Source: Acidobacteriota bacterium (GTDB lineage Bacteria; Acidobacteriota; UBA6911; RPQK01; JAJDTT01). From it: a stretch of 56,229 bases of DNA. Of the stretch, positions 1 to 56,229 are shown piece after piece. The notes under the pieces are model-generated. The model saw only the letters and a program-made list of their open reading frames with translations, had not been told where the DNA came from and ran no database searches. The first letter of the stretch is position 1, and every line of letters starts with the position of its first letter. The stretch spans positions 1 through 56,229 of the forward strand of contig JAPPLF010000020.1 of assembly GCA_028874215.1 (NCBI GenBank), written 5' to 3'. Position numbers and translations under genes: made by a program.

Positions 1-77
1 GTATGTGCCCGAATCGCAACGCAGTCCGCCGGGATGCAGGGACGGTCGAATGCCGTGATGACTTTTACCACGGGCTG
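1..77. repeat. Right arm of a dispersed palindromic repeat element
   Basis: These 77 bases recur at 19416-19492 with only three mismatches, all transitions. At the second site the sequence is the right arm of a complete ~160-bp imperfect palindrome (19335-19492), so this copy is probably also the right half of such an element whose left half lies before the window. It has no coding capacity of its own. Two nearly identical copies about 19 kb apart suggest a non-autonomous mobile repeat of the MITE or REP type, which is an inference. Confidence 0.8.
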
Positions 78-315
78 TTGAGCCCTAAAGCGCACAGGTC
101 GTCGGTGAATCCCCGGAATCCCGCGGCAGGCTCCTCAAGGAGCCGATTTGGAGTTGACTTTCCCAGGTTTTTCCCGAATATGAGTGGGAGTGCGCAGGGC
201 TTCTGCACCCAGGCTATTCGACGGTGTAGAATGACCTCTCCGGATTGAACCACGCGGATTGCAGGCAGTCGAACGGGATGACGTTACCCCACAATCGAGA
301 GGAGAAGACAACACT
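78..315. other. Intergenic leader before the molybdenum hydroxylase genes
   Basis: I see no convincing gene here. A possible -10 box TAGAAT lies at 227-232 but has no good -35 at the right distance. A second weak pair, TTGACT at 154-159 with AATATG at 177-182, has a 17-bp spacer. Either could serve the operon starting at 316, but neither is strong. The short open frames in this stretch have no recognisable product. Confidence 0.4.
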
Positions 316-1191
316 GTGAAGGCACTAGGCTACGCATGCCCCGAGACGCTGGAGGAGGCGATAGCGCTCATGGCCGAATACGACGGCCGCGCGCGCCCTC
401 TGGCCGGGGGAACCGACATCATCGTCCAAGTGAGGGAGGGCCATCGCGACCTGGACCTGATGGTGGATGTCAAGCGGATTCCCCAACTCAGACAACTGAC
501 TCACGATGCCGCGGAAGGACTGGTCCTGGGGGCCGCGGTCCCCTGCTGCGAATTCTACGAGCACGCCGAAATCGCATCCCTGTACCCGGGCCTCGTGGAC
601 GCCGCCGAGCTGGTGGGAGGAACGGCCATCCAGAGCCGCGCTTCCTTCGGCGGCAACCTCTGCAACTCCTCCCCGGCAGCGGACACCATTCCCGCCCTGA
701 TCGCCCACCGAGCCTCGTGCGTGATCGCCGGTCCCGGCGGCCAGCGCGAAGTCCCGGTGGAAGGCTTCTGCACCGCGCCCGGCCGCAATGTGCTGGGGCG
801 GGGAGAGTTGCTGGTCTCCTTGCGGATCCCGACCCCTGGCCCGAACTCGGGAGCGCACTATCTCCGGTTCATCCCCCGCAACGAGATGGATATCGCCGTC
901 GTCGGGGCGGGGTCGTCAGTCGTGCTGAATGACGCCGGCGACACCTTCGTCTCCGGCCGCGTGGGATTGGGCGCCGTGGCCCCCACCCCGTTGTTGGTGG
1001 AGGAAGCCGGCGAAATATTGTCGGGGAGTCCGGTCTCGGACGCCGTTATCGATGCGGCCGCCGCCGCGGCCGGCAGGGCGGCCCGCCCCATCAGCGACAT
1101 GCGGGGAACCATCGAGCAGCGGATACACTTGTCCGGGGTCCTGACCCGCAGGACACTCGTGAAGGCCGTCGCCCGAGCCAGAGGAGAGTGA
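316..1191 (+). CDS. FAD-binding subunit of a xanthine dehydrogenase/aldehyde oxidase-type molybdenum hydroxylase (CoxM-like)
   Basis: This is the medium subunit that passes electrons between the iron-sulfur subunit and FAD in three-subunit molybdenum hydroxylases. The protein of 291 residues has the two FAD pyrophosphate-binding loops of the family: AGGTDI near residues 30-35 and ASFGGNLCN near 110. I place the start at GTG 316, behind GAGGAGAAG at 299-307. An in-frame ATG at 259 would add 19 residues with no family resemblance and has no ribosome site. The next two genes encode the 2Fe-2S and Mo subunits in the order M-S-L, so the three surely form one enzyme. The substrate cannot be read from this subunit. 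Confidence 0.93.
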   Translation: MKALGYACPETLEEAIALMAEYDGRARPLAGGTDIIVQVREGHRDLDLMVDVKRIPQLRQLTHDAAEGLVLGAAVPCCEFYEHAEIASLYPGLVDAAELVGGTAIQSRASFGGNLCNSSPAADTIPALIAHRASCVIAGPGGQREVPVEGFCTAPGRNVLGRGELLVSLRIPTPGPNSGAHYLRFIPRNEMDIAVVGAGSSVVLNDAGDTFVSGRVGLGAVAPTPLLVEEAGEILSGSPVSDAVIDAAAAAAGRAARPISDMRGTIEQRIHLSGVLTRRTLVKAVARARGE

Positions 1192-1196
1192 GATTC

Positions 1197-1697
1197 ATGA
1201 GCGTGACAGCCGCCGATCAAAAACTACATATTCAGACCCGGATCAACGACGAAAACACCGAGTTCCTGTGCGAGCCGCGCCACAGCCTGTTGGAGGTTCT
1301 GCGCGACATTCTCCAACTGACCGGCAGCAAGGAAGGGTGCAACAACGGCAATTGCGGCGCCTGCAGCGTCATCCTGGACGGGCGCCTCGTCAACTCCTGC
1401 GTGGTCATGGCCGGCGAGGTTCAGGGCGCCGAGGTCACCACCATCGAGGGGTTGGCCTCGGAATCGGGCGAGCTGCACCCCTTGCAGCAGAAGTTCCTGG
1501 AACACGCCGCCCTCCAGTGCGGCGTCTGCACGCCCGGCTTCATCGTCGCCGCCAAAGCCCTTCTGGACCGGAATCCCGATCCTTCCGAACATGACGTTCG
1601 GCTTTGGCTGGCGGGAAATCTCTGCCGCTGCACAGGTTACGACAAGATCATTCGAGCCGTATTGGACACTGCCGGGCCGGCCAACGGCAACGGTTAA
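1197..1697 (+). CDS. [2Fe-2S] subunit of the molybdenum hydroxylase (CoxS-like)
   Basis: This small subunit carries two [2Fe-2S] clusters and relays electrons from the Mo site to FAD. The N-terminal plant-ferredoxin-type cluster has Cys48, Cys53, Cys56 and Cys68 (CNNGNCGAC motif, then NSC). The C-terminal helical domain has CGVC and CRC motifs for the second cluster. At 166 residues it is of normal family length. The chosen ATG lies 8 bases after AGGAGAG, which is inside the last codons of the upstream gene, so translation is probably coupled. A GTG at 1188 in the same frame would overlap the previous stop and sits on the ribosome site, so I reject it. Confidence 0.95.
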   Translation: MSVTAADQKLHIQTRINDENTEFLCEPRHSLLEVLRDILQLTGSKEGCNNGNCGACSVILDGRLVNSCVVMAGEVQGAEVTTIEGLASESGELHPLQQKFLEHAALQCGVCTPGFIVAAKALLDRNPDPSEHDVRLWLAGNLCRCTGYDKIIRAVLDTAGPANGNG

Positions 1698-1717
1698 CCG
1701 AGGGGGAGTCAAGACTG

Positions 1718-4015
1718 ATGGCTACAGCAACCAAGACCGCACCGGAAACCCAGTCCGAATACAAGGTCATCGGCACCCGTCCCATCCGCCACGACGGAGT
1801 GGACAAGGTCACCGGAAGGGCCCAGTACGGCGCCGACGTGTACCTGACGGGCATGCTGCACGGCAACGTCCTGCGCAGCCCCCACGCCCACGCCAGGATC
1901 GTCTCCATCGACGCCGGCAAGGCGCTGGCGCTGCCCGGCGTGAAGGCGGTGGTCACGGGTCAGGACCTGCCCGATCCGGGAGACAAGATCGCCAACCTGG
2001 GGGAGGCCGCAGCGCCGCTGCGCCATCTCTCCCTCAACGTCCTGGCCCGGGACAAGGTTCTTTACCAGGGCCACGCCGTCGCCGCCGTGGCGGCCACCGA
2101 TCCTCACCTGGCCGAGGAAGCCGCGGGCTTGATCGAGGTGGAATACGAACTGCTTCCCCCCGTGATGGACGTGATGGAGGCCATGAAGGAGGGGGCGCCG
2201 CTGCTGGATGAGAGCCTCCGCACCAAGTCCTTCGGGACCGTCGGAGACAAGCCGACCAACGTCGCGGACCATATCCACTTCGAGTTGGGTGACGTGGAGC
2301 AGGGGTTCGCCGAAGCGGACATCGTGGTGGAAAGGGAGTTCACCACCCAGACCGTGCACCAGGGATACATCGAACCCCACAACTGTACGGCCTTCTGGAA
2401 CTCCGACGGCCAGCTCACCATCTGGCTGAGCACCCAGGGCTCCTTCACCAGCCGCGCCCAGACTTCCGAGATCCTGGGGGTCCCCATCTCCCAGGTGAAG
2501 GTCGTCCCCACCGAGATCGGCGGCGGCTTCGGCGGGAAGATCGCCACCTACCTGGAGCCGACGGCGGCGTTGTTGTCCAAGGCCACCGGCCGGCCGGTGA
2601 AGATCCTCATGACCCGGGAGGAAGTCCTGCAGGCGACCGGTCCGACGCCGGCTTCGTTCATGCGCGTCAAGATGGGCGCCAAGAAGGACGGAACCCTCAC
2701 CGCCGGAAGCTTCTGGGCCGCCTTCGACGCCGGCGGATTTCCGGGATCGCCCATCGGCGCCGCCTGCATGTGCGTGTTCGCACCCTACAACCTTCCCAAC
2801 GGCGTCATCGACGGCTTCGACGTGCTGGTCAACAAGCCCAAGTCATCCGCTTACCGGGCACCGGGAGCAACTCACGCCGAGTTCGCCTCGGAGACGGTAG
2901 TGGACGAGATCTGTGAAGAGTTGGGCATGGACCCCATCGAATTCCGCCTCAAGAACGCCTCCCAGGAAGGTGATCGGCGGGTCGACGGACCGGTCTGGCC
3001 GCGGATCGGATGCGTGGAAACGACCGAAGCCGCCCGCGAACACCCGCACTATTCGGCTCCTTTGGAAGGACCCAACCGGGGCCGCGGCGTGGCCAGCGGA
3101 TTCTGGTTCAACGTGGGACTCAAATCCAGCGTCCACGCCAGCGTGAACCCCGACGGCCAGGTGAGCCTGGTGGAGGGCTCCACCGACATCGGCGGCACCC
3201 GGACCTCCGTGGCCATGCAGATGGCGGAGGTTCTGGGCATTCCGGCCGAGAGCGTCCGGCCCATCGTCGTGGACACGGACGCCGTCGGTTATACGGACGT
3301 GACCGGAGGCAGCCGGGTCACCTTCTCCACCGGCTATGCGGCGTACGAGGCGGGCAAGGACATTCAGAAGCAGATGATCGGCCGGGCTGGCGTCCTCTGG
3401 GAGATTTCCGCGGATCAGGTCGAGGCCGTCGACGGCGAATACCGGGCCACCGATGGATCGGGCCGCAGCATTTCATTCGCCGAGTTGGCCGCCAAAATGG
3501 ACGAGACCGGCGGACCCATCGTGGGCCGGGCCACCGTCGATCCCAAGGGAGTGGGCGGCGCTTTCTGCACCCAGATCGCCGATGTGGAAGTGGACCCGGA
3601 TACCGGGAAGATCGAGATCCTCCGTTTCACCGTGGTCCAGGATGCCGGACGGGCCATCCACCCGGCTTACGTCGAGGGCCAGATGCAGGGCGGAGCCGTC
3701 CAGGGCATCGGCTGGGCCCTGAACGAAGAGTACGTCTACAACGAACAGGGCCATCTCCTGAACGGCAGCTTTCTGGACTACCGGATGCCCACGAGCCTGG
3801 ACCTCCCCATGATCGACACCAAGATCGTGGAGGTGCCGAATCCGGGACATCCCTTCGGCGTGCGGGGAGTCGGAGAGGTCCCCATCGTGCCTCCGCCGGC
3901 CGCTATCGCCAACGCCGTCTACCAGGCGACGGGTTTGAGGCTCAGGGACCTGCCCATGAGCCCGCCCAGGGTGTTGAACTCGATCCTGGAGAAAAAAGGA
4001 AACGGTTCCGGTTGA
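1718..4015 (+). CDS. Molybdopterin-binding catalytic subunit of a xanthine dehydrogenase/aldehyde oxidoreductase-type enzyme (CoxL-like)
   Basis: This is the large subunit, 765 residues, that binds the molybdopterin cytosine dinucleotide cofactor and hydroxylates the substrate. The N-terminal a/b hammerhead domain (IGTRPIRHDGVDKVTG) is followed by the Mo-binding domain with GGGFGGK near residue 270 and GVGE near the C terminus; the last Glu corresponds to the catalytic base of the family. The loop that reads AYxCSFR in form I CO dehydrogenases reads AYRAPGAT here, so this is unlikely to be a true CO dehydrogenase. The substrate is probably a purine, aldehyde or other heterocycle. Start: ATG 1718 behind AGGGGGAG, 20 bases after the previous stop. 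Confidence 0.94.
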   Translation: MATATKTAPETQSEYKVIGTRPIRHDGVDKVTGRAQYGADVYLTGMLHGNVLRSPHAHARIVSIDAGKALALPGVKAVVTGQDLPDPGDKIANLGEAAAPLRHLSLNVLARDKVLYQGHAVAAVAATDPHLAEEAAGLIEVEYELLPPVMDVMEAMKEGAPLLDESLRTKSFGTVGDKPTNVADHIHFELGDVEQGFAEADIVVEREFTTQTVHQGYIEPHNCTAFWNSDGQLTIWLSTQGSFTSRAQTSEILGVPISQVKVVPTEIGGGFGGKIATYLEPTAALLSKATGRPVKILMTREEVLQATGPTPASFMRVKMGAKKDGTLTAGSFWAAFDAGGFPGSPIGAACMCVFAPYNLPNGVIDGFDVLVNKPKSSAYRAPGATHAEFASETVVDEICEELGMDPIEFRLKNASQEGDRRVDGPVWPRIGCVETTEAAREHPHYSAPLEGPNRGRGVASGFWFNVGLKSSVHASVNPDGQVSLVEGSTDIGGTRTSVAMQMAEVLGIPAESVRPIVVDTDAVGYTDVTGGSRVTFSTGYAAYEAGKDIQKQMIGRAGVLWEISADQVEAVDGEYRATDGSGRSISFAELAAKMDETGGPIVGRATVDPKGVGGAFCTQIADVEVDPDTGKIEILRFTVVQDAGRAIHPAYVEGQMQGGAVQGIGWALNEEYVYNEQGHLLNGSFLDYRMPTSLDLPMIDTKIVEVPNPGHPFGVRGVGEVPIVPPPAAIANAVYQATGLRLRDLPMSPPRVLNSILEKKGNGSG

Positions 4016-4056
4016 ACCGCCGCCCGGCTCCGAGCCGGGGGCCGCACAAGAGCTCC

Positions 4057-4335
4057 ATGCCGACAGCCTGGATTCCTCCGCCGATGCGAGAGTTCACGGA
4101 TGGACGGGTGCAGGTCGAGGTTCGAGGACAGACCGTTCGGCAACTCATCGATCAGTTGGACCAGGAATACCCTGGTATCGGGGAGCGTCTCCGCGAGGGC
4201 GATCGGCTGCGCAGCGGCGTCGCGGTTTCCATCGACGGCGTGATTTCGCCCGAAGGCCTTCGAGCCCGCCTGGAGCCCGGCAGCGAAGTCCATTTTCTGC
4301 CCGCCATCGCCGGAGGAAACCGGAGGAGGACGTAG
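4057..4335 (+). CDS. MoaD/ThiS-like sulfur-carrier protein
   Basis: A 92-residue beta-grasp protein that resembles MoaD, the small subunit of molybdopterin synthase that donates sulfur from a C-terminal thiocarboxylate. Family features are VRGQTVRQLIDQL, the late SEVHFLPAIAGG segment and the overall length. Oddly, the Gly-Gly is followed by five residues (NRRRT), whereas classical MoaD ends at Gly-Gly. It therefore needs trimming or does not work as a standard thiocarboxylate donor. Its position behind a molybdenum enzyme suggests a link to its cofactor supply. The start is the first in-frame ATG after the previous gene; the ribosome site is poor. Confidence 0.75.
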   Translation: MPTAWIPPPMREFTDGRVQVEVRGQTVRQLIDQLDQEYPGIGERLREGDRLRSGVAVSIDGVISPEGLRARLEPGSEVHFLPAIAGGNRRRT

Positions 4336-4339
4336 CGCC

Positions 4340-4690
4340 ATGGGGCTGAGGGTTCTGAGCCGCGTCATGCTCATCCTCTATTCCGCCGCCACCGTCCTTC
4401 AGTACAACGATCCCGACCTCTATTTCTGGATGCCGGTTTATGGTTTGGCGGCGATCTGGTCCTGGATGCATTGGACGGGGAGGAGGCTCCCCCAGCCCTG
4501 GGTGGAGCTCTTCGCGGGCGCGTGCCTCGTGTCTGCGCTCTACGTGGGCCGCACACTCCCCGAAGGAACCTTGAACTACCGCCAGGAGGAACTCAGCGAG
4601 TCGGGCGGCCTCCTGGTCACCGCCGTCTGGTCCCTGGTCCTGGCGAGGCGCCAGCGAATGGCGAGAAAAGGACGGGCGGCATCGTCATGA
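4340..4690 (+). CDS. Small membrane protein of the TMEM220 family
   Basis: A 116-residue protein with about four hydrophobic segments (residues 5-20, 29-45, 55-70 and 88-102). The YNDPDLYFW sequence in the first loop is typical of the transmembrane-220 family, which is found in bacteria and eukaryotes and has no known function. The gene starts five bases after the MoaD-like gene and its TGA overlaps the next ATG (ATGA at 4687-4690). It therefore belongs to the same transcriptional run. The basic C-terminal tail probably lies in the cytoplasm. Confidence 0.75.
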   Translation: MGLRVLSRVMLILYSAATVLQYNDPDLYFWMPVYGLAAIWSWMHWTGRRLPQPWVELFAGACLVSALYVGRTLPEGTLNYRQEELSESGGLLVTAVWSLVLARRQRMARKGRAASS

Positions 4691-4995
4691 ATCTTCCCGA
4701 AGCGGCGGTCGTCATTTATGGAGCCCTGGTGACCCTGGGAGGGCTGATCGGGTATCTCAAGGCCCGCAGCCTGCCTTCCCTCGTCCTGGGCGTTCTCTTT
4801 GGTGCGGCTCTCATTCTCTCGGCGCTGTTCGCCGGCGGCGACAGCGGGATCCCGGCCGACCTGCCGCTATGGCTGGTTCTGGGACTGACCCTACTGTCCC
4901 TCTATCGCCTGAATGCGACGCGGCGCTTCATGCCGGCCGGACTTCTGGTCCTCCTCGGGGCCGTCGTCGCCGTCATCCTGTTGGCAGCCAAGTAA
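4687..4995 (+). CDS. Small membrane protein of the TMEM14 family
   Basis: A 102-residue protein with four hydrophobic helices and the glycine-rich first pair (YGALVTLGGLIGYLKARSLPSL) typical of the TMEM14/UPF0136 family. In mitochondria members are linked to porphyrin or fatty-acid export; in bacteria the role is unknown. Translation is probably coupled to the upstream TMEM220-like gene because the start ATG overlaps its stop by one base pair step (ATGA). No own ribosome site is needed or seen. Confidence 0.75.
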   Translation: MNLPEAAVVIYGALVTLGGLIGYLKARSLPSLVLGVLFGAALILSALFAGGDSGIPADLPLWLVLGLTLLSLYRLNATRRFMPAGLLVLLGAVVAVILLAAK

Positions 4996-5021
4996 CCTTT
5001 CAGCGCCCGGAACGTGTGACC

Positions 5022-5897
5022 ATGATGAATTCCCTGCCCCTGATCCTGCTGCTGGCCCTCGGCTCTCCCTCGTCAGAAGTCGAGAAGGGAGTATTGACCA
5101 AGATCCAGGTCCTGCTTCGCCAAGGAACCGAAGTCAGCTTCTCCCAACTCCAGAACGATCCTCATTTTGACAGCGAGGAGAAGGAGTTCATCGGAAGGCT
5201 GTTCGAAATCCTGTTCCGGATCCCGGCTTTGGTCAAGAGCGAACTGGATCGGACCGGCGAGCCCCCGACGCGGGCTCAGATCGGAGAACAGTTCGCCGTC
5301 GGCGTCCAGTCCATCGAGCTGTTGCTCACCGTCATGGAAATCGACCGCCGGGTTCCCAAGATGTTCGACCGGGACCAGGCCGGAGAGATCACCAAAGTTC
5401 ACCGGCCGGGAGTGGCGGCCTTTTTGCAGCGTCACGGCAACCCGGTCCGCGTCACCGGGTGGGAAGGAAAACCCGCACCCGGCTTCGATTTGCTGACCCT
5501 GGAAGGCAAGAAGCTGTCCAGCGAAAGCCTGAGAGGGTCCAACGCCCTGCTCTATTTCTGGTTCACCGGCTGCCCGCCCTGCTCCCGCATCTCGCCCATC
5601 CTGGAATCGCTCCACCAGCGGTACGAAGACGATCAACTCCGGGTGGTGGGCCTGAATGCCGACCGGATCCTGGAGTTGACGGTGAACGACCGGGAACGCA
5701 TCGAATACCTGAAAAAGCACGGAGTCTCCTTTCCCAACGTCCACCTGACCCCGGCGGCCCAAGAGGCCTTCGGAAACGTCAACGTCTTCCCCACTCTCTT
5801 TCTCCTGGATTCGTCCGGAACGGTGGTCCGGCGCCTGATCAACTACCAGAGTCAGGAGACCATGGACCAGGTGGTCTCCGAACTGGTGGGACGCTGA
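5022..5897 (+). CDS. Exported TlpA/ResA-like thioredoxin-fold protein
   Basis: The first ~18 residues (MMNSLPLILLLALGSPSS) look like a signal peptide, so the protein of 291 residues probably acts in the periplasm. Residues ~30-140 are a helical domain that I do not recognise. From about residue 145 there is a TlpA/ResA-type thioredoxin fold with the active-site CPPC in WFTGCPPCSR near residue 187, and a cis-Pro region FPTLFLLD near 265. Such proteins reduce disulfides in extracytoplasmic or cytochrome-c maturation pathways. Two adjacent ATGs (5022 and 5025) are possible starts. It may be cotranscribed with the two membrane-protein genes 26 bases upstream. Confidence 0.82.
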   Translation: MMNSLPLILLLALGSPSSEVEKGVLTKIQVLLRQGTEVSFSQLQNDPHFDSEEKEFIGRLFEILFRIPALVKSELDRTGEPPTRAQIGEQFAVGVQSIELLLTVMEIDRRVPKMFDRDQAGEITKVHRPGVAAFLQRHGNPVRVTGWEGKPAPGFDLLTLEGKKLSSESLRGSNALLYFWFTGCPPCSRISPILESLHQRYEDDQLRVVGLNADRILELTVNDRERIEYLKKHGVSFPNVHLTPAAQEAFGNVNVFPTLFLLDSSGTVVRRLINYQSQETMDQVVSELVGR

Positions 5898-5955
5898 TGC
5901 CGGCCGGCGAGCGGCGGCGGCATTCCCAGGCGGCCCCACCCGCATCAGGCATGGA

Positions 5956-7269
5956 ATGAAGCTCTTTCGGGAAATCGGCCTCGCTTCCGCCGTCTTCCTG
6001 GTGGTGGGAAACATCGTCGGAACGGGCATCTACACCACCTCCGGACTCATCGCCCAGGAGATCGGGAATTCTTCGTGGCTCGTGGGAATCTGGGTGGCCG
6101 GCGGCCTGCTGTCCCTGACCGGAGCCCTCTGCTACGCCCAGTTGGGGGCCCGGACCCCCAAGGCCGGAGGAGAGTTCGCCTTCCTCTACCCGGTCTACGG
6201 CCCCCTGCCCGCATTCCTCTCCGGCTGGGCTTCCCTGATCATCGGATTCTCGGGCCCCGTGGCCGCCGCTTCGCTGGGACTCGCCATCTACCTGGAACCC
6301 TACCTGCCCCTCGCATCGGGACCTCTGGGGAACCAGGCGGTGGCGACCCTGGTTCTCCTGGCGGTCACCACCCTGCTCACCGTGGGGCTCAGGTTCGGAA
6401 CCCGACTCCATTCCACGGTGACTCTCCTGAACCTGGGACTGCTGGCCGGGTTCACCTGCCTGGTGCTTTTCAATACCCTGAAGGCTGGCGTCCTCCACGA
6501 GTTGAATCCGGCCGGCGCCTGGGATCCGGAGACGCTGGTCCCCGTGGCTTCGGCTCTGGTCCTGGTCATGTTCTCCTACAGCGGCTGGAACGCCGCGGCC
6601 TACATCGCCGAAGAGATTCGGGACCCGGCCCGCAATCTCCCCAGGTCCCTGTTGCTGGGGACGGTGCTGGTCACCATCCTCTACGTCGGGGTCAATCTCG
6701 CCTACCTGACGGCGCTTCCCCTCGACCGGCTGCAGGGGGAGGTGGCCGTCGCCCAGTTGGCCGCCGCGGCCGTGGTGCCGTCGGGGGAATGGATCGTGAC
6801 GCTACTGATTCTGGTCTCGATCCTGAGTTCCGTCACCGCCATGTCCATCGCCGGTCCACGAATCTACTTCGCCATGTCCCGGGAACGGCTCTTTCCCTCC
6901 TGGTTGGGCGAAGTGCATCTGCGGAAGAAGATCCCCCTGAAGGCCATCTGGTTCCAGAGCGGCATCGCTCTGGCTCTGGTCTGGATGGGGACCTTGAGGC
7001 AGATCCTGCTGTTTTCGGGATTCGTGGTCATCCTCTTCTCGGCAGTGACGGTCTCGGCGCTGCTCCGATTGCCTGTCGACGCCGGCTCGAGCCGCGGAGC
7101 CTGGATCTTGCAGCGGTTTCTGCCCTGGGTCTTCGTCTTGACGAGTCTCACCATCCTGGCCAGCGTGGCACTCTCCCATCCTGGAGAATCCCTGGCCGGC
7201 GTGGCCACGGTCTGCGCCGGGCTGCCCGTCTACTACTACTACCGGCGGCGCGTCGGATCCGGGGCGTGA
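5956..7269 (+). CDS. APC-superfamily amino-acid permease
   Basis: A 437-residue polytopic membrane protein with about 12 hydrophobic segments. The N terminus GLASAVFLVVGNIVGTGIY is the substrate-binding unwound TM1 region of amino acid/polyamine/organocation transporters. FSYSGWNAAAYIAEE, the TM6 signature, supports the same family. It probably imports or exchanges a neutral amino acid, but the substrate cannot be named. The gene is convergent with pcm; the two stop codons are directly adjacent (7267-7269 and 7270-7272) with no base between them. Confidence 0.88.
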   Translation: MKLFREIGLASAVFLVVGNIVGTGIYTTSGLIAQEIGNSSWLVGIWVAGGLLSLTGALCYAQLGARTPKAGGEFAFLYPVYGPLPAFLSGWASLIIGFSGPVAAASLGLAIYLEPYLPLASGPLGNQAVATLVLLAVTTLLTVGLRFGTRLHSTVTLLNLGLLAGFTCLVLFNTLKAGVLHELNPAGAWDPETLVPVASALVLVMFSYSGWNAAAYIAEEIRDPARNLPRSLLLGTVLVTILYVGVNLAYLTALPLDRLQGEVAVAQLAAAAVVPSGEWIVTLLILVSILSSVTAMSIAGPRIYFAMSRERLFPSWLGEVHLRKKIPLKAIWFQSGIALALVWMGTLRQILLFSGFVVILFSAVTVSALLRLPVDAGSSRGAWILQRFLPWVFVLTSLTILASVALSHPGESLAGVATVCAGLPVYYYYRRRVGSGA

Positions 7270-8052
7270 TTATTCCTGGACCTTCCCGGTCATGGGGACG
7301 AAACGGACGGCGAGCACGTCCTGGCGGCGGATCTTGCCCTCCTCCTTCATCAACAGGAGCAGCTTTTGCACGGTTCCCGGATCACCCACGGGAATGACCA
7401 GGCGCCCTCCCTCGGCCAATTGCTGCTGAAGGGGCTCGGGAACCCGGCCGGCGGCGGCCGTCACCAGGATGACGTCGAAGGGAGCCGCCTCGGGCCACCC
7501 CAGATAGCCGTCGCCCGCCCGGGCGTGAACGTTTTCGTAACCGAGCCGCTTGAGCAGGGCCCCCGACCGGCGGGCCAGCTCGGGGACGATCTCGATGGTG
7601 TAGACCTGATCCACCAACTCCGCCAGGACGGCCGCCTGGTATCCGGACCCGGTCCCGATTTCCAGAGCTCGGGCGCCCTCTCTCGGATCCGCCAACTGGG
7701 TCATCAGAGCCACGATGTAGGGCTGGGAAATGGTCTGTCCCAGGCCGATGGGCAGCGGGTGATCCTCGTATGCATATTTCTTCACGCGCTGGGGGACGAA
7801 CTCGTGCCTGGGAACCTTGCCCATGGCCTCCAGGACACGACGGTCCCAGATGTCTCGCGCGCGGAGTTGGGTGGACACCATCTCCCGGCGGAGGCGTGGG
7901 TAGTCGGCGGCCGCGGCCGCAAAATCTCCAGAGTCGCGGGAACCGCAGGCCGCGGCGGCGAGCGGGAGCAGAAGAACAGCCAGGAGCAGCAGAATTCCCC
8001 CGGTCCGGGTCCGCAGAGCAGAAAAGGCGAGACCGAAGGTGGGCACCATCAT
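7270..8052 (-). CDS. pcm: Protein-L-isoaspartate O-methyltransferase, exported lipoprotein form
   Basis: This enzyme methylates L-isoaspartyl residues of damaged proteins, using S-adenosylmethionine. The SAM-binding motif EIGTGSGYQAA sits near residue 131 and ISQPYIVALM, a hallmark of the family, near 108. Unlike the usual cytoplasmic enzyme, it begins with an N-terminal hydrophobic stretch ending in LAAAACGS, a plausible lipobox. It would thus be lipid-anchored outside the inner membrane, where SAM is not normally available. This form is known from genome annotations but its function is unclear. The total length of 260 includes ~45 residues of export signal and linker. Confidence 0.88.
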   Translation of the reverse strand: MMVPTFGLAFSALRTRTGGILLLLAVLLLPLAAAACGSRDSGDFAAAAADYPRLRREMVSTQLRARDIWDRRVLEAMGKVPRHEFVPQRVKKYAYEDHPLPIGLGQTISQPYIVALMTQLADPREGARALEIGTGSGYQAAVLAELVDQVYTIEIVPELARRSGALLKRLGYENVHARAGDGYLGWPEAAPFDVILVTAAAGRVPEPLQQQLAEGGRLVIPVGDPGTVQKLLLLMKEEGKIRRQDVLAVRFVPMTGKVQE

Positions 8053-8177
8053 GCGGAATCTCTCCGACTCGAACTGGACACGGACCGAGTCAGAACCGAC
8101 TATCGGAAGAGTCTATCCCAGGAGCGTGGGCTACGGAAAATTTGCGGGATGATTTGAATCGCCCTTCCGCTCGTCTC

Positions 8178-10931
8178 TCAAAAGGAGTACTTGAGCGCGA
8201 CCTCGATCTCGCGGGAGCGATGGGCCCCGAAGATCTTTCCGAAGAGCGAGGTCCCGACGACGGCGTTGGGCTGGCGGAAGTTGACCTGGTTGAAGGCGTT
8301 GAAGAGTTCCACGCGAAGCTCCACGAGATCTCCGTTGACCAACCGGGTCTGCTTGATCAGGCTGATGTCCCAAGCATGATATCCGGGACGCCTCAGGATG
8401 TTCCTTCCCGAATTGCCGAAGGAGTAGGGCGCCGGCTCGGCGAAGTCGTCCACCGGGAACCACATGTCCACCGAGGAGTCGAACCGGTCGCCCGGCGTCA
8501 TGGCAATTCGATCCGCCCGGTCTCCTCCGAGTCCATCGTTATTCCCGTCGCCCGGCACGAAAACGCTGAAGGGCGTCCCGTCCTGGATTCGGGTGATGCC
8601 CGAGAGCCGCCAGCCGTCCACCAGTTGTAGCAGCGGGTTGCGTCCCTCGGCACCCAGCGTCCGCTCCCTTCCCGGCGGCAGGTCGATGATGTAGTTCAAG
8701 GAGAACTGGCGAATGGGGATCCCCCGGGCGGAAGCTCGTTCGGCCTTCAGATTTCGCGGGTTCGAAGGTTCGCGGCGATAGCGGTCGTCCAGTGAACGGT
8801 GGAACGTAAAGGCGGAACGGAGAGACATGCCGTCGCTCAGACGGCGCTCCGCCGACAAAATCATCCGGTGGCTGCTCCCGGATGATGCGCCGGTCAAGAT
8901 CCGAAACCGGCCGAAATCAGGGTTCGGCCGCCGTGACTGGATCGGACCGGGCGCCGGGAGCGGTATGTTTCCCGGGAGGACCCGGCTCCACCCGGTCCTC
9001 TTGTTTCCATAGTAGGAGGCCCGCAGTTGCCACACCTCCTGGAAGTCGTTCTCGAGAATCAACGTCCAGGCCTGCACGTAAGGCGTTCTCAGTCCGGTCT
9101 CGATCCCGCGGACCACCAGTTCGGGAGGCGCCACGTTCTCGAAGGGGTTCGCCAGATCCAGATCGGGACTGTCCACGGGGGATTGGGCGCTTTCCGTGTA
9201 GTAGAAAGGATAGTTCTTCCCCAGATAGCGGCTGAAACTACTGCTCCCCACCACCGAATAGTAGAGGGAGTACGAGGCCCGGAACACCAATCTGTTGGTC
9301 CTGAAAGGCCGGTAGGACAAACCGATCCGGGGGGCCCAGTCGTTGCGGTCGGGGAACACCATTCCGCCCCGTCCCGCCCTCTCCAGGCCCAGGGACCGGG
9401 CTTCGAAGCTGTCGGCAACGACGATCCGGCCCGAGGCCGGGGGCTCGAACAGGAGCGGAAAGAAACCGGAGATGGTATCGGTGTTCGACCGGTAAGGAGA
9501 AGCGTAATGGTAGGCAACGCCCCCTGTCAGCGCCAAAATCGGACTCAACCGCCAGCGGTCCCGGATATAAGCCTGCCACTGGTTGCGCCGCAAGTCCGTC
9601 CTGTCCGATCCCACCGTCCGCGAGGCCACACTGGGCAGACCCAGAACGAAATCCGCAAACCCGTCACCGGTGTAGAACCCGCTGAATTCGAATTCGCCGC
9701 GGCCGCGGCCTTCGATGTGCGTGTCGTTGACCTGGCGTTGGGTCAGGCTCGTTCCCATGGTCAGGGTGTGATCCCCCAGCGCCGTGGTGGTGGAGAACGA
9801 ACCGGAGTACCGGTTGCTGAGCCACTTGTAAGGAGATGATGAATCCCCGAAGGAAGCGTAACCCGTGACTTCGAAATCCGGATATCCTTCGGTCAGGGCG
9901 TCGGGAGCGGCCAGGCCCGAAATCCCCACCGAATCCAGCAAACCCACCTGGCCGGAGTTGGGAGACACGCTCAGGCTCAGGTAGCGGTTGTATCCTATGG
10001 AGCCTTCGGTGACCCAGCGGGTCCCCAAGGTCCGGTTGTGGGAGAGGCTCACGGATTGGCTGCGGAGCGTCCGATCCCAGCCGAAGGCGGGAAGCGGATG
10101 AACCAACTTCCCGTCACCGTCGGTCAGCTCGTACTGGAGATAGCTACTGGCATCGTCGTCGCCGGTATAGTCGACGCGAAAGAGGTAGGTATCCCGGTTG
10201 GTCACCCGGGGCTGGTTGTTGACGAAGTTCCGGTCGGGGTCCGGGCTATTGGGGTCGGGAATGACCCGGAATAGATTCCTGGCGACCGGATGCAGCCGGC
10301 TCCGGGGAATTTGATTTCCCGGAAACGGCTCTCCCGTCAGCGGATCGACGATGGGGGCCTCGAGGCTGCTGAAATCGCCCTGCTTCATCTCCGGCGCCGG
10401 CACATGCGAGAGCAGAGTCGAACCCTTGATGATGCGCAGGCTCTGGAGACTTCCGAAGAGTTGGATCTTGTCTCCGACCCGGGCGCCCAGTCTGGCTCCG
10501 AACTCGTTCCTCTTGTACTCGGGAAGCGGTTTCCCTCCGGGATCGAAGAAGTTTCGGGCGTCGAGGTTGTCGTTCCGGTGAAACCAGTACACCGAGCCGT
10601 TCAGTCTCCCGGCCTGTTTCGCCGGAAACGGGTTGATCATCTCCGATAGCGAGGGGGCCGGAGTCGAGGCGGCCGTTTCGCGAGCCAGTCCGACCTGGTA
10701 GTCGCGGATCTGATCCAGGGCGCTCTTCCCGGAACGTCCGCCACTCTCCTGGGAGGCGGCTTCGGCCTTCTTGGGCTCGGCCCGGGCCGAACCCTGATGC
10801 CAGAGGCCGATCACGAGCCCGAAGACGAGCATCGATTTCAAGAGGCGGGAAACACTGGTGCCCATCCAGATTCGGTGATGCGCGTTCCTCTGGCGGAACG
10901 AAGGATCAGCAGAGCGATGGGGTGGGATCAC
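8178..10931 (-). CDS. Oar-like TonB-dependent receptor barrel lacking carboxypeptidase-like and plug domains
   Basis: This outer-membrane beta-barrel protein of 917 residues resembles the barrel of acidobacterial Oar-type TonB receptors: RNDNLDARNFFD, then MKQGDFS, PFPGNQIPRSRLHPVA, FRVDY and a C-terminal VALKYSF ending in Phe. The protein goes almost directly from the signal peptide to the barrel. The ~250-residue carboxypeptidase regulatory and plug domains usual in the family are missing, and I see no TonB box. It may be an outer-membrane pore or act with a separate plug. The GTG at 10931 overlaps the stop of the upstream secreted-protein gene (GTGA), indicating coupling; an ATG at 10865 is the alternative start and gives a more usual signal peptide. 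Confidence 0.85.
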   Translation of the reverse strand: MIPPHRSADPSFRQRNAHHRIWMGTSVSRLLKSMLVFGLVIGLWHQGSARAEPKKAEAASQESGGRSGKSALDQIRDYQVGLARETAASTPAPSLSEMINPFPAKQAGRLNGSVYWFHRNDNLDARNFFDPGGKPLPEYKRNEFGARLGARVGDKIQLFGSLQSLRIIKGSTLLSHVPAPEMKQGDFSSLEAPIVDPLTGEPFPGNQIPRSRLHPVARNLFRVIPDPNSPDPDRNFVNNQPRVTNRDTYLFRVDYTGDDDASSYLQYELTDGDGKLVHPLPAFGWDRTLRSQSVSLSHNRTLGTRWVTEGSIGYNRYLSLSVSPNSGQVGLLDSVGISGLAAPDALTEGYPDFEVTGYASFGDSSSPYKWLSNRYSGSFSTTTALGDHTLTMGTSLTQRQVNDTHIEGRGRGEFEFSGFYTGDGFADFVLGLPSVASRTVGSDRTDLRRNQWQAYIRDRWRLSPILALTGGVAYHYASPYRSNTDTISGFFPLLFEPPASGRIVVADSFEARSLGLERAGRGGMVFPDRNDWAPRIGLSYRPFRTNRLVFRASYSLYYSVVGSSSFSRYLGKNYPFYYTESAQSPVDSPDLDLANPFENVAPPELVVRGIETGLRTPYVQAWTLILENDFQEVWQLRASYYGNKRTGWSRVLPGNIPLPAPGPIQSRRPNPDFGRFRILTGASSGSSHRMILSAERRLSDGMSLRSAFTFHRSLDDRYRREPSNPRNLKAERASARGIPIRQFSLNYIIDLPPGRERTLGAEGRNPLLQLVDGWRLSGITRIQDGTPFSVFVPGDGNNDGLGGDRADRIAMTPGDRFDSSVDMWFPVDDFAEPAPYSFGNSGRNILRRPGYHAWDISLIKQTRLVNGDLVELRVELFNAFNQVNFRQPNAVVGTSLFGKIFGAHRSREIEVALKYSF

Positions 10932-11659
10932 AACACGAGCGCCCCTTCCACCAACATGTCGGAAACCGAGAAATTGACGCGCAACCGGCGGTAAACCGAC
11001 GGGATGTTGACCTCGAAGTTGACTTCCTTCTGGTCCGGCGAGACGACCGGGTCACCATCGATCCGGCGGGGAAAGACAAACTTGGCCCCCACCGCCTCCT
11101 CCCGGGGGGCAAAGTAGGCGGCCAGTTCGACCCGCGGAAAGCTCTCGGTGGCCAGATACGCCCGGTCTCTCATGGTCTCCAGGGTCTGGGAATCGAAGAA
11201 ACGCTTCACTCTGAGTTCCATGTTGGGGTTGTTGGACCGGAAACTGATGGTGACCACGATCCAACGGCTCACGTCCATATTCAGGCCGGGGGCAATGCCG
11301 GCATCGAGATGGCTCTTTGCCGCCGGGGTCATCTCGTCGTAGCCGTTCTGAATCTGTTGAATGCGGGCATAGGCCCGGCGAATGGGCGGGGCCGAAAGCA
11401 GCCGCACGAAGAAGGAATTGAAGATCTCCTTCTCCCCGTGAATCCCGCTGCCGACGCCTCCTACGACCCGGGTATAGGTCTGCTTTCGGGCCCAGGGAGA
11501 CCGGTTCAGAATCCGGGTGGCTTCAGCCAGCGTCCAATTGGAAAAATTTCTTTGCAGAATCTGCTGCGGGTCCGGGACGGCGGCGCCCACCGACAGGAAG
11601 AGCGACAAGATCAGACCCGTTCGCAGCAGCAATGGAACTCCTCGAAAGATTCCGGCCAA
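10928..11659 (-). CDS. Secreted protein of unknown function coupled to the receptor gene
   Basis: A 243-residue protein with a clear N-terminal signal peptide (hydrophobic RTGLILSLFLSVGAA, cleavage expected near residue 28). I do not recognise the mature part. It is rich in beta-strand-like segments at its C terminus (VSPDQKEVNFEVNIPS, RVNFSVSDML) and has an aromatic central region (IHGEKEIFNSFFVRLL). Its TGA overlaps the start of the downstream barrel gene by a GTGA junction. The two proteins are therefore probably made together and may act together in the outer membrane. This is inference from position only. Confidence 0.75.
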   Translation of the reverse strand: MAGIFRGVPLLLRTGLILSLFLSVGAAVPDPQQILQRNFSNWTLAEATRILNRSPWARKQTYTRVVGGVGSGIHGEKEIFNSFFVRLLSAPPIRRAYARIQQIQNGYDEMTPAAKSHLDAGIAPGLNMDVSRWIVVTISFRSNNPNMELRVKRFFDSQTLETMRDRAYLATESFPRVELAAYFAPREEAVGAKFVFPRRIDGDPVVSPDQKEVNFEVNIPSVYRRLRVNFSVSDMLVEGALVL

Positions 11660-11803
11660 TCCCCTCGTTCAGGAACTCACACTCCGCCGGACCGCGCCTG
11701 TCACACCCGGCGACGGCTTGCAAAAATTTTAACACAGGGGACTGCGCGGTCCGGCTGGCCGGACGGAAAGAGGAGCGAATCACTACGGGAGCCCGGTGCC
11801 CCG

Positions 11804-13339
11804 TCAGGTTCCCGACGAACCGATGGTTTCGGGCTTGTAGCCTCCCCGCGAGCGGAAATAGCCGATCAGGACCAGGTAGCAGGCCAGCATGACGAGGGGA
11901 AGCACGGCGATCCTGGCCAGCGTTCCCTGCTTGGAAACCACCACAACCTCGCCGACGCGCTCCCGGTTCTCCTGGTCGAGACTTCCCAGAGCGGCCTGAT
12001 CCAAGGCGTTGTACCGGCCCAGAAGCCCCAGCTTCTCGGTCATGACCCGGGCATGCAGGGCCTGGTCTTCCTGTTTCATCAGGCGATCGAACGCCTGGTC
12101 CTGAAAGGTGCCGATGAGGGGTCCGCCCAGGACCCCCACCGCCAGCATCCCGACCCCGGCGATGGCGTTCAGGGTCAAGGCCCCGCCGCGGGGAAAGGAC
12201 TCGCTCACGACTCCCAGGGTCGCCGGCCAGAAGAAGGTCTTGCCCACGCCGTAGAGCGTGGCGGCCAGGAAAATCACGGAGGCGGCCTGGCCGGCGGAAG
12301 ACAACCAGAAAAGGCCGGCGGCGGCGATGAGGGCCGAAACGGCCAGAAGGCCCAAGGGGGAGATGCGGTGGATGATGGGGCCCGCGAAGAAGCGGAGGAC
12401 GAACATGATGAGGGACGTGTAGATCAGGACCAGGGCGCCGGCGTCGGGACTGGCCAACACGGAACTCATCAGGTCGGCGATCCAACTGTCGGTTCCCAGT
12501 TCGGTCGTCGCCAGGGGCATCATGATCAGCAGCAGGAAGACGAACATGGGCCGTCCCAACGAGCGGACGAAGTAGACGAACGCGGCCGTCGGCGCCACCA
12601 CCAGCACCACCTTCATCCAGGGCTCGAGCGCGCTCTGGTGGACCAGCAGGATCTGGTCCAGTCCCTGCACCAGCAGATAGCAGACAATCAGGCAGCTCGC
12701 CGCGCCGAATTCCCGGAGCATGTCCAGGTAGGGGACGCCGGCGGCCACCCGCTCCTGAACGGGAAACTTCCGGCCCAGCAACAGGAACCCGTAAAGGACG
12801 GTGGGAATCACTACCAGGCCCACTTTCCATTGCCACAGGCTGCCGGAAAGTCCTCCCAGCGTGTCCCCCGTTCCCAGGGTCATGGCCAGGAGGCCGCCCA
12901 GGACCAGGCCTCCGGGCCAGCCGGCGTGGAGCACGCTCAGGTAGTGCGTTTTCTGCTTGTCGTAGATGGTGGCCACCACGGGATTGATCACCGCTTCGAC
13001 GATCCCGTTGGAAAGGGCGAACAGGAAGGTGCCCAAGTACAGAGTCGAGAAGTCTTCGGCGAAGATGGTGATCACGGCCGACGCCAGGTGACCCGCGAAG
13101 GCGAGCACCATGGAGACTCCGTAACCGATCCGGTCCACAACCAGACTGAAGAGAATGATGGAGATGGCGAAGGGATAGAGGCCCGCTCCCACCAGGTACC
13201 CGATCTGCTCTCCGCTGAGATTGAACTGGGCCCGCCAGTCATCCAGGATCATGGCCCGCACGACGAATCCGAACGCGGTGGCCACCAGCGCAAAGAAACA
13301 TCCCAGAAACAGCCTTCGCCCACCGCTTCCATTCGACAT
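11804..13339 (-). CDS. MFS transporter
   Basis: A 511-residue major facilitator superfamily permease with about 12 hydrophobic helices. The N-terminal half has the FALVATAFGFVVRAMILDDW start and VVDRIGYGVSM loop typical of a sugar-permease-like MFS branch. A long hydrophilic loop of about 80 residues rich in charged amino acids lies between the last two helices, which is unusual. The start ATG follows GAGGTGG. The gene is divergent from the nucleotidyltransferase-kinase fusion, so it may import a sugar or aminosugar for that pathway; that link is inference. Confidence 0.85.
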   Translation of the reverse strand: MSNGSGGRRLFLGCFFALVATAFGFVVRAMILDDWRAQFNLSGEQIGYLVGAGLYPFAISIILFSLVVDRIGYGVSMVLAFAGHLASAVITIFAEDFSTLYLGTFLFALSNGIVEAVINPVVATIYDKQKTHYLSVLHAGWPGGLVLGGLLAMTLGTGDTLGGLSGSLWQWKVGLVVIPTVLYGFLLLGRKFPVQERVAAGVPYLDMLREFGAASCLIVCYLLVQGLDQILLVHQSALEPWMKVVLVVAPTAAFVYFVRSLGRPMFVFLLLIMMPLATTELGTDSWIADLMSSVLASPDAGALVLIYTSLIMFVLRFFAGPIIHRISPLGLLAVSALIAAAGLFWLSSAGQAASVIFLAATLYGVGKTFFWPATLGVVSESFPRGGALTLNAIAGVGMLAVGVLGGPLIGTFQDQAFDRLMKQEDQALHARVMTEKLGLLGRYNALDQAALGSLDQENRERVGEVVVVSKQGTLARIAVLPLVMLACYLVLIGYFRSRGGYKPETIGSSGT

Positions 13340-13532
13340 GAATCCACCTCTCTTCTGTTGAACCGGAACCGGATCCGGTCCCGCCGCACCCGGAAATTTT
13401 GAGGGACGCCCCGCCGAGAGTCAATCGACTCGGCAAGCCACGGAGGGCGCCCGCAAGGGGTGCCCCAATGCGCCGGCGGCTGGAAAGCCGCCGCTCCACC
13501 TTGGTAGGATTTCGGCGGCAAGACCACGCGAG
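13340..13532. promoter_or_regulatory. Intergenic region with three inverted repeats between divergent genes
   Basis: This 193-bp divergent region contains GCCGAG/CTCGGC at 13413-13434, a GC-rich GGGC/GCCC repeat at about 13445-13465 and a perfect 7-bp stem GGCGGCT/AGCCGCC with a GGAA loop at 13475-13492. The middle repeat resembles the hairpin at 24436-24460. They may be mobile or structural repeats, or operators. I cannot identify -35/-10 promoter boxes with confidence. Confidence 0.45.
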
Positions 13533-16001
13533 ATGGAGACCACCTGCGTCATTCTCTGCGGCGGACACGGTAGGCGCATGGGCTCCTCCCGGCACCACAA
13601 GGTCTGTTTCCCCATCGCCGGAGTCCCCGCCATCGTCCGCATCATCGACACTCTCAAGTCCGCCGGACTGAAGCATTTTCTCCTGGTCGTGGGCCAACGG
13701 GCCGTCGACGTCATGGAAACGGTGACCCGGGTCCACCCCGATGTCTCCTTCGCATACCAACCCGAAGCGCTGGGGACAGGGCACGCGGCCAGGTGCGCCG
13801 CCCGGGTCCTGCGCGACCGGCGTGCCGGCGGCGACGTCCTGATCACCATGGGAGACAAGGTCATCGAGGCCCAGGTGGTGCGGGACCTGATGGAACGCCA
13901 CCGGTCGGAAGCCGCTGACCTGACGCTCGCGGCTCTCCCCAAGGAGACGGAAAGCAGCGCCGGCCGGATCCTGCTGAACTCGGAATCGAGACCCCTGGCC
14001 GTGGTCGAGGTGGCCGACATCCACCGCTCGTCGGAGACCGGGATCCCCATCACGGTCGCGGGCAAGGAATTGTCCGCCGCCGGGATCGAGTCCGGAAGCC
14101 GATTGCTCAACACCTCCCTCTATCTCTTCAGAGGAGAATCCCTCCACTCCTCCCTGGCGGCCCTCGCGGCCGACAACGCCCAGCAGGAACTCTACCTGAC
14201 GGACACGGTGGAGCAGGTTTCCGCCAACGGAGGCGCCACTTCGGTGCTGGAGGTGGCCGACCCACAGGATCTCATGGGGTTCAACACCCCGGAGGAGTTG
14301 CTCCGGATCGAGGAGGCGCTGGGCCGGCGCAAGCCTCTTGGCGGGGGTCCCGCGGAGCCTCTCCCGCAGATCGACCCGAGCCGTCTGAAACCGGCCGGCG
14401 AGTGGTTGGAGATCCTGAACCGGAAGCCCCCGTCCCTGCTGCGGTCTCTCTCGCGGGTATACGGCTCCGGCGGAGTCCTCCTGGAACCGCGCATTCGCGC
14501 CTGCCGCCGCCTGGTGGAACGTTTCGTCGAGAGCCACGGCGCGGCGCGCCCCATGGTGCTGGCGCGAGCTCCGGGACGTCTCAACCTCATGGGACGGCAC
14601 GTGGACCACCGGGGCGGGTACGTGAACACCATGGCCATCAACCGGGAGATCCTGTTGGCCGCCTCTCCCCGGGCGGACGACAGCGTCACTCTTCGGCACC
14701 TCTCTTCGGACGAATTTCCCGAAAGGACCTTTCGCATCCGCGATCTGTTGCCCGACACCGACTGGCTGGCCTGGATGGACTTCATCAGTTCCTACACCGT
14801 CAACCAGTTTCTCAGCGTCTCACGGGGAGATTGGAGCAACTACGCCCGGGCCGCCGTGCTGCGACTCCAGCACGCCTACCCTCACCGCAGGTTGCGGGGA
14901 ATGGACTGCGTCGTCTGGGGGGACATCCCCCTGGGCGCCGGCCTCTCCAGCAGCTCGGCTCTGGTGGTGGCCATGGCGGAGGCGTCGGTGGCCCTCAACC
15001 AACTGGCTCTGAGCACCCGGCAATTCGTGGATCTGTGCGGCGAGGGGGAATGGTTCGTCGGGTCCCGCGGCGGAATCGCCGACCAGGCCGCCATCCGCGG
15101 CGGGGAGAAGGACAAGGTCAGCAAGATCGGGTTCTTTCCGTTCCGGATCGAAGAGACCATCGACCTGCCCCGGGAGCTGTCGGTCATCATCGCCAACAGC
15201 CGGACCGCCGTATCCAAGAGCCACGAGGCCCGGCACACCTTCAATCACCGGGTGGCCTGCTACGACCTGGCGGAGATGTTGCTGCGCGAGCACGCTTCCT
15301 TCCTGGGAGCCATGAATCACCTCAGGGACCTGGACCCCGCCAAGCTGGGCCTGTCTCAGGCCGAGATCTACCGCCTGCTGAAACAGTTGCCCCAGCAGAC
15401 CGGCCGCCGCGGCATTTTAAAGCAGTTGCCGGACCAGACCGAACGAGTCGGGGAGATCTTCTCGACTCACGACGACCTGGGGAAATATCCCCTGAGGGGG
15501 GTCGCTCTCTTCGGCGTCACCGAGTGCCGGCGCAGCGACCGGTTCTCCCGGCTCCTGAAGGACCGCCGGTTCGCCCGGATCGGAGAGATGATGCGGGTCA
15601 GCCACGACGGCGACCGCATCGTCCGGCATGACCAGGACCGGCCCCGTCCTCATTCCACCGCCTGCGGCGACCTGCAGTTGGACCGCCTGATCCGGGACTC
15701 CTTCTCCCCGGATCCCGCCAGGAGAGACCGCGCCCGCCTCTGGATGCAGCCGGGCAGCTATGCCTGCTCCACGCCCAAAATCGATCGGATCGTGGATCTG
15801 TCCTGTGCCCAACCGGGGGTCGTGGGGGCTCAACTTTCAGGTGCGGGCCTGGGGGGCTGCGCCATGATCCTGGTCCGAAGCGCGGCGGTCGAGCGCACAC
15901 TGAAACATCTGACCCGTGCCTGGCATGAAGCCCAGGGCCTGGAGGTCGATGCCTATGTCTGCCGGCCGGTGGCGGGAAGCGGACTCATCGACTGCCGGTG
16001 A
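13533..16001 (+). CDS. Bifunctional protein: sugar-nucleotide pyrophosphorylase domain fused to a GHMP (galactokinase-family) sugar kinase
   Basis: This 822-residue fusion would phosphorylate a free sugar at C1 and then activate it to a nucleotide sugar. Residues 1-~250 are a nucleotidyltransferase with ILCGGHGRRMGS near residue 6-17 and a downstream Lys, as in GlmU-like enzymes. Residues ~330-820 are a galactokinase-family kinase: APGRLNLMGRHVD near 349, the ATP loop GAGLSSSSALV near 470, and GGIADQ, holding the catalytic Asp, near 513. In galactokinases the first motif reads GEHxD; here the sugar-contacting Glu is Arg, so the substrate is probably not galactose. The arrangement resembles the fucose enzyme FKP. 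NagA follows 24 bases downstream, hinting at an aminosugar, which is inference. Confidence 0.83.
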   Translation: METTCVILCGGHGRRMGSSRHHKVCFPIAGVPAIVRIIDTLKSAGLKHFLLVVGQRAVDVMETVTRVHPDVSFAYQPEALGTGHAARCAARVLRDRRAGGDVLITMGDKVIEAQVVRDLMERHRSEAADLTLAALPKETESSAGRILLNSESRPLAVVEVADIHRSSETGIPITVAGKELSAAGIESGSRLLNTSLYLFRGESLHSSLAALAADNAQQELYLTDTVEQVSANGGATSVLEVADPQDLMGFNTPEELLRIEEALGRRKPLGGGPAEPLPQIDPSRLKPAGEWLEILNRKPPSLLRSLSRVYGSGGVLLEPRIRACRRLVERFVESHGAARPMVLARAPGRLNLMGRHVDHRGGYVNTMAINREILLAASPRADDSVTLRHLSSDEFPERTFRIRDLLPDTDWLAWMDFISSYTVNQFLSVSRGDWSNYARAAVLRLQHAYPHRRLRGMDCVVWGDIPLGAGLSSSSALVVAMAEASVALNQLALSTRQFVDLCGEGEWFVGSRGGIADQAAIRGGEKDKVSKIGFFPFRIEETIDLPRELSVIIANSRTAVSKSHEARHTFNHRVACYDLAEMLLREHASFLGAMNHLRDLDPAKLGLSQAEIYRLLKQLPQQTGRRGILKQLPDQTERVGEIFSTHDDLGKYPLRGVALFGVTECRRSDRFSRLLKDRRFARIGEMMRVSHDGDRIVRHDQDRPRPHSTACGDLQLDRLIRDSFSPDPARRDRARLWMQPGSYACSTPKIDRIVDLSCAQPGVVGAQLSGAGLGGCAMILVRSAAVERTLKHLTRAWHEAQGLEVDAYVCRPVAGSGLIDCR

Positions 16002-16025
16002 ACGGCGGGAGGAAGACGGGAAGAC

Positions 16026-17183
16026 ATGGTACCCACCCGCTTTGAAGGACGAGACGTTCGGACCGGGCGATCCATCTCCGTGGCCGTGACGGGTGAGACC
16101 ATCGCCGATGTTCGGACCGGGAATCGCGCCGGGTCCGGACCCTGGATCGCTCCGGCCCTGTTGGACATCCAGCTCAACGGCTTCGGCGGTTACGGGTTCA
16201 ATGAAGCGGAGACCGCGCCGGAATCGGTGGCGAGGGTGGTCCGAAGTCAGTGGAGGGCCGGGATCGGCGCCTTCCTGCCGACCGTCACCACGCACTCCCA
16301 GGACAGGATGCTCCATTCCCTGAGGGCCATCACGGCCGCTTGCCGGGACCCCGGCACCCGCCGCTCGATCCTGGGAATCCACGTGGAGGGTCCCCACATC
16401 TCACGGCTGGACGGCCCCAGGGGAGCCCACCCGCTGAAACATGTCCGGCTGCCCTCGTGGGATGAATTCCTCCGGATGCAGGAAGCCGCCGAAGGCGGAA
16501 TCCTCCTGGTGACGCTGGCGCCGGAGCTGGAGGGGGCCATCCCCTTCATCGAGCGATTGGCGGAAGCAGGGGTCGTGGTCGCCGTCGGTCACACCAACGC
16601 CTCGGCGCACGATCTGGACTCCGCCATCAGGGCCGGCGCCCGTCTCTCGACCCACCTGGGAAACGGAGCCCACTCATTGCTTCCGCGGCATCCCAACTAC
16701 ATCTGGGAGCAACTGTCCAGAGACCGGCTCGACTGCAGCGTCATCGCCGACGGGCATCACCTCCCCGCCTCGGTTCTCAAGTGCATTCTGCGGTGCAAGG
16801 GAGTGGAGCGCATCATCCTCATCAGCGACGCCGTCACCCCCGCCGGACTCCCCCCCGGCACCTACCCGGCGGCGGGAGGAGCGGTGGAGGTGGCCGCCAA
16901 CGGCCGGATCTCCCTGGCCGGAACGCCATATCTGGCCGGGGCCGGGGCCCACTTGTGCCAGGGCGTCTCCAACCTGGTCCGCATGGGCGTGGCCTCCCGT
17001 CAGGACGCCCTTCGGATGGCGAGCCTGAATCCCGCCCGCCTCCTGGCTCGGGACGACCGTATGGGAGCCCTGGAAGCGGGAAAGCTGGCCCACCTGATTC
17101 AGTTCTCATGGACGGAGGAAGGGATCCGGGTCCATCGAACGGTACTCGGCGGTCAGGTGGTCTTCGACGACGGCGCCGCCTGA
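16026..17183 (+). CDS. nagA: N-acetylglucosamine-6-phosphate deacetylase
   Basis: This amidohydrolase removes the acetyl group from N-acetylglucosamine-6-phosphate in aminosugar catabolism or wall recycling. The metal site motifs are visible: HVEGPHIS near residue 118, GHTNA near 189 and HLGNGAHSL near 209, and the catalytic Asp in ISDAVTPAG near 265. The length of 385 is normal. The gene lies 24 bases behind the pyrophosphorylase-kinase fusion on the same strand, so they probably form an operon. Its 3' end overlaps the convergent recQ by 31 bases. Confidence 0.9.
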   Translation: MVPTRFEGRDVRTGRSISVAVTGETIADVRTGNRAGSGPWIAPALLDIQLNGFGGYGFNEAETAPESVARVVRSQWRAGIGAFLPTVTTHSQDRMLHSLRAITAACRDPGTRRSILGIHVEGPHISRLDGPRGAHPLKHVRLPSWDEFLRMQEAAEGGILLVTLAPELEGAIPFIERLAEAGVVVAVGHTNASAHDLDSAIRAGARLSTHLGNGAHSLLPRHPNYIWEQLSRDRLDCSVIADGHHLPASVLKCILRCKGVERIILISDAVTPAGLPPGTYPAAGGAVEVAANGRISLAGTPYLAGAGAHLCQGVSNLVRMGVASRQDALRMASLNPARLLARDDRMGALEAGKLAHLIQFSWTEEGIRVHRTVLGGQVVFDDGAA

Positions 17184-19294
17184 GCCCCGGCGACGATCTC
17201 CAGCAGTTCCTCGCCGTAGCGGCCGATCTTCGCCGGACCCAGTCCCTTGATGCTCTCCAGCTCCGCCAGCCGGTGGGGCCGGGCGGCGGCCAGAAGCTTC
17301 AACGTGGCGTCGTGAAGCACGGTGTAGGGGGGAATCCGAGCCTCGCGCGCCCGGTTCGTCCTCCACGTTCTCAGTTCCTCGAAAATGGCTTCATCGTAGG
17401 TCAGGTCGTCGGTCACGGGCGCCGCCGCCCGGGCCTTGGGCTTGGCCCGCTTTCGGGGCGGAACAGGCCAGGAGAGCTCCACCGGGTCCTGGCGCAACAT
17501 GACGCGTCGGCCCCGGGGCGTGATGGAGACCACGGGGTACTCACCGGAAGAGACGCGGACGCACCCGTCCCGAATCAGCTCCTCCAGGATGGCCCGCAGG
17601 TAGGTTTGCCCGTGGCTCTTGAGCAGACCGTGGGTCGAGAGCCGGTCAAGACCGCGGTCCATGATCTCCTGCGCTTTCGATCCCCTCAGCACCTGGAGCA
17701 CCTTGGCCAGTCCGAACCGGCCCTGCATGCGGGCCACGCAGCTCAGGGCCTTCTGCAGAACGACCCACTCCTCTTCCGTCGGTTCCCGGATCTCACCCGT
17801 CGAGAAGCGGCGGCAGCGATCGCAGTTGTCGCACTCGGCGGCCGCCTCCCGGTCGCCGAAGTAGCCCAGGATGTAGCCGTGCCGACAGCGCGTCGAATTG
17901 ACATAGCCGAGGATGTCCCTCAATTTCCTCCGGTCGCGGCGGCGCTTCTCCACCAGATAGGAGGCCTCCCGGTCCAGGCGGACACGGCCGGCGTCCTGCA
18001 ACAGGGAGATGGCGATCTGCCCACCCGGGGCCGGCTCCTGCCGGATCAGCTCGCTCCGCTCCAGCAGGGAGAAGAGGGTCCGAATCGACAAGTCGCTGGC
18101 TTCAGACGAGATTTCCCGGGTCCATGCCGTGAACGGCTGGACTCGCGGTTCTTCCCGGGAACAGGTTCTCCGCAGCACTCTCCAGGTCCGCTCCAGGAGA
18201 AAGGGCTCCGGATTGGCGGCATCCAGAAAAAACTCCTGGGTCCGCACGTCGGCGTAGTTGTAGAGAAGCTCGCAAAGCGCCGGCGACCCGTCCCGGCCGG
18301 CCCGTCCGATCTCCTGGTAGTAGGCTTCGACGCTGCCCGGCAGGTCCCAATGCACCACGAAGCGAAGATCGGTCCGGTCCACGCCCATGCCGAACGCGTT
18401 GGTGGCCACCACGACCGGAACGTCCTTCCCCATGAACCGATCCTGGACGGCCTGGCGCTCCTGGTCCGGCAAGCCCGCGTGATAGAGGCTCGTCTTCCTC
18501 CCGGCGTCCCGCAGCAGGGAATGGACCCGTTCCGTCTGTTTCCGGGTCGCGCAGTAGACGATTCCGGACTCCCATTCGTCCAGGATCTCGATCACCCGGT
18601 CCAACTTGGCCTGGTGGTTCGCCGTCCGCGTGACCATCAGCCGGAGGTTGGGCCGTTCCAGGCCGAAGACCAGAAGCCGGGCCTCGGAACGGCCTTCCTG
18701 TCCCAGTCCGAGTTGTTTCAGAATGTCCTCCCGAACGTAAGGCGTGGCCGTGGCGGTCAGGGCCATCACCCGGGCCTGGGGGAACCGGGTCAGGACCGGA
18801 GCCAGGCGCAGGTACTCGGGACGGAAGTCGTGTCCCCAGTGGCTGATGCAGTGGGCCTCGTCCACCGCCATCAGGGAGACCTGCCGATTCTGAAGGACTT
18901 CCATGAAACGCCGGTTCCGGAAGCGTTCCGGAGCCACGTAGACCAGCTTGTACGACCCCCTTTCCAACTCCCGGATGCGGTGGTCCATTTCCTGCCAGGA
19001 AAGGGAGGAGTTGATGAAGGTGGCGGGCAGGTTCCGGGCCACGAGTCCGTCCACCTGGTCCTTCATGAGAGCGATCAAGGGCGAGACCACCACCGTGACC
19101 CCCTCCAGCAACATGGCGGTCAACTGGTAGCAGAGGGATTTTCCCTTCCCCGTCGGCATGATCACGATGGAATCGTCGCCGTTCAGGGTGTGGCGTATGG
19201 TCTCTTCCTGCCCCGGAAGAAAGGAGGGGAAGCCGAAATGCTCCTTCAGCGCCGCCCGCAGGTCAGGCGGAGATATGGGTGAGTTGGCCTCCAT
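17153..19294 (-). CDS. recQ: ATP-dependent DNA helicase RecQ
   Basis: A 713-residue 3'-5' DNA helicase for recombination and fork repair. The Walker A motif is MPTGKGKSLCYQ near residue 48, Walker B is DEAHCISHWG near 148, and motif VI is YQEIGRAGRDG near 328. A zinc-binding region with CRHG...CDNCDRC lies near 495-520, followed by a winged-helix domain and an HRDC domain at the C terminus (LAELESIKGLGPAKIGRYG). All RecQ modules are therefore present. I use ATG 19294; a TTG three codons earlier is possible. Its 3' end overlaps nagA by 31 bases on the opposite strand. Confidence 0.95.
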   Translation of the reverse strand: MEANSPISPPDLRAALKEHFGFPSFLPGQEETIRHTLNGDDSIVIMPTGKGKSLCYQLTAMLLEGVTVVVSPLIALMKDQVDGLVARNLPATFINSSLSWQEMDHRIRELERGSYKLVYVAPERFRNRRFMEVLQNRQVSLMAVDEAHCISHWGHDFRPEYLRLAPVLTRFPQARVMALTATATPYVREDILKQLGLGQEGRSEARLLVFGLERPNLRLMVTRTANHQAKLDRVIEILDEWESGIVYCATRKQTERVHSLLRDAGRKTSLYHAGLPDQERQAVQDRFMGKDVPVVVATNAFGMGVDRTDLRFVVHWDLPGSVEAYYQEIGRAGRDGSPALCELLYNYADVRTQEFFLDAANPEPFLLERTWRVLRRTCSREEPRVQPFTAWTREISSEASDLSIRTLFSLLERSELIRQEPAPGGQIAISLLQDAGRVRLDREASYLVEKRRRDRRKLRDILGYVNSTRCRHGYILGYFGDREAAAECDNCDRCRRFSTGEIREPTEEEWVVLQKALSCVARMQGRFGLAKVLQVLRGSKAQEIMDRGLDRLSTHGLLKSHGQTYLRAILEELIRDGCVRVSSGEYPVVSITPRGRRVMLRQDPVELSWPVPPRKRAKPKARAAAPVTDDLTYDEAIFEELRTWRTNRAREARIPPYTVLHDATLKLLAAARPHRLAELESIKGLGPAKIGRYGEELLEIVAGAQAAPSSKTT

Positions 19295-19334
19295 GGAGCA
19301 CAAATCGGAACAGCCCCCTGTGGTGAGGTCTTAA

Positions 19335-19492
19335 CAGTCCGTGGTGAAAGTCCCGCGAGCACCGAGACCGTTCCTGCGCCCGCCGGACAAGGCGCGATTC
19401 GGGTGCATACCGGGAGTATGTGCCCGAATCGCAACGCAGTCCGCCGGGATGCAGGGACGGTCGAATGCCGCGACGACTTTTGCCACGGGCTG
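19335..19492. repeat. Complete ~160-bp imperfect palindromic element (MITE/REP-like)
   Basis: The left arm 19335-19410 and right arm 19416-19492 are imperfect reverse complements of each other, about three-quarters identical, separated by a 5-base loop (CGGGA). The 16 bases next to the loop pair with only two mismatches. The right arm is nearly identical to bases 1-77 of the window. The arms extend slightly outward (TTAACAG...CTGATAA). The element lies between recQ and the sugar-isomerase-like gene. Transcribed, it would form one long hairpin. No transposase is nearby. Confidence 0.82.
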
Positions 19493-19588
19493 ATAACGGT
19501 TCAACCTTACAAGAAAGGGCTGGCGAGGGCATGATGCCAACTGCGGCTCCCGCGCCGGGTTCGTCCCGACTCGGAGCCCCGGAGGGAT

Positions 19589-20572
19589 TCAGAGTCCCAT
19601 CAGCGGCTTGAGATACCGGGCGCTCCGGGCCGCCGCCTCTTCCACCGGCATGACCCCGGCGAAGGCCTGGTGGACGGTCACATAGCCTCCATACCCGATG
19701 GCGTCGAGGCCGCGGAAGACCTCCTCGAAATCGACGCCTCCTTCTTCCCAGAGTCCGATGTGGTCCACGGCGACGCCGCCGCGTCCCCAGGTCTCGACCA
19801 CCGTCACCCCCGTGGGAGTCAGGAGATGGTTCTGAACATAGACGTTCATGATCCAGGGTTCGAGGCGGCGGATGGTCTCGGCCCCGTAGTCCTCGCCGGC
19901 GATGAACCAGTTGGCCGGTTCGTAGATGATGCCGAAATTGGAGCGGCCGACCCGCTTGAGGGTGTCCAGAGCCCCCTGGACCGTCTCGAACAGGCTGGCG
20001 CAATGCGCCTGGTGGGCAAGCCGGATCCCCCGCTCCCGGGCCTCGTCCGAGGCGCGGGCGGCCCATTCGATATCCTCTTCCTTCTTCATGCAGATCCGGA
20101 TCAGATCGGATCCCAGCGCCTCGGTCAGGTCCAGGTAGGGGGTGATGTTCCGGAGTCCCTTGGGCCCCTGCTCATCGTTTCGGGGAACCGCGAAATCGCC
20201 GGTGACCATGGAGACGGTCAGACCCGCCTGGGCGATGGAGCGGGCGGCTGCCCGGACTCTCTCCGGCGGCGAATGGGTGCCCACCTGGGAGGCTCTCATG
20301 CAGATCGCCTCATATCCGTGCTCCTGAGCCAGGCCGATGATCTGGTCCAGGGTCAGGTCCGCCCTTTCCTTGGAGCTGAAGGATTCGGCCACGCGTGCCG
20401 AGAGGGAAAGCTTCATGGTGTCCTCGCTGTTCGATTTGGAATCGGAAGGCTCCTCAGCCGCGGGACGGCAACCGCTCAGAAGACCTGCGGCGCCCAGTCC
20501 CAGGATGCGCCCCAGCAACTGCCGCCGAGTCGGCGACGCCACTTGGCTCCACGCGCCTTCAGTTGCGCTCAT
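19589..20572 (-). CDS. Tat-exported lipoprotein with xylose-isomerase-like TIM barrel (sugar phosphate isomerase/epimerase family)
   Basis: The N terminus TRRQLLGRILGLGAAGLLSGC combines a twin-arginine motif (residues 16-17) with a lipobox Cys near 35, so the protein is exported folded and lipid-anchored. The remaining ~275 residues are an AP-endonuclease-2/xylose-isomerase-type TIM barrel: YEAICMRAS, GIRLAHQAHC, GIIYEPANW and GGYVTVHQ. Metal-binding His and Glu residues are present. The family isomerises or epimerises sugars or related compounds; the substrate is unknown. The ATG overlaps the asd stop by ATGA (20569-20572), so it is translated after asd, a surprising partner for a sugar enzyme. 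Confidence 0.82.
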   Translation of the reverse strand: MSATEGAWSQVASPTRRQLLGRILGLGAAGLLSGCRPAAEEPSDSKSNSEDTMKLSLSARVAESFSSKERADLTLDQIIGLAQEHGYEAICMRASQVGTHSPPERVRAAARSIAQAGLTVSMVTGDFAVPRNDEQGPKGLRNITPYLDLTEALGSDLIRICMKKEEDIEWAARASDEARERGIRLAHQAHCASLFETVQGALDTLKRVGRSNFGIIYEPANWFIAGEDYGAETIRRLEPWIMNVYVQNHLLTPTGVTVVETWGRGGVAVDHIGLWEEGGVDFEEVFRGLDAIGYGGYVTVHQAFAGVMPVEEAAARSARYLKPLMGL

Positions 20573-21648
20573 CGGCTGAGGCTCACCTTGACGCGCCGGC
20601 CTGAGCGGCGGGTCCGGTCTCCAACCAGTCGTTCGGCGATCTGGACGGCGTTGAGGGCCGCCCCCTTGCGGATCTGATCCCCGCAGACGAACAGGTCCAG
20701 CCCGTGGACTCCGTTCTTCCCCGACCGGCTGATGTCGGAGCGAATCCGGCCCACGAAGACATCGTCCCGGCCCGATGCGTCCAGGGGCGTCGGAAATCGG
20801 TTGCCGGTCCGGTCGTCCAGAATCGAGACTCCGGGAGCGTTTTCCAGCAGACTCCTGGCCTGTTCCGCATCGAGGGCCTCCTCGAGCTCCAGGTTGATGC
20901 TCTCGGCATGGGCGCGCATGACCGGAACCCGGACACAGGTGGCGGTGATGGCCACCGAGGAGTCGCCCCAGATCTTGTGGGACTCCCGAACCATCTTCGT
21001 CTCCTCCGTGTTGTACCCCTCGGGGCCGATTGCCGAGTCGTGGCTGAAGAGGTTGAAGGCGTACTGCTGCCGGAAGATCTCACACTTGGGGGCCCGGCCG
21101 GACAGCACTTCCCGGGTCTGCTGCTCCAGTTCGGCCATGGCGGCGGCTCCGGCGCCGCTGGCGGCCTGGTAGGTGCTCACCACGATGCGCCGCACCCCGA
21201 CGGCCCGGTGTATGGGAGTCACCGGGACGATCATGATGATGGTCGAGCAGTTGGGGTTGGCGATGATGCCGCCATTGCCCAACTGCACGCCCTCCAAGGC
21301 TTTGGGGTTGACCTCCGGGACCACCAGCGGAATCCCCGGAGTCATGCGAAAGGCCGAGCTGTTGTCGACGACGGTGGCGCCGGCCTCGGCGGCCAGAGGA
21401 GCGAACTTCCGGCTGATGGACGCGCCGGCGCTGAACAGGGCCAGTTCCAAGCCCCGGAAGCTGTCCTCCGTCAGTTCCTCGACGGTGTGGGGAATTCCTT
21501 GGAATTCAATGGTCTTGCCCGCGCTGCGGCGGCTGGCGAGAAGCTTGAGCCGGCCCACGGGAAAACGCCGCTCGGCCAGGAGGCGGACAAATTCCTGCCC
21601 GACGGCTCCGGTCGCACCTACGATGGCTACGTTCAAATCGCCCGACAC
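20569..21648 (-). CDS. asd: Aspartate-semialdehyde dehydrogenase
   Basis: This enzyme reduces aspartyl phosphate to aspartate semialdehyde with NADPH, on the route to lysine, diaminopimelate, methionine and threonine. The NADP-binding VAIVGATGAVG is at residues 7-17 and the catalytic Cys sits in ANPNCSTI near 133. The later VPVMRAHAESINLE segment near 245 includes the substrate-binding His. Length 359 is slightly longer than usual because of a basic C-terminal tail (RTRRSGRRVKVSLSR). The start is GTG 21648, placed 7 bases behind GGAGG. It is the first gene of a pair with the TIM-barrel lipoprotein. Confidence 0.95.
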   Translation of the reverse strand: MSGDLNVAIVGATGAVGQEFVRLLAERRFPVGRLKLLASRRSAGKTIEFQGIPHTVEELTEDSFRGLELALFSAGASISRKFAPLAAEAGATVVDNSSAFRMTPGIPLVVPEVNPKALEGVQLGNGGIIANPNCSTIIMIVPVTPIHRAVGVRRIVVSTYQAASGAGAAAMAELEQQTREVLSGRAPKCEIFRQQYAFNLFSHDSAIGPEGYNTEETKMVRESHKIWGDSSVAITATCVRVPVMRAHAESINLELEEALDAEQARSLLENAPGVSILDDRTGNRFPTPLDASGRDDVFVGRIRSDISRSGKNGVHGLDLFVCGDQIRKGAALNAVQIAERLVGDRTRRSGRRVKVSLSR

Positions 21649-21677
21649 GGCACACCTCCGTCTTTCGTGGAAAAAAA

Positions 21678-21683
21678 GTATAC
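21678..21683 (-). promoter_or_regulatory. Candidate -10 box of the asd promoter
   Basis: Reading on the minus strand the sequence is TATACT, followed by a run of T and the GGAGG ribosome site of asd about 20 bases later. No good -35 hexamer lies 16-18 bases upstream, so this is only a candidate. Confidence 0.4.
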
Positions 21684-21736
21684 CAAGATGCCCGCCGCTG
21701 AAGTTCGGGACGGCGGGGTGCGGGTAGGCTGCAGTT

Positions 21737-22576
21737 TCAGTTCAGCAGCGTCGCCTTCTTGATGTAGTCCAGCTTGGGGAAATCCCGCTTGAGATAACCG
21801 TTCCCTTCGGCTCGAATCCGCCCCTGACTCGGCCCTCTGCCCGAAGGAGCCCCCTCGCCGTACCCCTTGTAGACGGAGTCCACCACCTCCATCCCTTCGA
21901 TGACTCGGCCGAAGGGAGAAAAGCCGTAGCTGTCCAGGCTCCCGTTGTCCTTGTAGTTGATGAAGAACTGCACCGACCGGGAGTGGGGCATGTTGGTCTT
22001 GGCAAAGGAAATGTAGCCCCGCTGGTTCGACTTCACCACCGGGTCGTCCTGGATGTTGGCGGCGCTCCACTTCTGCCCGATGGCCGGATCGCCATGCATG
22101 CCGAACTGGGCCATGAACCCCTCGATCACCCGGAAGAAGGCGATGTTCCGGAAGTAGCCGATCTTCACCAGGTTGTAGAAACGGTCCGCGCCTCGAGGCG
22201 ACCATTCCCGGGTCACCTCGACCACGAAGTCCCCCTTGGTGGTCTCGAATCTGGCCTTGAAACTGGCGGGAGCCTTCGCGTCAGCCAGCGAGGGATTCCT
22301 CAGAGCAGGATTGGGCCCTTTCATGGGCCGGGGCGGTTTGTCCATCTTGACGGGCTCCGGTTTCGGTTCGTCGGGTTTCTTGGCCGGTTCCGGCGGGGTC
22401 ACATCCACAGCATCGCCGGCCGCTTCCTCGGCGGTTATCTTGTCGCCCGCATCGGCCACGGCCTCTTCAGCCGCCGGCGGCTCCGCCAAATCCGGTTCAT
22501 CAGTGACAGGCGCGCTACAGGAGAGCGAAAGCAACAACAAGAAAAACGCACAACAGCTCCATCGCCTCTCATGCAT
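21737..22576 (-). CDS. Cyclophilin-type peptidyl-prolyl isomerase, lipoprotein
   Basis: The N terminus has a short hydrophobic stretch ending in LSLSCSAP, a lipobox with Cys near residue 20. A Pro/Glu/Ala-rich linker (about residues 22-100) is followed by a cyclophilin domain: FYNLVKIGYF, the active-site FFRVIEGFMAQFG near 145, and later VQFFINYKDN and FGRVIEGMEVVD. The enzyme would help fold periplasmic or outer-membrane proteins while tethered to a membrane. Family core residues are present, with the usual GGD loop changed (FGMHGDP). A ribosome site AAGGAG lies 10 bases before the ATG. Confidence 0.9.
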   Translation of the reverse strand: MHERRWSCCAFFLLLLSLSCSAPVTDEPDLAEPPAAEEAVADAGDKITAEEAAGDAVDVTPPEPAKKPDEPKPEPVKMDKPPRPMKGPNPALRNPSLADAKAPASFKARFETTKGDFVVEVTREWSPRGADRFYNLVKIGYFRNIAFFRVIEGFMAQFGMHGDPAIGQKWSAANIQDDPVVKSNQRGYISFAKTNMPHSRSVQFFINYKDNGSLDSYGFSPFGRVIEGMEVVDSVYKGYGEGAPSGRGPSQGRIRAEGNGYLKRDFPKLDYIKKATLLN

Positions 22577-22689
22577 GTCTCTTTATCTCCTTCATGGTTT
22601 CTCGTGTCCGGTCCTCTCTCCAGTCCGCCGATTATTGCCCGGCAGGGGGTTGGGTTCAAGAGACAGGGTCTCGAAGCCGAACTCGTATT

Positions 22690-22747
22690 GGCAATGCGCG
22701 ATTGCCGATCCGCGTTTCTTGACACCCTTCCCGGTCGTCCATAGGTT
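22690..22747 (+). promoter_or_regulatory. Promoter with upstream inverted repeat before the propeller-protein gene
   Basis: A sigma70-like promoter has TTGACA at 22719-22724, a 17-bp spacer and TAGGTT at 22742-22747, about 20 bases before the ATG at 22767. Just upstream is a perfect inverted repeat GGCAAT/ATTGCC (22690-22695 and 22701-22706, 5-base loop) that could be an operator. The ribosome site AGGGAGG is at about 22753-22759. Confidence 0.6.
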
Positions 22748-22766
22748 GGTGCAGGGAGGTCGACAT

Positions 22767-24422
22767 ATGCAGCAGAGGCGCCTTGGATGGTCGAACAGTG
22801 AGATTGGCGGGTCCCCGGCCGGCGCCGAAACCGGCTGGCGGTTCGCCGCGGGTGTCCTGGCGGCATGCCTTGTCTTGGCGGGGACGGCGGCGGCGGGATC
22901 TGCGGGCCTGCTTCATATCGGTGGAAACAAACAGCTCTTCATCGACGACCACGTCATCGAGAGTCTCAGCCACGTCAAGCAGATCCTCAACCCGGCCGTG
23001 AAACATCCGGCAAACCCCCTTTTGAAGCAGGACCGGCCCTGGGAGGGTCATTACATCGGGCTCCAACGGATCATCTACGACCCGGATCAGGGCATGTACC
23101 GGATGTGGTACCGGGTCACCGGAGCGTTCGAGTCCCAGAAAGGGGGCGCCGATCGGCTCAGGCCTTACCGCTGGGACTGGAGCGTGGTCGACGGAAAAGC
23201 AGTTCGCAGCAAGGCGGAGGAGGTTTACGGTTACAGGCAATACGCCGGCGGCGAGGATTGGCTTCTCTGCTACGCCACCTCCCGGGACGGCATCCAATGG
23301 GAGAAACCCAATCTGGGCCAGGTGGAGTTCGAGGGCTCCCGCGACAACAACCTTCTGCCGCCCGGCACCCTGGTCCCCCTCTTTCGGGACGAGCACGAAA
23401 CCGATCCCGCCAAGCGCTACAAGGCCATGAGGTCCGAGGGCACTACTCCCACCGTGTGGAAGCCGGGAATCAAGCCGGGGATGCGGCAGAGCCTCTACTA
23501 TTCGCCCGACGGCTTCGAGTGGACGCCCTACGAGAACAACCCGGTGATCGACACCGCTCCCAAAATAGGCCGCTGGGGACCCACCCAACACATGGGCTGG
23601 GATCCCATCCGGCAAGTCTACGCCGTGTTCATGGAGCAGTGCCTGCACCGGGGCTGCCCCCAGGGGCAGCGGATCATCGGCCGGGCCGAGAGTCCGGACA
23701 TGACCCGATGGACCCCGGACCAGAACGTCCTGATCCAGGATGAACTGGACTTTCCCGACACGGAGTTCTACTCCATGCCGGTGATGGCCTACGAGGGGAT
23801 CTACATCGGACTGCCCTGGATCTTCCGCACCACGAACACTCTGCACTACCCCCAACTGGCCTTCAGCCGGGATGGAATCCGGTTCGAGCGGCAATACCGC
23901 CAGCCCTTCCTGCAGGTGGGCGACAAGGGAGACTTCGACGAGAGCACCATCTACGTGCACCAGCCCATGGTCCGTGACGGCGAGATCCGCATCTACTACT
24001 ACGGAGGCAACTGGAGAGGGTCCGAATCGCTCCACGCCCAGGGAGACCGGGCCATGTTCGCCGTGGCCCTGGCCACGGTTCGCGAGGACGGTTTCGTCTC
24101 CGTGGACGCCGGCAAGATCCACCCTGGTTTCCTCACGACCCGCTTCCTCAGCTTCGAGGGCCGCCGCCTGGTGGTGAACCTGGAAGCCGCCAAGCACAAC
24201 CACGGCGCGGGACAACCCGAGGTCCGGGTCGAGATCATCGGTAACGACTACCATCCGATCCCGGGCTATACCCTGGACGAGTCCGATCCGGCCCGGGTGA
24301 CCGGGAAGCACGTCATGAGCTGGCGGGGCAGGACGGAATTGGGAGCCTTGGCCGGAACCCCCATCCAACTGCGATTCGAGATACGAAACGCCAAGCTCTT
24401 TTCGTTCCAGTTCCGGCCGTAA
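22767..24422 (+). CDS. Secreted glycoside-hydrolase-like (GH32/43 five-bladed propeller) protein
   Basis: A 551-residue protein with a signal peptide (hydrophobic RFAAGVLAACLVLAGTAAA, residues ~25-45). The mature part has the repeated Asp/Trp-rich blades of fructosidase-like propellers: LFIDDHVIESL, YDPDQGMYRMWYR, SRDGIQWEKPNLG, FSRDGIRFE. A C-terminal beta-sandwich seems to follow (residues ~440-551). The family members are usually annotated as GH32-like but lack proof of activity, and no complete GH32 signature WMNDPNG is seen. It is paralogous to the convergent gene 24459-25952: both share the string GQVEFEGSRDNN. Start ATG 22767 has AGGGAGG 8 bases before it. Confidence 0.78.
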   Translation: MQQRRLGWSNSEIGGSPAGAETGWRFAAGVLAACLVLAGTAAAGSAGLLHIGGNKQLFIDDHVIESLSHVKQILNPAVKHPANPLLKQDRPWEGHYIGLQRIIYDPDQGMYRMWYRVTGAFESQKGGADRLRPYRWDWSVVDGKAVRSKAEEVYGYRQYAGGEDWLLCYATSRDGIQWEKPNLGQVEFEGSRDNNLLPPGTLVPLFRDEHETDPAKRYKAMRSEGTTPTVWKPGIKPGMRQSLYYSPDGFEWTPYENNPVIDTAPKIGRWGPTQHMGWDPIRQVYAVFMEQCLHRGCPQGQRIIGRAESPDMTRWTPDQNVLIQDELDFPDTEFYSMPVMAYEGIYIGLPWIFRTTNTLHYPQLAFSRDGIRFERQYRQPFLQVGDKGDFDESTIYVHQPMVRDGEIRIYYYGGNWRGSESLHAQGDRAMFAVALATVREDGFVSVDAGKIHPGFLTTRFLSFEGRRLVVNLEAAKHNHGAGQPEVRVEIIGNDYHPIPGYTLDESDPARVTGKHVMSWRGRTELGALAGTPIQLRFEIRNAKLFSFQFRP

Positions 24423-24435
24423 GCGAGAAACCGGG

Positions 24436-24460
24436 AGGGCGGCCGCAAGGGTCGCGCCCT
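24436..24460. terminator. Hairpin between the convergent propeller genes, possible bidirectional terminator
   Basis: AGGGCG at 24436-24441 pairs with CGCCCT at 24455-24460. No T-run follows on either strand, so factor-independent termination would be weak. The sequence motif (GGAGGGCG-CCGCAAGG-GCCC) is also seen at about 13442-13465 and is probably a small dispersed repeat. It overlaps the stop codon of the minus-strand gene by two bases. Confidence 0.4.
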
Positions 24461-25952
24461 ACCGAAACCGGAACGAATAGAGATCGGCGTCCTGCAGGAC
24501 GAAGCGCAGGCGGACCGTCTTCCCGGCGACCCGGCGGAGGGGTTTCGGACGAACCTTGCCTCCGTAGATCCATCCCGCCTTCCCCTCCAGCTCGTCCCCC
24601 CAGATGGGGACCGATTCGGTCAGCGAGAGTTCGGGCACCGGATTGCCGTTGACGTCCTGGACCTCCACCTGAATGGAGCCGGCCGCGGAAGTGGAGTAGT
24701 TCAGGACCAGGTTCTCTCCGCTGAAACGGAACGGTTTCGTGATCAGCTCGCCTCCCGGATAGCCGGCGCTGGCGGAGGCGAAGCCGTCGGTCCGGACCAC
24801 GACGCGCTGCAGGTGGGCCGACGGATAGGTGTAGTGCTGCACCAGGTAGAGGGAAAGCTCCCCCGGCGCCGTGGGGACGATGCCCCGGGCAACCAAACCG
24901 TTCCGGTGGATCCAGTTACGCCGTTCCCTTCCGGGACGGATGAAGGCTTCCATGAAGCGGTGCCAATGGACGCCGTCGCGGCTGCTCATGAGGACACCGT
25001 CGGAGAGGCCGGGCCATTCCGCGGCAGGGGTGGGATCCAGATGTTGGGGAATGCGGTAGGTGACGAAGCGCTTGGGAAAGGCCAGGTAGATATGGGGCGC
25101 CCGAAAATAGGGCACGGTGGCATTGGTGTAGAGATGTTCGGTGGGAGCGTCGCCGTAGTCCACCCACCGGCCCTCGGACCATTCCACGAAGTCCTTCGAG
25201 GTAGCGTACTTCAGGGTCCGCACCCCGTGGAGGAAATCCCGGTAGAGCGCCACGTAGACCCCCCGCTCGCCATCCCAGAAAGCCACGTTGTGGGAGTCGA
25301 AGGCGCCGTCGGTGAGGACCGGAATCTCACGCATCCAGCTCCAGCGGATGCCGTCGGGAGAGGCCAAAGCCACGAGACCCCGATGGTTCCCGGGCTTGGC
25401 GAAGGCCACCGCCTTGTAGCGGGCCTCCGCCGGAGCCGCCGGATTGTCGTCCCGGAAGGGATTCAGCTTGGCGGCGCCCCGGACCTCCAGGATATTGTTG
25501 TCCCGGGAGCCCTCGAACTCCACCTGCCCCAATGAGGGACGGGTCCAGTGGATGCCGTCGCGGCTCTCCGCGTAGCAGACGACCTTCTCGTGGGCGGCGA
25601 CCCAGGTCTCCCCCGGCTCCAGCTCTTCCCGGTGGATGTAGTCGACCGCGGAGCTGCCCCGGTAGTACATGCGGTAGATTTCGCCGTCCTTGAAGACCGC
25701 CACGTGGAAGGGAATATTCCCTTCCCAGGGCTGGTCGAAGACGAAGACCTTCTCGGCGCGCCGGGGCTGCTGGACCTCCAACTCCACCCCATCCATGGAC
25801 TCGATGAGAGTGTCGTCGACGAAAAGCTCCAGGCGGTTTCCCAGGTCGGGAGCCGGGTCGGAATCGGCAGCCTTCTTTCCGTGGCCCGACGCCCCGAAGC
25901 CGGACCCGCCCGCCAGAACCAGCAATACGAATATCCGCAAAATCGATTTCAT
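24459..25952 (-). CDS. Secreted glycoside-hydrolase-like propeller protein, paralogue of the 22767 gene
   Basis: A 497-residue protein with a signal peptide (MKSILRIFVLLVLAGGSGFGA). It has the same layout as its convergent neighbour: LFVDDTLIESMDG at the start, EIYRMYYRG, SRDGIHWTRPSLGQVEFEG, SPDGIRWSW, SSRDGVHWHRF and a closing beta domain ending in SFRFR. It is probably a carbohydrate-active or carbohydrate-binding propeller; the substrate is unknown. The gene starts only 28 bases after the last gene of the seven-gene cluster and has AAGGAG 6 bases before its ATG, so it could be read through from that cluster. Confidence 0.78.
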   Translation of the reverse strand: MKSILRIFVLLVLAGGSGFGASGHGKKAADSDPAPDLGNRLELFVDDTLIESMDGVELEVQQPRRAEKVFVFDQPWEGNIPFHVAVFKDGEIYRMYYRGSSAVDYIHREELEPGETWVAAHEKVVCYAESRDGIHWTRPSLGQVEFEGSRDNNILEVRGAAKLNPFRDDNPAAPAEARYKAVAFAKPGNHRGLVALASPDGIRWSWMREIPVLTDGAFDSHNVAFWDGERGVYVALYRDFLHGVRTLKYATSKDFVEWSEGRWVDYGDAPTEHLYTNATVPYFRAPHIYLAFPKRFVTYRIPQHLDPTPAAEWPGLSDGVLMSSRDGVHWHRFMEAFIRPGRERRNWIHRNGLVARGIVPTAPGELSLYLVQHYTYPSAHLQRVVVRTDGFASASAGYPGGELITKPFRFSGENLVLNYSTSAAGSIQVEVQDVNGNPVPELSLTESVPIWGDELEGKAGWIYGGKVRPKPLRRVAGKTVRLRFVLQDADLYSFRFR

Positions 25953-25980
25953 GGATCGCTCCTTACTCGAAAACCGAAGC

Positions 25981-26886
25981 CTACATGCCGAGCCGCCGGC
26001 TCGCCGGATCGATGATCCAGAGCCAATCGTCCGCGAGAAACTCCAGCCTCTGGGCCATCAGGGCGATGCGCCCCATCACCGTGTAGCCGAAACCGGCCCC
26101 GAAGGTGATCATGAGGAACCAGATTCCCAGGCGCGAGACGCCGCCCACCATCCCCTTGTGTTCGATGGAAAAGAAGAAATAGGTCAGGCAGGACAAGACT
26201 CCCACCACAATGGTCAGGTTCTGAATGGAGGCCGAAAAATCGAATCCCTGGGACCCGACCACCACCAGGGGAAGTATCGTGCTCTGGATCTGCCGGAGAA
26301 AGTCGCTCTGGAGGTAGCCCAGGAGCCGGATCCCGGCGGTGGCGCCGATGAAGAAGGCCAGGGCCCAGCGGGAGATCCAGCCCCCAACCGGCGAGAGCCG
26401 CATCAACATCAGGACGCTCAGCAGCAGCGGAAACAGGTAGATGAGTTCCTGCTCCTGGGATTCGGGGAGGCCCGGAAGCAGCGAACTCCGGATCAGATCG
26501 GGAGCCAGCTTGCTGAAGAGGTTCTGAACCATTCCGGTCCAGAACCCGACGACCATCCAGTAGGCCGCCGAGACCCCGACGAAGACGGCTTCCGCCAGTT
26601 TGTAAAGGGGGTTGTCGCCGTAAAGAAAGGAGAGGATGCAGAGCGTGAAGAGGGCGGCCAGCCAGTTCCCCGCGGTGCGGGACCAACTCACGCGGACCCC
26701 CTCTTCTCCCTGCCGCTTGGGATCCACTCCCACGGCCCGGCTCCACGATTCCTGGCCCGGTTCCTGGACTTCCACGGGCTGGTCCTGAACGTAGACCATC
26801 CCCATGCCTCCCGTGGCCAGCCTCACCAGCAGGTAGATCCCGGCCACCACCATCAATGCCATCCAAACCCATCCGGACCGGCTCAT
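25981..26886 (-). CDS. Multi-pass membrane protein, last gene of the GlmL-like cluster
   Basis: A 301-residue protein with an N-terminal helix (residues 7-22), a short polar stretch and about six further hydrophobic segments between residues 72 and 285. I do not recognise the family. Charged loops such as YGDNPLYKLAEA and FFFSIEHKGMVGG separate the helices. The ATG overlaps the stop of the previous gene (ATGA at 26883-26886), so production is coupled to it. By position it is a likely membrane component of a complex with the neighbouring proteins. No catalytic motif is visible. Confidence 0.8.
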   Translation of the reverse strand: MSRSGWVWMALMVVAGIYLLVRLATGGMGMVYVQDQPVEVQEPGQESWSRAVGVDPKRQGEEGVRVSWSRTAGNWLAALFTLCILSFLYGDNPLYKLAEAVFVGVSAAYWMVVGFWTGMVQNLFSKLAPDLIRSSLLPGLPESQEQELIYLFPLLLSVLMLMRLSPVGGWISRWALAFFIGATAGIRLLGYLQSDFLRQIQSTILPLVVVGSQGFDFSASIQNLTIVVGVLSCLTYFFFSIEHKGMVGGVSRLGIWFLMITFGAGFGYTVMGRIALMAQRLEFLADDWLWIIDPASRRLGM

Positions 26887-27743
26887 GACGCCACCCCCTT
26901 TCGCCGCTCCCAGAAGTAGATGACGTTGCCCAAAACGATGAGCAGGAGCACCAGCATGTGGGCCAGGAGCTGCGGGCCCATGCGCCGCAGTCCCTCCTGT
27001 GCCGTGTCATTGTCCGCCAAGGCGGGATAGAGGTCGATGACCGCCTGCTCGTACTCGGCCGCCGCCTTGATGGCCGCCAGCAGGCCGGTCAGTTGTGACG
27101 GAATATAGGGATACAGCGACGGGGCCGTGACTCCAGTGGTCCCCCCGACGATCTTCAGGTCGTAGGGGGTCGCGGCATAGAGCACCCACTCCTTGGTGCC
27201 CGGATAGCCCGCGCTCACGTTGACGATGAGGTCCATCTGGCGGATGTTCTTCAGATTCCTGGTGAGCGGCAGCTCGTCCAGGCTGGTCCCGTCCACGTCG
27301 TTGGCGAAGAGCTTCTTCAGATCCCCCACCACCACCTTGATGACCCCCTCGCTGCCGGGACGGAACCCCATGTTCACGTAATCGCGCCCGTATTCGTAGC
27401 CGGGAAACTCCCGATTCAGGAGGTCGATGCTCTCCTGGATCAACGGTCCGCCGGTGGCCCAGAGCGTCAGGAAGTAGAGCTTGTGCTTCTTGTAGGCGCA
27501 GTGGCGGACGAAAGCGGCGGCCATGGGGCTCAGCTCGCCCCGGCTGGCGGGGTCGAAGTCCCAGGCCATGAGGACGTCCGAGCCTTCGGGGAGCTCTTCG
27601 ATGGCCGAACGGACGTTCAGGACCATGGGCGACGGACTCTCGGGAAACCGGATCCCGAACAGAAGCGGAATCAGGATGGACAACAGCATCAGCAGGAAGA
27701 TCCAGCGCCGGTCCAGGTTGCGCAAGAATTCGGTGACCTTCAT
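26883..27743 (-). CDS. Double-anchored protein with a ~220-residue extracytoplasmic domain
   Basis: A 286-residue protein with a helix at residues 14-31 and another at about 258-278, enclosing a soluble domain. The orientation with the domain outside is favoured by positive residues before the first helix (NLDRRW) and after the last (WERRKG). The domain has the patterns DVLMAWDFDPAS, KLYFLTLWATGG and DLIVNVSAGYPGTKEW, which look like alternating beta strands and helices of a Rossmann-like or periplasmic-binding fold. I do not recognise the family. The gap to the upstream gene is 3 bases and the downstream gene overlaps by 4. Confidence 0.8.
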   Translation of the reverse strand: MKVTEFLRNLDRRWIFLLMLLSILIPLLFGIRFPESPSPMVLNVRSAIEELPEGSDVLMAWDFDPASRGELSPMAAAFVRHCAYKKHKLYFLTLWATGGPLIQESIDLLNREFPGYEYGRDYVNMGFRPGSEGVIKVVVGDLKKLFANDVDGTSLDELPLTRNLKNIRQMDLIVNVSAGYPGTKEWVLYAATPYDLKIVGGTTGVTAPSLYPYIPSQLTGLLAAIKAAAEYEQAVIDLYPALADNDTAQEGLRRMGPQLLAHMLVLLLIVLGNVIYFWERRKGVAS

Positions 27744-27746
27744 GGG

Positions 27747-28433
27747 CTATTCCTCCGTTCCCAGATAGGAGCGATCGACGCCCAGCAGAATCTTCAGGGA
27801 AAGGGAGACCACGCCCAAGCCGATCCCGATGGTGATGGCCCTGTTCCCGGCCAGGTTGAAGATGTTCATGATGGTCTCGGAGAGGTTGGCGAATTGGAGA
27901 GGCTCGGGCAGCCATCCCGTCAACGCCGTGCCGGCGTACGTCCTTCCCACCAGAACGATGAAGGCGGTGGAGAGCAGGATGATGGCCTCGGTGTTCTTGG
28001 CCCGGAAGGCCCGGAACGCGGCCGAGGCGATGAAGCAGGCCAGCAGGGCGAACATGGTGGCCCCCAGGGGATAGAAGGCATACTGGTAGATGAACCAGAA
28101 AGAGCTGCCCTCTTGAACGTAGTCCCCCGACCAGGCGAACTGGGGAAACTGGGCGCTGGGGTGGACGCCCATCTTGGCCATGCCCACCACCAGGGTCAGG
28201 AAGAAGGCGATGACGGTGACGGCTGCGTAGCCCCAGCCGGCCCGCCGGTCCGAGATCTTCTGCAGGTTGAGCTTCACCAGGTTGGCGCCTCCCAGAATGA
28301 AGGCGATTGCGGCCAGGATGTCGAACCAGATCATGGCCTCTTCGCCCCACGATTGGGTGTAGGGAACGAAGTGGGCGCCGATGAGGACGAATCCCGTCAC
28401 CGCGGCAATGAGCAGGGGGAGAGTTCTCTTCAT
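27747..28433 (-). CDS. Six-helix membrane protein of the GlmL-like cluster
   Basis: A 228-residue protein with about six hydrophobic segments (residues 5-22, 35-52, 67-86, 112-135, 148-165 and 198-216). A short loop after helix 3 contains KMGVHPSAQFPQFAWSGDYVQEGS, probably extracytoplasmic. I do not recognise the family and see no transporter signature. It lies 12 bases after the FnIII-type gene and 3 bases before the double-anchored gene, in the same transcription unit. Confidence 0.8.
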   Translation of the reverse strand: MKRTLPLLIAAVTGFVLIGAHFVPYTQSWGEEAMIWFDILAAIAFILGGANLVKLNLQKISDRRAGWGYAAVTVIAFFLTLVVGMAKMGVHPSAQFPQFAWSGDYVQEGSSFWFIYQYAFYPLGATMFALLACFIASAAFRAFRAKNTEAIILLSTAFIVLVGRTYAGTALTGWLPEPLQFANLSETIMNIFNLAGNRAITIGIGLGVVSLSLKILLGVDRSYLGTEE

Positions 28434-28445
28434 AGCGTGCTTTCC

Positions 28446-29657
28446 TTACCAGCCCTGGTTGCCCAGGACGTTGTCGGTCAGATACGTCAGCACCTGGCCC
28501 AGAACCGGAGCATCGGTCAGGACCGCGACGGTGGAGAGCAGGCATCCGACCACCACCAGCGTTCCACCCAGGACCTTTCCCACGTCCTGGCCCTTGAGGC
28601 TGCCCAGTTGGTGGCCCTCCCCGGAGAGGTAGGCCGAGGCGGCGAACAGCTCCTCCCCGATGAGGGTGTAATCGCACGCCGCCACGAAGAAGGGGAGCTG
28701 CGAGGGCATGGCGGTCCCGGCCACCTGGATGGCGCCGACGGCGTTTCCGGTCTCGGCCAGAATCAGCGACTCGGCAAAGAACGCGCCCATGTAGAAGCAG
28801 GCCGCCGGCCGCTCCCGGAGCATCTTCCCGGTGACGCCGGCCACGTAGCCGAACTGCTCGTCCGTCAGGTAGTAGACCGAGTCTTCGTTGAAGGCATCGG
28901 GACGGCCCGCCCCCAGGTAGGCCGCCTCCACGGTCTCCCGGCAGGCCGTCATGACCAGGGAACGGGAAGTGGGCACGTCCAGCCGGGCGTCGAACTCGGC
29001 CGTCAGTCCCGCCACCCGCGACAGGACCGTCACGCCGGCGAGGGTCTGCATGTCGTTGATGTCCAGGATTCCCGGGACGTAAAGGCAGGGACGGCCCATC
29101 TCGGTGGCCCGCCCCACTGCCTCATCCACCGCTTCCAGCCCGGCGATCCGGCGGACCTTCAATTCCCGTCCGCTCCGGGCCAGTTGGATGAAATAAACGA
29201 CGCTGCCCCCCACGATCAGCAGGACCACGCCGAACCAGAATTGGGAAAAGTCGAAGTACTGCATCACCGGCGTCACCGGACTCACGGTGGCGGCGGCGGG
29301 CGATCGCGCGCCGTCCGGGCCCAACGCCACAACCTGGTAGAAGTAGCTGGCTCCCCGCGTGCACCGGTCGTCCTTGAAGGACCGGGTCTGGTAGGTCTCT
29401 TCTCCGATCCTGACGAACGCCTCCTCGCCCGCTTCGCGCCTCAGGATCTCGTAGGCAACGACCAATCGTTCGGCGGGCCGGGGTTGGTCGTCGGGGGACA
29501 ACTCCCACTCGACCCGCACCGCCTCCCCGGCGTCGTTGGGAAAGTCGGCGGCCCGGACATCACCGGGCGGCCGGGGGGATTGGGCCAGGATCGGGGAGGC
29601 CCCGCCCCCAAGGACGAGACCGGCGGCCAGCACCGACAAGAAAATCGATTTGTCCAT
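28446..29657 (-). CDS. Membrane protein with signal peptide, FnIII-like domain and cytoplasmic DUF6754-like domain
   Basis: A 403-residue protein. A signal peptide (SIFLSVLAAGLVLGGGASPILAQ) is followed by a fibronectin-III-like domain (residues ~30-125; VEWELSPDD, YEILRRE, SYFYQVVAL). A helix at about 135-155 leads to a conserved-looking domain that starts VRRIAGLEAVDEAVGRATEMGRP, with PGILDINDMQTLAG and ACFYMGAFFAESL later. One or two further helices occur at about 345-385. I associate this domain with DUF6754 from memory, not a search. The ATG at 29657 has GAGG 10 bases upstream; a GTG at 29666 overlaps the previous stop but lacks ribosome-site spacing. Confidence 0.77.
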   Translation of the reverse strand: MDKSIFLSVLAAGLVLGGGASPILAQSPRPPGDVRAADFPNDAGEAVRVEWELSPDDQPRPAERLVVAYEILRREAGEEAFVRIGEETYQTRSFKDDRCTRGASYFYQVVALGPDGARSPAAATVSPVTPVMQYFDFSQFWFGVVLLIVGGSVVYFIQLARSGRELKVRRIAGLEAVDEAVGRATEMGRPCLYVPGILDINDMQTLAGVTVLSRVAGLTAEFDARLDVPTSRSLVMTACRETVEAAYLGAGRPDAFNEDSVYYLTDEQFGYVAGVTGKMLRERPAACFYMGAFFAESLILAETGNAVGAIQVAGTAMPSQLPFFVAACDYTLIGEELFAASAYLSGEGHQLGSLKGQDVGKVLGGTLVVVGCLLSTVAVLTDAPVLGQVLTYLTDNVLGNQGW

Positions 29658-29662
29658 CGTAA

Positions 29663-30787
29663 TCACGCCTCAATCAGTTCCACGTTGGCCCGCGGCACCA
29701 CCAGCCGGCGGCCCGACTCCAATCGTACCTCCAGGACCCGCGCCCGCGAACCGGAATCCAGGATCCGGGGTTCTGCCGGCAGCCCGGAAACCACGCCGAT
29801 CAATCCGAAATGCGGGTCCCGGATGACCCGGACCGGCGTCCCCAATTCCAGCAGGCCGGCAGGGCGAGCGGCGTCCACTTCACCCGCGGTTCCGTCAGGC
29901 GACGGAATCACGATTTCCGGCCGCTGGACTCCGGCCCGGATCTGAGTGGCGCCGTTGACCGACGCCGGGTCCCCTTCCCGGGAGGCCAGCAACCGGAATG
30001 TCTTGCGGGCCATGGCGATGGTTCCGAAACCCTCGGTGATGATCAGGGTCGTGGCCACCGGTTCCGATCCGGTGACTGCGACCCCCAGGTCGTAGCCGAG
30101 GATCTGCCTCAGGTCCGCATCGTCCATGCCTCCCGAGACCAGAGCCGAGATTCCGATCCGAAACGCCTTGCGGACGGCGCCTCCCGTCATCCGGCTGCCG
30201 CCCACGACGACGGCGCCCTGCATCCCCTCGTCCAGCCGGCCGGCCGTCAACTCTTCCTTCTCGTCCCGGCAGGCCATCCGCACCGGTCCGAACGCCTCGC
30301 CCCCGATCCCGAAGATCCCCTGGATGAGGGTGGCGTCCGACTCCAGCACGACTCCTTCTCCCGGGATCTCTTCGGCCACCTGGCCGGCCAGATAGGCCAG
30401 GACCCGGACCGGGATCGGTTCTCCGCGAATGATGACCTGACCCGTGACCTGGGAAATGGACTCGATGGTCCCCGAGACCCTGGCCCTGCACTCCGACTTG
30501 AACATCCCGAATATGCCCTTGGTCCGGGCCAGCGCCTCGCCGGTTTCCACTCGCATACCAGGCTCTTTGAGCATGCATTCGGGGACGTCCGCGGGAGGCA
30601 GCGACAGGAGGTTGGCCACGTTGACCGGGGTGATGTTCCCCGGCATGAAGGTCTGGGCGACCACGTCCCGGGAACCCACCCGCTGTCCGGCGCGAACCAG
30701 AACCTCGCCCTTGATGGGCAGGATCCGGCGGCACCGGTATCGGGTGCGGGGACTGACCTTCAGACCGGGCGTGTAAGCGTGGGCCAT
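29663..30787 (-). CDS. Barrel-sandwich-hybrid protein with C-terminal KOW-like segment, GlmL-cluster partner
   Basis: A 374-residue soluble protein. Near the N terminus are two segments like the lipoyl/biotinyl hybrid fold found in RnfC: LPIKGEVLVRAGQRV (residues ~22-36) and EPGMRVETGEALA followed by RVSGTIESIS. The middle part is glycine-rich (VVVGGSRMTGGAVRKA, GSEPVATTLIITEGFG). The last 60 residues (GTPVRVIRDPHFGLIGVV...) match a KOW-type small barrel. There is no lipoylated Lys context, no Cys cluster and no signal peptide. It lies 21 bases after the ATPase gene and its TGA touches the next gene. It could bind the ATPase or a nucleic acid; both are speculation. Confidence 0.72.
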   Translation of the reverse strand: MAHAYTPGLKVSPRTRYRCRRILPIKGEVLVRAGQRVGSRDVVAQTFMPGNITPVNVANLLSLPPADVPECMLKEPGMRVETGEALARTKGIFGMFKSECRARVSGTIESISQVTGQVIIRGEPIPVRVLAYLAGQVAEEIPGEGVVLESDATLIQGIFGIGGEAFGPVRMACRDEKEELTAGRLDEGMQGAVVVGGSRMTGGAVRKAFRIGISALVSGGMDDADLRQILGYDLGVAVTGSEPVATTLIITEGFGTIAMARKTFRLLASREGDPASVNGATQIRAGVQRPEIVIPSPDGTAGEVDAARPAGLLELGTPVRVIRDPHFGLIGVVSGLPAEPRILDSGSRARVLEVRLESGRRLVVPRANVELIEA

Positions 30788-30808
30788 ACTGCGTCGACCT
30801 CGCCACTC

Positions 30809-32620
30809 CTATGCCGGGACCGGGGGGACCAGATCCAGATCCCGGACCCATTGGGCCATGGCCTTGCGGCAGGCCTCTCGATCGTCGGGCAGCGACAGAG
30901 GGCGGCCTCTGGCGTCCAGCAGGACTCCCACCGTCCCACCCCTGAGCTCACCCTCCACGGGCCGGCCGGGACCCGCCCCCGCGTCCACCTTCCGCGCCGG
31001 CTCCACCACGATTCGGGCGCCGGCTCCCAGGCCCAACGGCAGCCTCCTGACTTCGCCGAAGGAGAGGACGCCCTCCTCCTCCAGACCGCCGGAGATGGCG
31101 TACCGGAACGCCGGGCTGCCCCAGGCGCCGGTTCCCCTGGGGGAAACGCAGGTTCCCAGGGAGATGAGGCAATCCCTCCGGAACACCTGGAGCGCCGCCT
31201 CCGGATGGACCTGGGCCAGCACGCCCAGGTGGGGCATCATGAAGATGCTGTCCTTGGCCAGCCAGGTGATCCCCTCGGGCTGAAAGGCGTCCACCAGGAG
31301 CGCCGCTGTCTGCTGCATCAGCGGAGCGTGGGAGAGGACTCCGCCCGAACCCACCAACAGATCCAGCTTCATATTGTCCACCAGGGTCTGGCCGCTGGCC
31401 TCCTGGCTGAAGGTATCTCCCACGGTCCTCTGCTGCTGCACCCCCTTGAGCGTGGTGGCGAACTGCTTGTGCTGGTCGTAGGCCAGGCGCAACGCCTCGC
31501 GGGCCACGGCCTGCTCGAAGAAGAGGGATTCCCGGGTCTGGGGAATCGTGGTGGGCCGGATCATCTTGTTCTTGACGTGGTTTCGCAGTTCCCCCTCCTC
31601 CATCTCCAGGTGGACCCAACGGAGGATGGAGGGCAGCGTCGCCTCGGCGCACACGTTGGAGATGGAGTAGCTCATTCCCAGATTGGCGCTCACGGTCCGG
31701 TTGAAGGTGCCGTCGAAGACGCTGAAGACATCGGTGGTCGCTCCGCCGATGTCCACGCCCACCACGTTGATCCGCTGCTGTTGGGCAATCCTCTGGAGGA
31801 TGTTCCCCACCGCACCCGGCGTGGGCATGATGGGGGCGTCGGTCCAACGGATCAGCCGGTCGTACCCGGGGGCATGGGCCATGACGTGTTCCAGAAACAG
31901 GTCATGGATCCTGTCCCGGGCCGGTCCCAGATTCTCCCGTTCCAGGACCGGACGCAGGTTGGGAACGATGGAGAGCTGGACCGATTCGTCGAAGGTCTGC
32001 TCCACCAGCGGCGCCGCGTCCTGGTTCCCCGCGAAGATCACCGGCATCCGGTACTCGGCGCCGAAGCGGGGCTGGGGCCGGGCCGGCGCGATGAGCTCGG
32101 CCATCTGCACGACGTGGCGGGTGGTTCCGCCGTCGGTTCCGCCCGAGATCAGCACCATGTCGGGCCGCAGCTCCCGGATCCGGTGGATCTGCTCGTGGGG
32201 AAGGCGGCGGTCATTGGAGGCCAGAACGTCCATGACGATGGCGCCGGCCCCCAGGGCCGCCCGCTTGGCGCTGGCGGCGGTCATCTCCCGGACCACGCCG
32301 GCCACCATCATCTGGAGGCCGCCGCCGGCGCTGGAAGTGGAGATGTAGAGGTCGCATCCTTCGCCGCCGGTCGCCGGCCTCAGGATCCGGCCCGCATCGT
32401 CGATGAGACGGCGCCCGGCCATTTCGGCCACTTCGGCGACGGCGTTGACGACCCCCAGGGTGACGTCGGCCGCCGGTTCCTCCACGGTCGTGGGAGCCTC
32501 GCCCCGGTGGGTCTGCCGGTACTCTCCGTCGACCTTCTGGATAAGGATGGCTTTGGTGGTGGTGCTCCCGCAGTCGGTGGCCAGGATCACGTTGACGGAG
32601 TCGGGATCGATCTGCTTCAT
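30809..32620 (-). CDS. GlmL/MutL-family ASKHA ATPase (glutamate mutase accessory-like)
   Basis: A 603-residue actin/Hsp70-fold ATPase. Phosphate-1 motif is LATDCGSTTTKAILI near residues 13-27, phosphate-2 is VVGVDIGGATTDVFSV near 295, and the adenosine-type motif is LVGSGGVLSH near 425. The family includes GlmL, which acts in B12-dependent glutamate mutase operons and is proposed to reactivate the mutase. No mutase subunit, B12-binding DxHxxG domain or methylaspartase is found in the window, so the partner must differ. The ATG at 32620 overlaps the preceding stop (ATGA at 32617-32620). A longer form from 32656 is less likely. Confidence 0.85.
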   Translation of the reverse strand: MKQIDPDSVNVILATDCGSTTTKAILIQKVDGEYRQTHRGEAPTTVEEPAADVTLGVVNAVAEVAEMAGRRLIDDAGRILRPATGGEGCDLYISTSSAGGGLQMMVAGVVREMTAASAKRAALGAGAIVMDVLASNDRRLPHEQIHRIRELRPDMVLISGGTDGGTTRHVVQMAELIAPARPQPRFGAEYRMPVIFAGNQDAAPLVEQTFDESVQLSIVPNLRPVLERENLGPARDRIHDLFLEHVMAHAPGYDRLIRWTDAPIMPTPGAVGNILQRIAQQQRINVVGVDIGGATTDVFSVFDGTFNRTVSANLGMSYSISNVCAEATLPSILRWVHLEMEEGELRNHVKNKMIRPTTIPQTRESLFFEQAVAREALRLAYDQHKQFATTLKGVQQQRTVGDTFSQEASGQTLVDNMKLDLLVGSGGVLSHAPLMQQTAALLVDAFQPEGITWLAKDSIFMMPHLGVLAQVHPEAALQVFRRDCLISLGTCVSPRGTGAWGSPAFRYAISGGLEEEGVLSFGEVRRLPLGLGAGARIVVEPARKVDAGAGPGRPVEGELRGGTVGVLLDARGRPLSLPDDREACRKAMAQWVRDLDLVPPVPA

Positions 32621-33024
32621 TTGCCAGCCGAGTCGAGTTCTTCGATCCGGCGACAAAGATAGTCCACCGAGCCCCGATGCTCAAGAAAGGCGGCCAGGTG
32701 CCGGTGCCCGTGGGACTGGGTGAGCCCCGAGAGCACGGGCGAAAGGAAATGCAAGAGCTGGGAACCCAGGAAGTTGAGGGGCCGGGACATTTCAAGAAAC
32801 ATGAGAGCCGGCGTCGCCAGCCGGCGTCGCACCAGCTCCCGGCAGATCCCGTCGGCCACCTGGCGCTGCTCGTCCGTGGGTTGGAATTCGGTTGGCGTAT
32901 CTACGGCAAAGGCGTGCCGCCAACCCTTTCGCGGCCTTCCCTCTTCTTTTTTCGCCAATCTGAGACTCCCAGGAATTATAACCCGAATTTCCCGAAACTT
33001 GAGAATCGCATCCAGGCTCACCAT
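32617..33024 (-). CDS. Small conserved-looking protein, first gene of the GlmL-like cluster
   Basis: Up to 135 residues. The C-terminal ~95 residues are amphipathic helices (ELVRRRLATPALMFLEMSRPLNFLGSQ) ending in YLCRRIEELDSAGK. I do not know its function. The first 22 residues may not be translated: a TATAAT box lies within them on the minus strand and a TTG at 32958 follows GGGAG with 7 bases, giving a 113-residue product. The stop overlaps the ATPase start by ATGA. It may be a small adapter for the ATPase, which is inference from coupling. Confidence 0.65.
   Translation of the reverse strand: MVSLDAILKFREIRVIIPGSLRLAKKEEGRPRKGWRHAFAVDTPTEFQPTDEQRQVADGICRELVRRRLATPALMFLEMSRPLNFLGSQLLHFLSPVLSGLTQSHGHRHLAAFLEHRGSVDYLCRRIEELDSAGK
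32975..33003 (-). promoter_or_regulatory. Candidate promoter of the GlmL-like cluster
   Basis: On the minus strand a perfect TATAAT lies at 32980-32975. The -35 region 17-18 bases upstream (TCTCAAG) is poor. If real, transcription would begin near 32968 and exclude the ATG at 33024, favouring the TTG start at 32958 for the first gene. Confidence 0.35.
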
Positions 33025-33119
33025 GCTTTACACTGCGAGAGCGGCTGCTACCCTACACCGAATTGATCAGAGCGTGAGGACGCCGGGAGCAGGCTCCCGT
33101 ACTCGCAAGGAGAAACGAT

Positions 33120-34064
33120 ATGAAACTAGCCACGTGCAGCCTGGAGGACCGGTCCTTCGTCGCCGTAGCCACGGACGACGGACGGGTCGTGGACCTCGCT
33201 GCCGCCGACGCCGAGCTGGCCCGCAAGGAAGAGCGGCCTCCCCACGCGTTCTTCCGCGACATGATCGACTTTCTGGAACATGGGACCCAGGCCCGGGAGG
33301 CTGCCGACAAGGCCGTCCGGGAAGGCCTGGACGGATCCGCTGCGCACCCCCTTTCCGGCGTGCGCCTGCGGGCTCCGGTGCCGGTTCCCCGGAAGCTCTT
33401 CTGCCTCGCCGGCAACTTCCAGGACCACATCGAGGAAGGCGGCGGGAAGATGGACTCCCAGGACAAGGAGACCCCGCGCTTCTTCATGAAGCCCGCCAGC
33501 ACCTGCGTGATCGGTCCTGAGGACAGCATCCGGATTCCACCCGTGGCCCGGGCCATGGACTGGGAGGGAGAGCTGGCCGTGGTTCTGGGCCGGCGGTGCA
33601 AAAAGGTCTCCCGGGACCAGGCTCTCGACTACGTCGCCGGATACACCATCATGAATGACGTGTCGGAGCGGAAGCTCAAGATCTGGCCCCGAAGTGAGGA
33701 CCGCCCCCAGGACAGGTGGTTCGATTGGCTCAACGGGAAGTGGCTGGATTCCGCGGCGCCCATGGGACCCTGGATCGTCACCACCGACGAGATCCGGGAC
33801 CCCCAGACCCTGATGATCAGCACCTATGTCAACGGAGACAGAAAGCAGCACAACAGCACCAGCCAGATGCTGATTTCCGTGGCCGCGCTCATCGAGTACA
33901 TCTCGGCCATCGTCATGCTGGAGCCGGGAGACGTGATCAGCACCGGCACCGTCTCCGGCGTCGGAAACGTCACCGGGGAGTACCTCAAACAGGGAGACCG
34001 GGTGGAGGTGGACATCTCGAGAATCGGTCTGTTGTCAAACCCGGTCGCCGCCAGTTCCAGCTAA
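33120..34064 (+). CDS. Fumarylacetoacetate hydrolase-family protein
   Basis: A 314-residue enzyme of the FAH superfamily, which hydrolyses or isomerises acylpyruvate-type compounds in aromatic and sugar-acid breakdown. The metal-binding acidic residues are in DWEGELAVVLG near residue 142-152 and MNDVSERK near 178-185. The N-terminal RKLFCLAGNFQDHIEEG near 97 is the family entry strand, with the usual NYxDH seen as NFQDH. TGTVSGVG near 279 is the closing glycine motif. AAGGAG lies 8 bases before the ATG. The substrate is unknown. It is followed at 55 bases by a DUF3830 gene. Confidence 0.88.
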   Translation: MKLATCSLEDRSFVAVATDDGRVVDLAAADAELARKEERPPHAFFRDMIDFLEHGTQAREAADKAVREGLDGSAAHPLSGVRLRAPVPVPRKLFCLAGNFQDHIEEGGGKMDSQDKETPRFFMKPASTCVIGPEDSIRIPPVARAMDWEGELAVVLGRRCKKVSRDQALDYVAGYTIMNDVSERKLKIWPRSEDRPQDRWFDWLNGKWLDSAAPMGPWIVTTDEIRDPQTLMISTYVNGDRKQHNSTSQMLISVAALIEYISAIVMLEPGDVISTGTVSGVGNVTGEYLKQGDRVEVDISRIGLLSNPVAASSS

Positions 34065-34119
34065 CCGTCCGCCGGCGAACCGTAGTTCAATCCTGAATCG
34101 CAATGAGGTAAAGCTATTT

Positions 34120-34629
34120 ATGGCTCGATATCTCGAAATCACTCTCAAGAAGCGCGGGATCAGTTGCGTCGCCCTTCTGTTGGACGAAAAGGCGCCCCGG
34201 ACCTGCGAGGCGGTCTGGAATGCCCTCCCCCAGGAGGGAGAGGTGTACCACGCCAAGTACGCCAGCAACGAGATCTACATCCTGGTCCCCGGCTTCGCTC
34301 CCGAAGAGCCGGGCCCCGAGAACTGCTCGATGGTTCCGGCGGCGGGAGACGTCATGTATTTCACGCTGGGGCCCGGCCTCCAACTGCCGGTCCGGTCCGA
34401 TTCAGGGGCCCCGGTCATCGACCTGGCCGTGTTCTACGACCGGGACAATCTGCTCCTCTCGCCCAAAATGGGGCCGACGCCCGGAAACGTCTTCGCCACC
34501 ATCATCAAGAACCGGGACGGCATACGCGACGGGGGCAACAGCGTTTGGCGCGAAGGGGCGGTGGGAGAAACGCTCTCCTACAGCCGCCTCGAGGGAGACG
34601 CGTTGCGGGCCTGGGGCATCGAGCCGTAG
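34120..34629 (+). CDS. DUF3830-family (cyclophilin-like) protein
   Basis: A 169-residue protein without a signal peptide. The opening ISCVALLLDEKAPRTCEAVWNALP, followed by a short beta-rich core and GDVMYFTLGPGLQ, matches the DUF3830 cyclophilin-like fold as I remember it. Members often sit beside amidohydrolases and racemases; here the neighbour is the FAH-family gene. No catalytic residues can be assigned. A ribosome site AATGAGGT lies before the start. Confidence 0.72.
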   Translation: MARYLEITLKKRGISCVALLLDEKAPRTCEAVWNALPQEGEVYHAKYASNEIYILVPGFAPEEPGPENCSMVPAAGDVMYFTLGPGLQLPVRSDSGAPVIDLAVFYDRDNLLLSPKMGPTPGNVFATIIKNRDGIRDGGNSVWREGAVGETLSYSRLEGDALRAWGIEP

Positions 34630-34669
34630 CCGACGGAATACGGAATCGCATCTGCCGGGCCGTCCGGCC

Positions 34670-35635
34670 TCAGATGTGGATTCCGGGCCAGGCCTGTCCA
34701 ATCCGCTTTTCCAGAATCGACTCCGGCGCCGGGTTTTCCAGCCGCAGCCGGGCCGTCGCATCCCTGTCCATAGCGTCCCGGGGAGCCAGGCCCACGATCT
34801 CCGAGGAGGAGACCCGGGTGCCCCTTGCGCGGGCAAGCCGGTCCGTAGCCTCGAAGAGCCGGACCAGCGAAGTCCTGCGGTAGTCGGTGAGATTGGTGCT
34901 GACCTGCGCCTGGTTCCGGCTCCCGATCCACAACCCCAGCGCCTTGACGCCGGGCAACCCTCCGTCCCGTTCCCGGATCCGGGCAGCCACTTCGCGGGCC
35001 GCGGCCGGATCCGGATCTTCGAGGTACATGTTGTAGGCGATCAGGTAGTCCCGCGCTCCGACGCAACTGACACCGGCCGTGGGATGGGGGCGCGGGGGGC
35101 CGAAGTCGGGCGTCCAGTCCGGGTCGCCGGCCATGCGCCGGCGCAGCGCCTCCAGTCCTCCCCGCCGCAACTCCGCCAGGGATCTTAGCGGCCGGCGGGT
35201 CGCCGCCCGCTCATAGAGATAGACCGGGAGCTGCATCTCTTCTGCCAAGGCGCTCCCCAGGCGGCGGGCGCTCCGGATGCAGTCGGACATGGAGACTCCG
35301 CGGATGGGAACGAACGGAATGACGTCCACGGCGCCGATCCGGGGATGGACGCCCCGATGGCGGGAAAGGTCCAGGAGATCGACGGCCCGGCGGCACAGTG
35401 CCGCCGCGGCCTGTTCAAGGCCCGGAAGGGAGCCTGCCAAGGTGAAGACGGTCCGATGGTGGTCGACGTCGGCGTCCCAGTGGAGCAGAGCGGCGCCGGG
35501 CGGCGCCGCCGCGGTCCGGGCCAGTTCGCGGAGACAGGTCTGGTCCCGGCCCTCGCTGACGTTGATCACGCACTCGGCTAGTGGCGTCGATTCCGGTCCG
35601 GTGCGTTGGACCTGTTTTCGCATACGTTCAGACAT
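34670..35635 (-). CDS. ftcD: Glutamate formimidoyltransferase
   Basis: A 321-residue enzyme that transfers the formimino group from formiminoglutamate to tetrahydrofolate in histidine breakdown. Family motifs: CVINVSEGRD near residue 22, DVDHHRTVFTLAG near 55-67, HPRIGAVDVIPF near 95-106 with the catalytic His, and QVSTNL near 271. The cyclodeaminase domain of the mammalian enzyme is absent, as in many bacteria. I start at ATG 35635; the open frame reaches 35743 but would overlap the comF end and begin with low-complexity sequence. No hutH/hutU genes are in the window. Confidence 0.9.
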   Translation of the reverse strand: MSERMRKQVQRTGPESTPLAECVINVSEGRDQTCLRELARTAAAPPGAALLHWDADVDHHRTVFTLAGSLPGLEQAAAALCRRAVDLLDLSRHRGVHPRIGAVDVIPFVPIRGVSMSDCIRSARRLGSALAEEMQLPVYLYERAATRRPLRSLAELRRGGLEALRRRMAGDPDWTPDFGPPRPHPTAGVSCVGARDYLIAYNMYLEDPDPAAAREVAARIRERDGGLPGVKALGLWIGSRNQAQVSTNLTDYRRTSLVRLFEATDRLARARGTRVSSSEIVGLAPRDAMDRDATARLRLENPAPESILEKRIGQAWPGIHI

Positions 35636-35720
35636 TCTGCCGGCCAGTCTAGTTCCAGGCCGGGGCGATTCTCCAGGAGAGGAGGTTGGAGGTTGTGTAG
35701 AGGGAGGACTGGCGTGCCCG

Positions 35721-36620
35721 CTAATTTTCCTCATCGGCGGCAAGGATGTCGCCGCTCCCGGCGACCGGGATGTCGCCGGTCCATTCGCTGCTCCGTTGGA
35801 CCACGCGTGCCACTGTGAGGATCAGGATCCGGCCAGCCTTGCCGTCCCGCTTGAGGACCTTGCAAATCTCGCGGACGGTGGCGCCCGTGGTGAGGATGTC
35901 GTCCACCAGGACGAGATCCTCGCCCCTGAGTCGCCGCGCCTGCCGGAGGCGGAAGGCGTTGCGGACATTTCTCCTTCGAGCCTTCAGGTCGAGTCCCGAC
36001 TGGGGAAGCGTCGGACGCGACCTGCGAAGGCCCGGGAACACCGGCAGGTCCAGTCTTCGAGCCAGGGTTCGAGTCAGCAGGAGGGTCTGGTCGAATCCCC
36101 GTTTTCTCCGGCGCCGCGGATGGGAAGGGACCGGCACCAGGCAGGAAGGGGAGAAGGGATCGGGCCGTGCCCGGTAGGCTTTCTCGAGCAGGGAAGACAG
36201 AGGATGCGCCAGGCGGCGATGGCCGGAGAACTTGAAGCGATGGATCAGTTTTCTCAGGGTTCCGGCGTACGGTCCCCAGGCCCGGGTCGAGTGATGGAAG
36301 GTTCGCTGCTCTCGGCAGTTCGCGCAGCGTCTTGGAGTCCCGGGATCAGTTTCCGGATTCGGAATCGGCAAATCCCCGGTGGGTGCAGGTACGCCGCATA
36401 TCGTACAGAGGCTGCTCCGGAACCGGGGCACTCGCAGAAAGCATTCGGCACAAAGGGGGCTGGCGTCCCAATTGGCGACCCAGCGGCTGCATAGGACACA
36501 GCTTTGGGGGAAAAAGAGGACCTGGAAAACTTGGAAGAGCGGCGCGCACCAGGTCCGCCGGGACCGCCCCGGAACCGTGGCACCTGCGTCGCCGGATCTG
36601 GTTTCCGGACTGGAAGACAC
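35721..36620 (-). CDS. comF: ComF-family phosphoribosyltransferase-like protein
   Basis: A 299-residue protein of the ComF/GntX family linked to DNA uptake. An N-terminal zinc-finger part has four CxxC-type pairs (CVLC near residue 41, CAEC, CTIC and CANC). The type I phosphoribosyltransferase domain shows the PRPP loop VLVDDILTTGAT near 238-249 and VPVPSHPRRRRKRGFDQ near 163. The protein probably does not act as a simple base-salvage enzyme. It is of slightly more than usual length because of a basic N-terminal segment and a C-terminal extension rich in Asp/Glu. Confidence 0.88.
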   Translation of the reverse strand: MSSSPETRSGDAGATVPGRSRRTWCAPLFQVFQVLFFPQSCVLCSRWVANWDASPLCAECFLRVPRFRSSLCTICGVPAPTGDLPIPNPETDPGTPRRCANCREQRTFHHSTRAWGPYAGTLRKLIHRFKFSGHRRLAHPLSSLLEKAYRARPDPFSPSCLVPVPSHPRRRRKRGFDQTLLLTRTLARRLDLPVFPGLRRSRPTLPQSGLDLKARRRNVRNAFRLRQARRLRGEDLVLVDDILTTGATVREICKVLKRDGKAGRILILTVARVVQRSSEWTGDIPVAGSGDILAADEEN

Positions 36621-36683
36621 ACCAATCCGAACGTCTGACCCGGAAAACCTGCGACGAGAGTCGGGAATCCCCCAGGAGGTCTG

Positions 36684-37043
36684 TCAGAAGAGCCGGCCGG
36701 ACTCCTTGAGTTCCTGACAGCGGACGCAGAGAAGTGCCCAGGGCAAGGCCTCCAGCCGCCGGCGCCCCACGGTTTCGCCACAGTGGGTGCATTCACCATA
36801 GGAGCCGTCCTGGATTCGATCCAGGGCCTCCTCAACCTGGATGATTAATTGCCGTTCCAGGTTGCTGAGGCTGAACATGAACTCCTTGGTGTAGGACTTG
36901 GTGGCCCGATCCGCCATGTCCATGGCCTCGGCTTCGCTGTCCATCTCCCGGCCGTAACTCTCGGTCTTGTGGACGACGTCGATGAGTTCGGTCTTTTTTT
37001 CCAGGAGCTGATTCTTGAAGTAGTCCAGGTCGCTGTGTGTCAT
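36684..37043 (-). CDS. DksA/TraR-family zinc-finger protein
   Basis: A 119-residue protein with an N-terminal helical region (residues 1-75, coiled-coil-like) and a C4 zinc finger CTHCGETVGRRRLEALPWALLCVRC at about residues 86-110. DksA-type proteins bind the RNA polymerase secondary channel and adjust transcription during starvation. The coiled-coil tip lacks the classic DxxDxA seen in DksA (DMADRATK is close to it). The gene has GGAGG 7 bases before ATG and lies between comF and rsfS. Confidence 0.88.
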   Translation of the reverse strand: MTHSDLDYFKNQLLEKKTELIDVVHKTESYGREMDSEAEAMDMADRATKSYTKEFMFSLSNLERQLIIQVEEALDRIQDGSYGECTHCGETVGRRRLEALPWALLCVRCQELKESGRLF

Positions 37044-37153
37044 GCCATACCTCCACTACTTTGTGTATCTCAATATACGACAGGCTCCGAAAAAGGTTCA
37101 TGTTCCGGCATGGCGGTTGCGGCCGGGCAGTGTGAACGCCCGAAATCCGGCGA

Positions 37154-37510
37154 TCAGGACTGGGGAGTGGGCGCCAGCAGCCGGCCGTCGCTCCACAGTT
37201 TCTCCAATTGGTAGAAGGCTCGCGCACGTAGCGAAAAGATGTGCACCACAAAGTCCAGATAGTCCAGGAGAATCCACTCGCCTCCTTCGTAACCCTCGAT
37301 ATGAGTGGGCCTGACCTTCTCCTGGTTCCGCAGGCGATGCCGGATCTCGTCGCAGATCGCCTGAGTCTGTCGCTGGTTGTTTCCCTGGCAGATGACGAAG
37401 AAGTCGGTGAAGGACGAGATCTCGGAGATGTCCACGACCCGGACGTCCTCTCCCTTCTTTTCTTGAATCGACTCACAGACCAGGGTCAGCAATTCTCTTG
37501 TTGTCTTCAT
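37154..37510 (-). CDS. rsfS: Ribosomal silencing factor RsfS
   Basis: A 118-residue protein that binds ribosomal protein L14 and blocks joining of ribosomal subunits in starvation. Family residues are SSFTDFFVICQGNNQRQTQAI near 32-52, GYEGGEWILLDYLDFVVHIF near 73-92 and FYQLEKLW near 99. The ATG at 37510 lies inside the 3' end of nadD (38-base overlap, other frame), the usual nadD-rsfS arrangement. Confidence 0.94.
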   Translation of the reverse strand: MKTTRELLTLVCESIQEKKGEDVRVVDISEISSFTDFFVICQGNNQRQTQAICDEIRHRLRNQEKVRPTHIEGYEGGEWILLDYLDFVVHIFSLRARAFYQLEKLWSDGRLLAPTPQS

Positions 37511-38135
37511 AGAGGTGGTACTTCCGAATGTACTGCAAAACCTTGGGAGAAACCTGCTGGGACAGCAGGCGGCCCCGCCCGGCGAGGCTCTCCCGGACTT
37601 GGCTCGAACTGAGATCGTCAACCCCGACGTCCACCAGGAAGGAGTGACCTGGCCGGATCTCCGGACTTGTGGAACTCGTTGCCGTGACCTCTTCCAGGTG
37701 GATTTCCGGAAAGTCTGCGATTTCGACCCGTGCTCCCACTCGCTGCACGAAGACACAGCAATTGTCCCGGAGGAGGACGTCGTGGTCCTTCCAGATGTGG
37801 ATGTCCTTCAACGAATCGGTGCCACCGATGAAGCAAAACCGGTGGCGAGGGTAGCTCTCGCGCAAAAGCGCCATGGTCCGGACGGTGTAGCTGGGCCCGC
37901 GGCGCCGGAGCTCGAAGTCGGAAGCGTACAGATAGGGTTCCTCCAGGGTCTCCAGCGCGACCATGGCATGGCGGTGATGCTGAGCGGCCAGGCCGTTCCG
38001 CCGCTTGTGGGGAGGCAGGCGGGACACCATCAGCAGGACCCGGTCCAGCGAAAGCGCACGCCGGACCCGGTTGGCGATAGTCGTATGTGTTCGGTGAACC
38101 GGGTCGAACGTGCCCCCGTAGATACCGACCCTCAA
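37473..38135 (-). CDS. nadD: Nicotinate-nucleotide adenylyltransferase
   Basis: This enzyme adenylates nicotinate mononucleotide to NaAD in NAD synthesis. The 220-residue protein has the nucleotidyltransferase signature GIYGGTFDPVHRTH at residues 4-17 and the second motif SSSQVRESL near 181, plus FIGGTDSL near 102. The start ATG overlaps the obg stop (38132-38135). The 3' end overlaps rsfS by 38 bases. nadA lies 7 kb away, so the window holds two steps of NAD synthesis. Confidence 0.95.
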   Translation of the reverse strand: MRVGIYGGTFDPVHRTHTTIANRVRRALSLDRVLLMVSRLPPHKRRNGLAAQHHRHAMVALETLEEPYLYASDFELRRRGPSYTVRTMALLRESYPRHRFCFIGGTDSLKDIHIWKDHDVLLRDNCCVFVQRVGARVEIADFPEIHLEEVTATSSTSPEIRPGHSFLVDVGVDDLSSSQVRESLAGRGRLLSQQVSPKVLQYIRKYHLYEDNKRIADPGL

Positions 38136-39133
38136 CCCTTGACGACTCCCAAATGCTCTGCCAACGACCGCTTCAATTCCTGGATTCCGTCACCCCGGAC
38201 CGATGAGATCCGGCCAAAAGGCACACCTTCCCGGGAGCAGTGCTCCTGGAGCCTCCTCACCTTCTCCAGGTTGGCGGCATCCATCTTTGAAGCCGCCACC
38301 AACTGTGGCTTGGCCGGCAGATCGGCTCCGTAGAGCGCCAACTCCTCTTGAATCGTCCGCACTGCGGCGACGGGATCCTCCGGACCGAAGTCGGTGACGT
38401 CCACAAGATGAAGCAGGACGCGGCAACGTTCGATGTGCCTCAGGAACTGGTCGCCGAGACCGTGACCCTCGTGGGCGCCTTTGATCAGGCCCGGGATGTC
38501 GGCGACCACGCAGGTCCGAAAATCCTCCAGTGAAACCGTTCCCAGGTTGGGCGTCAGAGTGGTGAAGGGATAGTCGGCGATCTTGGGCCGAGCCGAGGAG
38601 ATCACCGAAATCAGAGTCGATTTCCCGGCGTTGGGGAGTCCGATCAGCCCGACGTCGGCCAGTACCTTGAGCTCCAGCAGAAGGTGCTTCTCCTCTCCCT
38701 CCCTGCCGGGTTCCCACTTCCTGGGCGCTTGATTGGTGGAAGTGGCGAAACGCGCATTGCCCCGGCCACCCCGGCCGCCTTGGGCCACCAGCCGGCTCAG
38801 ACCCGGTTCGTCCAGATCGAATAGGAGTTCGCGAGTCGGCTCGAGATAGATCAGAGTGCCGACGGGCAGGTCGATGACCAGATCCTTGCCCTTCTTCCCA
38901 TGCCGCTGGGAGCCGGACCCGTGAGAGCCGCTGCCGGCTTTGAACTCCCGCTTGTAGCGGAACGGCAGCAGGGTGTTCAGATGGTTGGTGCTGCGGAAGT
39001 AGACGTTTCCCCCGTCCCCTCCGTCGCCGCCGCTGGGGCCTCCCCGGGGAACGAACTTCTCCCGGCGGAACGCCAGGCAACCGTTCCCCCCGTCGCCGGC
39101 TTTGACGAAAACTCTGGTGTGGTCCAGAAACAT
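38132..39133 (-). CDS. obg: Obg GTPase (ribosome assembly)
   Basis: A 333-residue essential GTPase for large-subunit ribosome assembly and stress control. Residues 1-~158 form the glycine-rich Obg fold (GDGGNGCLAFRREKFVPRGGPSGG). The G domain has G1 GLPNAGKST near 168, G3 DIPGLIKGAHEG near 213 and G4-like SKMD near 282, where NKxD is standard. The C-terminal OCT domain of some Obg proteins is absent. The open frame extends upstream to 39283, but homology starts at ATG 39133, 46 bases after rpmA. Confidence 0.95.
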   Translation of the reverse strand: MFLDHTRVFVKAGDGGNGCLAFRREKFVPRGGPSGGDGGDGGNVYFRSTNHLNTLLPFRYKREFKAGSGSHGSGSQRHGKKGKDLVIDLPVGTLIYLEPTRELLFDLDEPGLSRLVAQGGRGGRGNARFATSTNQAPRKWEPGREGEEKHLLLELKVLADVGLIGLPNAGKSTLISVISSARPKIADYPFTTLTPNLGTVSLEDFRTCVVADIPGLIKGAHEGHGLGDQFLRHIERCRVLLHLVDVTDFGPEDPVAAVRTIQEELALYGADLPAKPQLVAASKMDAANLEKVRRLQEHCSREGVPFGRISSVRGDGIQELKRSLAEHLGVVKG

Positions 39134-39179
39134 GCACGCAAAGTGGAGATCCAGGGTCCGATCTCCGGAATTCTGCGGG

Positions 39180-39431
39180 CTAGCTGAGAATGTGGACGAA
39201 CCGCCCCAAACGTCCCCGGCGCTGAAACCGGACTTTCCCCGTAGTGAGGGCGAAAAGGGTGTCATCGCGGCCCCGGCCCACATTGTTTCCGGGCTTGATG
39301 GGCGTCCCTCTCTGGCGGACCAGAATCGAGCCGGCCGTCACCAACTGGCCGTCGAATCGCTTGACGCCGAGACGCTTGGAATGGCTGTCCCGGCCGTTTC
39401 GAGAGCTGCCCAACCCCTTCTTGTGTGCCAT
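39180..39431 (-). CDS. rpmA: 50S ribosomal protein L27
   Basis: An 83-residue ribosomal protein placed near the peptidyl transferase centre. It begins [16 protein letters not shown] and continues [20 protein letters not shown], both hallmark L27 strings. No N-terminal extension needing cleavage is present. It lies 5 bases after rplU in the order rplU-rpmA-obg. Confidence 0.97.
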
Positions 39432-39436
39432 GGCAT

Positions 39437-39772
39437 CTACTCCTGGTCCGTGCCCTCTCCCGCGATCCGAATCGGCCCGATCTCCACTTCGGTGAAGCGC
39501 TGGCGATGACCTTGCTTGCGTCGATACATCTTGCGGCGTTTGAACTTGAAGACCGTGATCTTGCGGTCCTTGCCCTGCTCGACGATGGTCCCGGTGACCC
39601 GGACGTCATTCAGAGACGGGGCGCCGACCTGGATTGAATCGGGATGGCCGACCAACAACACGTCCTCCAGACTGACCTCATCGCCCACTTCTCCGGCGAT
39701 GCGCTCCAGCCGGACCCGGTCCCCTTCGGCGACTCGATATTGTTTCCCGCCGTTGCGAATGATTGCGTACAA
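39437..39772 (-). CDS. rplU: 50S ribosomal protein L21
   Basis: A 111-residue 23S-rRNA-binding ribosomal protein. Family strings are [17 protein letters not shown] at the N terminus, [22 protein letters not shown] and the C-terminal TEVEIGPI. It is the first gene of the rplU-rpmA-obg-nadD-rsfS run and has a near-consensus promoter directly upstream. Confidence 0.97.
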
Positions 39773-39809
39773 ACCGATTCTCCCGAATCCACGTTTTCAG
39801 AAGATGCAC

Positions 39810-39838
39810 AGTATATTTGCGAACCCCGATCCTGTCAA
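39810..39838 (-). promoter_or_regulatory. Near-consensus sigma70 promoter of the rplU operon
   Basis: On the minus strand TTGACA (39838-39833) and TATACT (39815-39810) are separated by exactly 17 bases. Transcription would start near 39803, giving a leader of about 30 bases. This is the best promoter in the window and fits high expression of ribosomal proteins. Confidence 0.85.
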
Positions 39839-39908
39839 AAATCCAGCTCCCGCGGGGTGCCCCGCCGGCAGCGGCCGGTGGCGGAATTTCACGATCGTGT
39901 CACGTGGA

Positions 39909-41360
39909 TCACATCCTCCAGAAGGGCCGAGTGAAAAGTACCAGGAGCGTGTAGAACTCGAGGCGGCCTGCCAGCATGCAGATGCTCAGGACCCACTTCG
40001 CCGCCGCCGGCAGGTCCCCATAGTGTTCGGCGGGGCCGACCTGCCCCAATCCGGGGCCAATGTTGAACATGCAGGCCGCCACCGCGGAGATGGTGGTGAG
40101 CACGTCCATCCCCAGGGCGGTCAGACACAAGCAGGCCGCGAAGTTGACCAGGAACGCCAGATAGACCAGGTTGAGCAGACTCTGGATCGTCTTCTCCGGG
40201 ATCGCTCTCCCGCCGAAACGAACGGCAAAGACGCCGTGAGGCTCCACCAACCGGTGAAACTCACGGCCCACGACCCGGAACAGGAGTCCGATGCGGGCCA
40301 CCTTCATGCCTCCCGCCGTCGAGCCGGTGCACCCGCCCACGAACATCAGAACCAAGAGCAGGATTTGGGCGAAGGAACTCCACCCCTCAAAGTCGGCCGT
40401 CGAGAATCCGGTGGTCGTCAGAATGGAGACGACTTGGAAGGACGCCAATCTCAGGGACTCTCCTGGAGAAATCTCCGAAACCTGCACCAGGGTTGCCGTC
40501 ATGGCCGCCGTCATGACCCCGATGACGATCAGATAGAGGCGCAGTTCCACGTCTCCCCAGAAAGTGGAGGCCCTGCGTTCCACCAGCAGGCGGTAGTGCC
40601 GGGTGAAGTTGATGCCCGCCAGGACCATGAAGAGCAGAATGACGATTTCCAACGCAGGATTCGCGAAGGCTTCGATGCTTCCGTTGCGGGTGGAGAATCC
40701 GCCCGTGGCCAGAGTCGAAAAAGCGTGGCACAGAGCGTCGAACTTCCCCATACCGGCAAACCTCAGAGCCGCATAGCCGGCCAGCGTGAATGCGATGTAG
40801 ATCTTCCACAGCGCCAGCGCGGTCTCCGCGATCCGGGGCCTCAGCCGTTCCGAACGGGCTCCCGAGAACTCGGCCCGGTAGAGCTCCCGGCCGCCGGCCC
40901 CGATCAGGGGAAGAATGGCGACCCCCAGCAGGATGATGCCCATGCCGCCCAGCCAATGGGTCAACGAGCGCCAGAGCAGGAGGCTGGCCGGAAGGGCCTC
41001 CACGTCCGCCAGGACCGTGGCCCCCGTGGTGGAGAAACCGGAGACCGACTCGAAGACCGAATCGGTGAAGCTGGGGAAATGGGAAGAAAAATAAAACGGG
41101 AGAGCTCCCAAAAGAGCGGCAATCAGCCATGTGGCCACCACCAGGAGCAAACCTTCGCGCCGGCTCAACGTCCGCACGCCGAGCCGAAATACGAGGATCA
41201 ACAGCACACCGGAGGTCACGCCGACCGCCAGCGAGACCGCCAACGGGATCAGACCCTCGTCTCCGTTGGCCAGTGCGAAGCCAACGCACGCCAACAGGGC
41301 TGCGGAAAGGCCCAGGGTGAAGAACCCCAAGAGGTTCAGGAGATTGGACCAGCGAATCAA
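39909..41360 (-). CDS. trkH: Trk-type potassium transporter membrane subunit
   Basis: A 483-residue integral membrane protein that forms the K+ pathway. Pore-loop segments are GFSTTGATV near residue 148, ATGGFSTRNGSI near 233, TTTGFSTADFEGW near 323 and GCTGSTAGGMKVAR near 349-362, the four selectivity repeats of TrkH/KtrB. The trkA gene overlaps it by ATGA (41357-41360), so the regulator and channel are made together. Confidence 0.94.
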   Translation of the reverse strand: MIRWSNLLNLLGFFTLGLSAALLACVGFALANGDEGLIPLAVSLAVGVTSGVLLILVFRLGVRTLSRREGLLLVVATWLIAALLGALPFYFSSHFPSFTDSVFESVSGFSTTGATVLADVEALPASLLLWRSLTHWLGGMGIILLGVAILPLIGAGGRELYRAEFSGARSERLRPRIAETALALWKIYIAFTLAGYAALRFAGMGKFDALCHAFSTLATGGFSTRNGSIEAFANPALEIVILLFMVLAGINFTRHYRLLVERRASTFWGDVELRLYLIVIGVMTAAMTATLVQVSEISPGESLRLASFQVVSILTTTGFSTADFEGWSSFAQILLLVLMFVGGCTGSTAGGMKVARIGLLFRVVGREFHRLVEPHGVFAVRFGGRAIPEKTIQSLLNLVYLAFLVNFAACLCLTALGMDVLTTISAVAACMFNIGPGLGQVGPAEHYGDLPAAAKWVLSICMLAGRLEFYTLLVLFTRPFWRM

Positions 41361-42724
41361 CGTCTGTCTTCCCGCAGGAAAGCAGACTCCAGGTAGGGCA
41401 CCAGGCTCTCCAGGCAGAAGAAGATCACACGGTCACCGGCCTGGATGACGGCGTCTCCCCTCGGGACCAGGACCTCTCCGGAGGGCCTGCTGACGGCGCC
41501 CACCACGGTCCCGGCAGGCAGGCGGATCTCGCGCAGGCTTCTTCCCACAAATCTGGAGCCTGGCGTCGCCAGCAGCTCGATGGCTTCCGCCTCCTCCTCG
41601 CGAAGAGTCGTGACCGAAAGGACGTGGCCCGAGCGAACGAACTGGAGGATCCGGTCCACGGCGGCGACGCGGGTACTGAAACTGGAATTGATGCCCAGAC
41701 GCTGGGCCAAAGGGAGAAACTCCAGACGATTGACCAGTGCGACCGCCTTGCGGGCCCCCAGCCTCTTGGAAAGGAGGGAGGCGATGATGTTGACCTCGGA
41801 TTCGGCGGTGAGGGCAAGGTAGGCATCGACATGCTCGACGGCGTGCTCCGTCAGGACCCTCTCGTCGGTCCCGTCCCCATGAACGACGACCGTGCTTTCG
41901 ACCAGCGTCGAGAGCTTCCGGCATTGCTCCGGATCCCTCTCGAAGAGCTTGACCCGGACTCCCCGCCGCTCCAGCCGGCGGGCCGCTTCGATTCCCAGTT
42001 GCCGGCCGCCCACGATGAAGACCCGCTCCACCTTCTTCGGAAGCTGGACTCCCATGAACCGGAAGACCGATTCCGTCTCGGCGGCCGGACACACGATGTA
42101 GACATGGTCTCCCGCCTGCAGCCTGTCCCCTCCTCTGGGTATCAGGGTCCGGCGTCCCCGAAAAATGATCGCCATCAGCGAGTTCTTGGGCGGCGAACTC
42201 CGATCCAGTTCCGCCATGCTCTTGCCCACGACCCAGTTGTCCGGTTCTACGTTCATCCCGACGAGCCGCACCCGGCCTTCTGCGAATTCCAGCACGTCGG
42301 AGATGCCCGGCAGTCCGATCACGCGAAGAATGCGATCCGCCGTCTCGCGGTCGGGATTGATGACCAGATCCACCTTCAAGCCGGAGCTGTCGAAAATCTT
42401 CCTCCAGCCATCGACCTCGTGGCTCCGGAGGCGGGCCACCTTGATCCTGACGTTGGAGTGCCGTTCGGCGATCAGGCACCCGAGAACGTTGGCTTCGTCG
42501 CTGCTGGTGACGGCGATCAGCATTTCGGCTTCCCGGATGCCGGCCCGTTCCAGAACCCGGATGCTGCTGGCGCTGCCTTGAACGATCTTGGCGTCCAGAT
42601 TCTCTTCCAACAGTTCGCAGCAGTCCCGCCGCTGCTCGACGATGACGACCTCGTTTCCCTCCTGGACGAGACGGCGCGACACCATGGTGCCGACCGCTCC
42701 GCCGCCAAGCACGAGGATTCTCAT
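41357..42724 (-). CDS. trkA: Trk potassium transporter NAD-binding subunit
   Basis: A 455-residue cytoplasmic regulator with two RCK units. The first Rossmann motif is LVLGGGAVGTMVSRRL at residues 4-19; the second begins VFIVGGRQLGIEAARRL near 234. Each is followed by a TrkA-C domain. It binds NAD(H)/ATP and gates TrkH. The start ATG 42724 is the family start; open frame upstream to 42934 is not homologous. It begins 14 bases after a secreted-protein gene on the same strand. Confidence 0.94.
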   Translation of the reverse strand: MRILVLGGGAVGTMVSRRLVQEGNEVVIVEQRRDCCELLEENLDAKIVQGSASSIRVLERAGIREAEMLIAVTSSDEANVLGCLIAERHSNVRIKVARLRSHEVDGWRKIFDSSGLKVDLVINPDRETADRILRVIGLPGISDVLEFAEGRVRLVGMNVEPDNWVVGKSMAELDRSSPPKNSLMAIIFRGRRTLIPRGGDRLQAGDHVYIVCPAAETESVFRFMGVQLPKKVERVFIVGGRQLGIEAARRLERRGVRVKLFERDPEQCRKLSTLVESTVVVHGDGTDERVLTEHAVEHVDAYLALTAESEVNIIASLLSKRLGARKAVALVNRLEFLPLAQRLGINSSFSTRVAAVDRILQFVRSGHVLSVTTLREEEAEAIELLATPGSRFVGRSLREIRLPAGTVVGAVSRPSGEVLVPRGDAVIQAGDRVIFFCLESLVPYLESAFLREDRR

Positions 42725-42738
42725 TGGGTTCGGGGTAC

Positions 42739-43395
42739 TTACGGACTGGATCTGAGCAACTCGACGGAGGATCGAGGCCGGCCCAGCCAGCGAAACGACG
42801 AGATCAACTGCTGAAAAATGGGAAGCGCCTTGGAAATCGATGCCTCGTCGCGAGCCGACAGGACGAAGATGACGAAGTAGTCCGGGACTTCGGTAAAGGC
42901 GACGACTTCCTGTTTGACTCCGGGGCAGGCGCACAACTTGGCCACGACTCTGGGCCGTTTGCGCGTCTCAGGATTCAACTCCAATTCCAGGCGCAGGTCA
43001 CTGATCTCCAGCTTCGGACAGAGCACCTCCTGCCCGGCCAGTTCGGACTGCAGGAAATTCTCCAGGTCCTCGTCCTGATTCCTGGGAAAGAACCGGGAGA
43101 AGGCGACGACATCGGCCTCTCTCCACTGAGTCCCCTCCGGGTGCATGACGAAGTTGGCGACCTGAATCGCCGACCCCACGTCGATGGTCCAGCCCGGCGG
43201 TTCGGTCACCAGAAAGGAATAGTCCAGACCCCTGATGCGCAGCGTCCGCCCCCCTTCCAATGCGGGTACGCAACCGAGCAGGCACACGATGGAAACACAG
43301 ACCTTCGCCAAACGGTTCGAGAAAGAGGTGCCGGCCGGGACCGCCAGAGTCCGGGAAGCGGGTTGCGGATCGAGAGGGCCGGCAAACCGATTCAT
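42739..43395 (-). CDS. Exported protein of unknown function upstream of trkAH
   Basis: A 218-residue protein with a long basic N terminus and a hydrophobic stretch (VCVSIVCLLGCVPAL, residues ~32-46) that contains a possible lipobox LLGC. The mature part has strands such as LRIRGLDYSFLVTEPPGWTID and VVAFTEVPDYFVIFVLSA, reminiscent of small secreted photosystem-II-PsbP-like or DUF-type domains, but I cannot assign it. It lies 14 bases before trkA and may be cotranscribed. Confidence 0.65.
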   Translation of the reverse strand: MNRFAGPLDPQPASRTLAVPAGTSFSNRLAKVCVSIVCLLGCVPALEGGRTLRIRGLDYSFLVTEPPGWTIDVGSAIQVANFVMHPEGTQWREADVVAFSRFFPRNQDEDLENFLQSELAGQEVLCPKLEISDLRLELELNPETRKRPRVVAKLCACPGVKQEVVAFTEVPDYFVIFVLSARDEASISKALPIFQQLISSFRWLGRPRSSVELLRSSP

Positions 43396-43435
43396 TCCGG
43401 CGCCAGTCTAGCAGGAACGGGAGGAGTGAGGCGCG

Positions 43436-43464
43436 TTGAGTTTGGCCTTCTCGTTGGCTATCCT
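43436..43464 (+). promoter_or_regulatory. Candidate promoter of gltA
   Basis: TTGAGT at 43436-43441 and TATCCT at 43459-43464 with a 17-bp spacer. Transcription would begin near 43471, giving a leader of about 110 bases before gltA. An overlapping pair TTGGCC/CTATAG is also possible. Confidence 0.55.
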
Positions 43465-43582
43465 ATAGCCTCGATTCGGAAGGAGACACGGAGCGCACTA
43501 CCGGGCGGCGGATTCCCCAGGCTCGACCGTCTCGTGAGCGTCTCTTCAGATCAATACCCGTACCTGTCAAAAGGGTTTCATA

Positions 43583-44869
43583 ATGCCCGACGAGAGTCTG
43601 TCCATTACCGATAACCGGACCGGGAAGCAGTATGAGCTGGCTGTTTCGCACGGTACGATTCGCGCCATAGAGCTTCGTCAGATCAAGACGTCGGAGGACG
43701 ACTTCGGGCTCATGGCATACGACCCCTCCTTCCTCAATACGGCATCCTGCCGGAGCACCATCACCTACATCGACGGAGACAAGGGCATCCTGCGCTATCG
43801 CGGCTACCCCATAGAGCAACTCGTGGGAGAGTACAGCCATCTTGAGGTGGCGTACCTGCTCCTGTACGGGGAGCTTCCGAACGAAGCCGAGTTCCGGCAA
43901 TGGAGTGACGATATCCGCAAGCATATCGAGTTGCCGCCGGCCGTCCTGCAGTTGGTTCGGAGCTTCCCTCCCGGAGGATTTCCCATGGCCATGCTGGCGA
44001 CGGCGGTGGCCTCCCTCTCCAGTTTCTACCCCCGAGGCCGTTCCGTGCTGGACCCGCAGGTGCGCCTGCGCCAGCTCCATCGGCTCCTGGCTCAGGTCCC
44101 GGCCCTGTCGGCCCAGATCTTTCGCCGCCTCCAGGGCTTGCCGCTGACCGCTCCCGCGGACGGACTCTCCTATGCCGGGAGCTTTCTGCAGATGGCATTC
44201 GACCGGACGCCGGAACCCGTGTTCGAGAAGGCGATGGACGCTCTGTTCATCCTGCATGCCGACCACGAGCAGAACTGCAGCACCAGCGCCATGAGAGGCG
44301 TCGGCAGTTCCCAGTGCGACCCGTATCTGACGACCGCGGCCGCCATCGGGGCGTTGTCCGGTCCCCTGCATGGAGGAGCCAACGAAGCGGTCATCCGGAT
44401 GCTGGAGGGAATCGGGTCCAAGGACCGGGTGCCCGGACACGTGCAGAGGGTCAAGGGAGGCGAAATCCGCCTGATGGGCTTCGGGCACCGGATCTACAAG
44501 AACTACGATCCCAGGGCCAAGATCATCAAACAATTGGCCCACGAGGTCTTCGAAGTGACCGGGTCGGATCCCCTTCTCGACGTGGCTCTGGAACTGGAGA
44601 GGATCGCGCTGCAGGACGACTACTTCATCTCGCGGAAGCTCTATCCCAACGTCGACTTCTATTCCGGGCTGATCTACCAGGCTCTCGGCTTCCCTCCTTC
44701 AATGTCCACCGTCCTCTTCGCCCTGGCCAGAACGGCCGGCTGGCTGACTCAATGGGAGGAGTTGGCGCGGGACCGGGAACAGAAGATCGCCCGGCCGCGG
44801 CAGATCTACGAGGGGCCTTCGGTGAGGGACGTCCCGGTCCGGAGATCCTCGCCGGTCGCATCTTCTTGA
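43583..44869 (+). CDS. gltA: Citrate synthase
   Basis: A 428-residue enzyme condensing acetyl-CoA and oxaloacetate at the entry of the TCA cycle. Catalytic residues are visible: His in LHADHEQNCSTS near 235, His in GPLHGGANEA near 272, and Asp in YPNVDFYSG near 360. The opening residues match the bacterial type II enzyme (KGILRYRGYPIEQL near 73). The length is standard. The C-terminal RPRQIYEGPSVRDVPV tail is common to the family. No operon partner is evident; fmdB-like and nadA follow on the same strand. Confidence 0.96.
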   Translation: MPDESLSITDNRTGKQYELAVSHGTIRAIELRQIKTSEDDFGLMAYDPSFLNTASCRSTITYIDGDKGILRYRGYPIEQLVGEYSHLEVAYLLLYGELPNEAEFRQWSDDIRKHIELPPAVLQLVRSFPPGGFPMAMLATAVASLSSFYPRGRSVLDPQVRLRQLHRLLAQVPALSAQIFRRLQGLPLTAPADGLSYAGSFLQMAFDRTPEPVFEKAMDALFILHADHEQNCSTSAMRGVGSSQCDPYLTTAAAIGALSGPLHGGANEAVIRMLEGIGSKDRVPGHVQRVKGGEIRLMGFGHRIYKNYDPRAKIIKQLAHEVFEVTGSDPLLDVALELERIALQDDYFISRKLYPNVDFYSGLIYQALGFPPSMSTVLFALARTAGWLTQWEELARDREQKIARPRQIYEGPSVRDVPVRRSSPVASS

Positions 44870-44885
44870 CGCCGGGCAGTTGCGG

Positions 44886-44891
44886 TATAAT
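44886..44891 (+). promoter_or_regulatory. -10 box suggesting a leaderless start of the zinc-ribbon gene
   Basis: A perfect TATAAT lies with only six bases between it and the ATG at 44898, so RNA would begin at or next to the start codon. A TTGACG is 14 bases upstream, too close for a standard -35. Confidence 0.5.
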
Positions 44892-44897
44892 CGCACG

Positions 44898-45125
44898 ATG
44901 CCGATTTATGAATACCGCTGTCTGGATTGCGAGACTCATTTCGAACAGATCGTCCTGGGCACCCAGAACGATGCCGAGTGTCCCAGTTGCAGCGGAGAAC
45001 GCTTCGAGCAGCTCTTCTCCTCATTCGCGGTCGGCGGCGGCTCCATGGAATCCGCCCTCAAGGAGACCGGCCCTTGCGGCTGCGGAGCGCCCCAGCGGGG
45101 AATGTGCGGGCAACTCGCCAACTAG
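44898..45125 (+). CDS. FmdB-like zinc-ribbon protein
   Basis: A 75-residue protein beginning MPIYEYRCLDCETHFEQ, the standard start of the FmdB regulatory zinc-ribbon family. The zinc site is made by CLDC (residues 8-11) and CPSC (28-31). A Gly/Ser-rich tail with two further Cys pairs (CGCG, C) follows. The family is named after a putative regulator of formamidase but its function is unknown. The start is fixed by homology and no Shine-Dalgarno sequence precedes it; a TATAAT box sits just upstream. Confidence 0.85.
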   Translation: MPIYEYRCLDCETHFEQIVLGTQNDAECPSCSGERFEQLFSSFAVGGGSMESALKETGPCGCGAPQRGMCGQLAN

Positions 45126-45150
45126 CTGATCGTCCGGACGGCGCCGAAAG

Positions 45151-46218
45151 ATGCAACAAACCACCATAGAGACCTACAAGGACCGGCTGGAGTCGATCAG
45201 CAGGTCCCTGCGGCCGCATCCCGATCAGCATCTGGAGTTCCTGGGCAAGAAGGACATCATCGAGCGGATTCTGTATTTGCGGGACGTCAAGAACGTCCTG
45301 ATCCTGGGTCACAACTACATGGAGCCGCTGGTGTTCCATCTGTCCGGCGAGGGCGAGAGAGGCGATTCGCTGGCGCTGAGCCGCTACGCCGCCAAGTCGG
45401 ACAAGCCCATCATCCTCTTCGACGGCGTCCTCTTCATGGCGGAGACGGCCAAGATCCTGAATCCGGAAAAGAAGGTGCTGATCGCGGACCTGAATGCGGG
45501 CTGCAGCTTGGCGGACCCCTTTTCGGCCGAGGACGTGAGGTTCTATCGGCAGCGCTATCCCCAAGCGCCGGTGGTCACATACATCAACAGCTACGCCGAG
45601 ATCAAGGCCGAATCGGACTATTGCTGCACCTCCGCGAACGGGCTCAAGGTCATCGAGCATGCGGCACGGGAGTATGGCACGGACCAGGTGGTCTTCCTCC
45701 CCGATTCCCTGATGGGGGAGAACCTGCAACAGGAACTGGTCAAGAGGGGATCCGACCTGGATCTGATCTATCCCGGCAAGTATGACGCCAACTTCGGCCG
45801 CTGCGAGGTCCACGAGAAGTTCACCGCCAGCCACATTCGGGACATCCGGAAGCAGTACGACATTCCCAGGGGAGGGCGCGACGCCGCGGTCCTGGTGCAT
45901 TGGGAGTGCCTGCCCGAAGTCCTGGAAGAGGCCGACTTCTACGGCAGCACCTCCCAGATGGCCGGTTACGTCAAGAACCACGCCGAGCTGCGCCGGGTCT
46001 ACATGGCCACCGAGTGTGAGATGGCGGCGAATCTGGCCACCGAATTCCCCCAGGTGGAGTTCGTCAGAACCTGCAACGTCTTCTGCCGCCACATGCGCAG
46101 AATCAGTCTCGAGAAGATCCTTCACAGCCTGGAGCATGAGGTCTACGAAGTGGAGGTCCCGGAGCCGATCCGCCGGGCCTCCCTGGGAGCCATCCAGCGA
46201 ATGCTGAATATCGGCTGA
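45151..46218 (+). CDS. nadA: Quinolinate synthase
   Basis: A 355-residue [4Fe-4S] enzyme that condenses iminoaspartate with dihydroxyacetone phosphate to quinolinate for NAD synthesis. The cluster Cys are in NAGCSLADPF near residue 116, TCNVFCRH near 311 and the middle YCCTSAN near 158. GHNYMEP near 52-58 and DSLMGENL near 189 are substrate residues. A longer-than-minimal N terminus (~30 residues) precedes the core, as in the group that lacks a full CxxCxxC C-terminal motif. nadB and nadC are not seen here. Confidence 0.93.
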   Translation: MQQTTIETYKDRLESISRSLRPHPDQHLEFLGKKDIIERILYLRDVKNVLILGHNYMEPLVFHLSGEGERGDSLALSRYAAKSDKPIILFDGVLFMAETAKILNPEKKVLIADLNAGCSLADPFSAEDVRFYRQRYPQAPVVTYINSYAEIKAESDYCCTSANGLKVIEHAAREYGTDQVVFLPDSLMGENLQQELVKRGSDLDLIYPGKYDANFGRCEVHEKFTASHIRDIRKQYDIPRGGRDAAVLVHWECLPEVLEEADFYGSTSQMAGYVKNHAELRRVYMATECEMAANLATEFPQVEFVRTCNVFCRHMRRISLEKILHSLEHEVYEVEVPEPIRRASLGAIQRMLNIG

Positions 46219-46276
46219 TTCGGAATCCGGGAGGGGATCGGCCGGAACACCACTGGGCTGCTGCAGAGAACAGACC

Positions 46277-47371
46277 ATGAAGCTGGATGGCCTGGACACA
46301 CCTTCGGTCCTGGTCGACGTGGATATCATGACCGCGAACCTGGACCGGTTGGCCCGCTACTGCCGGGACCACGGCCTCAATCTGCGTCCCCACGTCAAGA
46401 CCCACAAGATTCCCGAACTGGCTCGGCTCCAGGTCGAGAAGGGCGCCGTCGGCGTCACCGTGGCCAAGCTGGGCGAGGCCGAGGTCATGGCGGACGGCGG
46501 GGTCGAGGACATCCTGCTGGCCTATCCGGTGTACGGAGAGATCAAGTGGAAGCGGTTGGCCGCCCTGGCCCGCCGGACCCGCATCTCGGTGGCGTTGGAT
46601 TCGCTGGAGGTGGCCCGGGGCATCTCGAAGCACGCCCGGGAGGGTGGGGTCCGGATTCCCATCCTGGTGGAGTTCGACACCGGAATGCGGCGTTGCGGCT
46701 TCGCCATCGGCAAAGAGGCCATTCCGGTGGTGGAGCGGATCGCGGAGCTTCCGGCACTGGACTACCAGGGGCTGTTGATCTACCCGGGGCACTTCCTGGC
46801 GGACCCGGAGCGGCGCAATCGACTTCTGTCAGTGGAGAACCGCCAGCTTGCGACTCTGCTGGACCTGCTGGACGACGCCGGGATCCCCTATCCGGTCATC
46901 AGCGCCAGTTCGACCCCGACGGCGTACATGTCGCACCAGTTCAAGAACATCACCGAGGCTCGTCCGGGCACCTACATCTTCAATGATCGGAACACCATCG
47001 GTTGCCAGGCCGCCGATCTGAAAGACTGCGCCGTTTCCGTCCTGGCCACCGTGGTGAGCACCAGCGTTCCCGGCAAGGCCGCCATCGACGGGGGCAGCAA
47101 GACCTTCTCCAGCGACAAGTTCCTCTCCGGGGACGGCGTGGGCATGGGCCACGTGATGGGCGACCCGGGCACTGTGGTGGAATATCTCTCCGAAGAGCAC
47201 GGCCATCTCGTGTTGGCCAACGCCGCCAGAAAATACCGGGTCGGGGACCGGATCCGGGTCATTCCCAACCATGTCTGCGCCTGCGTGAACATGCACGACC
47301 GCATCTACGGAATCCGGGACGACGAAGTGGTGACCGAATGGCAGGTGAGTGCCCGGGGCGCCGTGCAGTGA
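46277..47371 (+). CDS. D-threonine aldolase/D-serine dehydratase-like PLP enzyme (alanine-racemase fold)
   Basis: A 364-residue fold-type III PLP enzyme. The catalytic Lys is in LRPHVKTHK near residue 41 and EFDTGMRRCGF near 136 and HVCACVNMHD near 336 form the C-terminal metal-binding part typical of DSD1/D-threonine aldolases. Substrates in this family are D-threonine, D-serine or D-beta-hydroxy acids. It is followed by an ornithine-cyclodeaminase-like gene, suggesting an amino-acid catabolic pair. No strong ribosome site is seen before the ATG. Confidence 0.87.
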   Translation: MKLDGLDTPSVLVDVDIMTANLDRLARYCRDHGLNLRPHVKTHKIPELARLQVEKGAVGVTVAKLGEAEVMADGGVEDILLAYPVYGEIKWKRLAALARRTRISVALDSLEVARGISKHAREGGVRIPILVEFDTGMRRCGFAIGKEAIPVVERIAELPALDYQGLLIYPGHFLADPERRNRLLSVENRQLATLLDLLDDAGIPYPVISASSTPTAYMSHQFKNITEARPGTYIFNDRNTIGCQAADLKDCAVSVLATVVSTSVPGKAAIDGGSKTFSSDKFLSGDGVGMGHVMGDPGTVVEYLSEEHGHLVLANAARKYRVGDRIRVIPNHVCACVNMHDRIYGIRDDEVVTEWQVSARGAVQ

Positions 47372-47427
47372 GCCGAACCGGGCCGGGACACCGTCTGACG
47401 CCCCGGCGGTGAGGAGATTCGAGCATC

Positions 47428-48405
47428 GTGGAGCCCGCCCGAGAACTCCTGTATCTGTCGCGCGAGGACATCGAGGGAATCGGTCTTTCAACGGCCCGCA
47501 TCGTCGAGGCGGTGGAGGATTCCCTGGTCCAGAAAGAATCGGGGAACGTGGAGATGCCGCCGAAGCCGGGCATCCATACCCGGCCCGGAGCGTTCATCCA
47601 CGCCATGCCGGCGTACATCCGAACCACGGGAGCCGCCGGATTGAAGTGGGTCGGCGGGTATCCCGGAAACTCGGCCCGCGGCCTTCCCTACATTACGGGC
47701 CTCATGATCCTGAACGATCCGGAGTCCGGAGTGCCTCTGGCGGTGATGGACGCCACCTGGATCACGGCCATCCGGACCGGTGCGGCCACGGCGGTGTCGG
47801 CACGGCATCTGGCCCGCCGGGACTCCCGGACGGCCGCCATCCTTGGGTGCGGTGTCCAGGGCCGGTCCAACCTGGAGGCGCTGAAGGTGGTCCTCCCCGA
47901 ACTCCGGGACATCCGTGTCTACGACGTCCGGCTGGAAGCGGCGCACGCATTCGCCCGGGAGTGTGTGAAACGTCACGAACTCTCCTGCACGGTCTGCGCC
48001 TCCCCCCGGCAGGCCGTCCGGACCGCAGACGTGGTGGTCACTGCGGGCCCCATGCCGAGTCCGCCCGCACCCGTGATCGAGCCGGACTGGCTCGCGGACG
48101 GGGTCTTCGTCTGCGTCCTGGACTTCGACGCCTACGTGACCCCCGCGGCCTTCCACGCCGCCGACCTGCTGGTGACGGACGACGTGGCGCAGTTCGACTA
48201 CTATCGCAGCGTGGGGTATTTCAAGGGTCTCCCCCCCGTGCTTTCCGAGTTGTCAGACGTGGTTCGGGGACGGGGAGGACGCCGGCGGGAGGAGCAACGG
48301 ATCATATCCGTCAACCTGGGACTGGGCGCGGAAGACGTGGCCACGGCCCAATTGATCTACACGAGTGCATTGGACCAGGGAGCGGGGACCGTCCTTCCCC
48401 TCTGA
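47428..48405 (+). CDS. Ornithine cyclodeaminase/mu-crystallin-family protein
   Basis: A 325-residue NAD(P)-binding protein. The Rossmann motif ILGCGVQGRSNLEAL is near residue 137, and RTGAATAVSARHLAR near 118 is a family signature. Members include ornithine cyclodeaminase, alanine dehydrogenase, ketimine reductase and imine reductases; the exact activity is not clear. The GTG start lies 12 bases after GAGGAG. It follows the D-threonine-aldolase-like gene by 56 bases, so they may act in one pathway. Confidence 0.87.
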   Translation: MEPARELLYLSREDIEGIGLSTARIVEAVEDSLVQKESGNVEMPPKPGIHTRPGAFIHAMPAYIRTTGAAGLKWVGGYPGNSARGLPYITGLMILNDPESGVPLAVMDATWITAIRTGAATAVSARHLARRDSRTAAILGCGVQGRSNLEALKVVLPELRDIRVYDVRLEAAHAFARECVKRHELSCTVCASPRQAVRTADVVVTAGPMPSPPAPVIEPDWLADGVFVCVLDFDAYVTPAAFHAADLLVTDDVAQFDYYRSVGYFKGLPPVLSELSDVVRGRGGRRREEQRIISVNLGLGAEDVATAQLIYTSALDQGAGTVLPL

Positions 48406-48433
48406 TCCGATGAGATAAGAAAGGAGCATCGCA

Positions 48434-49018
48434 ATGGTTCTGACTGCATCGACCATGTTGGGTCTCGGCACCGAGGCCCCGGACTTCCAGTTGCCGGACG
48501 TGACGACGGGTGAGACCGTTTCCCTGGACGACTTCTCGGGGAACAAGGCCCTGTTGGTCATGTTCATCTGCAAGCACTGCCCTTACGTCGTTCACGTCCA
48601 GGAGGAGCTGGCCCGCTTGGGGAACGAGTACCGGGCCCGGGACGTGGGCGTCGTGGCCATCGGCTCCAACGACGTGGACGCCTACCCGGGAGACGCCCCC
48701 GGCGAGCTGAAGAACATGGCCCGGGAGCACGGGTTCCAGTTCCCCTACTGCTTCGATGAGTCCCAGGCGATCGCCAAGGCCTACACGGCGGCCTGCACGC
48801 CGGACTTCTTCCTCTTCGACCAGGACCGGCGCCTGGCCTATCGCGGCCAGTTGGACGACAGCCGGCCCGGAAGCGGCGCGCCGGTGACCGGCGAAGACCT
48901 GAGAGGAGCCCTCGACACGGTCTTGGCCGGGGATACCCCCGATCCGGAACAGCAGCCCAGCCTGGGTTGCAACATCAAGTGGAAGCCGGGGAACGAGCCG
49001 GCCTACTTCGGAGTCTGA
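48434..49018 (+). CDS. Thioredoxin-fold redoxin/peroxiredoxin-like protein
   Basis: A 194-residue AhpC/TSA-like protein without signal peptide. It opens LGTEAPDFQLPDV and carries the active-site CKHCPYV near residues 47-53, a CxxC of the thioredoxin type rather than the single peroxidatic Cys of most peroxiredoxins. The later AYTAACTPDFFLFD is the cis-Pro region. The 3' end overlaps the convergent TPR gene by 16 bases. AAGGAG lies 8 bases before the ATG. Confidence 0.87.
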   Translation: MVLTASTMLGLGTEAPDFQLPDVTTGETVSLDDFSGNKALLVMFICKHCPYVVHVQEELARLGNEYRARDVGVVAIGSNDVDAYPGDAPGELKNMAREHGFQFPYCFDESQAIAKAYTAACTPDFFLFDQDRRLAYRGQLDDSRPGSGAPVTGEDLRGALDTVLAGDTPDPEQQPSLGCNIKWKPGNEPAYFGV

Positions 49019-50463
49019 TCCGAACCTGATCCGGGGGCCGGCGGTGAATCCGGCCCCCTCTCGCCGACGCGCTCCAGCCCTTCTTGGGCGTACCGGTTAT
49101 CCGGGTTCATGCTCACGGCGCGGCCGTAGTGCGCCCGGGCGGCGTCCCGGTCCCCCTCCAACTCCGCCAGGTAACCCAAGGCAGCCCAGTTGTAATCGTC
49201 ATCCGGGTCGAGGGACACCGCGGCCCGGAACGATTCACCGGCCTTTTCGACTTGGCCGTCCCGGAGCAGCGCGACTCCCAGGTTGTAGTGGGGACGCGCT
49301 TTTCCGGGACTCTTGGCCACAGCGTCGCGCCAGAGCAACAGGTCGTCGTTCCAGATCCGGTTGCGCGCCAGCGTCGGCGGAATCAGCAGGATCGCCAGCA
49401 TCCCGATGCCCACCCATTGCACAAGGTTCGGCCAGCCTCTATTGGTCCGGCGGGGAAACAGCAACCAAGCCGCCGCCAGGGCGAATCCGGCCGCCGGCAG
49501 GTAGAGTCGTTGCTCACTGAAGGGATCCAGATTGGGCACGACCCAGGTCGGCAGGCTGAAGGCCAGGATCCAGAGCAGTCCGATTCCAGGTGTGGAGCAG
49601 CTCCGGCGGGAGCCGAGCACCGCGGTCGCCACAGCGAGCAGCGCGGTTGCCGAGATCACCGTCAGCAGCAGGTTCGGCTCGGGGACCTGATGGTCCAGGT
49701 TCAGGTCGGCCGGCCAAAGAAACAGCCCCAGACCCTTCCAGAACATCACCGGCTGCAACAACCAGTAACCGACCGGATCGGGATGGTTCCACGCCATTCC
49801 CGCCGGCGAGTACTTGACCAGCGACCAGCCCAGGGCCAACCCGTTGGCAATGGACAATCCGGCCCACCACCTCCATCGGTCCCGATTCACCACCCAGAGA
49901 AATGGAAGCAGCATGGCGGCTTCCGCGCGGCTCCAGAGCGCCAGTTGGAAACAGAGGGCCGCCGCCCACGGCCTGCGCGCCGCCAGCAGGAGCGCGGCCA
50001 GTCCGAAGCCGCTCATGAGCAGCACCGAGCGGGCCCAGACGTAGTTCACGGCCTGCGTCTGGATCGGATGCAGCCCGAACAGCAGCGCCGTCGTCAGGGC
50101 CAGGCCCAAGTTCCGGAAGCGCTCCAGAATCAACAGGAACAGGAGCAGGACCACCGCCAGGTGGAGAAGGAGGCTCACCAGGTGAAAGGCCCAGGCCTGA
50201 GGGCCGGAGACCAGGTAGTTCAAATGGAACGTCCAGAGCGTCAGGGGCCGGCCGCCGTACTGTTCCAGAAACGCCCCGTATTCGAAGCGCTCGGTCACCA
50301 GGGAACTTTCCAGGATCAGCGCGTAGTCATCGAAGTGGAAGGCCGCCGGGAACGAGTTGAGATAGACGGCGCCGGTGATCAGAATGAGCGCTGACCCGGC
50401 AATTCTCGTTGCGCCCGGTGAATCCACAAGCCCCATACTATGGCTCCGCTTCGAACGAAGCAT
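49003..50463 (-). CDS. TMTC-like membrane protein with C-terminal TPR repeats (putative glycosyltransferase)
   Basis: A 486-residue protein with about 10 hydrophobic segments (residues 15-375) and a C-terminal TPR region of roughly two repeats (ARPHYNLGVALLRDG..., DYNWAALGYLAELEGD...). The first loop has FHFDDYAL near 42-49, the DD motif of GT-C glycosyltransferases such as O-mannosyltransferases, and HPIQTQAVNYVWAR near 130-143. It probably transfers a sugar from a lipid carrier to protein outside the membrane; the target is unknown. An internal ATG at 50436 is an alternative start. Confidence 0.82.
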   Translation of the reverse strand: MLRSKRSHSMGLVDSPGATRIAGSALILITGAVYLNSFPAAFHFDDYALILESSLVTERFEYGAFLEQYGGRPLTLWTFHLNYLVSGPQAWAFHLVSLLLHLAVVLLLFLLILERFRNLGLALTTALLFGLHPIQTQAVNYVWARSVLLMSGFGLAALLLAARRPWAAALCFQLALWSRAEAAMLLPFLWVVNRDRWRWWAGLSIANGLALGWSLVKYSPAGMAWNHPDPVGYWLLQPVMFWKGLGLFLWPADLNLDHQVPEPNLLLTVISATALLAVATAVLGSRRSCSTPGIGLLWILAFSLPTWVVPNLDPFSEQRLYLPAAGFALAAAWLLFPRRTNRGWPNLVQWVGIGMLAILLIPPTLARNRIWNDDLLLWRDAVAKSPGKARPHYNLGVALLRDGQVEKAGESFRAAVSLDPDDDYNWAALGYLAELEGDRDAARAHYGRAVSMNPDNRYAQEGLERVGERGPDSPPAPGSGSDQTPK

Positions 50464-50514
50464 TCTGACCCACGTTGGAGAGCATTCTCATCCTTTGATT
50501 CACAATTTCCAGGT

Positions 50515-50543
50515 TTGACACGTATTTGGGGCTTCGTTATCGT
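50515..50543 (+). promoter_or_regulatory. Promoter of the PIG-L gene
   Basis: TTGACA at 50515-50520, a 17-bp spacer and TATCGT at 50538-50543. Transcription would begin near 50550, leaving a leader of about 110 bases before ATG 50662. The region is also the divergent upstream region of the TMTC-like gene. Confidence 0.6.
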
Positions 50544-50661
50544 GAGTTCTCCTCGACGACTGGCCCTCTTGGGCACTTGATCCCAGAGTGAATCGGCGGT
50601 TCCCGGAGAACTCGCGGATGGTCGCGCTCCAGTCCGGGGGAACCGATTCAGGAGAACCCAA

Positions 50662-51459
50662 ATGACAGATGGAAAGACCAAGACTGTACTCGTGATCACG
50701 GCCCACCCGGCCGACGCCTTCGACCTGGCCGCAGGCACCATCGCCCTGCACCGGCAACGGGGGGACCAGGTCCACGTGGCTTCCGTGACCCACGGGGCCC
50801 GTTCCCACGCGCCCAGCATTTACGATGACAAGCAGGAAGCTCTGGACGAGGCCAGGGAGGCCCAACTCCTCCAGGAGATCATCCAGGAGAAGAAGCAGGA
50901 GTTCGAAGCCGCCGCCCGGGCGGTCGACGCCACCGCGACCCACTTCCTGGGAGAGGACGACGAGCCCTTTGTGACGACCCGCAGAGTCATTCTCCGCCTG
51001 GCGGAGCTCTACCGGACGGTCCGGCCCGACATCCTGATCACCCATCACCGCACCGAGCAGAACCACCACGACCACCCGGAGGTGGGAGACGCCTCCGCCC
51101 GGGCCATCGTCACCGCCGCCCGTTGGCTGGAGGGTTCGCGCCTGGAGCCCTACGACGTGCCGACCGTCTACTACTACGGCACCCAGGACCGGCGCGACGT
51201 GCGGATCAACCGCGGCACGGTGGGGGTGGCGGCCACCCATGTCGTGGACATCGAGAGCGTCGTGGACCAGAAGCGGGAGGCGCTCAAGGCCTTTGCCACA
51301 CAAAAATACCAGGGTAAAGGTTACGCCACGCCGGAGTACCTGAACCGCCGGCTCGAGAGCGTCGAGGGACACTACGGGCTGTTCAGCGGGTGCCGTTACG
51401 CCGAAGAGTTCATCGCCCGAGGGCCCCACGTCACCCGGCTACTGCCCTCGGTCCGCTGA
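50662..51459 (+). CDS. PIG-L-family N-acetylglucosaminyl deacetylase-like protein
   Basis: A 265-residue LmbE/PIG-L-type protein. The family zinc motif AHPDDE reads AHPADAF here (near residues 14-20): the metal-binding His and second Asp remain but the first Asp, the general base in MshB, is Ala. The second site HHRTEQNHHDHPEVGDAS near 127-144 is intact. It could be a deacetylase with altered mechanism or a non-catalytic binder. A ~130-bp degraded copy of part of this gene lies at 52141-52274. It is transcribed from its own promoter. Confidence 0.85.
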   Translation: MTDGKTKTVLVITAHPADAFDLAAGTIALHRQRGDQVHVASVTHGARSHAPSIYDDKQEALDEAREAQLLQEIIQEKKQEFEAAARAVDATATHFLGEDDEPFVTTRRVILRLAELYRTVRPDILITHHRTEQNHHDHPEVGDASARAIVTAARWLEGSRLEPYDVPTVYYYGTQDRRDVRINRGTVGVAATHVVDIESVVDQKREALKAFATQKYQGKGYATPEYLNRRLESVEGHYGLFSGCRYAEEFIARGPHVTRLLPSVR

Positions 51460-51508
51460 TCCGGTCGGTGGGGGGAGAGATCATTCCCCAGAGCTCTGTG
51501 CCGTGGAA

Positions 51509-51775
51509 TCAGGCCGCTTCGCTCTCTTTGCGAAGTCGTGCTTGTGCCAAATCATACGCCGCTTGGAGGCGCACCCAGAAATCGGCATTCGACCAGCCCA
51601 CCGCTTCGAGCTTCAAAGCCATCTCAGGTGAAATCCCCGCCTTGCCGTTCAGCACACGAGAGAGAGTGACCCGGGCCACGCCCAGCTTCCTGGCTGCCTC
51701 GGTGATACTCAGTCCCGCTGCTGCACAATCTTGTTTGAGTCCACGTCCGGGATGAGGTGGGTTCTTCATCGGCAT
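51509..51775 (-). CDS. higA: HigA-family antitoxin
   Basis: An 88-residue helix-turn-helix protein of the Xre/HigA type: [42 protein letters not shown] is the HTH and the tail [17 protein letters not shown] is typical. It would neutralise the toxin encoded 13 bases upstream on the same strand and bind the operon operator. The order toxin first, antitoxin second is characteristic of hig loci. Confidence 0.93.
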
Positions 51776-51788
51776 TACACCGATCCTC

Positions 51789-52067
51789 CTAATGGTAGTC
51801 GGTCAAGTCCACGTCAAAGACGTCGCCAGCCTCAATACGGAAGATGATCCGCATGTTGGCAGAAACCCGAATACTCCAGAAGCCCCGCAGGTTCCCCTTA
51901 AGCGGGTGCAGCCGGTAGCCTGGAGTGTTCAGGTCGTTCGTGCTGACGGCCACATCAAGGCGGGCAAGGATCTCCTCAATCCGTACGACCTGATAGGCCT
52001 GTAGCTTGCTTTTGTCGCCGCGCTCGAAGAGCCGCTTCAAGCCTCGGTGCCGAAACGTCCTGAGCAC
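51789..52067 (-). CDS. higB: HigB/RelE-family toxin
   Basis: A 92-residue mRNA-interferase-type toxin. It contains [11 protein letters not shown]-like start, [41 protein letters not shown], the core of HigB, where the C-terminal basic residues act in ribosome-dependent mRNA cleavage. The start is GTG 52067, with a TACAAT box six bases away, so the transcript is probably leaderless. Confidence 0.93.
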
Positions 52068-52073
52068 ATCGAA

Positions 52074-52103
52074 ATTGTATCGTTATACGACTCAGGGTGC
52101 CAC
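52074..52103 (-). promoter_or_regulatory. higBA promoter with palindromic operator
   Basis: On the minus strand GTGGCA (52103-52098), an 18-bp spacer and TACAAT (52079-52074) precede the GTG start by six bases. The plus-strand sequence GTATCGTTATAC (52077-52088) is an inverted repeat GTAT-N4-ATAC overlapping the -10. This is the expected place for HigA autorepression. Confidence 0.55.
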
Positions 52104-52140
52104 TCCCTCACCATCAACAGTGTCGCTCATTGCGGCCAGG

Positions 52141-52274
52141 ATCACCGCACCGAGCAGAACCGCCACGACCACCCGACCGTGGGTGACGCCTCTGTCCGGG
52201 GGCATTGTCGCCGCCGCACGTTGGCTGGAGGGTTGCCGGCTGGAACCCGATGACGTGCCGAACGTCTACTACTG
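52141..52274 (+). pseudogene. Broken partial copy of the PIG-L gene
   Basis: This stretch matches 51044-51176 of the intact PIG-L gene at about 80% identity, including ITHHRTEQ-like bases and ARWLEG...DDVPNVYY. One extra G near 52199 breaks the reading frame, and no start or C terminus is present. It lies just upstream of higBA. It is the remnant of a duplicated PIG-L paralogue. Confidence 0.8.
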
Positions 52275-52402
52275 GGATGAACGTTTTCTGTTTGTGGCTT
52301 CGTGCAACGGAACGGACCTGAGCCAAACCTGGAACCACTCCTCGACCGGAGCACAGAACCCGGCGTCCGCGTAGTGGGACTCCTGCAGCGGGAGATCCTC
52401 GC

Positions 52403-52912
52403 TCATTCCTTCACGATGGTGTTGCTGGAATAAATTCCGAGTTCGCCGTCGATCCGGATCTCCGCCACCAACCGGTATTCGCCCGGATTGGTCGGCGTAT
52501 ACGCGCACAGTTCCCGGGTCGTTTCGGTCCCGGAGATGTCCGTCCATTCGGTGTTCGGCGTCGCGCGAGCCTGCCAGTTGGAACTGACGACGGCGTAGCG
52601 ATCGTCATCGAAAATCACGTCCTCCATTCCGATACAGCCACCGCTCGAAATGGGCCCGAAAGTCACCTCACCTGAAGATACCGAGACCAGTCCGAGAAAC
52701 ACATACGGGTCCGCGCCGGCACCGCTGCGTTGGAAGACCACAAGCCCTTCATCTTCCGTGTCCAGGTATGCGGGGGAAGAGATGGTGACTGTCCCTTTCT
52801 CGGATAGCGACGGTCTCCTTCCTGCCTCTTTCCCCCCGCGCCGCCCGGCTCTACCTGGTGCGTCTGGATGGAGTTCGGGTTTCGCTGTTGCTCGCCAGCT
52901 CACCGCCCGCAC
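52403..52912 (-). CDS. Hypothetical protein, probably the C-terminal remnant of a larger secreted protein
   Basis: An open frame of up to 169 residues. The first ~35 codons lie in or next to the group II intron fragment and are probably not native. From about residue 40, GTVTISSPAYLDTEDEGLVVFQ starts a beta-rich segment that ends SSNTIVKE. It contains ARATPNTEWTDISGTETT-like text reminiscent of Ig-like or surface domains. I do not recognise it. Either a fragment or a small exported-domain gene. No ribosome site is seen. Confidence 0.4.
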   Translation of the reverse strand: MRAVSWRATAKPELHPDAPGRAGRRGGKEAGRRPSLSEKGTVTISSPAYLDTEDEGLVVFQRSGAGADPYVFLGLVSVSSGEVTFGPISSGGCIGMEDVIFDDDRYAVVSSNWQARATPNTEWTDISGTETTRELCAYTPTNPGEYRLVAEIRIDGELGIYSSNTIVKE

Positions 52913-53069
52913 CCGGCCTCACTGCCGGTTCGTGTTCCTGCAGTCGTGGGTTTGCCTGCCGCTTCCTCCAGCTTCACCTCGCGGCTACGCCTTGCGGTTC
53001 GGCTAAGGTTGGTTCCATCACCTCCTTCGGGATCTTTCATCCCTTAGAGACAGCCCATGTCGGGCACAC
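52790..53069 (-). ncRNA. 5' fragment of a group II intron (domain I), probably class C
   Basis: On the minus strand the sequence begins GTGTGCCCGACATGGGCTG at 53069, the conserved 5' end of bacterial group II introns, and continues with AGGGATGAAAGATCCC, TAGCCGAACCGCAAGGC and AAGCTGGAGGAAGC, all typical of domain I. Directly before the 5' end is a hairpin GGCGGTT/AACCGCC, the kind of terminator stem after which class C introns insert. No reverse transcriptase or domain V/VI is found; the 3' limit given is approximate. It is a truncated relic. Confidence 0.75.
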
Positions 53070-53075
53070 GAGCGG

Positions 53076-53093
53076 CGGTTTCCTAACCGCCGA
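53076..53093 (-). terminator. Hairpin at the group II intron insertion site
   Basis: GGCGGTT pairs with AACCGCC around an AGGA loop (minus strand). It lies immediately before the intron 5' end. It probably served as a transcription terminator for a gene now lost or for the membrane-protein gene to its right. Confidence 0.55.
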
Positions 53094-53239
53094 CTTCCGG
53101 AGTGTCTGTGAACAAACGCGAAACGTGGGCGATGGGTAATCGCCCCGCCTTTGTCTCAGAAGCCGACGGCGCGGAAATCGATCTGTTTCGAGAGCTGGCA
53201 GGTCCCGTTCCGCGACAATTGAAAAACCGTATTCTTTCC

Positions 53240-53764
53240 TCAGGCTCCAAAATACCGGATCGCCTCTGCCAGCAACCCTGAGAGGAAAACCGCGATCAGG
53301 ACCGCCCCCACTGCGGTGAACGCCGTGGCGACGACGGTAGCGATCCCAACGCGCCGAAAAACCTGCCAGATCAGGACCACGAGATATGCCTCGAACGTCG
53401 CCAGGGATGCCAACTGCCAGAACTCGATCCAGAAACTCCGGAGCGTCCAGAAGCGTTCGAATACGGGCTCCGAGAGCACGAATCCCAACGCTGCAAGCAC
53501 CAGGGTGGATTCGGCCACGTGCCCCCAACCCAGATAGGGGCGCGCGAGCCAGCTATCTCTTTGTATGCGAGTCCCGATCACGGAGATCACTCTCTCCACT
53601 ATGGACACAAGCAGCAGTGCGCGAACCGGCCGCCGGTCTCCGACCCCAAGACAGACCAAGACCAGGAACAGCACCACGAGACAGGCAGACAATCTCCAGT
53701 CCAGACGCGGAGCATTACCAGTGTGCCATCTGCCTCGAAGCGGACTCACTTCCTTTTCCGGCAT
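53240..53764 (-). CDS. Membrane protein of unknown function
   Basis: A 174-residue protein with about four hydrophobic segments (residues 25-40, 77-97, 110-132 and 140-168). The basic N terminus and loops RTRIQRDSWLARPYLGW between helices are typical of an inner-membrane protein. I do not recognise it. It lies between the intron relic and duplicated barrel fragment, so it may belong to the accessory region. No signal or catalytic motif is seen. Confidence 0.55.
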   Translation of the reverse strand: MPEKEVSPLRGRWHTGNAPRLDWRLSACLVVLFLVLVCLGVGDRRPVRALLLVSIVERVISVIGTRIQRDSWLARPYLGWGHVAESTLVLAALGFVLSEPVFERFWTLRSFWIEFWQLASLATFEAYLVVLIWQVFRRVGIATVVATAFTAVGAVLIAVFLSGLLAEAIRYFGA

Positions 53765-53784
53765 GGGATTCGTCCTTGGTACAT

Positions 53785-54035
53785 GGCCGCTGCCTTCTGG
53801 TTGCGCCGTTTACCGATCGGTGGGCGCCGGGGCCGGGTGGAACAGCCGGTCACCGGAACCACTGACCCGGACTCCGACGACCAGGCCGGGTCCATACTGC
53901 GACTGGCTGTAGGATCAGCGTCAGAGTCTCCCCGCTCACCCCCACCGTCACCACCGGCGCATCCGACGACGTCGCGCGGAAGATCAGCGTGTCCCCGGCG
54001 GCGGTGCTGTGAACGGTCGTCCACCCCGGTAACTA
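53785..54035 (-). pseudogene. Fragment of an autotransporter-like/Ig-like surface protein
   Basis: Bases 53785-53914 match 54846-54980, the 3' end of the intact barrel gene, and encode YSQSQYGPGLVVGVRVSG in one frame. Farther upstream on the same strand (53920-54035) another frame encodes a beta-rich segment DTLIFRATSSDAPVVTVGVSGETLTL, which resembles a cell-surface repeat. The two parts are out of frame, so this is a joined pair of remnants rather than a gene. The rest of 53765-54085 holds nothing else I recognise. Confidence 0.65.
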
Positions 54036-54085
54036 ATGACGTGTGGAAAACGAAAACCGGACAGTCTCGCCGCGGAAAGTGTGGG

Positions 54086-54800
54086 CTATTCGCCCTTGGC
54101 AACCTTCGAGAGCGCCTCGGCGAATGCGTGGGAGTCCGCCGGCCGCGCCGACCGGGCAGCCGTCAAGATCGATGCTGCAACCCCGATCACGGCCGCTCCC
54201 GTCTTCGACCCTGCGGTTGGCTCGGCGGCGGGAACAAGACGGCGGCGCCGGATCCGGTCCACCGTCTCGTTGAGTCCTGGGGCCGCGAACGGATGCCGGC
54301 CGGACACCATCTCGTACAGGACGACGCACAGGGACCAGACATCGTCGCCTTCATCGGCCATGCGGCCCGAGAGCACATCGGGCGACATGTAGCGCAAGGT
54401 GCCACCTGTGGTCGCGGCCTCGTCCGTCTCACGCGCCAAGCCGAAGTCCAGCAGTTTGGGCGACCCCTCGGACGTGAACCCGATATTGCTGGGCTTGATG
54501 TCTCCATGCCGGAATCCCTTGGCGTGCACCGCCGCCAACGCGTCGGCCAGCCTGGCCATGGTGGAAACGGCCTCCAGCGGAGGGACCGGGCCGTCCCTCA
54601 GCCGATTCCTCGAGGGTGCCGCCGGGATGAAACTCGACGATGAGGATCGGACGGCCCCGCCAGAACTCGATGCCGTAGATCTGGACGGCTGCCGGATGCG
54701 TCACCGTCGCCATGGTATGCGGGTCCGGCCTCAGGCTCGCCAGATGGTCGGGGGAGACCCTCCCCAGGGTCTTGACCGCGACTCGGAAAGAAAGTTGTTC
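54086..54800 (-). pseudogene. Frameshifted, 5'-truncated Ser/Thr protein kinase
   Basis: Reading on the minus strand, EQLSFRVAVKTLG (the beta-3 Lys) and [15 protein letters not shown] continue to GGTLEE near 54605, then the frame shifts. The continuing frame has [13 protein letters not shown], the catalytic loop [16 protein letters not shown] and a late [20 protein letters not shown] single extra base near 54605 accounts for the shift: removing it joins LEE to RLRDG. The Gly-rich ATP loop is missing and a TAG precedes the fragment at 54803-54801. It is a dead gene unless the base is a sequencing error, and even then the N terminus is absent. Confidence 0.8.
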
Positions 54801-54845
54801 CTATTGGAACCCCTGCAGGAATCAGCGGACCTCTCAACGGTAGAG

Positions 54846-54980
54846 GGCCGCTGTCTTCTGGTTCGCCGGTTATCGAACGGTGGGCGCCGCGGCCGGGGCC
54901 GGGTGGGGCAGCCGGTCACCGGAACCGCCGACCCGGACTCCGACGACCAGGCCGGGTCCGTACGATGACTGGCTGTAGGA
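54846..54980. repeat. Direct repeat of 53785-53914
   Basis: This 135-base segment and 53785-53914 share most of their sequence in the same orientation, including a long common run around GGTCACCGGAACC and CCAGGCCGGGTCC. Here it holds the last ~35 codons and the stop of the barrel gene. The kinase fragment lies between the two copies. Confidence 0.75.
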
Positions 54981-56229
54981 GCAGAACCAGGTCAGCACGC
55001 GGTCGGGCCGCAGCCGCATCGCATAGCCGGCGCCGGCGTCCACGCCCCAGTCGGCGCGTTCCGCGCCGCCCCGGTAGCCGCGGTAGACCTGCTCCTGCCA
55101 GAGTCTGCCGCCGCCGTTGGCCTGGTCTCCCCAGCGCGGCGACAGCGACAGCGACAGGCCTTGCTGCCGGCTCCCCACGCTGAGCGTCACCCCGACTCCT
55201 CGCTCGCGATATCCGGCGGCCGAATGCAGCACCAGCATCCGCCCCTGGGCGTCGACCCGCACCCGGCCCCGAGCCGCCCGCAGGCCGCCGGCCAACTCCA
55301 GGCCGGTCCCCGTCTGTCCCGCCCCGCCGTCGCGCCGCACGTGCGCCTCGACGAACGGCGCCAGCGCCAGTCCGTTTTTCATCCGCACCGGACGCGACAC
55401 GTCCGTGCCGAAGCGCGCCTGGCTGACCCCCACCCGGTGCGCGTCGATGGTCTCCTCCCCCGCCCCGGTGGCCAGCCGCGCCCACGCCGCGTCCCCCCGC
55501 AGACCGATCTCGGCCCGGCCGCCCGCCGCGCCGTAGCGCCGCCGCACCTCCACCAGGCCCAGGCCCAGGCCCAGACCGCTGGTTCCCAGGCGACCGCTCC
55601 GCCGCACGTTCTCCACTTCGCCCCAGCCTCCGCCGCCCAGCGCCGAGAACGAGGTCCTCCCATCCGACCAGTGCAGGTACGGGTGCACCGCCGTCAGCGT
55701 TGCCGCCAGCGAGCCGCTCGACCCGCCCACGCGCCAGTCGCCCGATCCCTGACTGCGCGCCAGCGCCACTCCCGCCAACCAGCTCTCCGACAGCCACGTG
55801 TCCAGTCCCAAGTACCCGGTCCGCAGGTCGCCACCGTAGCCCACCGCCGCCGATCGCGCCCCTTGAAACGTCTGGAGGTCCCCCTGGCCCCACACCTGCC
55901 AGCGCCTCCCGGGACGCGTCGGTTCGTCCGCCGCCTCGCCTCCGCCCCAAGCCACCACGAACTCCGTGCCGCTCAGCCACCGGTCCGGCCCGAGTCCGTC
56001 TCCTCCGTACCCGACAGGGCTTCCCAGCCTCCCGGCGCAGTCCCGCTGCGCACCGGCGCCCGGCCCCATCGGGCACTCAGGATCTCCTCCCGGCGCCACA
56101 CCCATCGCGCCGCCGCCGAACGACCCCAACCCGGGCAGCCTCGCCGGGTTCGAATACCGGCCGGCGTACGGCCGGCCGCTCGACATGAACCGCTCCGCCT
56201 CCGCCCGGCTCAGCGGCACCCTCCGTCCC
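54870..56229 (-). CDS. Autotransporter-like outer-membrane beta-barrel protein, 5' end beyond the window
   Basis: At least 449 residues, open to the window edge. The sequence alternates polar and aromatic residues in strands: WLSGTEFVVAWGG, YGGDLRTGYLGLDTWLSESWLAGVALARSQG, HPYLHWSDGRTSFSALGGGGWG, RYGAAGGRAEIGLRGDAAW and a C-terminal GPGLVVGVRVGGSG. This pattern fits an autotransporter-type barrel. The usual C-terminal Phe is missing; the protein ends in a Pro/Ala tail (LPHPAPAAAPTVR). No signal peptide is seen because the start is outside the window; a GTG at 56219 lacks support. High G and R content may be regional. Confidence 0.7.
   Translation of the reverse strand, partial: GRRVPLSRAEAERFMSSGRPYAGRYSNPARLPGLGSFGGGAMGVAPGGDPECPMGPGAGAQRDCAGRLGSPVGYGGDGLGPDRWLSGTEFVVAWGGGEAADEPTRPGRRWQVWGQGDLQTFQGARSAAVGYGGDLRTGYLGLDTWLSESWLAGVALARSQGSGDWRVGGSSGSLAATLTAVHPYLHWSDGRTSFSALGGGGWGEVENVRRSGRLGTSGLGLGLGLVEVRRRYGAAGGRAEIGLRGDAAWARLATGAGEETIDAHRVGVSQARFGTDVSRPVRMKNGLALAPFVEAHVRRDGGAGQTGTGLELAGGLRAARGRVRVDAQGRMLVLHSAAGYRERGVGVTLSVGSRQQGLSLSLSPRWGDQANGGGRLWQEQVYRGYRGGAERADWGVDAGAGYAMRLRPDRVLTWFCSYSQSSYGPGLVVGVRVGGSGDRLPHPAPAAAPTVR

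Follow-up and report, generated by a model that had tools for sequence, protein, structure and literature searches.

The seven genes at positions 25981-33024 of the window (the whole 56,229-nucleotide stretch of DNA that was analysed) form a genuine system that is conserved widely and apparently has not been described before, and there is strong evidence that its GlmL-type ATPase (g2) and its DUF6754 membrane module (g4-g7) belong together. To the reading that the genes encode an ATP-dependent inner-membrane or envelope machine, in which the ATPase docks on the module and then assembles, activates or cycles (resets) it, we give about an even chance. A first-pass annotation had described the cluster as a separate system with none such known. 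This stands, since the ATPase has the same neighbours in other genomes, and glutamate mutase is not adjacent and not a general feature of the genomes; a literature search, whose coverage of subscription journals and preprints is thin, gave no description of the system.

Table 1. Genes of the cluster and a putative promoter element, in window coordinates
Feature	Position	Strand	Description
g1	32617..33024	-	Small protein; ORF of 135 aa; no transmembrane segment
g2	30809..32620	-	ASKHA ATPase of the Pfam MutL/GlmL superfamily, 603 aa
g3	29663..30787	-	Soluble, adaptor-like; beta-rich N-terminal part, alpha/beta middle, C-terminal KOW/SH3-like domain
g4	28446..29666	-	Signal-peptide-like N-terminus, FnIII-like extracytoplasmic domain, TM, cytoplasmic DUF6754, second hydrophobic segment (predicted)
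g5	27747..28433	-	Multi-TM, about 5 hydrophobic segments; extracytoplasmic loop with lineage-specific inserts (predicted)
g6	26883..27743	-	TM, extracytoplasmic Rossmann-like alpha/beta domain, TM (predicted); many invariant polar residues
g7	25981..26886	-	Multi-TM (predicted); invariant polar residues near membrane segments
TATAAT	32975..32980	-	Possible -10 element before the g1 TTG start, as read from the sequence

All seven ORFs lie on the minus strand, and every one is open and ends at its own stop. The junctions from g1 to g7 measure -4 (ATGA), +21, -4, +12, +3 and -4 bases, confirming the tight spacing (4-base overlaps or gaps of 3-21 bases) noted at first. The start of g2 is most likely ATG 32620 (603 aa), not TTG 32656. 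For g1, TTG 32958 (about 113 aa) may be the start instead of ATG 33024: the first 35 or so residues of the long ORF are not conserved, and an SD-like GGGAG and the TATAAT fall inside the long form; a promoter scan ahead of g1 gave nothing above threshold, and no clear -35 is seen by the TATAAT. The conserved core of g1 reads hAFav...R...Pa...LE..RPln...Q..hF..P. Pfam and NCBIfam return no significant family for five of the seven proteins (g1, g3, g5, g6 and g7). A reading of the cluster as a defence system was rejected, as none of the seven proteins (0/7) matches the PADLOC models of anti-phage defence. Downstream of the cluster, the window encodes two related proteins (24459-25952, minus strand, and 22236-24422, plus strand) that share an LFVDD.xIES-type motif, have no Pfam match and resemble sugar-active enzymes that are secreted.

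When genomes were scanned with g4, at least 80 loci were found, and HMMs were then built from them. Among the roughly 84 sources listed, these match g4 in 84, g5 in 81, g6 in 79, g7 in 74, g3 in 55, g2 in 47 and g1 in 41 loci (mostly immediately upstream of g2), and part of the shortfall is due to contig ends. The complete set of seven, in the order 1-2-3-4-5-6-7 and on one strand, is present in at least 34 of about 83 related loci, so the ATPase keeps these neighbours elsewhere; such full loci occur in Planctomycetota, Marinimicrobia, Verrucomicrobia and others. As the same genes recur in the same order in distant phyla, the cluster is not a product of chance. The g4-g7 module recurs also in Zixibacteria, Eisenbacteria and Calditrichota, and the order 4-5-6-7 is retained almost universally among the loci compared. 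Some Marinimicrobia have the alternative order 2-3-1-4-5-6-7, and g1-g3 stand apart from the module in some lineages. The DUF6754 set is found in 60/60 Zixibacteria, 38/61 Marinimicrobia and 31/119 Planctomycetota genomes and in several other phyla, and is kept in Marinimicrobia genomes of 0.8-1.0 Mb. With all 60 sampled Zixibacteria and several phyla carrying it, the set is probably important to large, mostly uncultured groups.

The window's own genus has probably gained the cluster horizontally, judging from the g4 tree, in which the genus nests among Planctomycetaceae (SH-aLRT 86 with locus L010), and from relatives that are without the set. Of 60 relatives of the window's genome, only those in the genus have DUF6754; GlmL above cut-off is likewise limited to the genus, except for one short contig of a relative (G016) that also bears g1 and the start of g3.

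g2 matches PF13941 (MutL) over the whole model (1-450 of 450) with 425 bits (cut-off 27, E = 3e-127), which upholds its initial description as a GlmL/MutL-like ASKHA ATPase. The phosphate-binding motifs ATDCGSTTTK and GVDIGGATTD are intact and invariant across 14 divergent homologues; having both phosphate loops of the ASKHA proteins and the acidic residues conserved in them, g2 is predicted to be an ATPase. Its scores lie below the equivalog cut-offs of NCBIfam GlmL NF040745 (233 bits, cut-off 475; relatives 208-233) and of Or-4 NF040744 from ornithine degradation (211 bits, cut-off 600), and below the subfamily cut-off of the TIGR01319 GlmL family (162 bits, cut-off 204). The C-terminus is extended by about 100-150 residues. 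A profile search of g2 against PDB sequences gave nothing significant.

g2 also reaches the Pfam cut-off of Hydantoinase_A (28.2 versus 22.9 bits). Instead of a mechano-chemical ATPase it could accordingly be an enzyme of the hydantoinase/acetophenone-carboxylase type acting on a small molecule by phosphorylation or carboxylation, which we consider unlikely; equally unlikely is the accompanying proposal that g3 is its partner domain and that g4-g7 transport or sense the molecule in question. The MutL match (425 bits) far exceeds that to Hydantoinase_A (28 bits), the cluster has no recurrent partner that resembles a B subunit or is a carboxylase, and one g2 per about five modules (below) better suits a shared service factor, although the barrel-sandwich-like fold of g3 resembles that of carrier domains, and ASKHA domains do occur in ATP-dependent carboxylases/hydrolases (PMC5214803).

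Another explanation takes the GlmL protein for a conventional reactivase that serves a B12-dependent mutase, and its membrane neighbours for accidental. The full-length MutL match and the similarity to NCBIfam GlmL would suit it, but the NCBIfam GlmL and Or-4 cut-offs are both missed by more than half, and the window's own genome has no glutamate mutase E (PF06368). In the loci read, no glutamate mutase was recognised near the core. Of 60 Zixibacteria genomes, 58 have GlmL but only 5 have mutase E above the curated cut-off (55 are without), and none of those five matches is close to the ATPase: each is distant from it or on a different contig. The initial observation that no mutase is present in the cluster thus holds, and relatives do not, for the most part, have a mutase adjacent. 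A glutamate mutase context was rejected on these grounds, and since GlmL tracks DUF6754 instead, the explanation is largely refuted and has very little probability left.

The tracking is close. Ten DUF6754 genomes from several phyla have exactly one MutL/GlmL each. In one planctomycete family, that of a Planctomycetaceae record (101 genomes), DUF6754 is present in 61 and GlmL in 63; 60 genomes have both, 37 have neither and 4 are discordant, three with the ATPase only (two fragmentary) and one with DUF6754 only (a partial match). Fisher's test gives p = 7e-23 for this co-occurrence, in which the family members are related and so do not count as independent events. In some planctomycetes the ATPase lies megabases from the module, with different genes flanking g2, and the two still co-occur; the association is therefore functional and not only positional. 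The co-occurrence denotes functional linkage of the ATPase and the DUF6754 module, not contact.

In Zixibacteria, DUF6754 is present in 60/60 genomes sampled, with 2-6 copies (mostly 5), and the GlmL-type ATPase in 58/60, mostly as a single copy. The unit 4-5-6-7 stands 2-4 times in tandem. In the g4 tree the Zixibacteria copies group by position (SH-aLRT 99 for the first and the third, 86 for most of the second), and the short copies that lack FnIII form a group of their own (SH-aLRT 99). The best cross-genome match comes from the same module position for 34/35 copies of g4, 30/30 of g5, 29/29 of g6 and 28/28 of g7, that is for 121/122 gene copies, versus about one third expected by chance. 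Position-specific clades and same-position best matches identify the tandem modules as ancient positional paralogues, not recent copies. Several kinds of module would thus be kept side by side in Zixibacteria, with one ATPase to serve them. As there is usually one ATPase per about five membrane modules, the ATPase probably activates or assembles them as a shared factor and is not a subunit of fixed stoichiometry. The first-pass annotation had equated tight linkage with stable stoichiometry; for the ATPase this fails at about one per five Zixibacteria modules, and is further contradicted by the planctomycetes in which a distant ATPase co-occurs with the module. One short Zixibacteria module is headed by two consecutive FnIII-less DUF6754 genes (L100:7512-9315, plus strand) and stands upstream of a nucleotidyltransferase and metK; the placement is similar in other Zixibacteria.

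The AF2 model of g3 has a mean pLDDT of 83. Its C-terminal part matches the KOW domain of Spt5 in Foldseek (prob 1.00, TM 0.83 over 52 residues, rmsd 1.5); at the sequence level the KOW match is weak (E = 0.15). A barrel-sandwich fold in the N-terminal part is weakly suggested by an RnfC_N hint (12.3 bits, E = 0.18, below the cut-off of 25.6) and by the beta-rich model. Of the barrel-sandwich/KOW protein proposed earlier, the KOW half is thus supported by the Spt5 likeness, and the other half goes back to that hint and the model. Foldseek gave no whole-protein match for g3, and a profile search against PDB sequences nothing significant. In Marinimicrobia g2 and g3 are fused in one open frame. 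A second, different GlmL family of 933-982 aa is present in four Zixibacteria genomes; towards the C-terminus its members are homologous to g3 (hhalign 99.8%, E = 1.6e-28), so that GlmL with a g3-type domain is a recurrent unit. The two loci read for this family (L106, 5557-8355, plus strand; L107, 4013-6958, minus strand) have no DUF6754 alongside, and a YedF-like small gene adjoins one of them.

g4 matches PF20539 (DUF6754) with 399.5 bits (cut-off 27, E = 7e-120) and has a mean column identity of 68% over 30 diverse rows. To its earlier description as an FnIII-membrane-cytoplasmic protein this adds DUF6754; the FnIII domain itself was not returned by Pfam. Hydropathy and positive-inside charges suggest that g4 has a signal peptide, an FnIII-like domain outside, a TM segment and DUF6754 inside, that g6 carries an alpha/beta domain outside between two TM segments, and that g5 and g7 are multi-pass. 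In the AF2 model the g6 ectodomain has a Rossmann-like fold, with pLDDT mostly above 90; it is probably ligand-binding and may conceivably be GldG/IFT52-like. The invariant residues of g6 include D62, E70, W186, Y213 and E232, and g7 has the invariant motifs DNPxYK..E, RW and YFfFSxEHKG near membrane segments. No homology was found between g6 and g4. The AF2 model of g4-g6 is a read-through of three in-frame genes (g7 was left out) and, as an artificial chain, informs on folds only; its overall confidence is moderate (pTM 0.63). Against PDB structures it has no match below E = 1e-3, and its top matches (Rossmann-type enzymes and receptors) had poor TM-scores and were discarded as noise or generic fold likeness. 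Profile searches of g4, g6 and g7 against PDB sequences gave nothing significant.

The extracytoplasmic loop of g5 carries helical or FG-GAP beta-propeller inserts in relatives. Such variable inserts would suit an envelope sensor or signalling hub, in which g6 and the FnIII/propeller domains sense outside ligands, DUF6754 relays the signal to cytoplasmic partners and g2 and g3 are regulators, and the paralogous modules of Zixibacteria could have different ligands. Four obligatory membrane components, two of them multi-pass with invariant polar residues, are however more than a sensor usually needs, and no kinase, cyclase or regulator recurs alongside; we regard a hub of this kind, relay and regulators included, as improbable. 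In Zixibacteria the g5 of a third tandem module carries FG-GAP repeats (L066:13142-14923, plus strand; E = 4e-28), and the Thermoguttaceae g5 has a helical-looking insert of about 400 aa in place of the FG-GAP propeller. In Calditrichota-type loci the gene right after g4 encodes a protein that by eye resembles an outer-membrane barrel and has no Pfam match (L073; L079, 6344-7294, plus strand; L085, 727-1659, plus strand), and in a Caldithrix record the module includes a gene for a secreted protein that bears a Por_Secre_tail sorting domain (L075:10116-11444, plus strand).

The flanks vary and hold mostly lineage-specific housekeeping genes; only lipid-gene placements recur. plsX-fabH adjoin the cluster in the same direction in 14 loci, uppS-cdsA do so in 5 planctomycete loci (uppS in 6), and in Marinimicrobia loci cdsA immediately precedes the cluster, frequently accompanied by a lipid kinase gene. 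Adjacency to phospholipid and isoprenoid-lipid genes in three lineages is a weak functional lead, suggestive only. It would favour a machine that transports or remodels phospholipid or isoprenoid lipid in the envelope, as would the bPH_6-like g0 that precedes g1 in many loci. As housekeeping genes are frequent neighbours anyway, the flanks are otherwise variable and no lipid-binding fold was detected in the cluster proteins, we see only a slim chance for such a lipid-handling role. g0 is a membrane protein of about 150 aa whose weak bPH_6 likeness lies below the Pfam cut-off; it stands just upstream of g1 in about 27 loci (L016, L018, L023, L027, L036 and others) and is absent from the window.

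For the ATP-dependent envelope machine, we infer topology, physical docking, ATP use and function as follows. g4-g7 would form an inner-membrane module, g4 spanning the membrane with FnIII outside and the conserved DUF6754 inside, g5 and g7 crossing it several times, and g6 supplying the outer Rossmann-like domain, which probably binds a ligand. From the cytoplasm, g2 with the adaptor g3 (and g1) would dock on the module, most plausibly via DUF6754, and ATP-driven domain closure of g2 would assemble, activate or reset it. Much like the ASKHA reactivases that attend to client enzymes, g2 would serve several modules and would not be a one-to-one subunit. More tentatively, and with some doubt, we propose a trans-envelope machine that is powered or cycled by an ATPase of the Hsp70/actin (ASKHA) fold, with one ATPase and several paralogous modules phylum-wide in Zixibacteria; that the ASKHA motor would stand in place of an ABC, AAA+, P-type or SecA-like motor is similarly doubtful. 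If true, an actin/Hsp70-fold ATPase driving a membrane machine would mean that the bacterial envelope has a further, new way of coupling energy, and GlmL-type proteins would have a role apart from B12 enzymes.

Among known systems, GlmL/MutL of glutamate/methylaspartate mutase and Or-4 belong to the same PF13941 superfamily as g2, whose ATP-binding motifs are intact. g2 differs from them and from TIGR01319 in scores far below the cut-offs and in the additional C-terminal residues, and from GlmL and Or-4 in its partner, which is a membrane module, with the mutase absent or distant. The ASKHA subunits of hydantoinase A and acetophenone carboxylase are related through the Hydantoinase_A match, but this is much weaker than that to MutL, and the cluster has no hydantoinase B-like partner. 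PilM of type IV pili and GspL of type II secretion are actin-fold cytoplasmic proteins coupled to an inner-membrane assembly, the arrangement proposed here for g2 and the module; Pfam and NCBIfam detect no PilM, PilN, PilO, PilC or GspL/M/F among the seven proteins. DdrA and EutA are ASKHA reactivases of diol dehydratase and ethanolamine ammonia-lyase, ATP-driven service factors for their clients. No B12 enzyme client is seen for g2, whose clients would be membrane proteins, and the homology is at the superfamily level, but one g2 ATPase per several modules is comparable with such a service factor.
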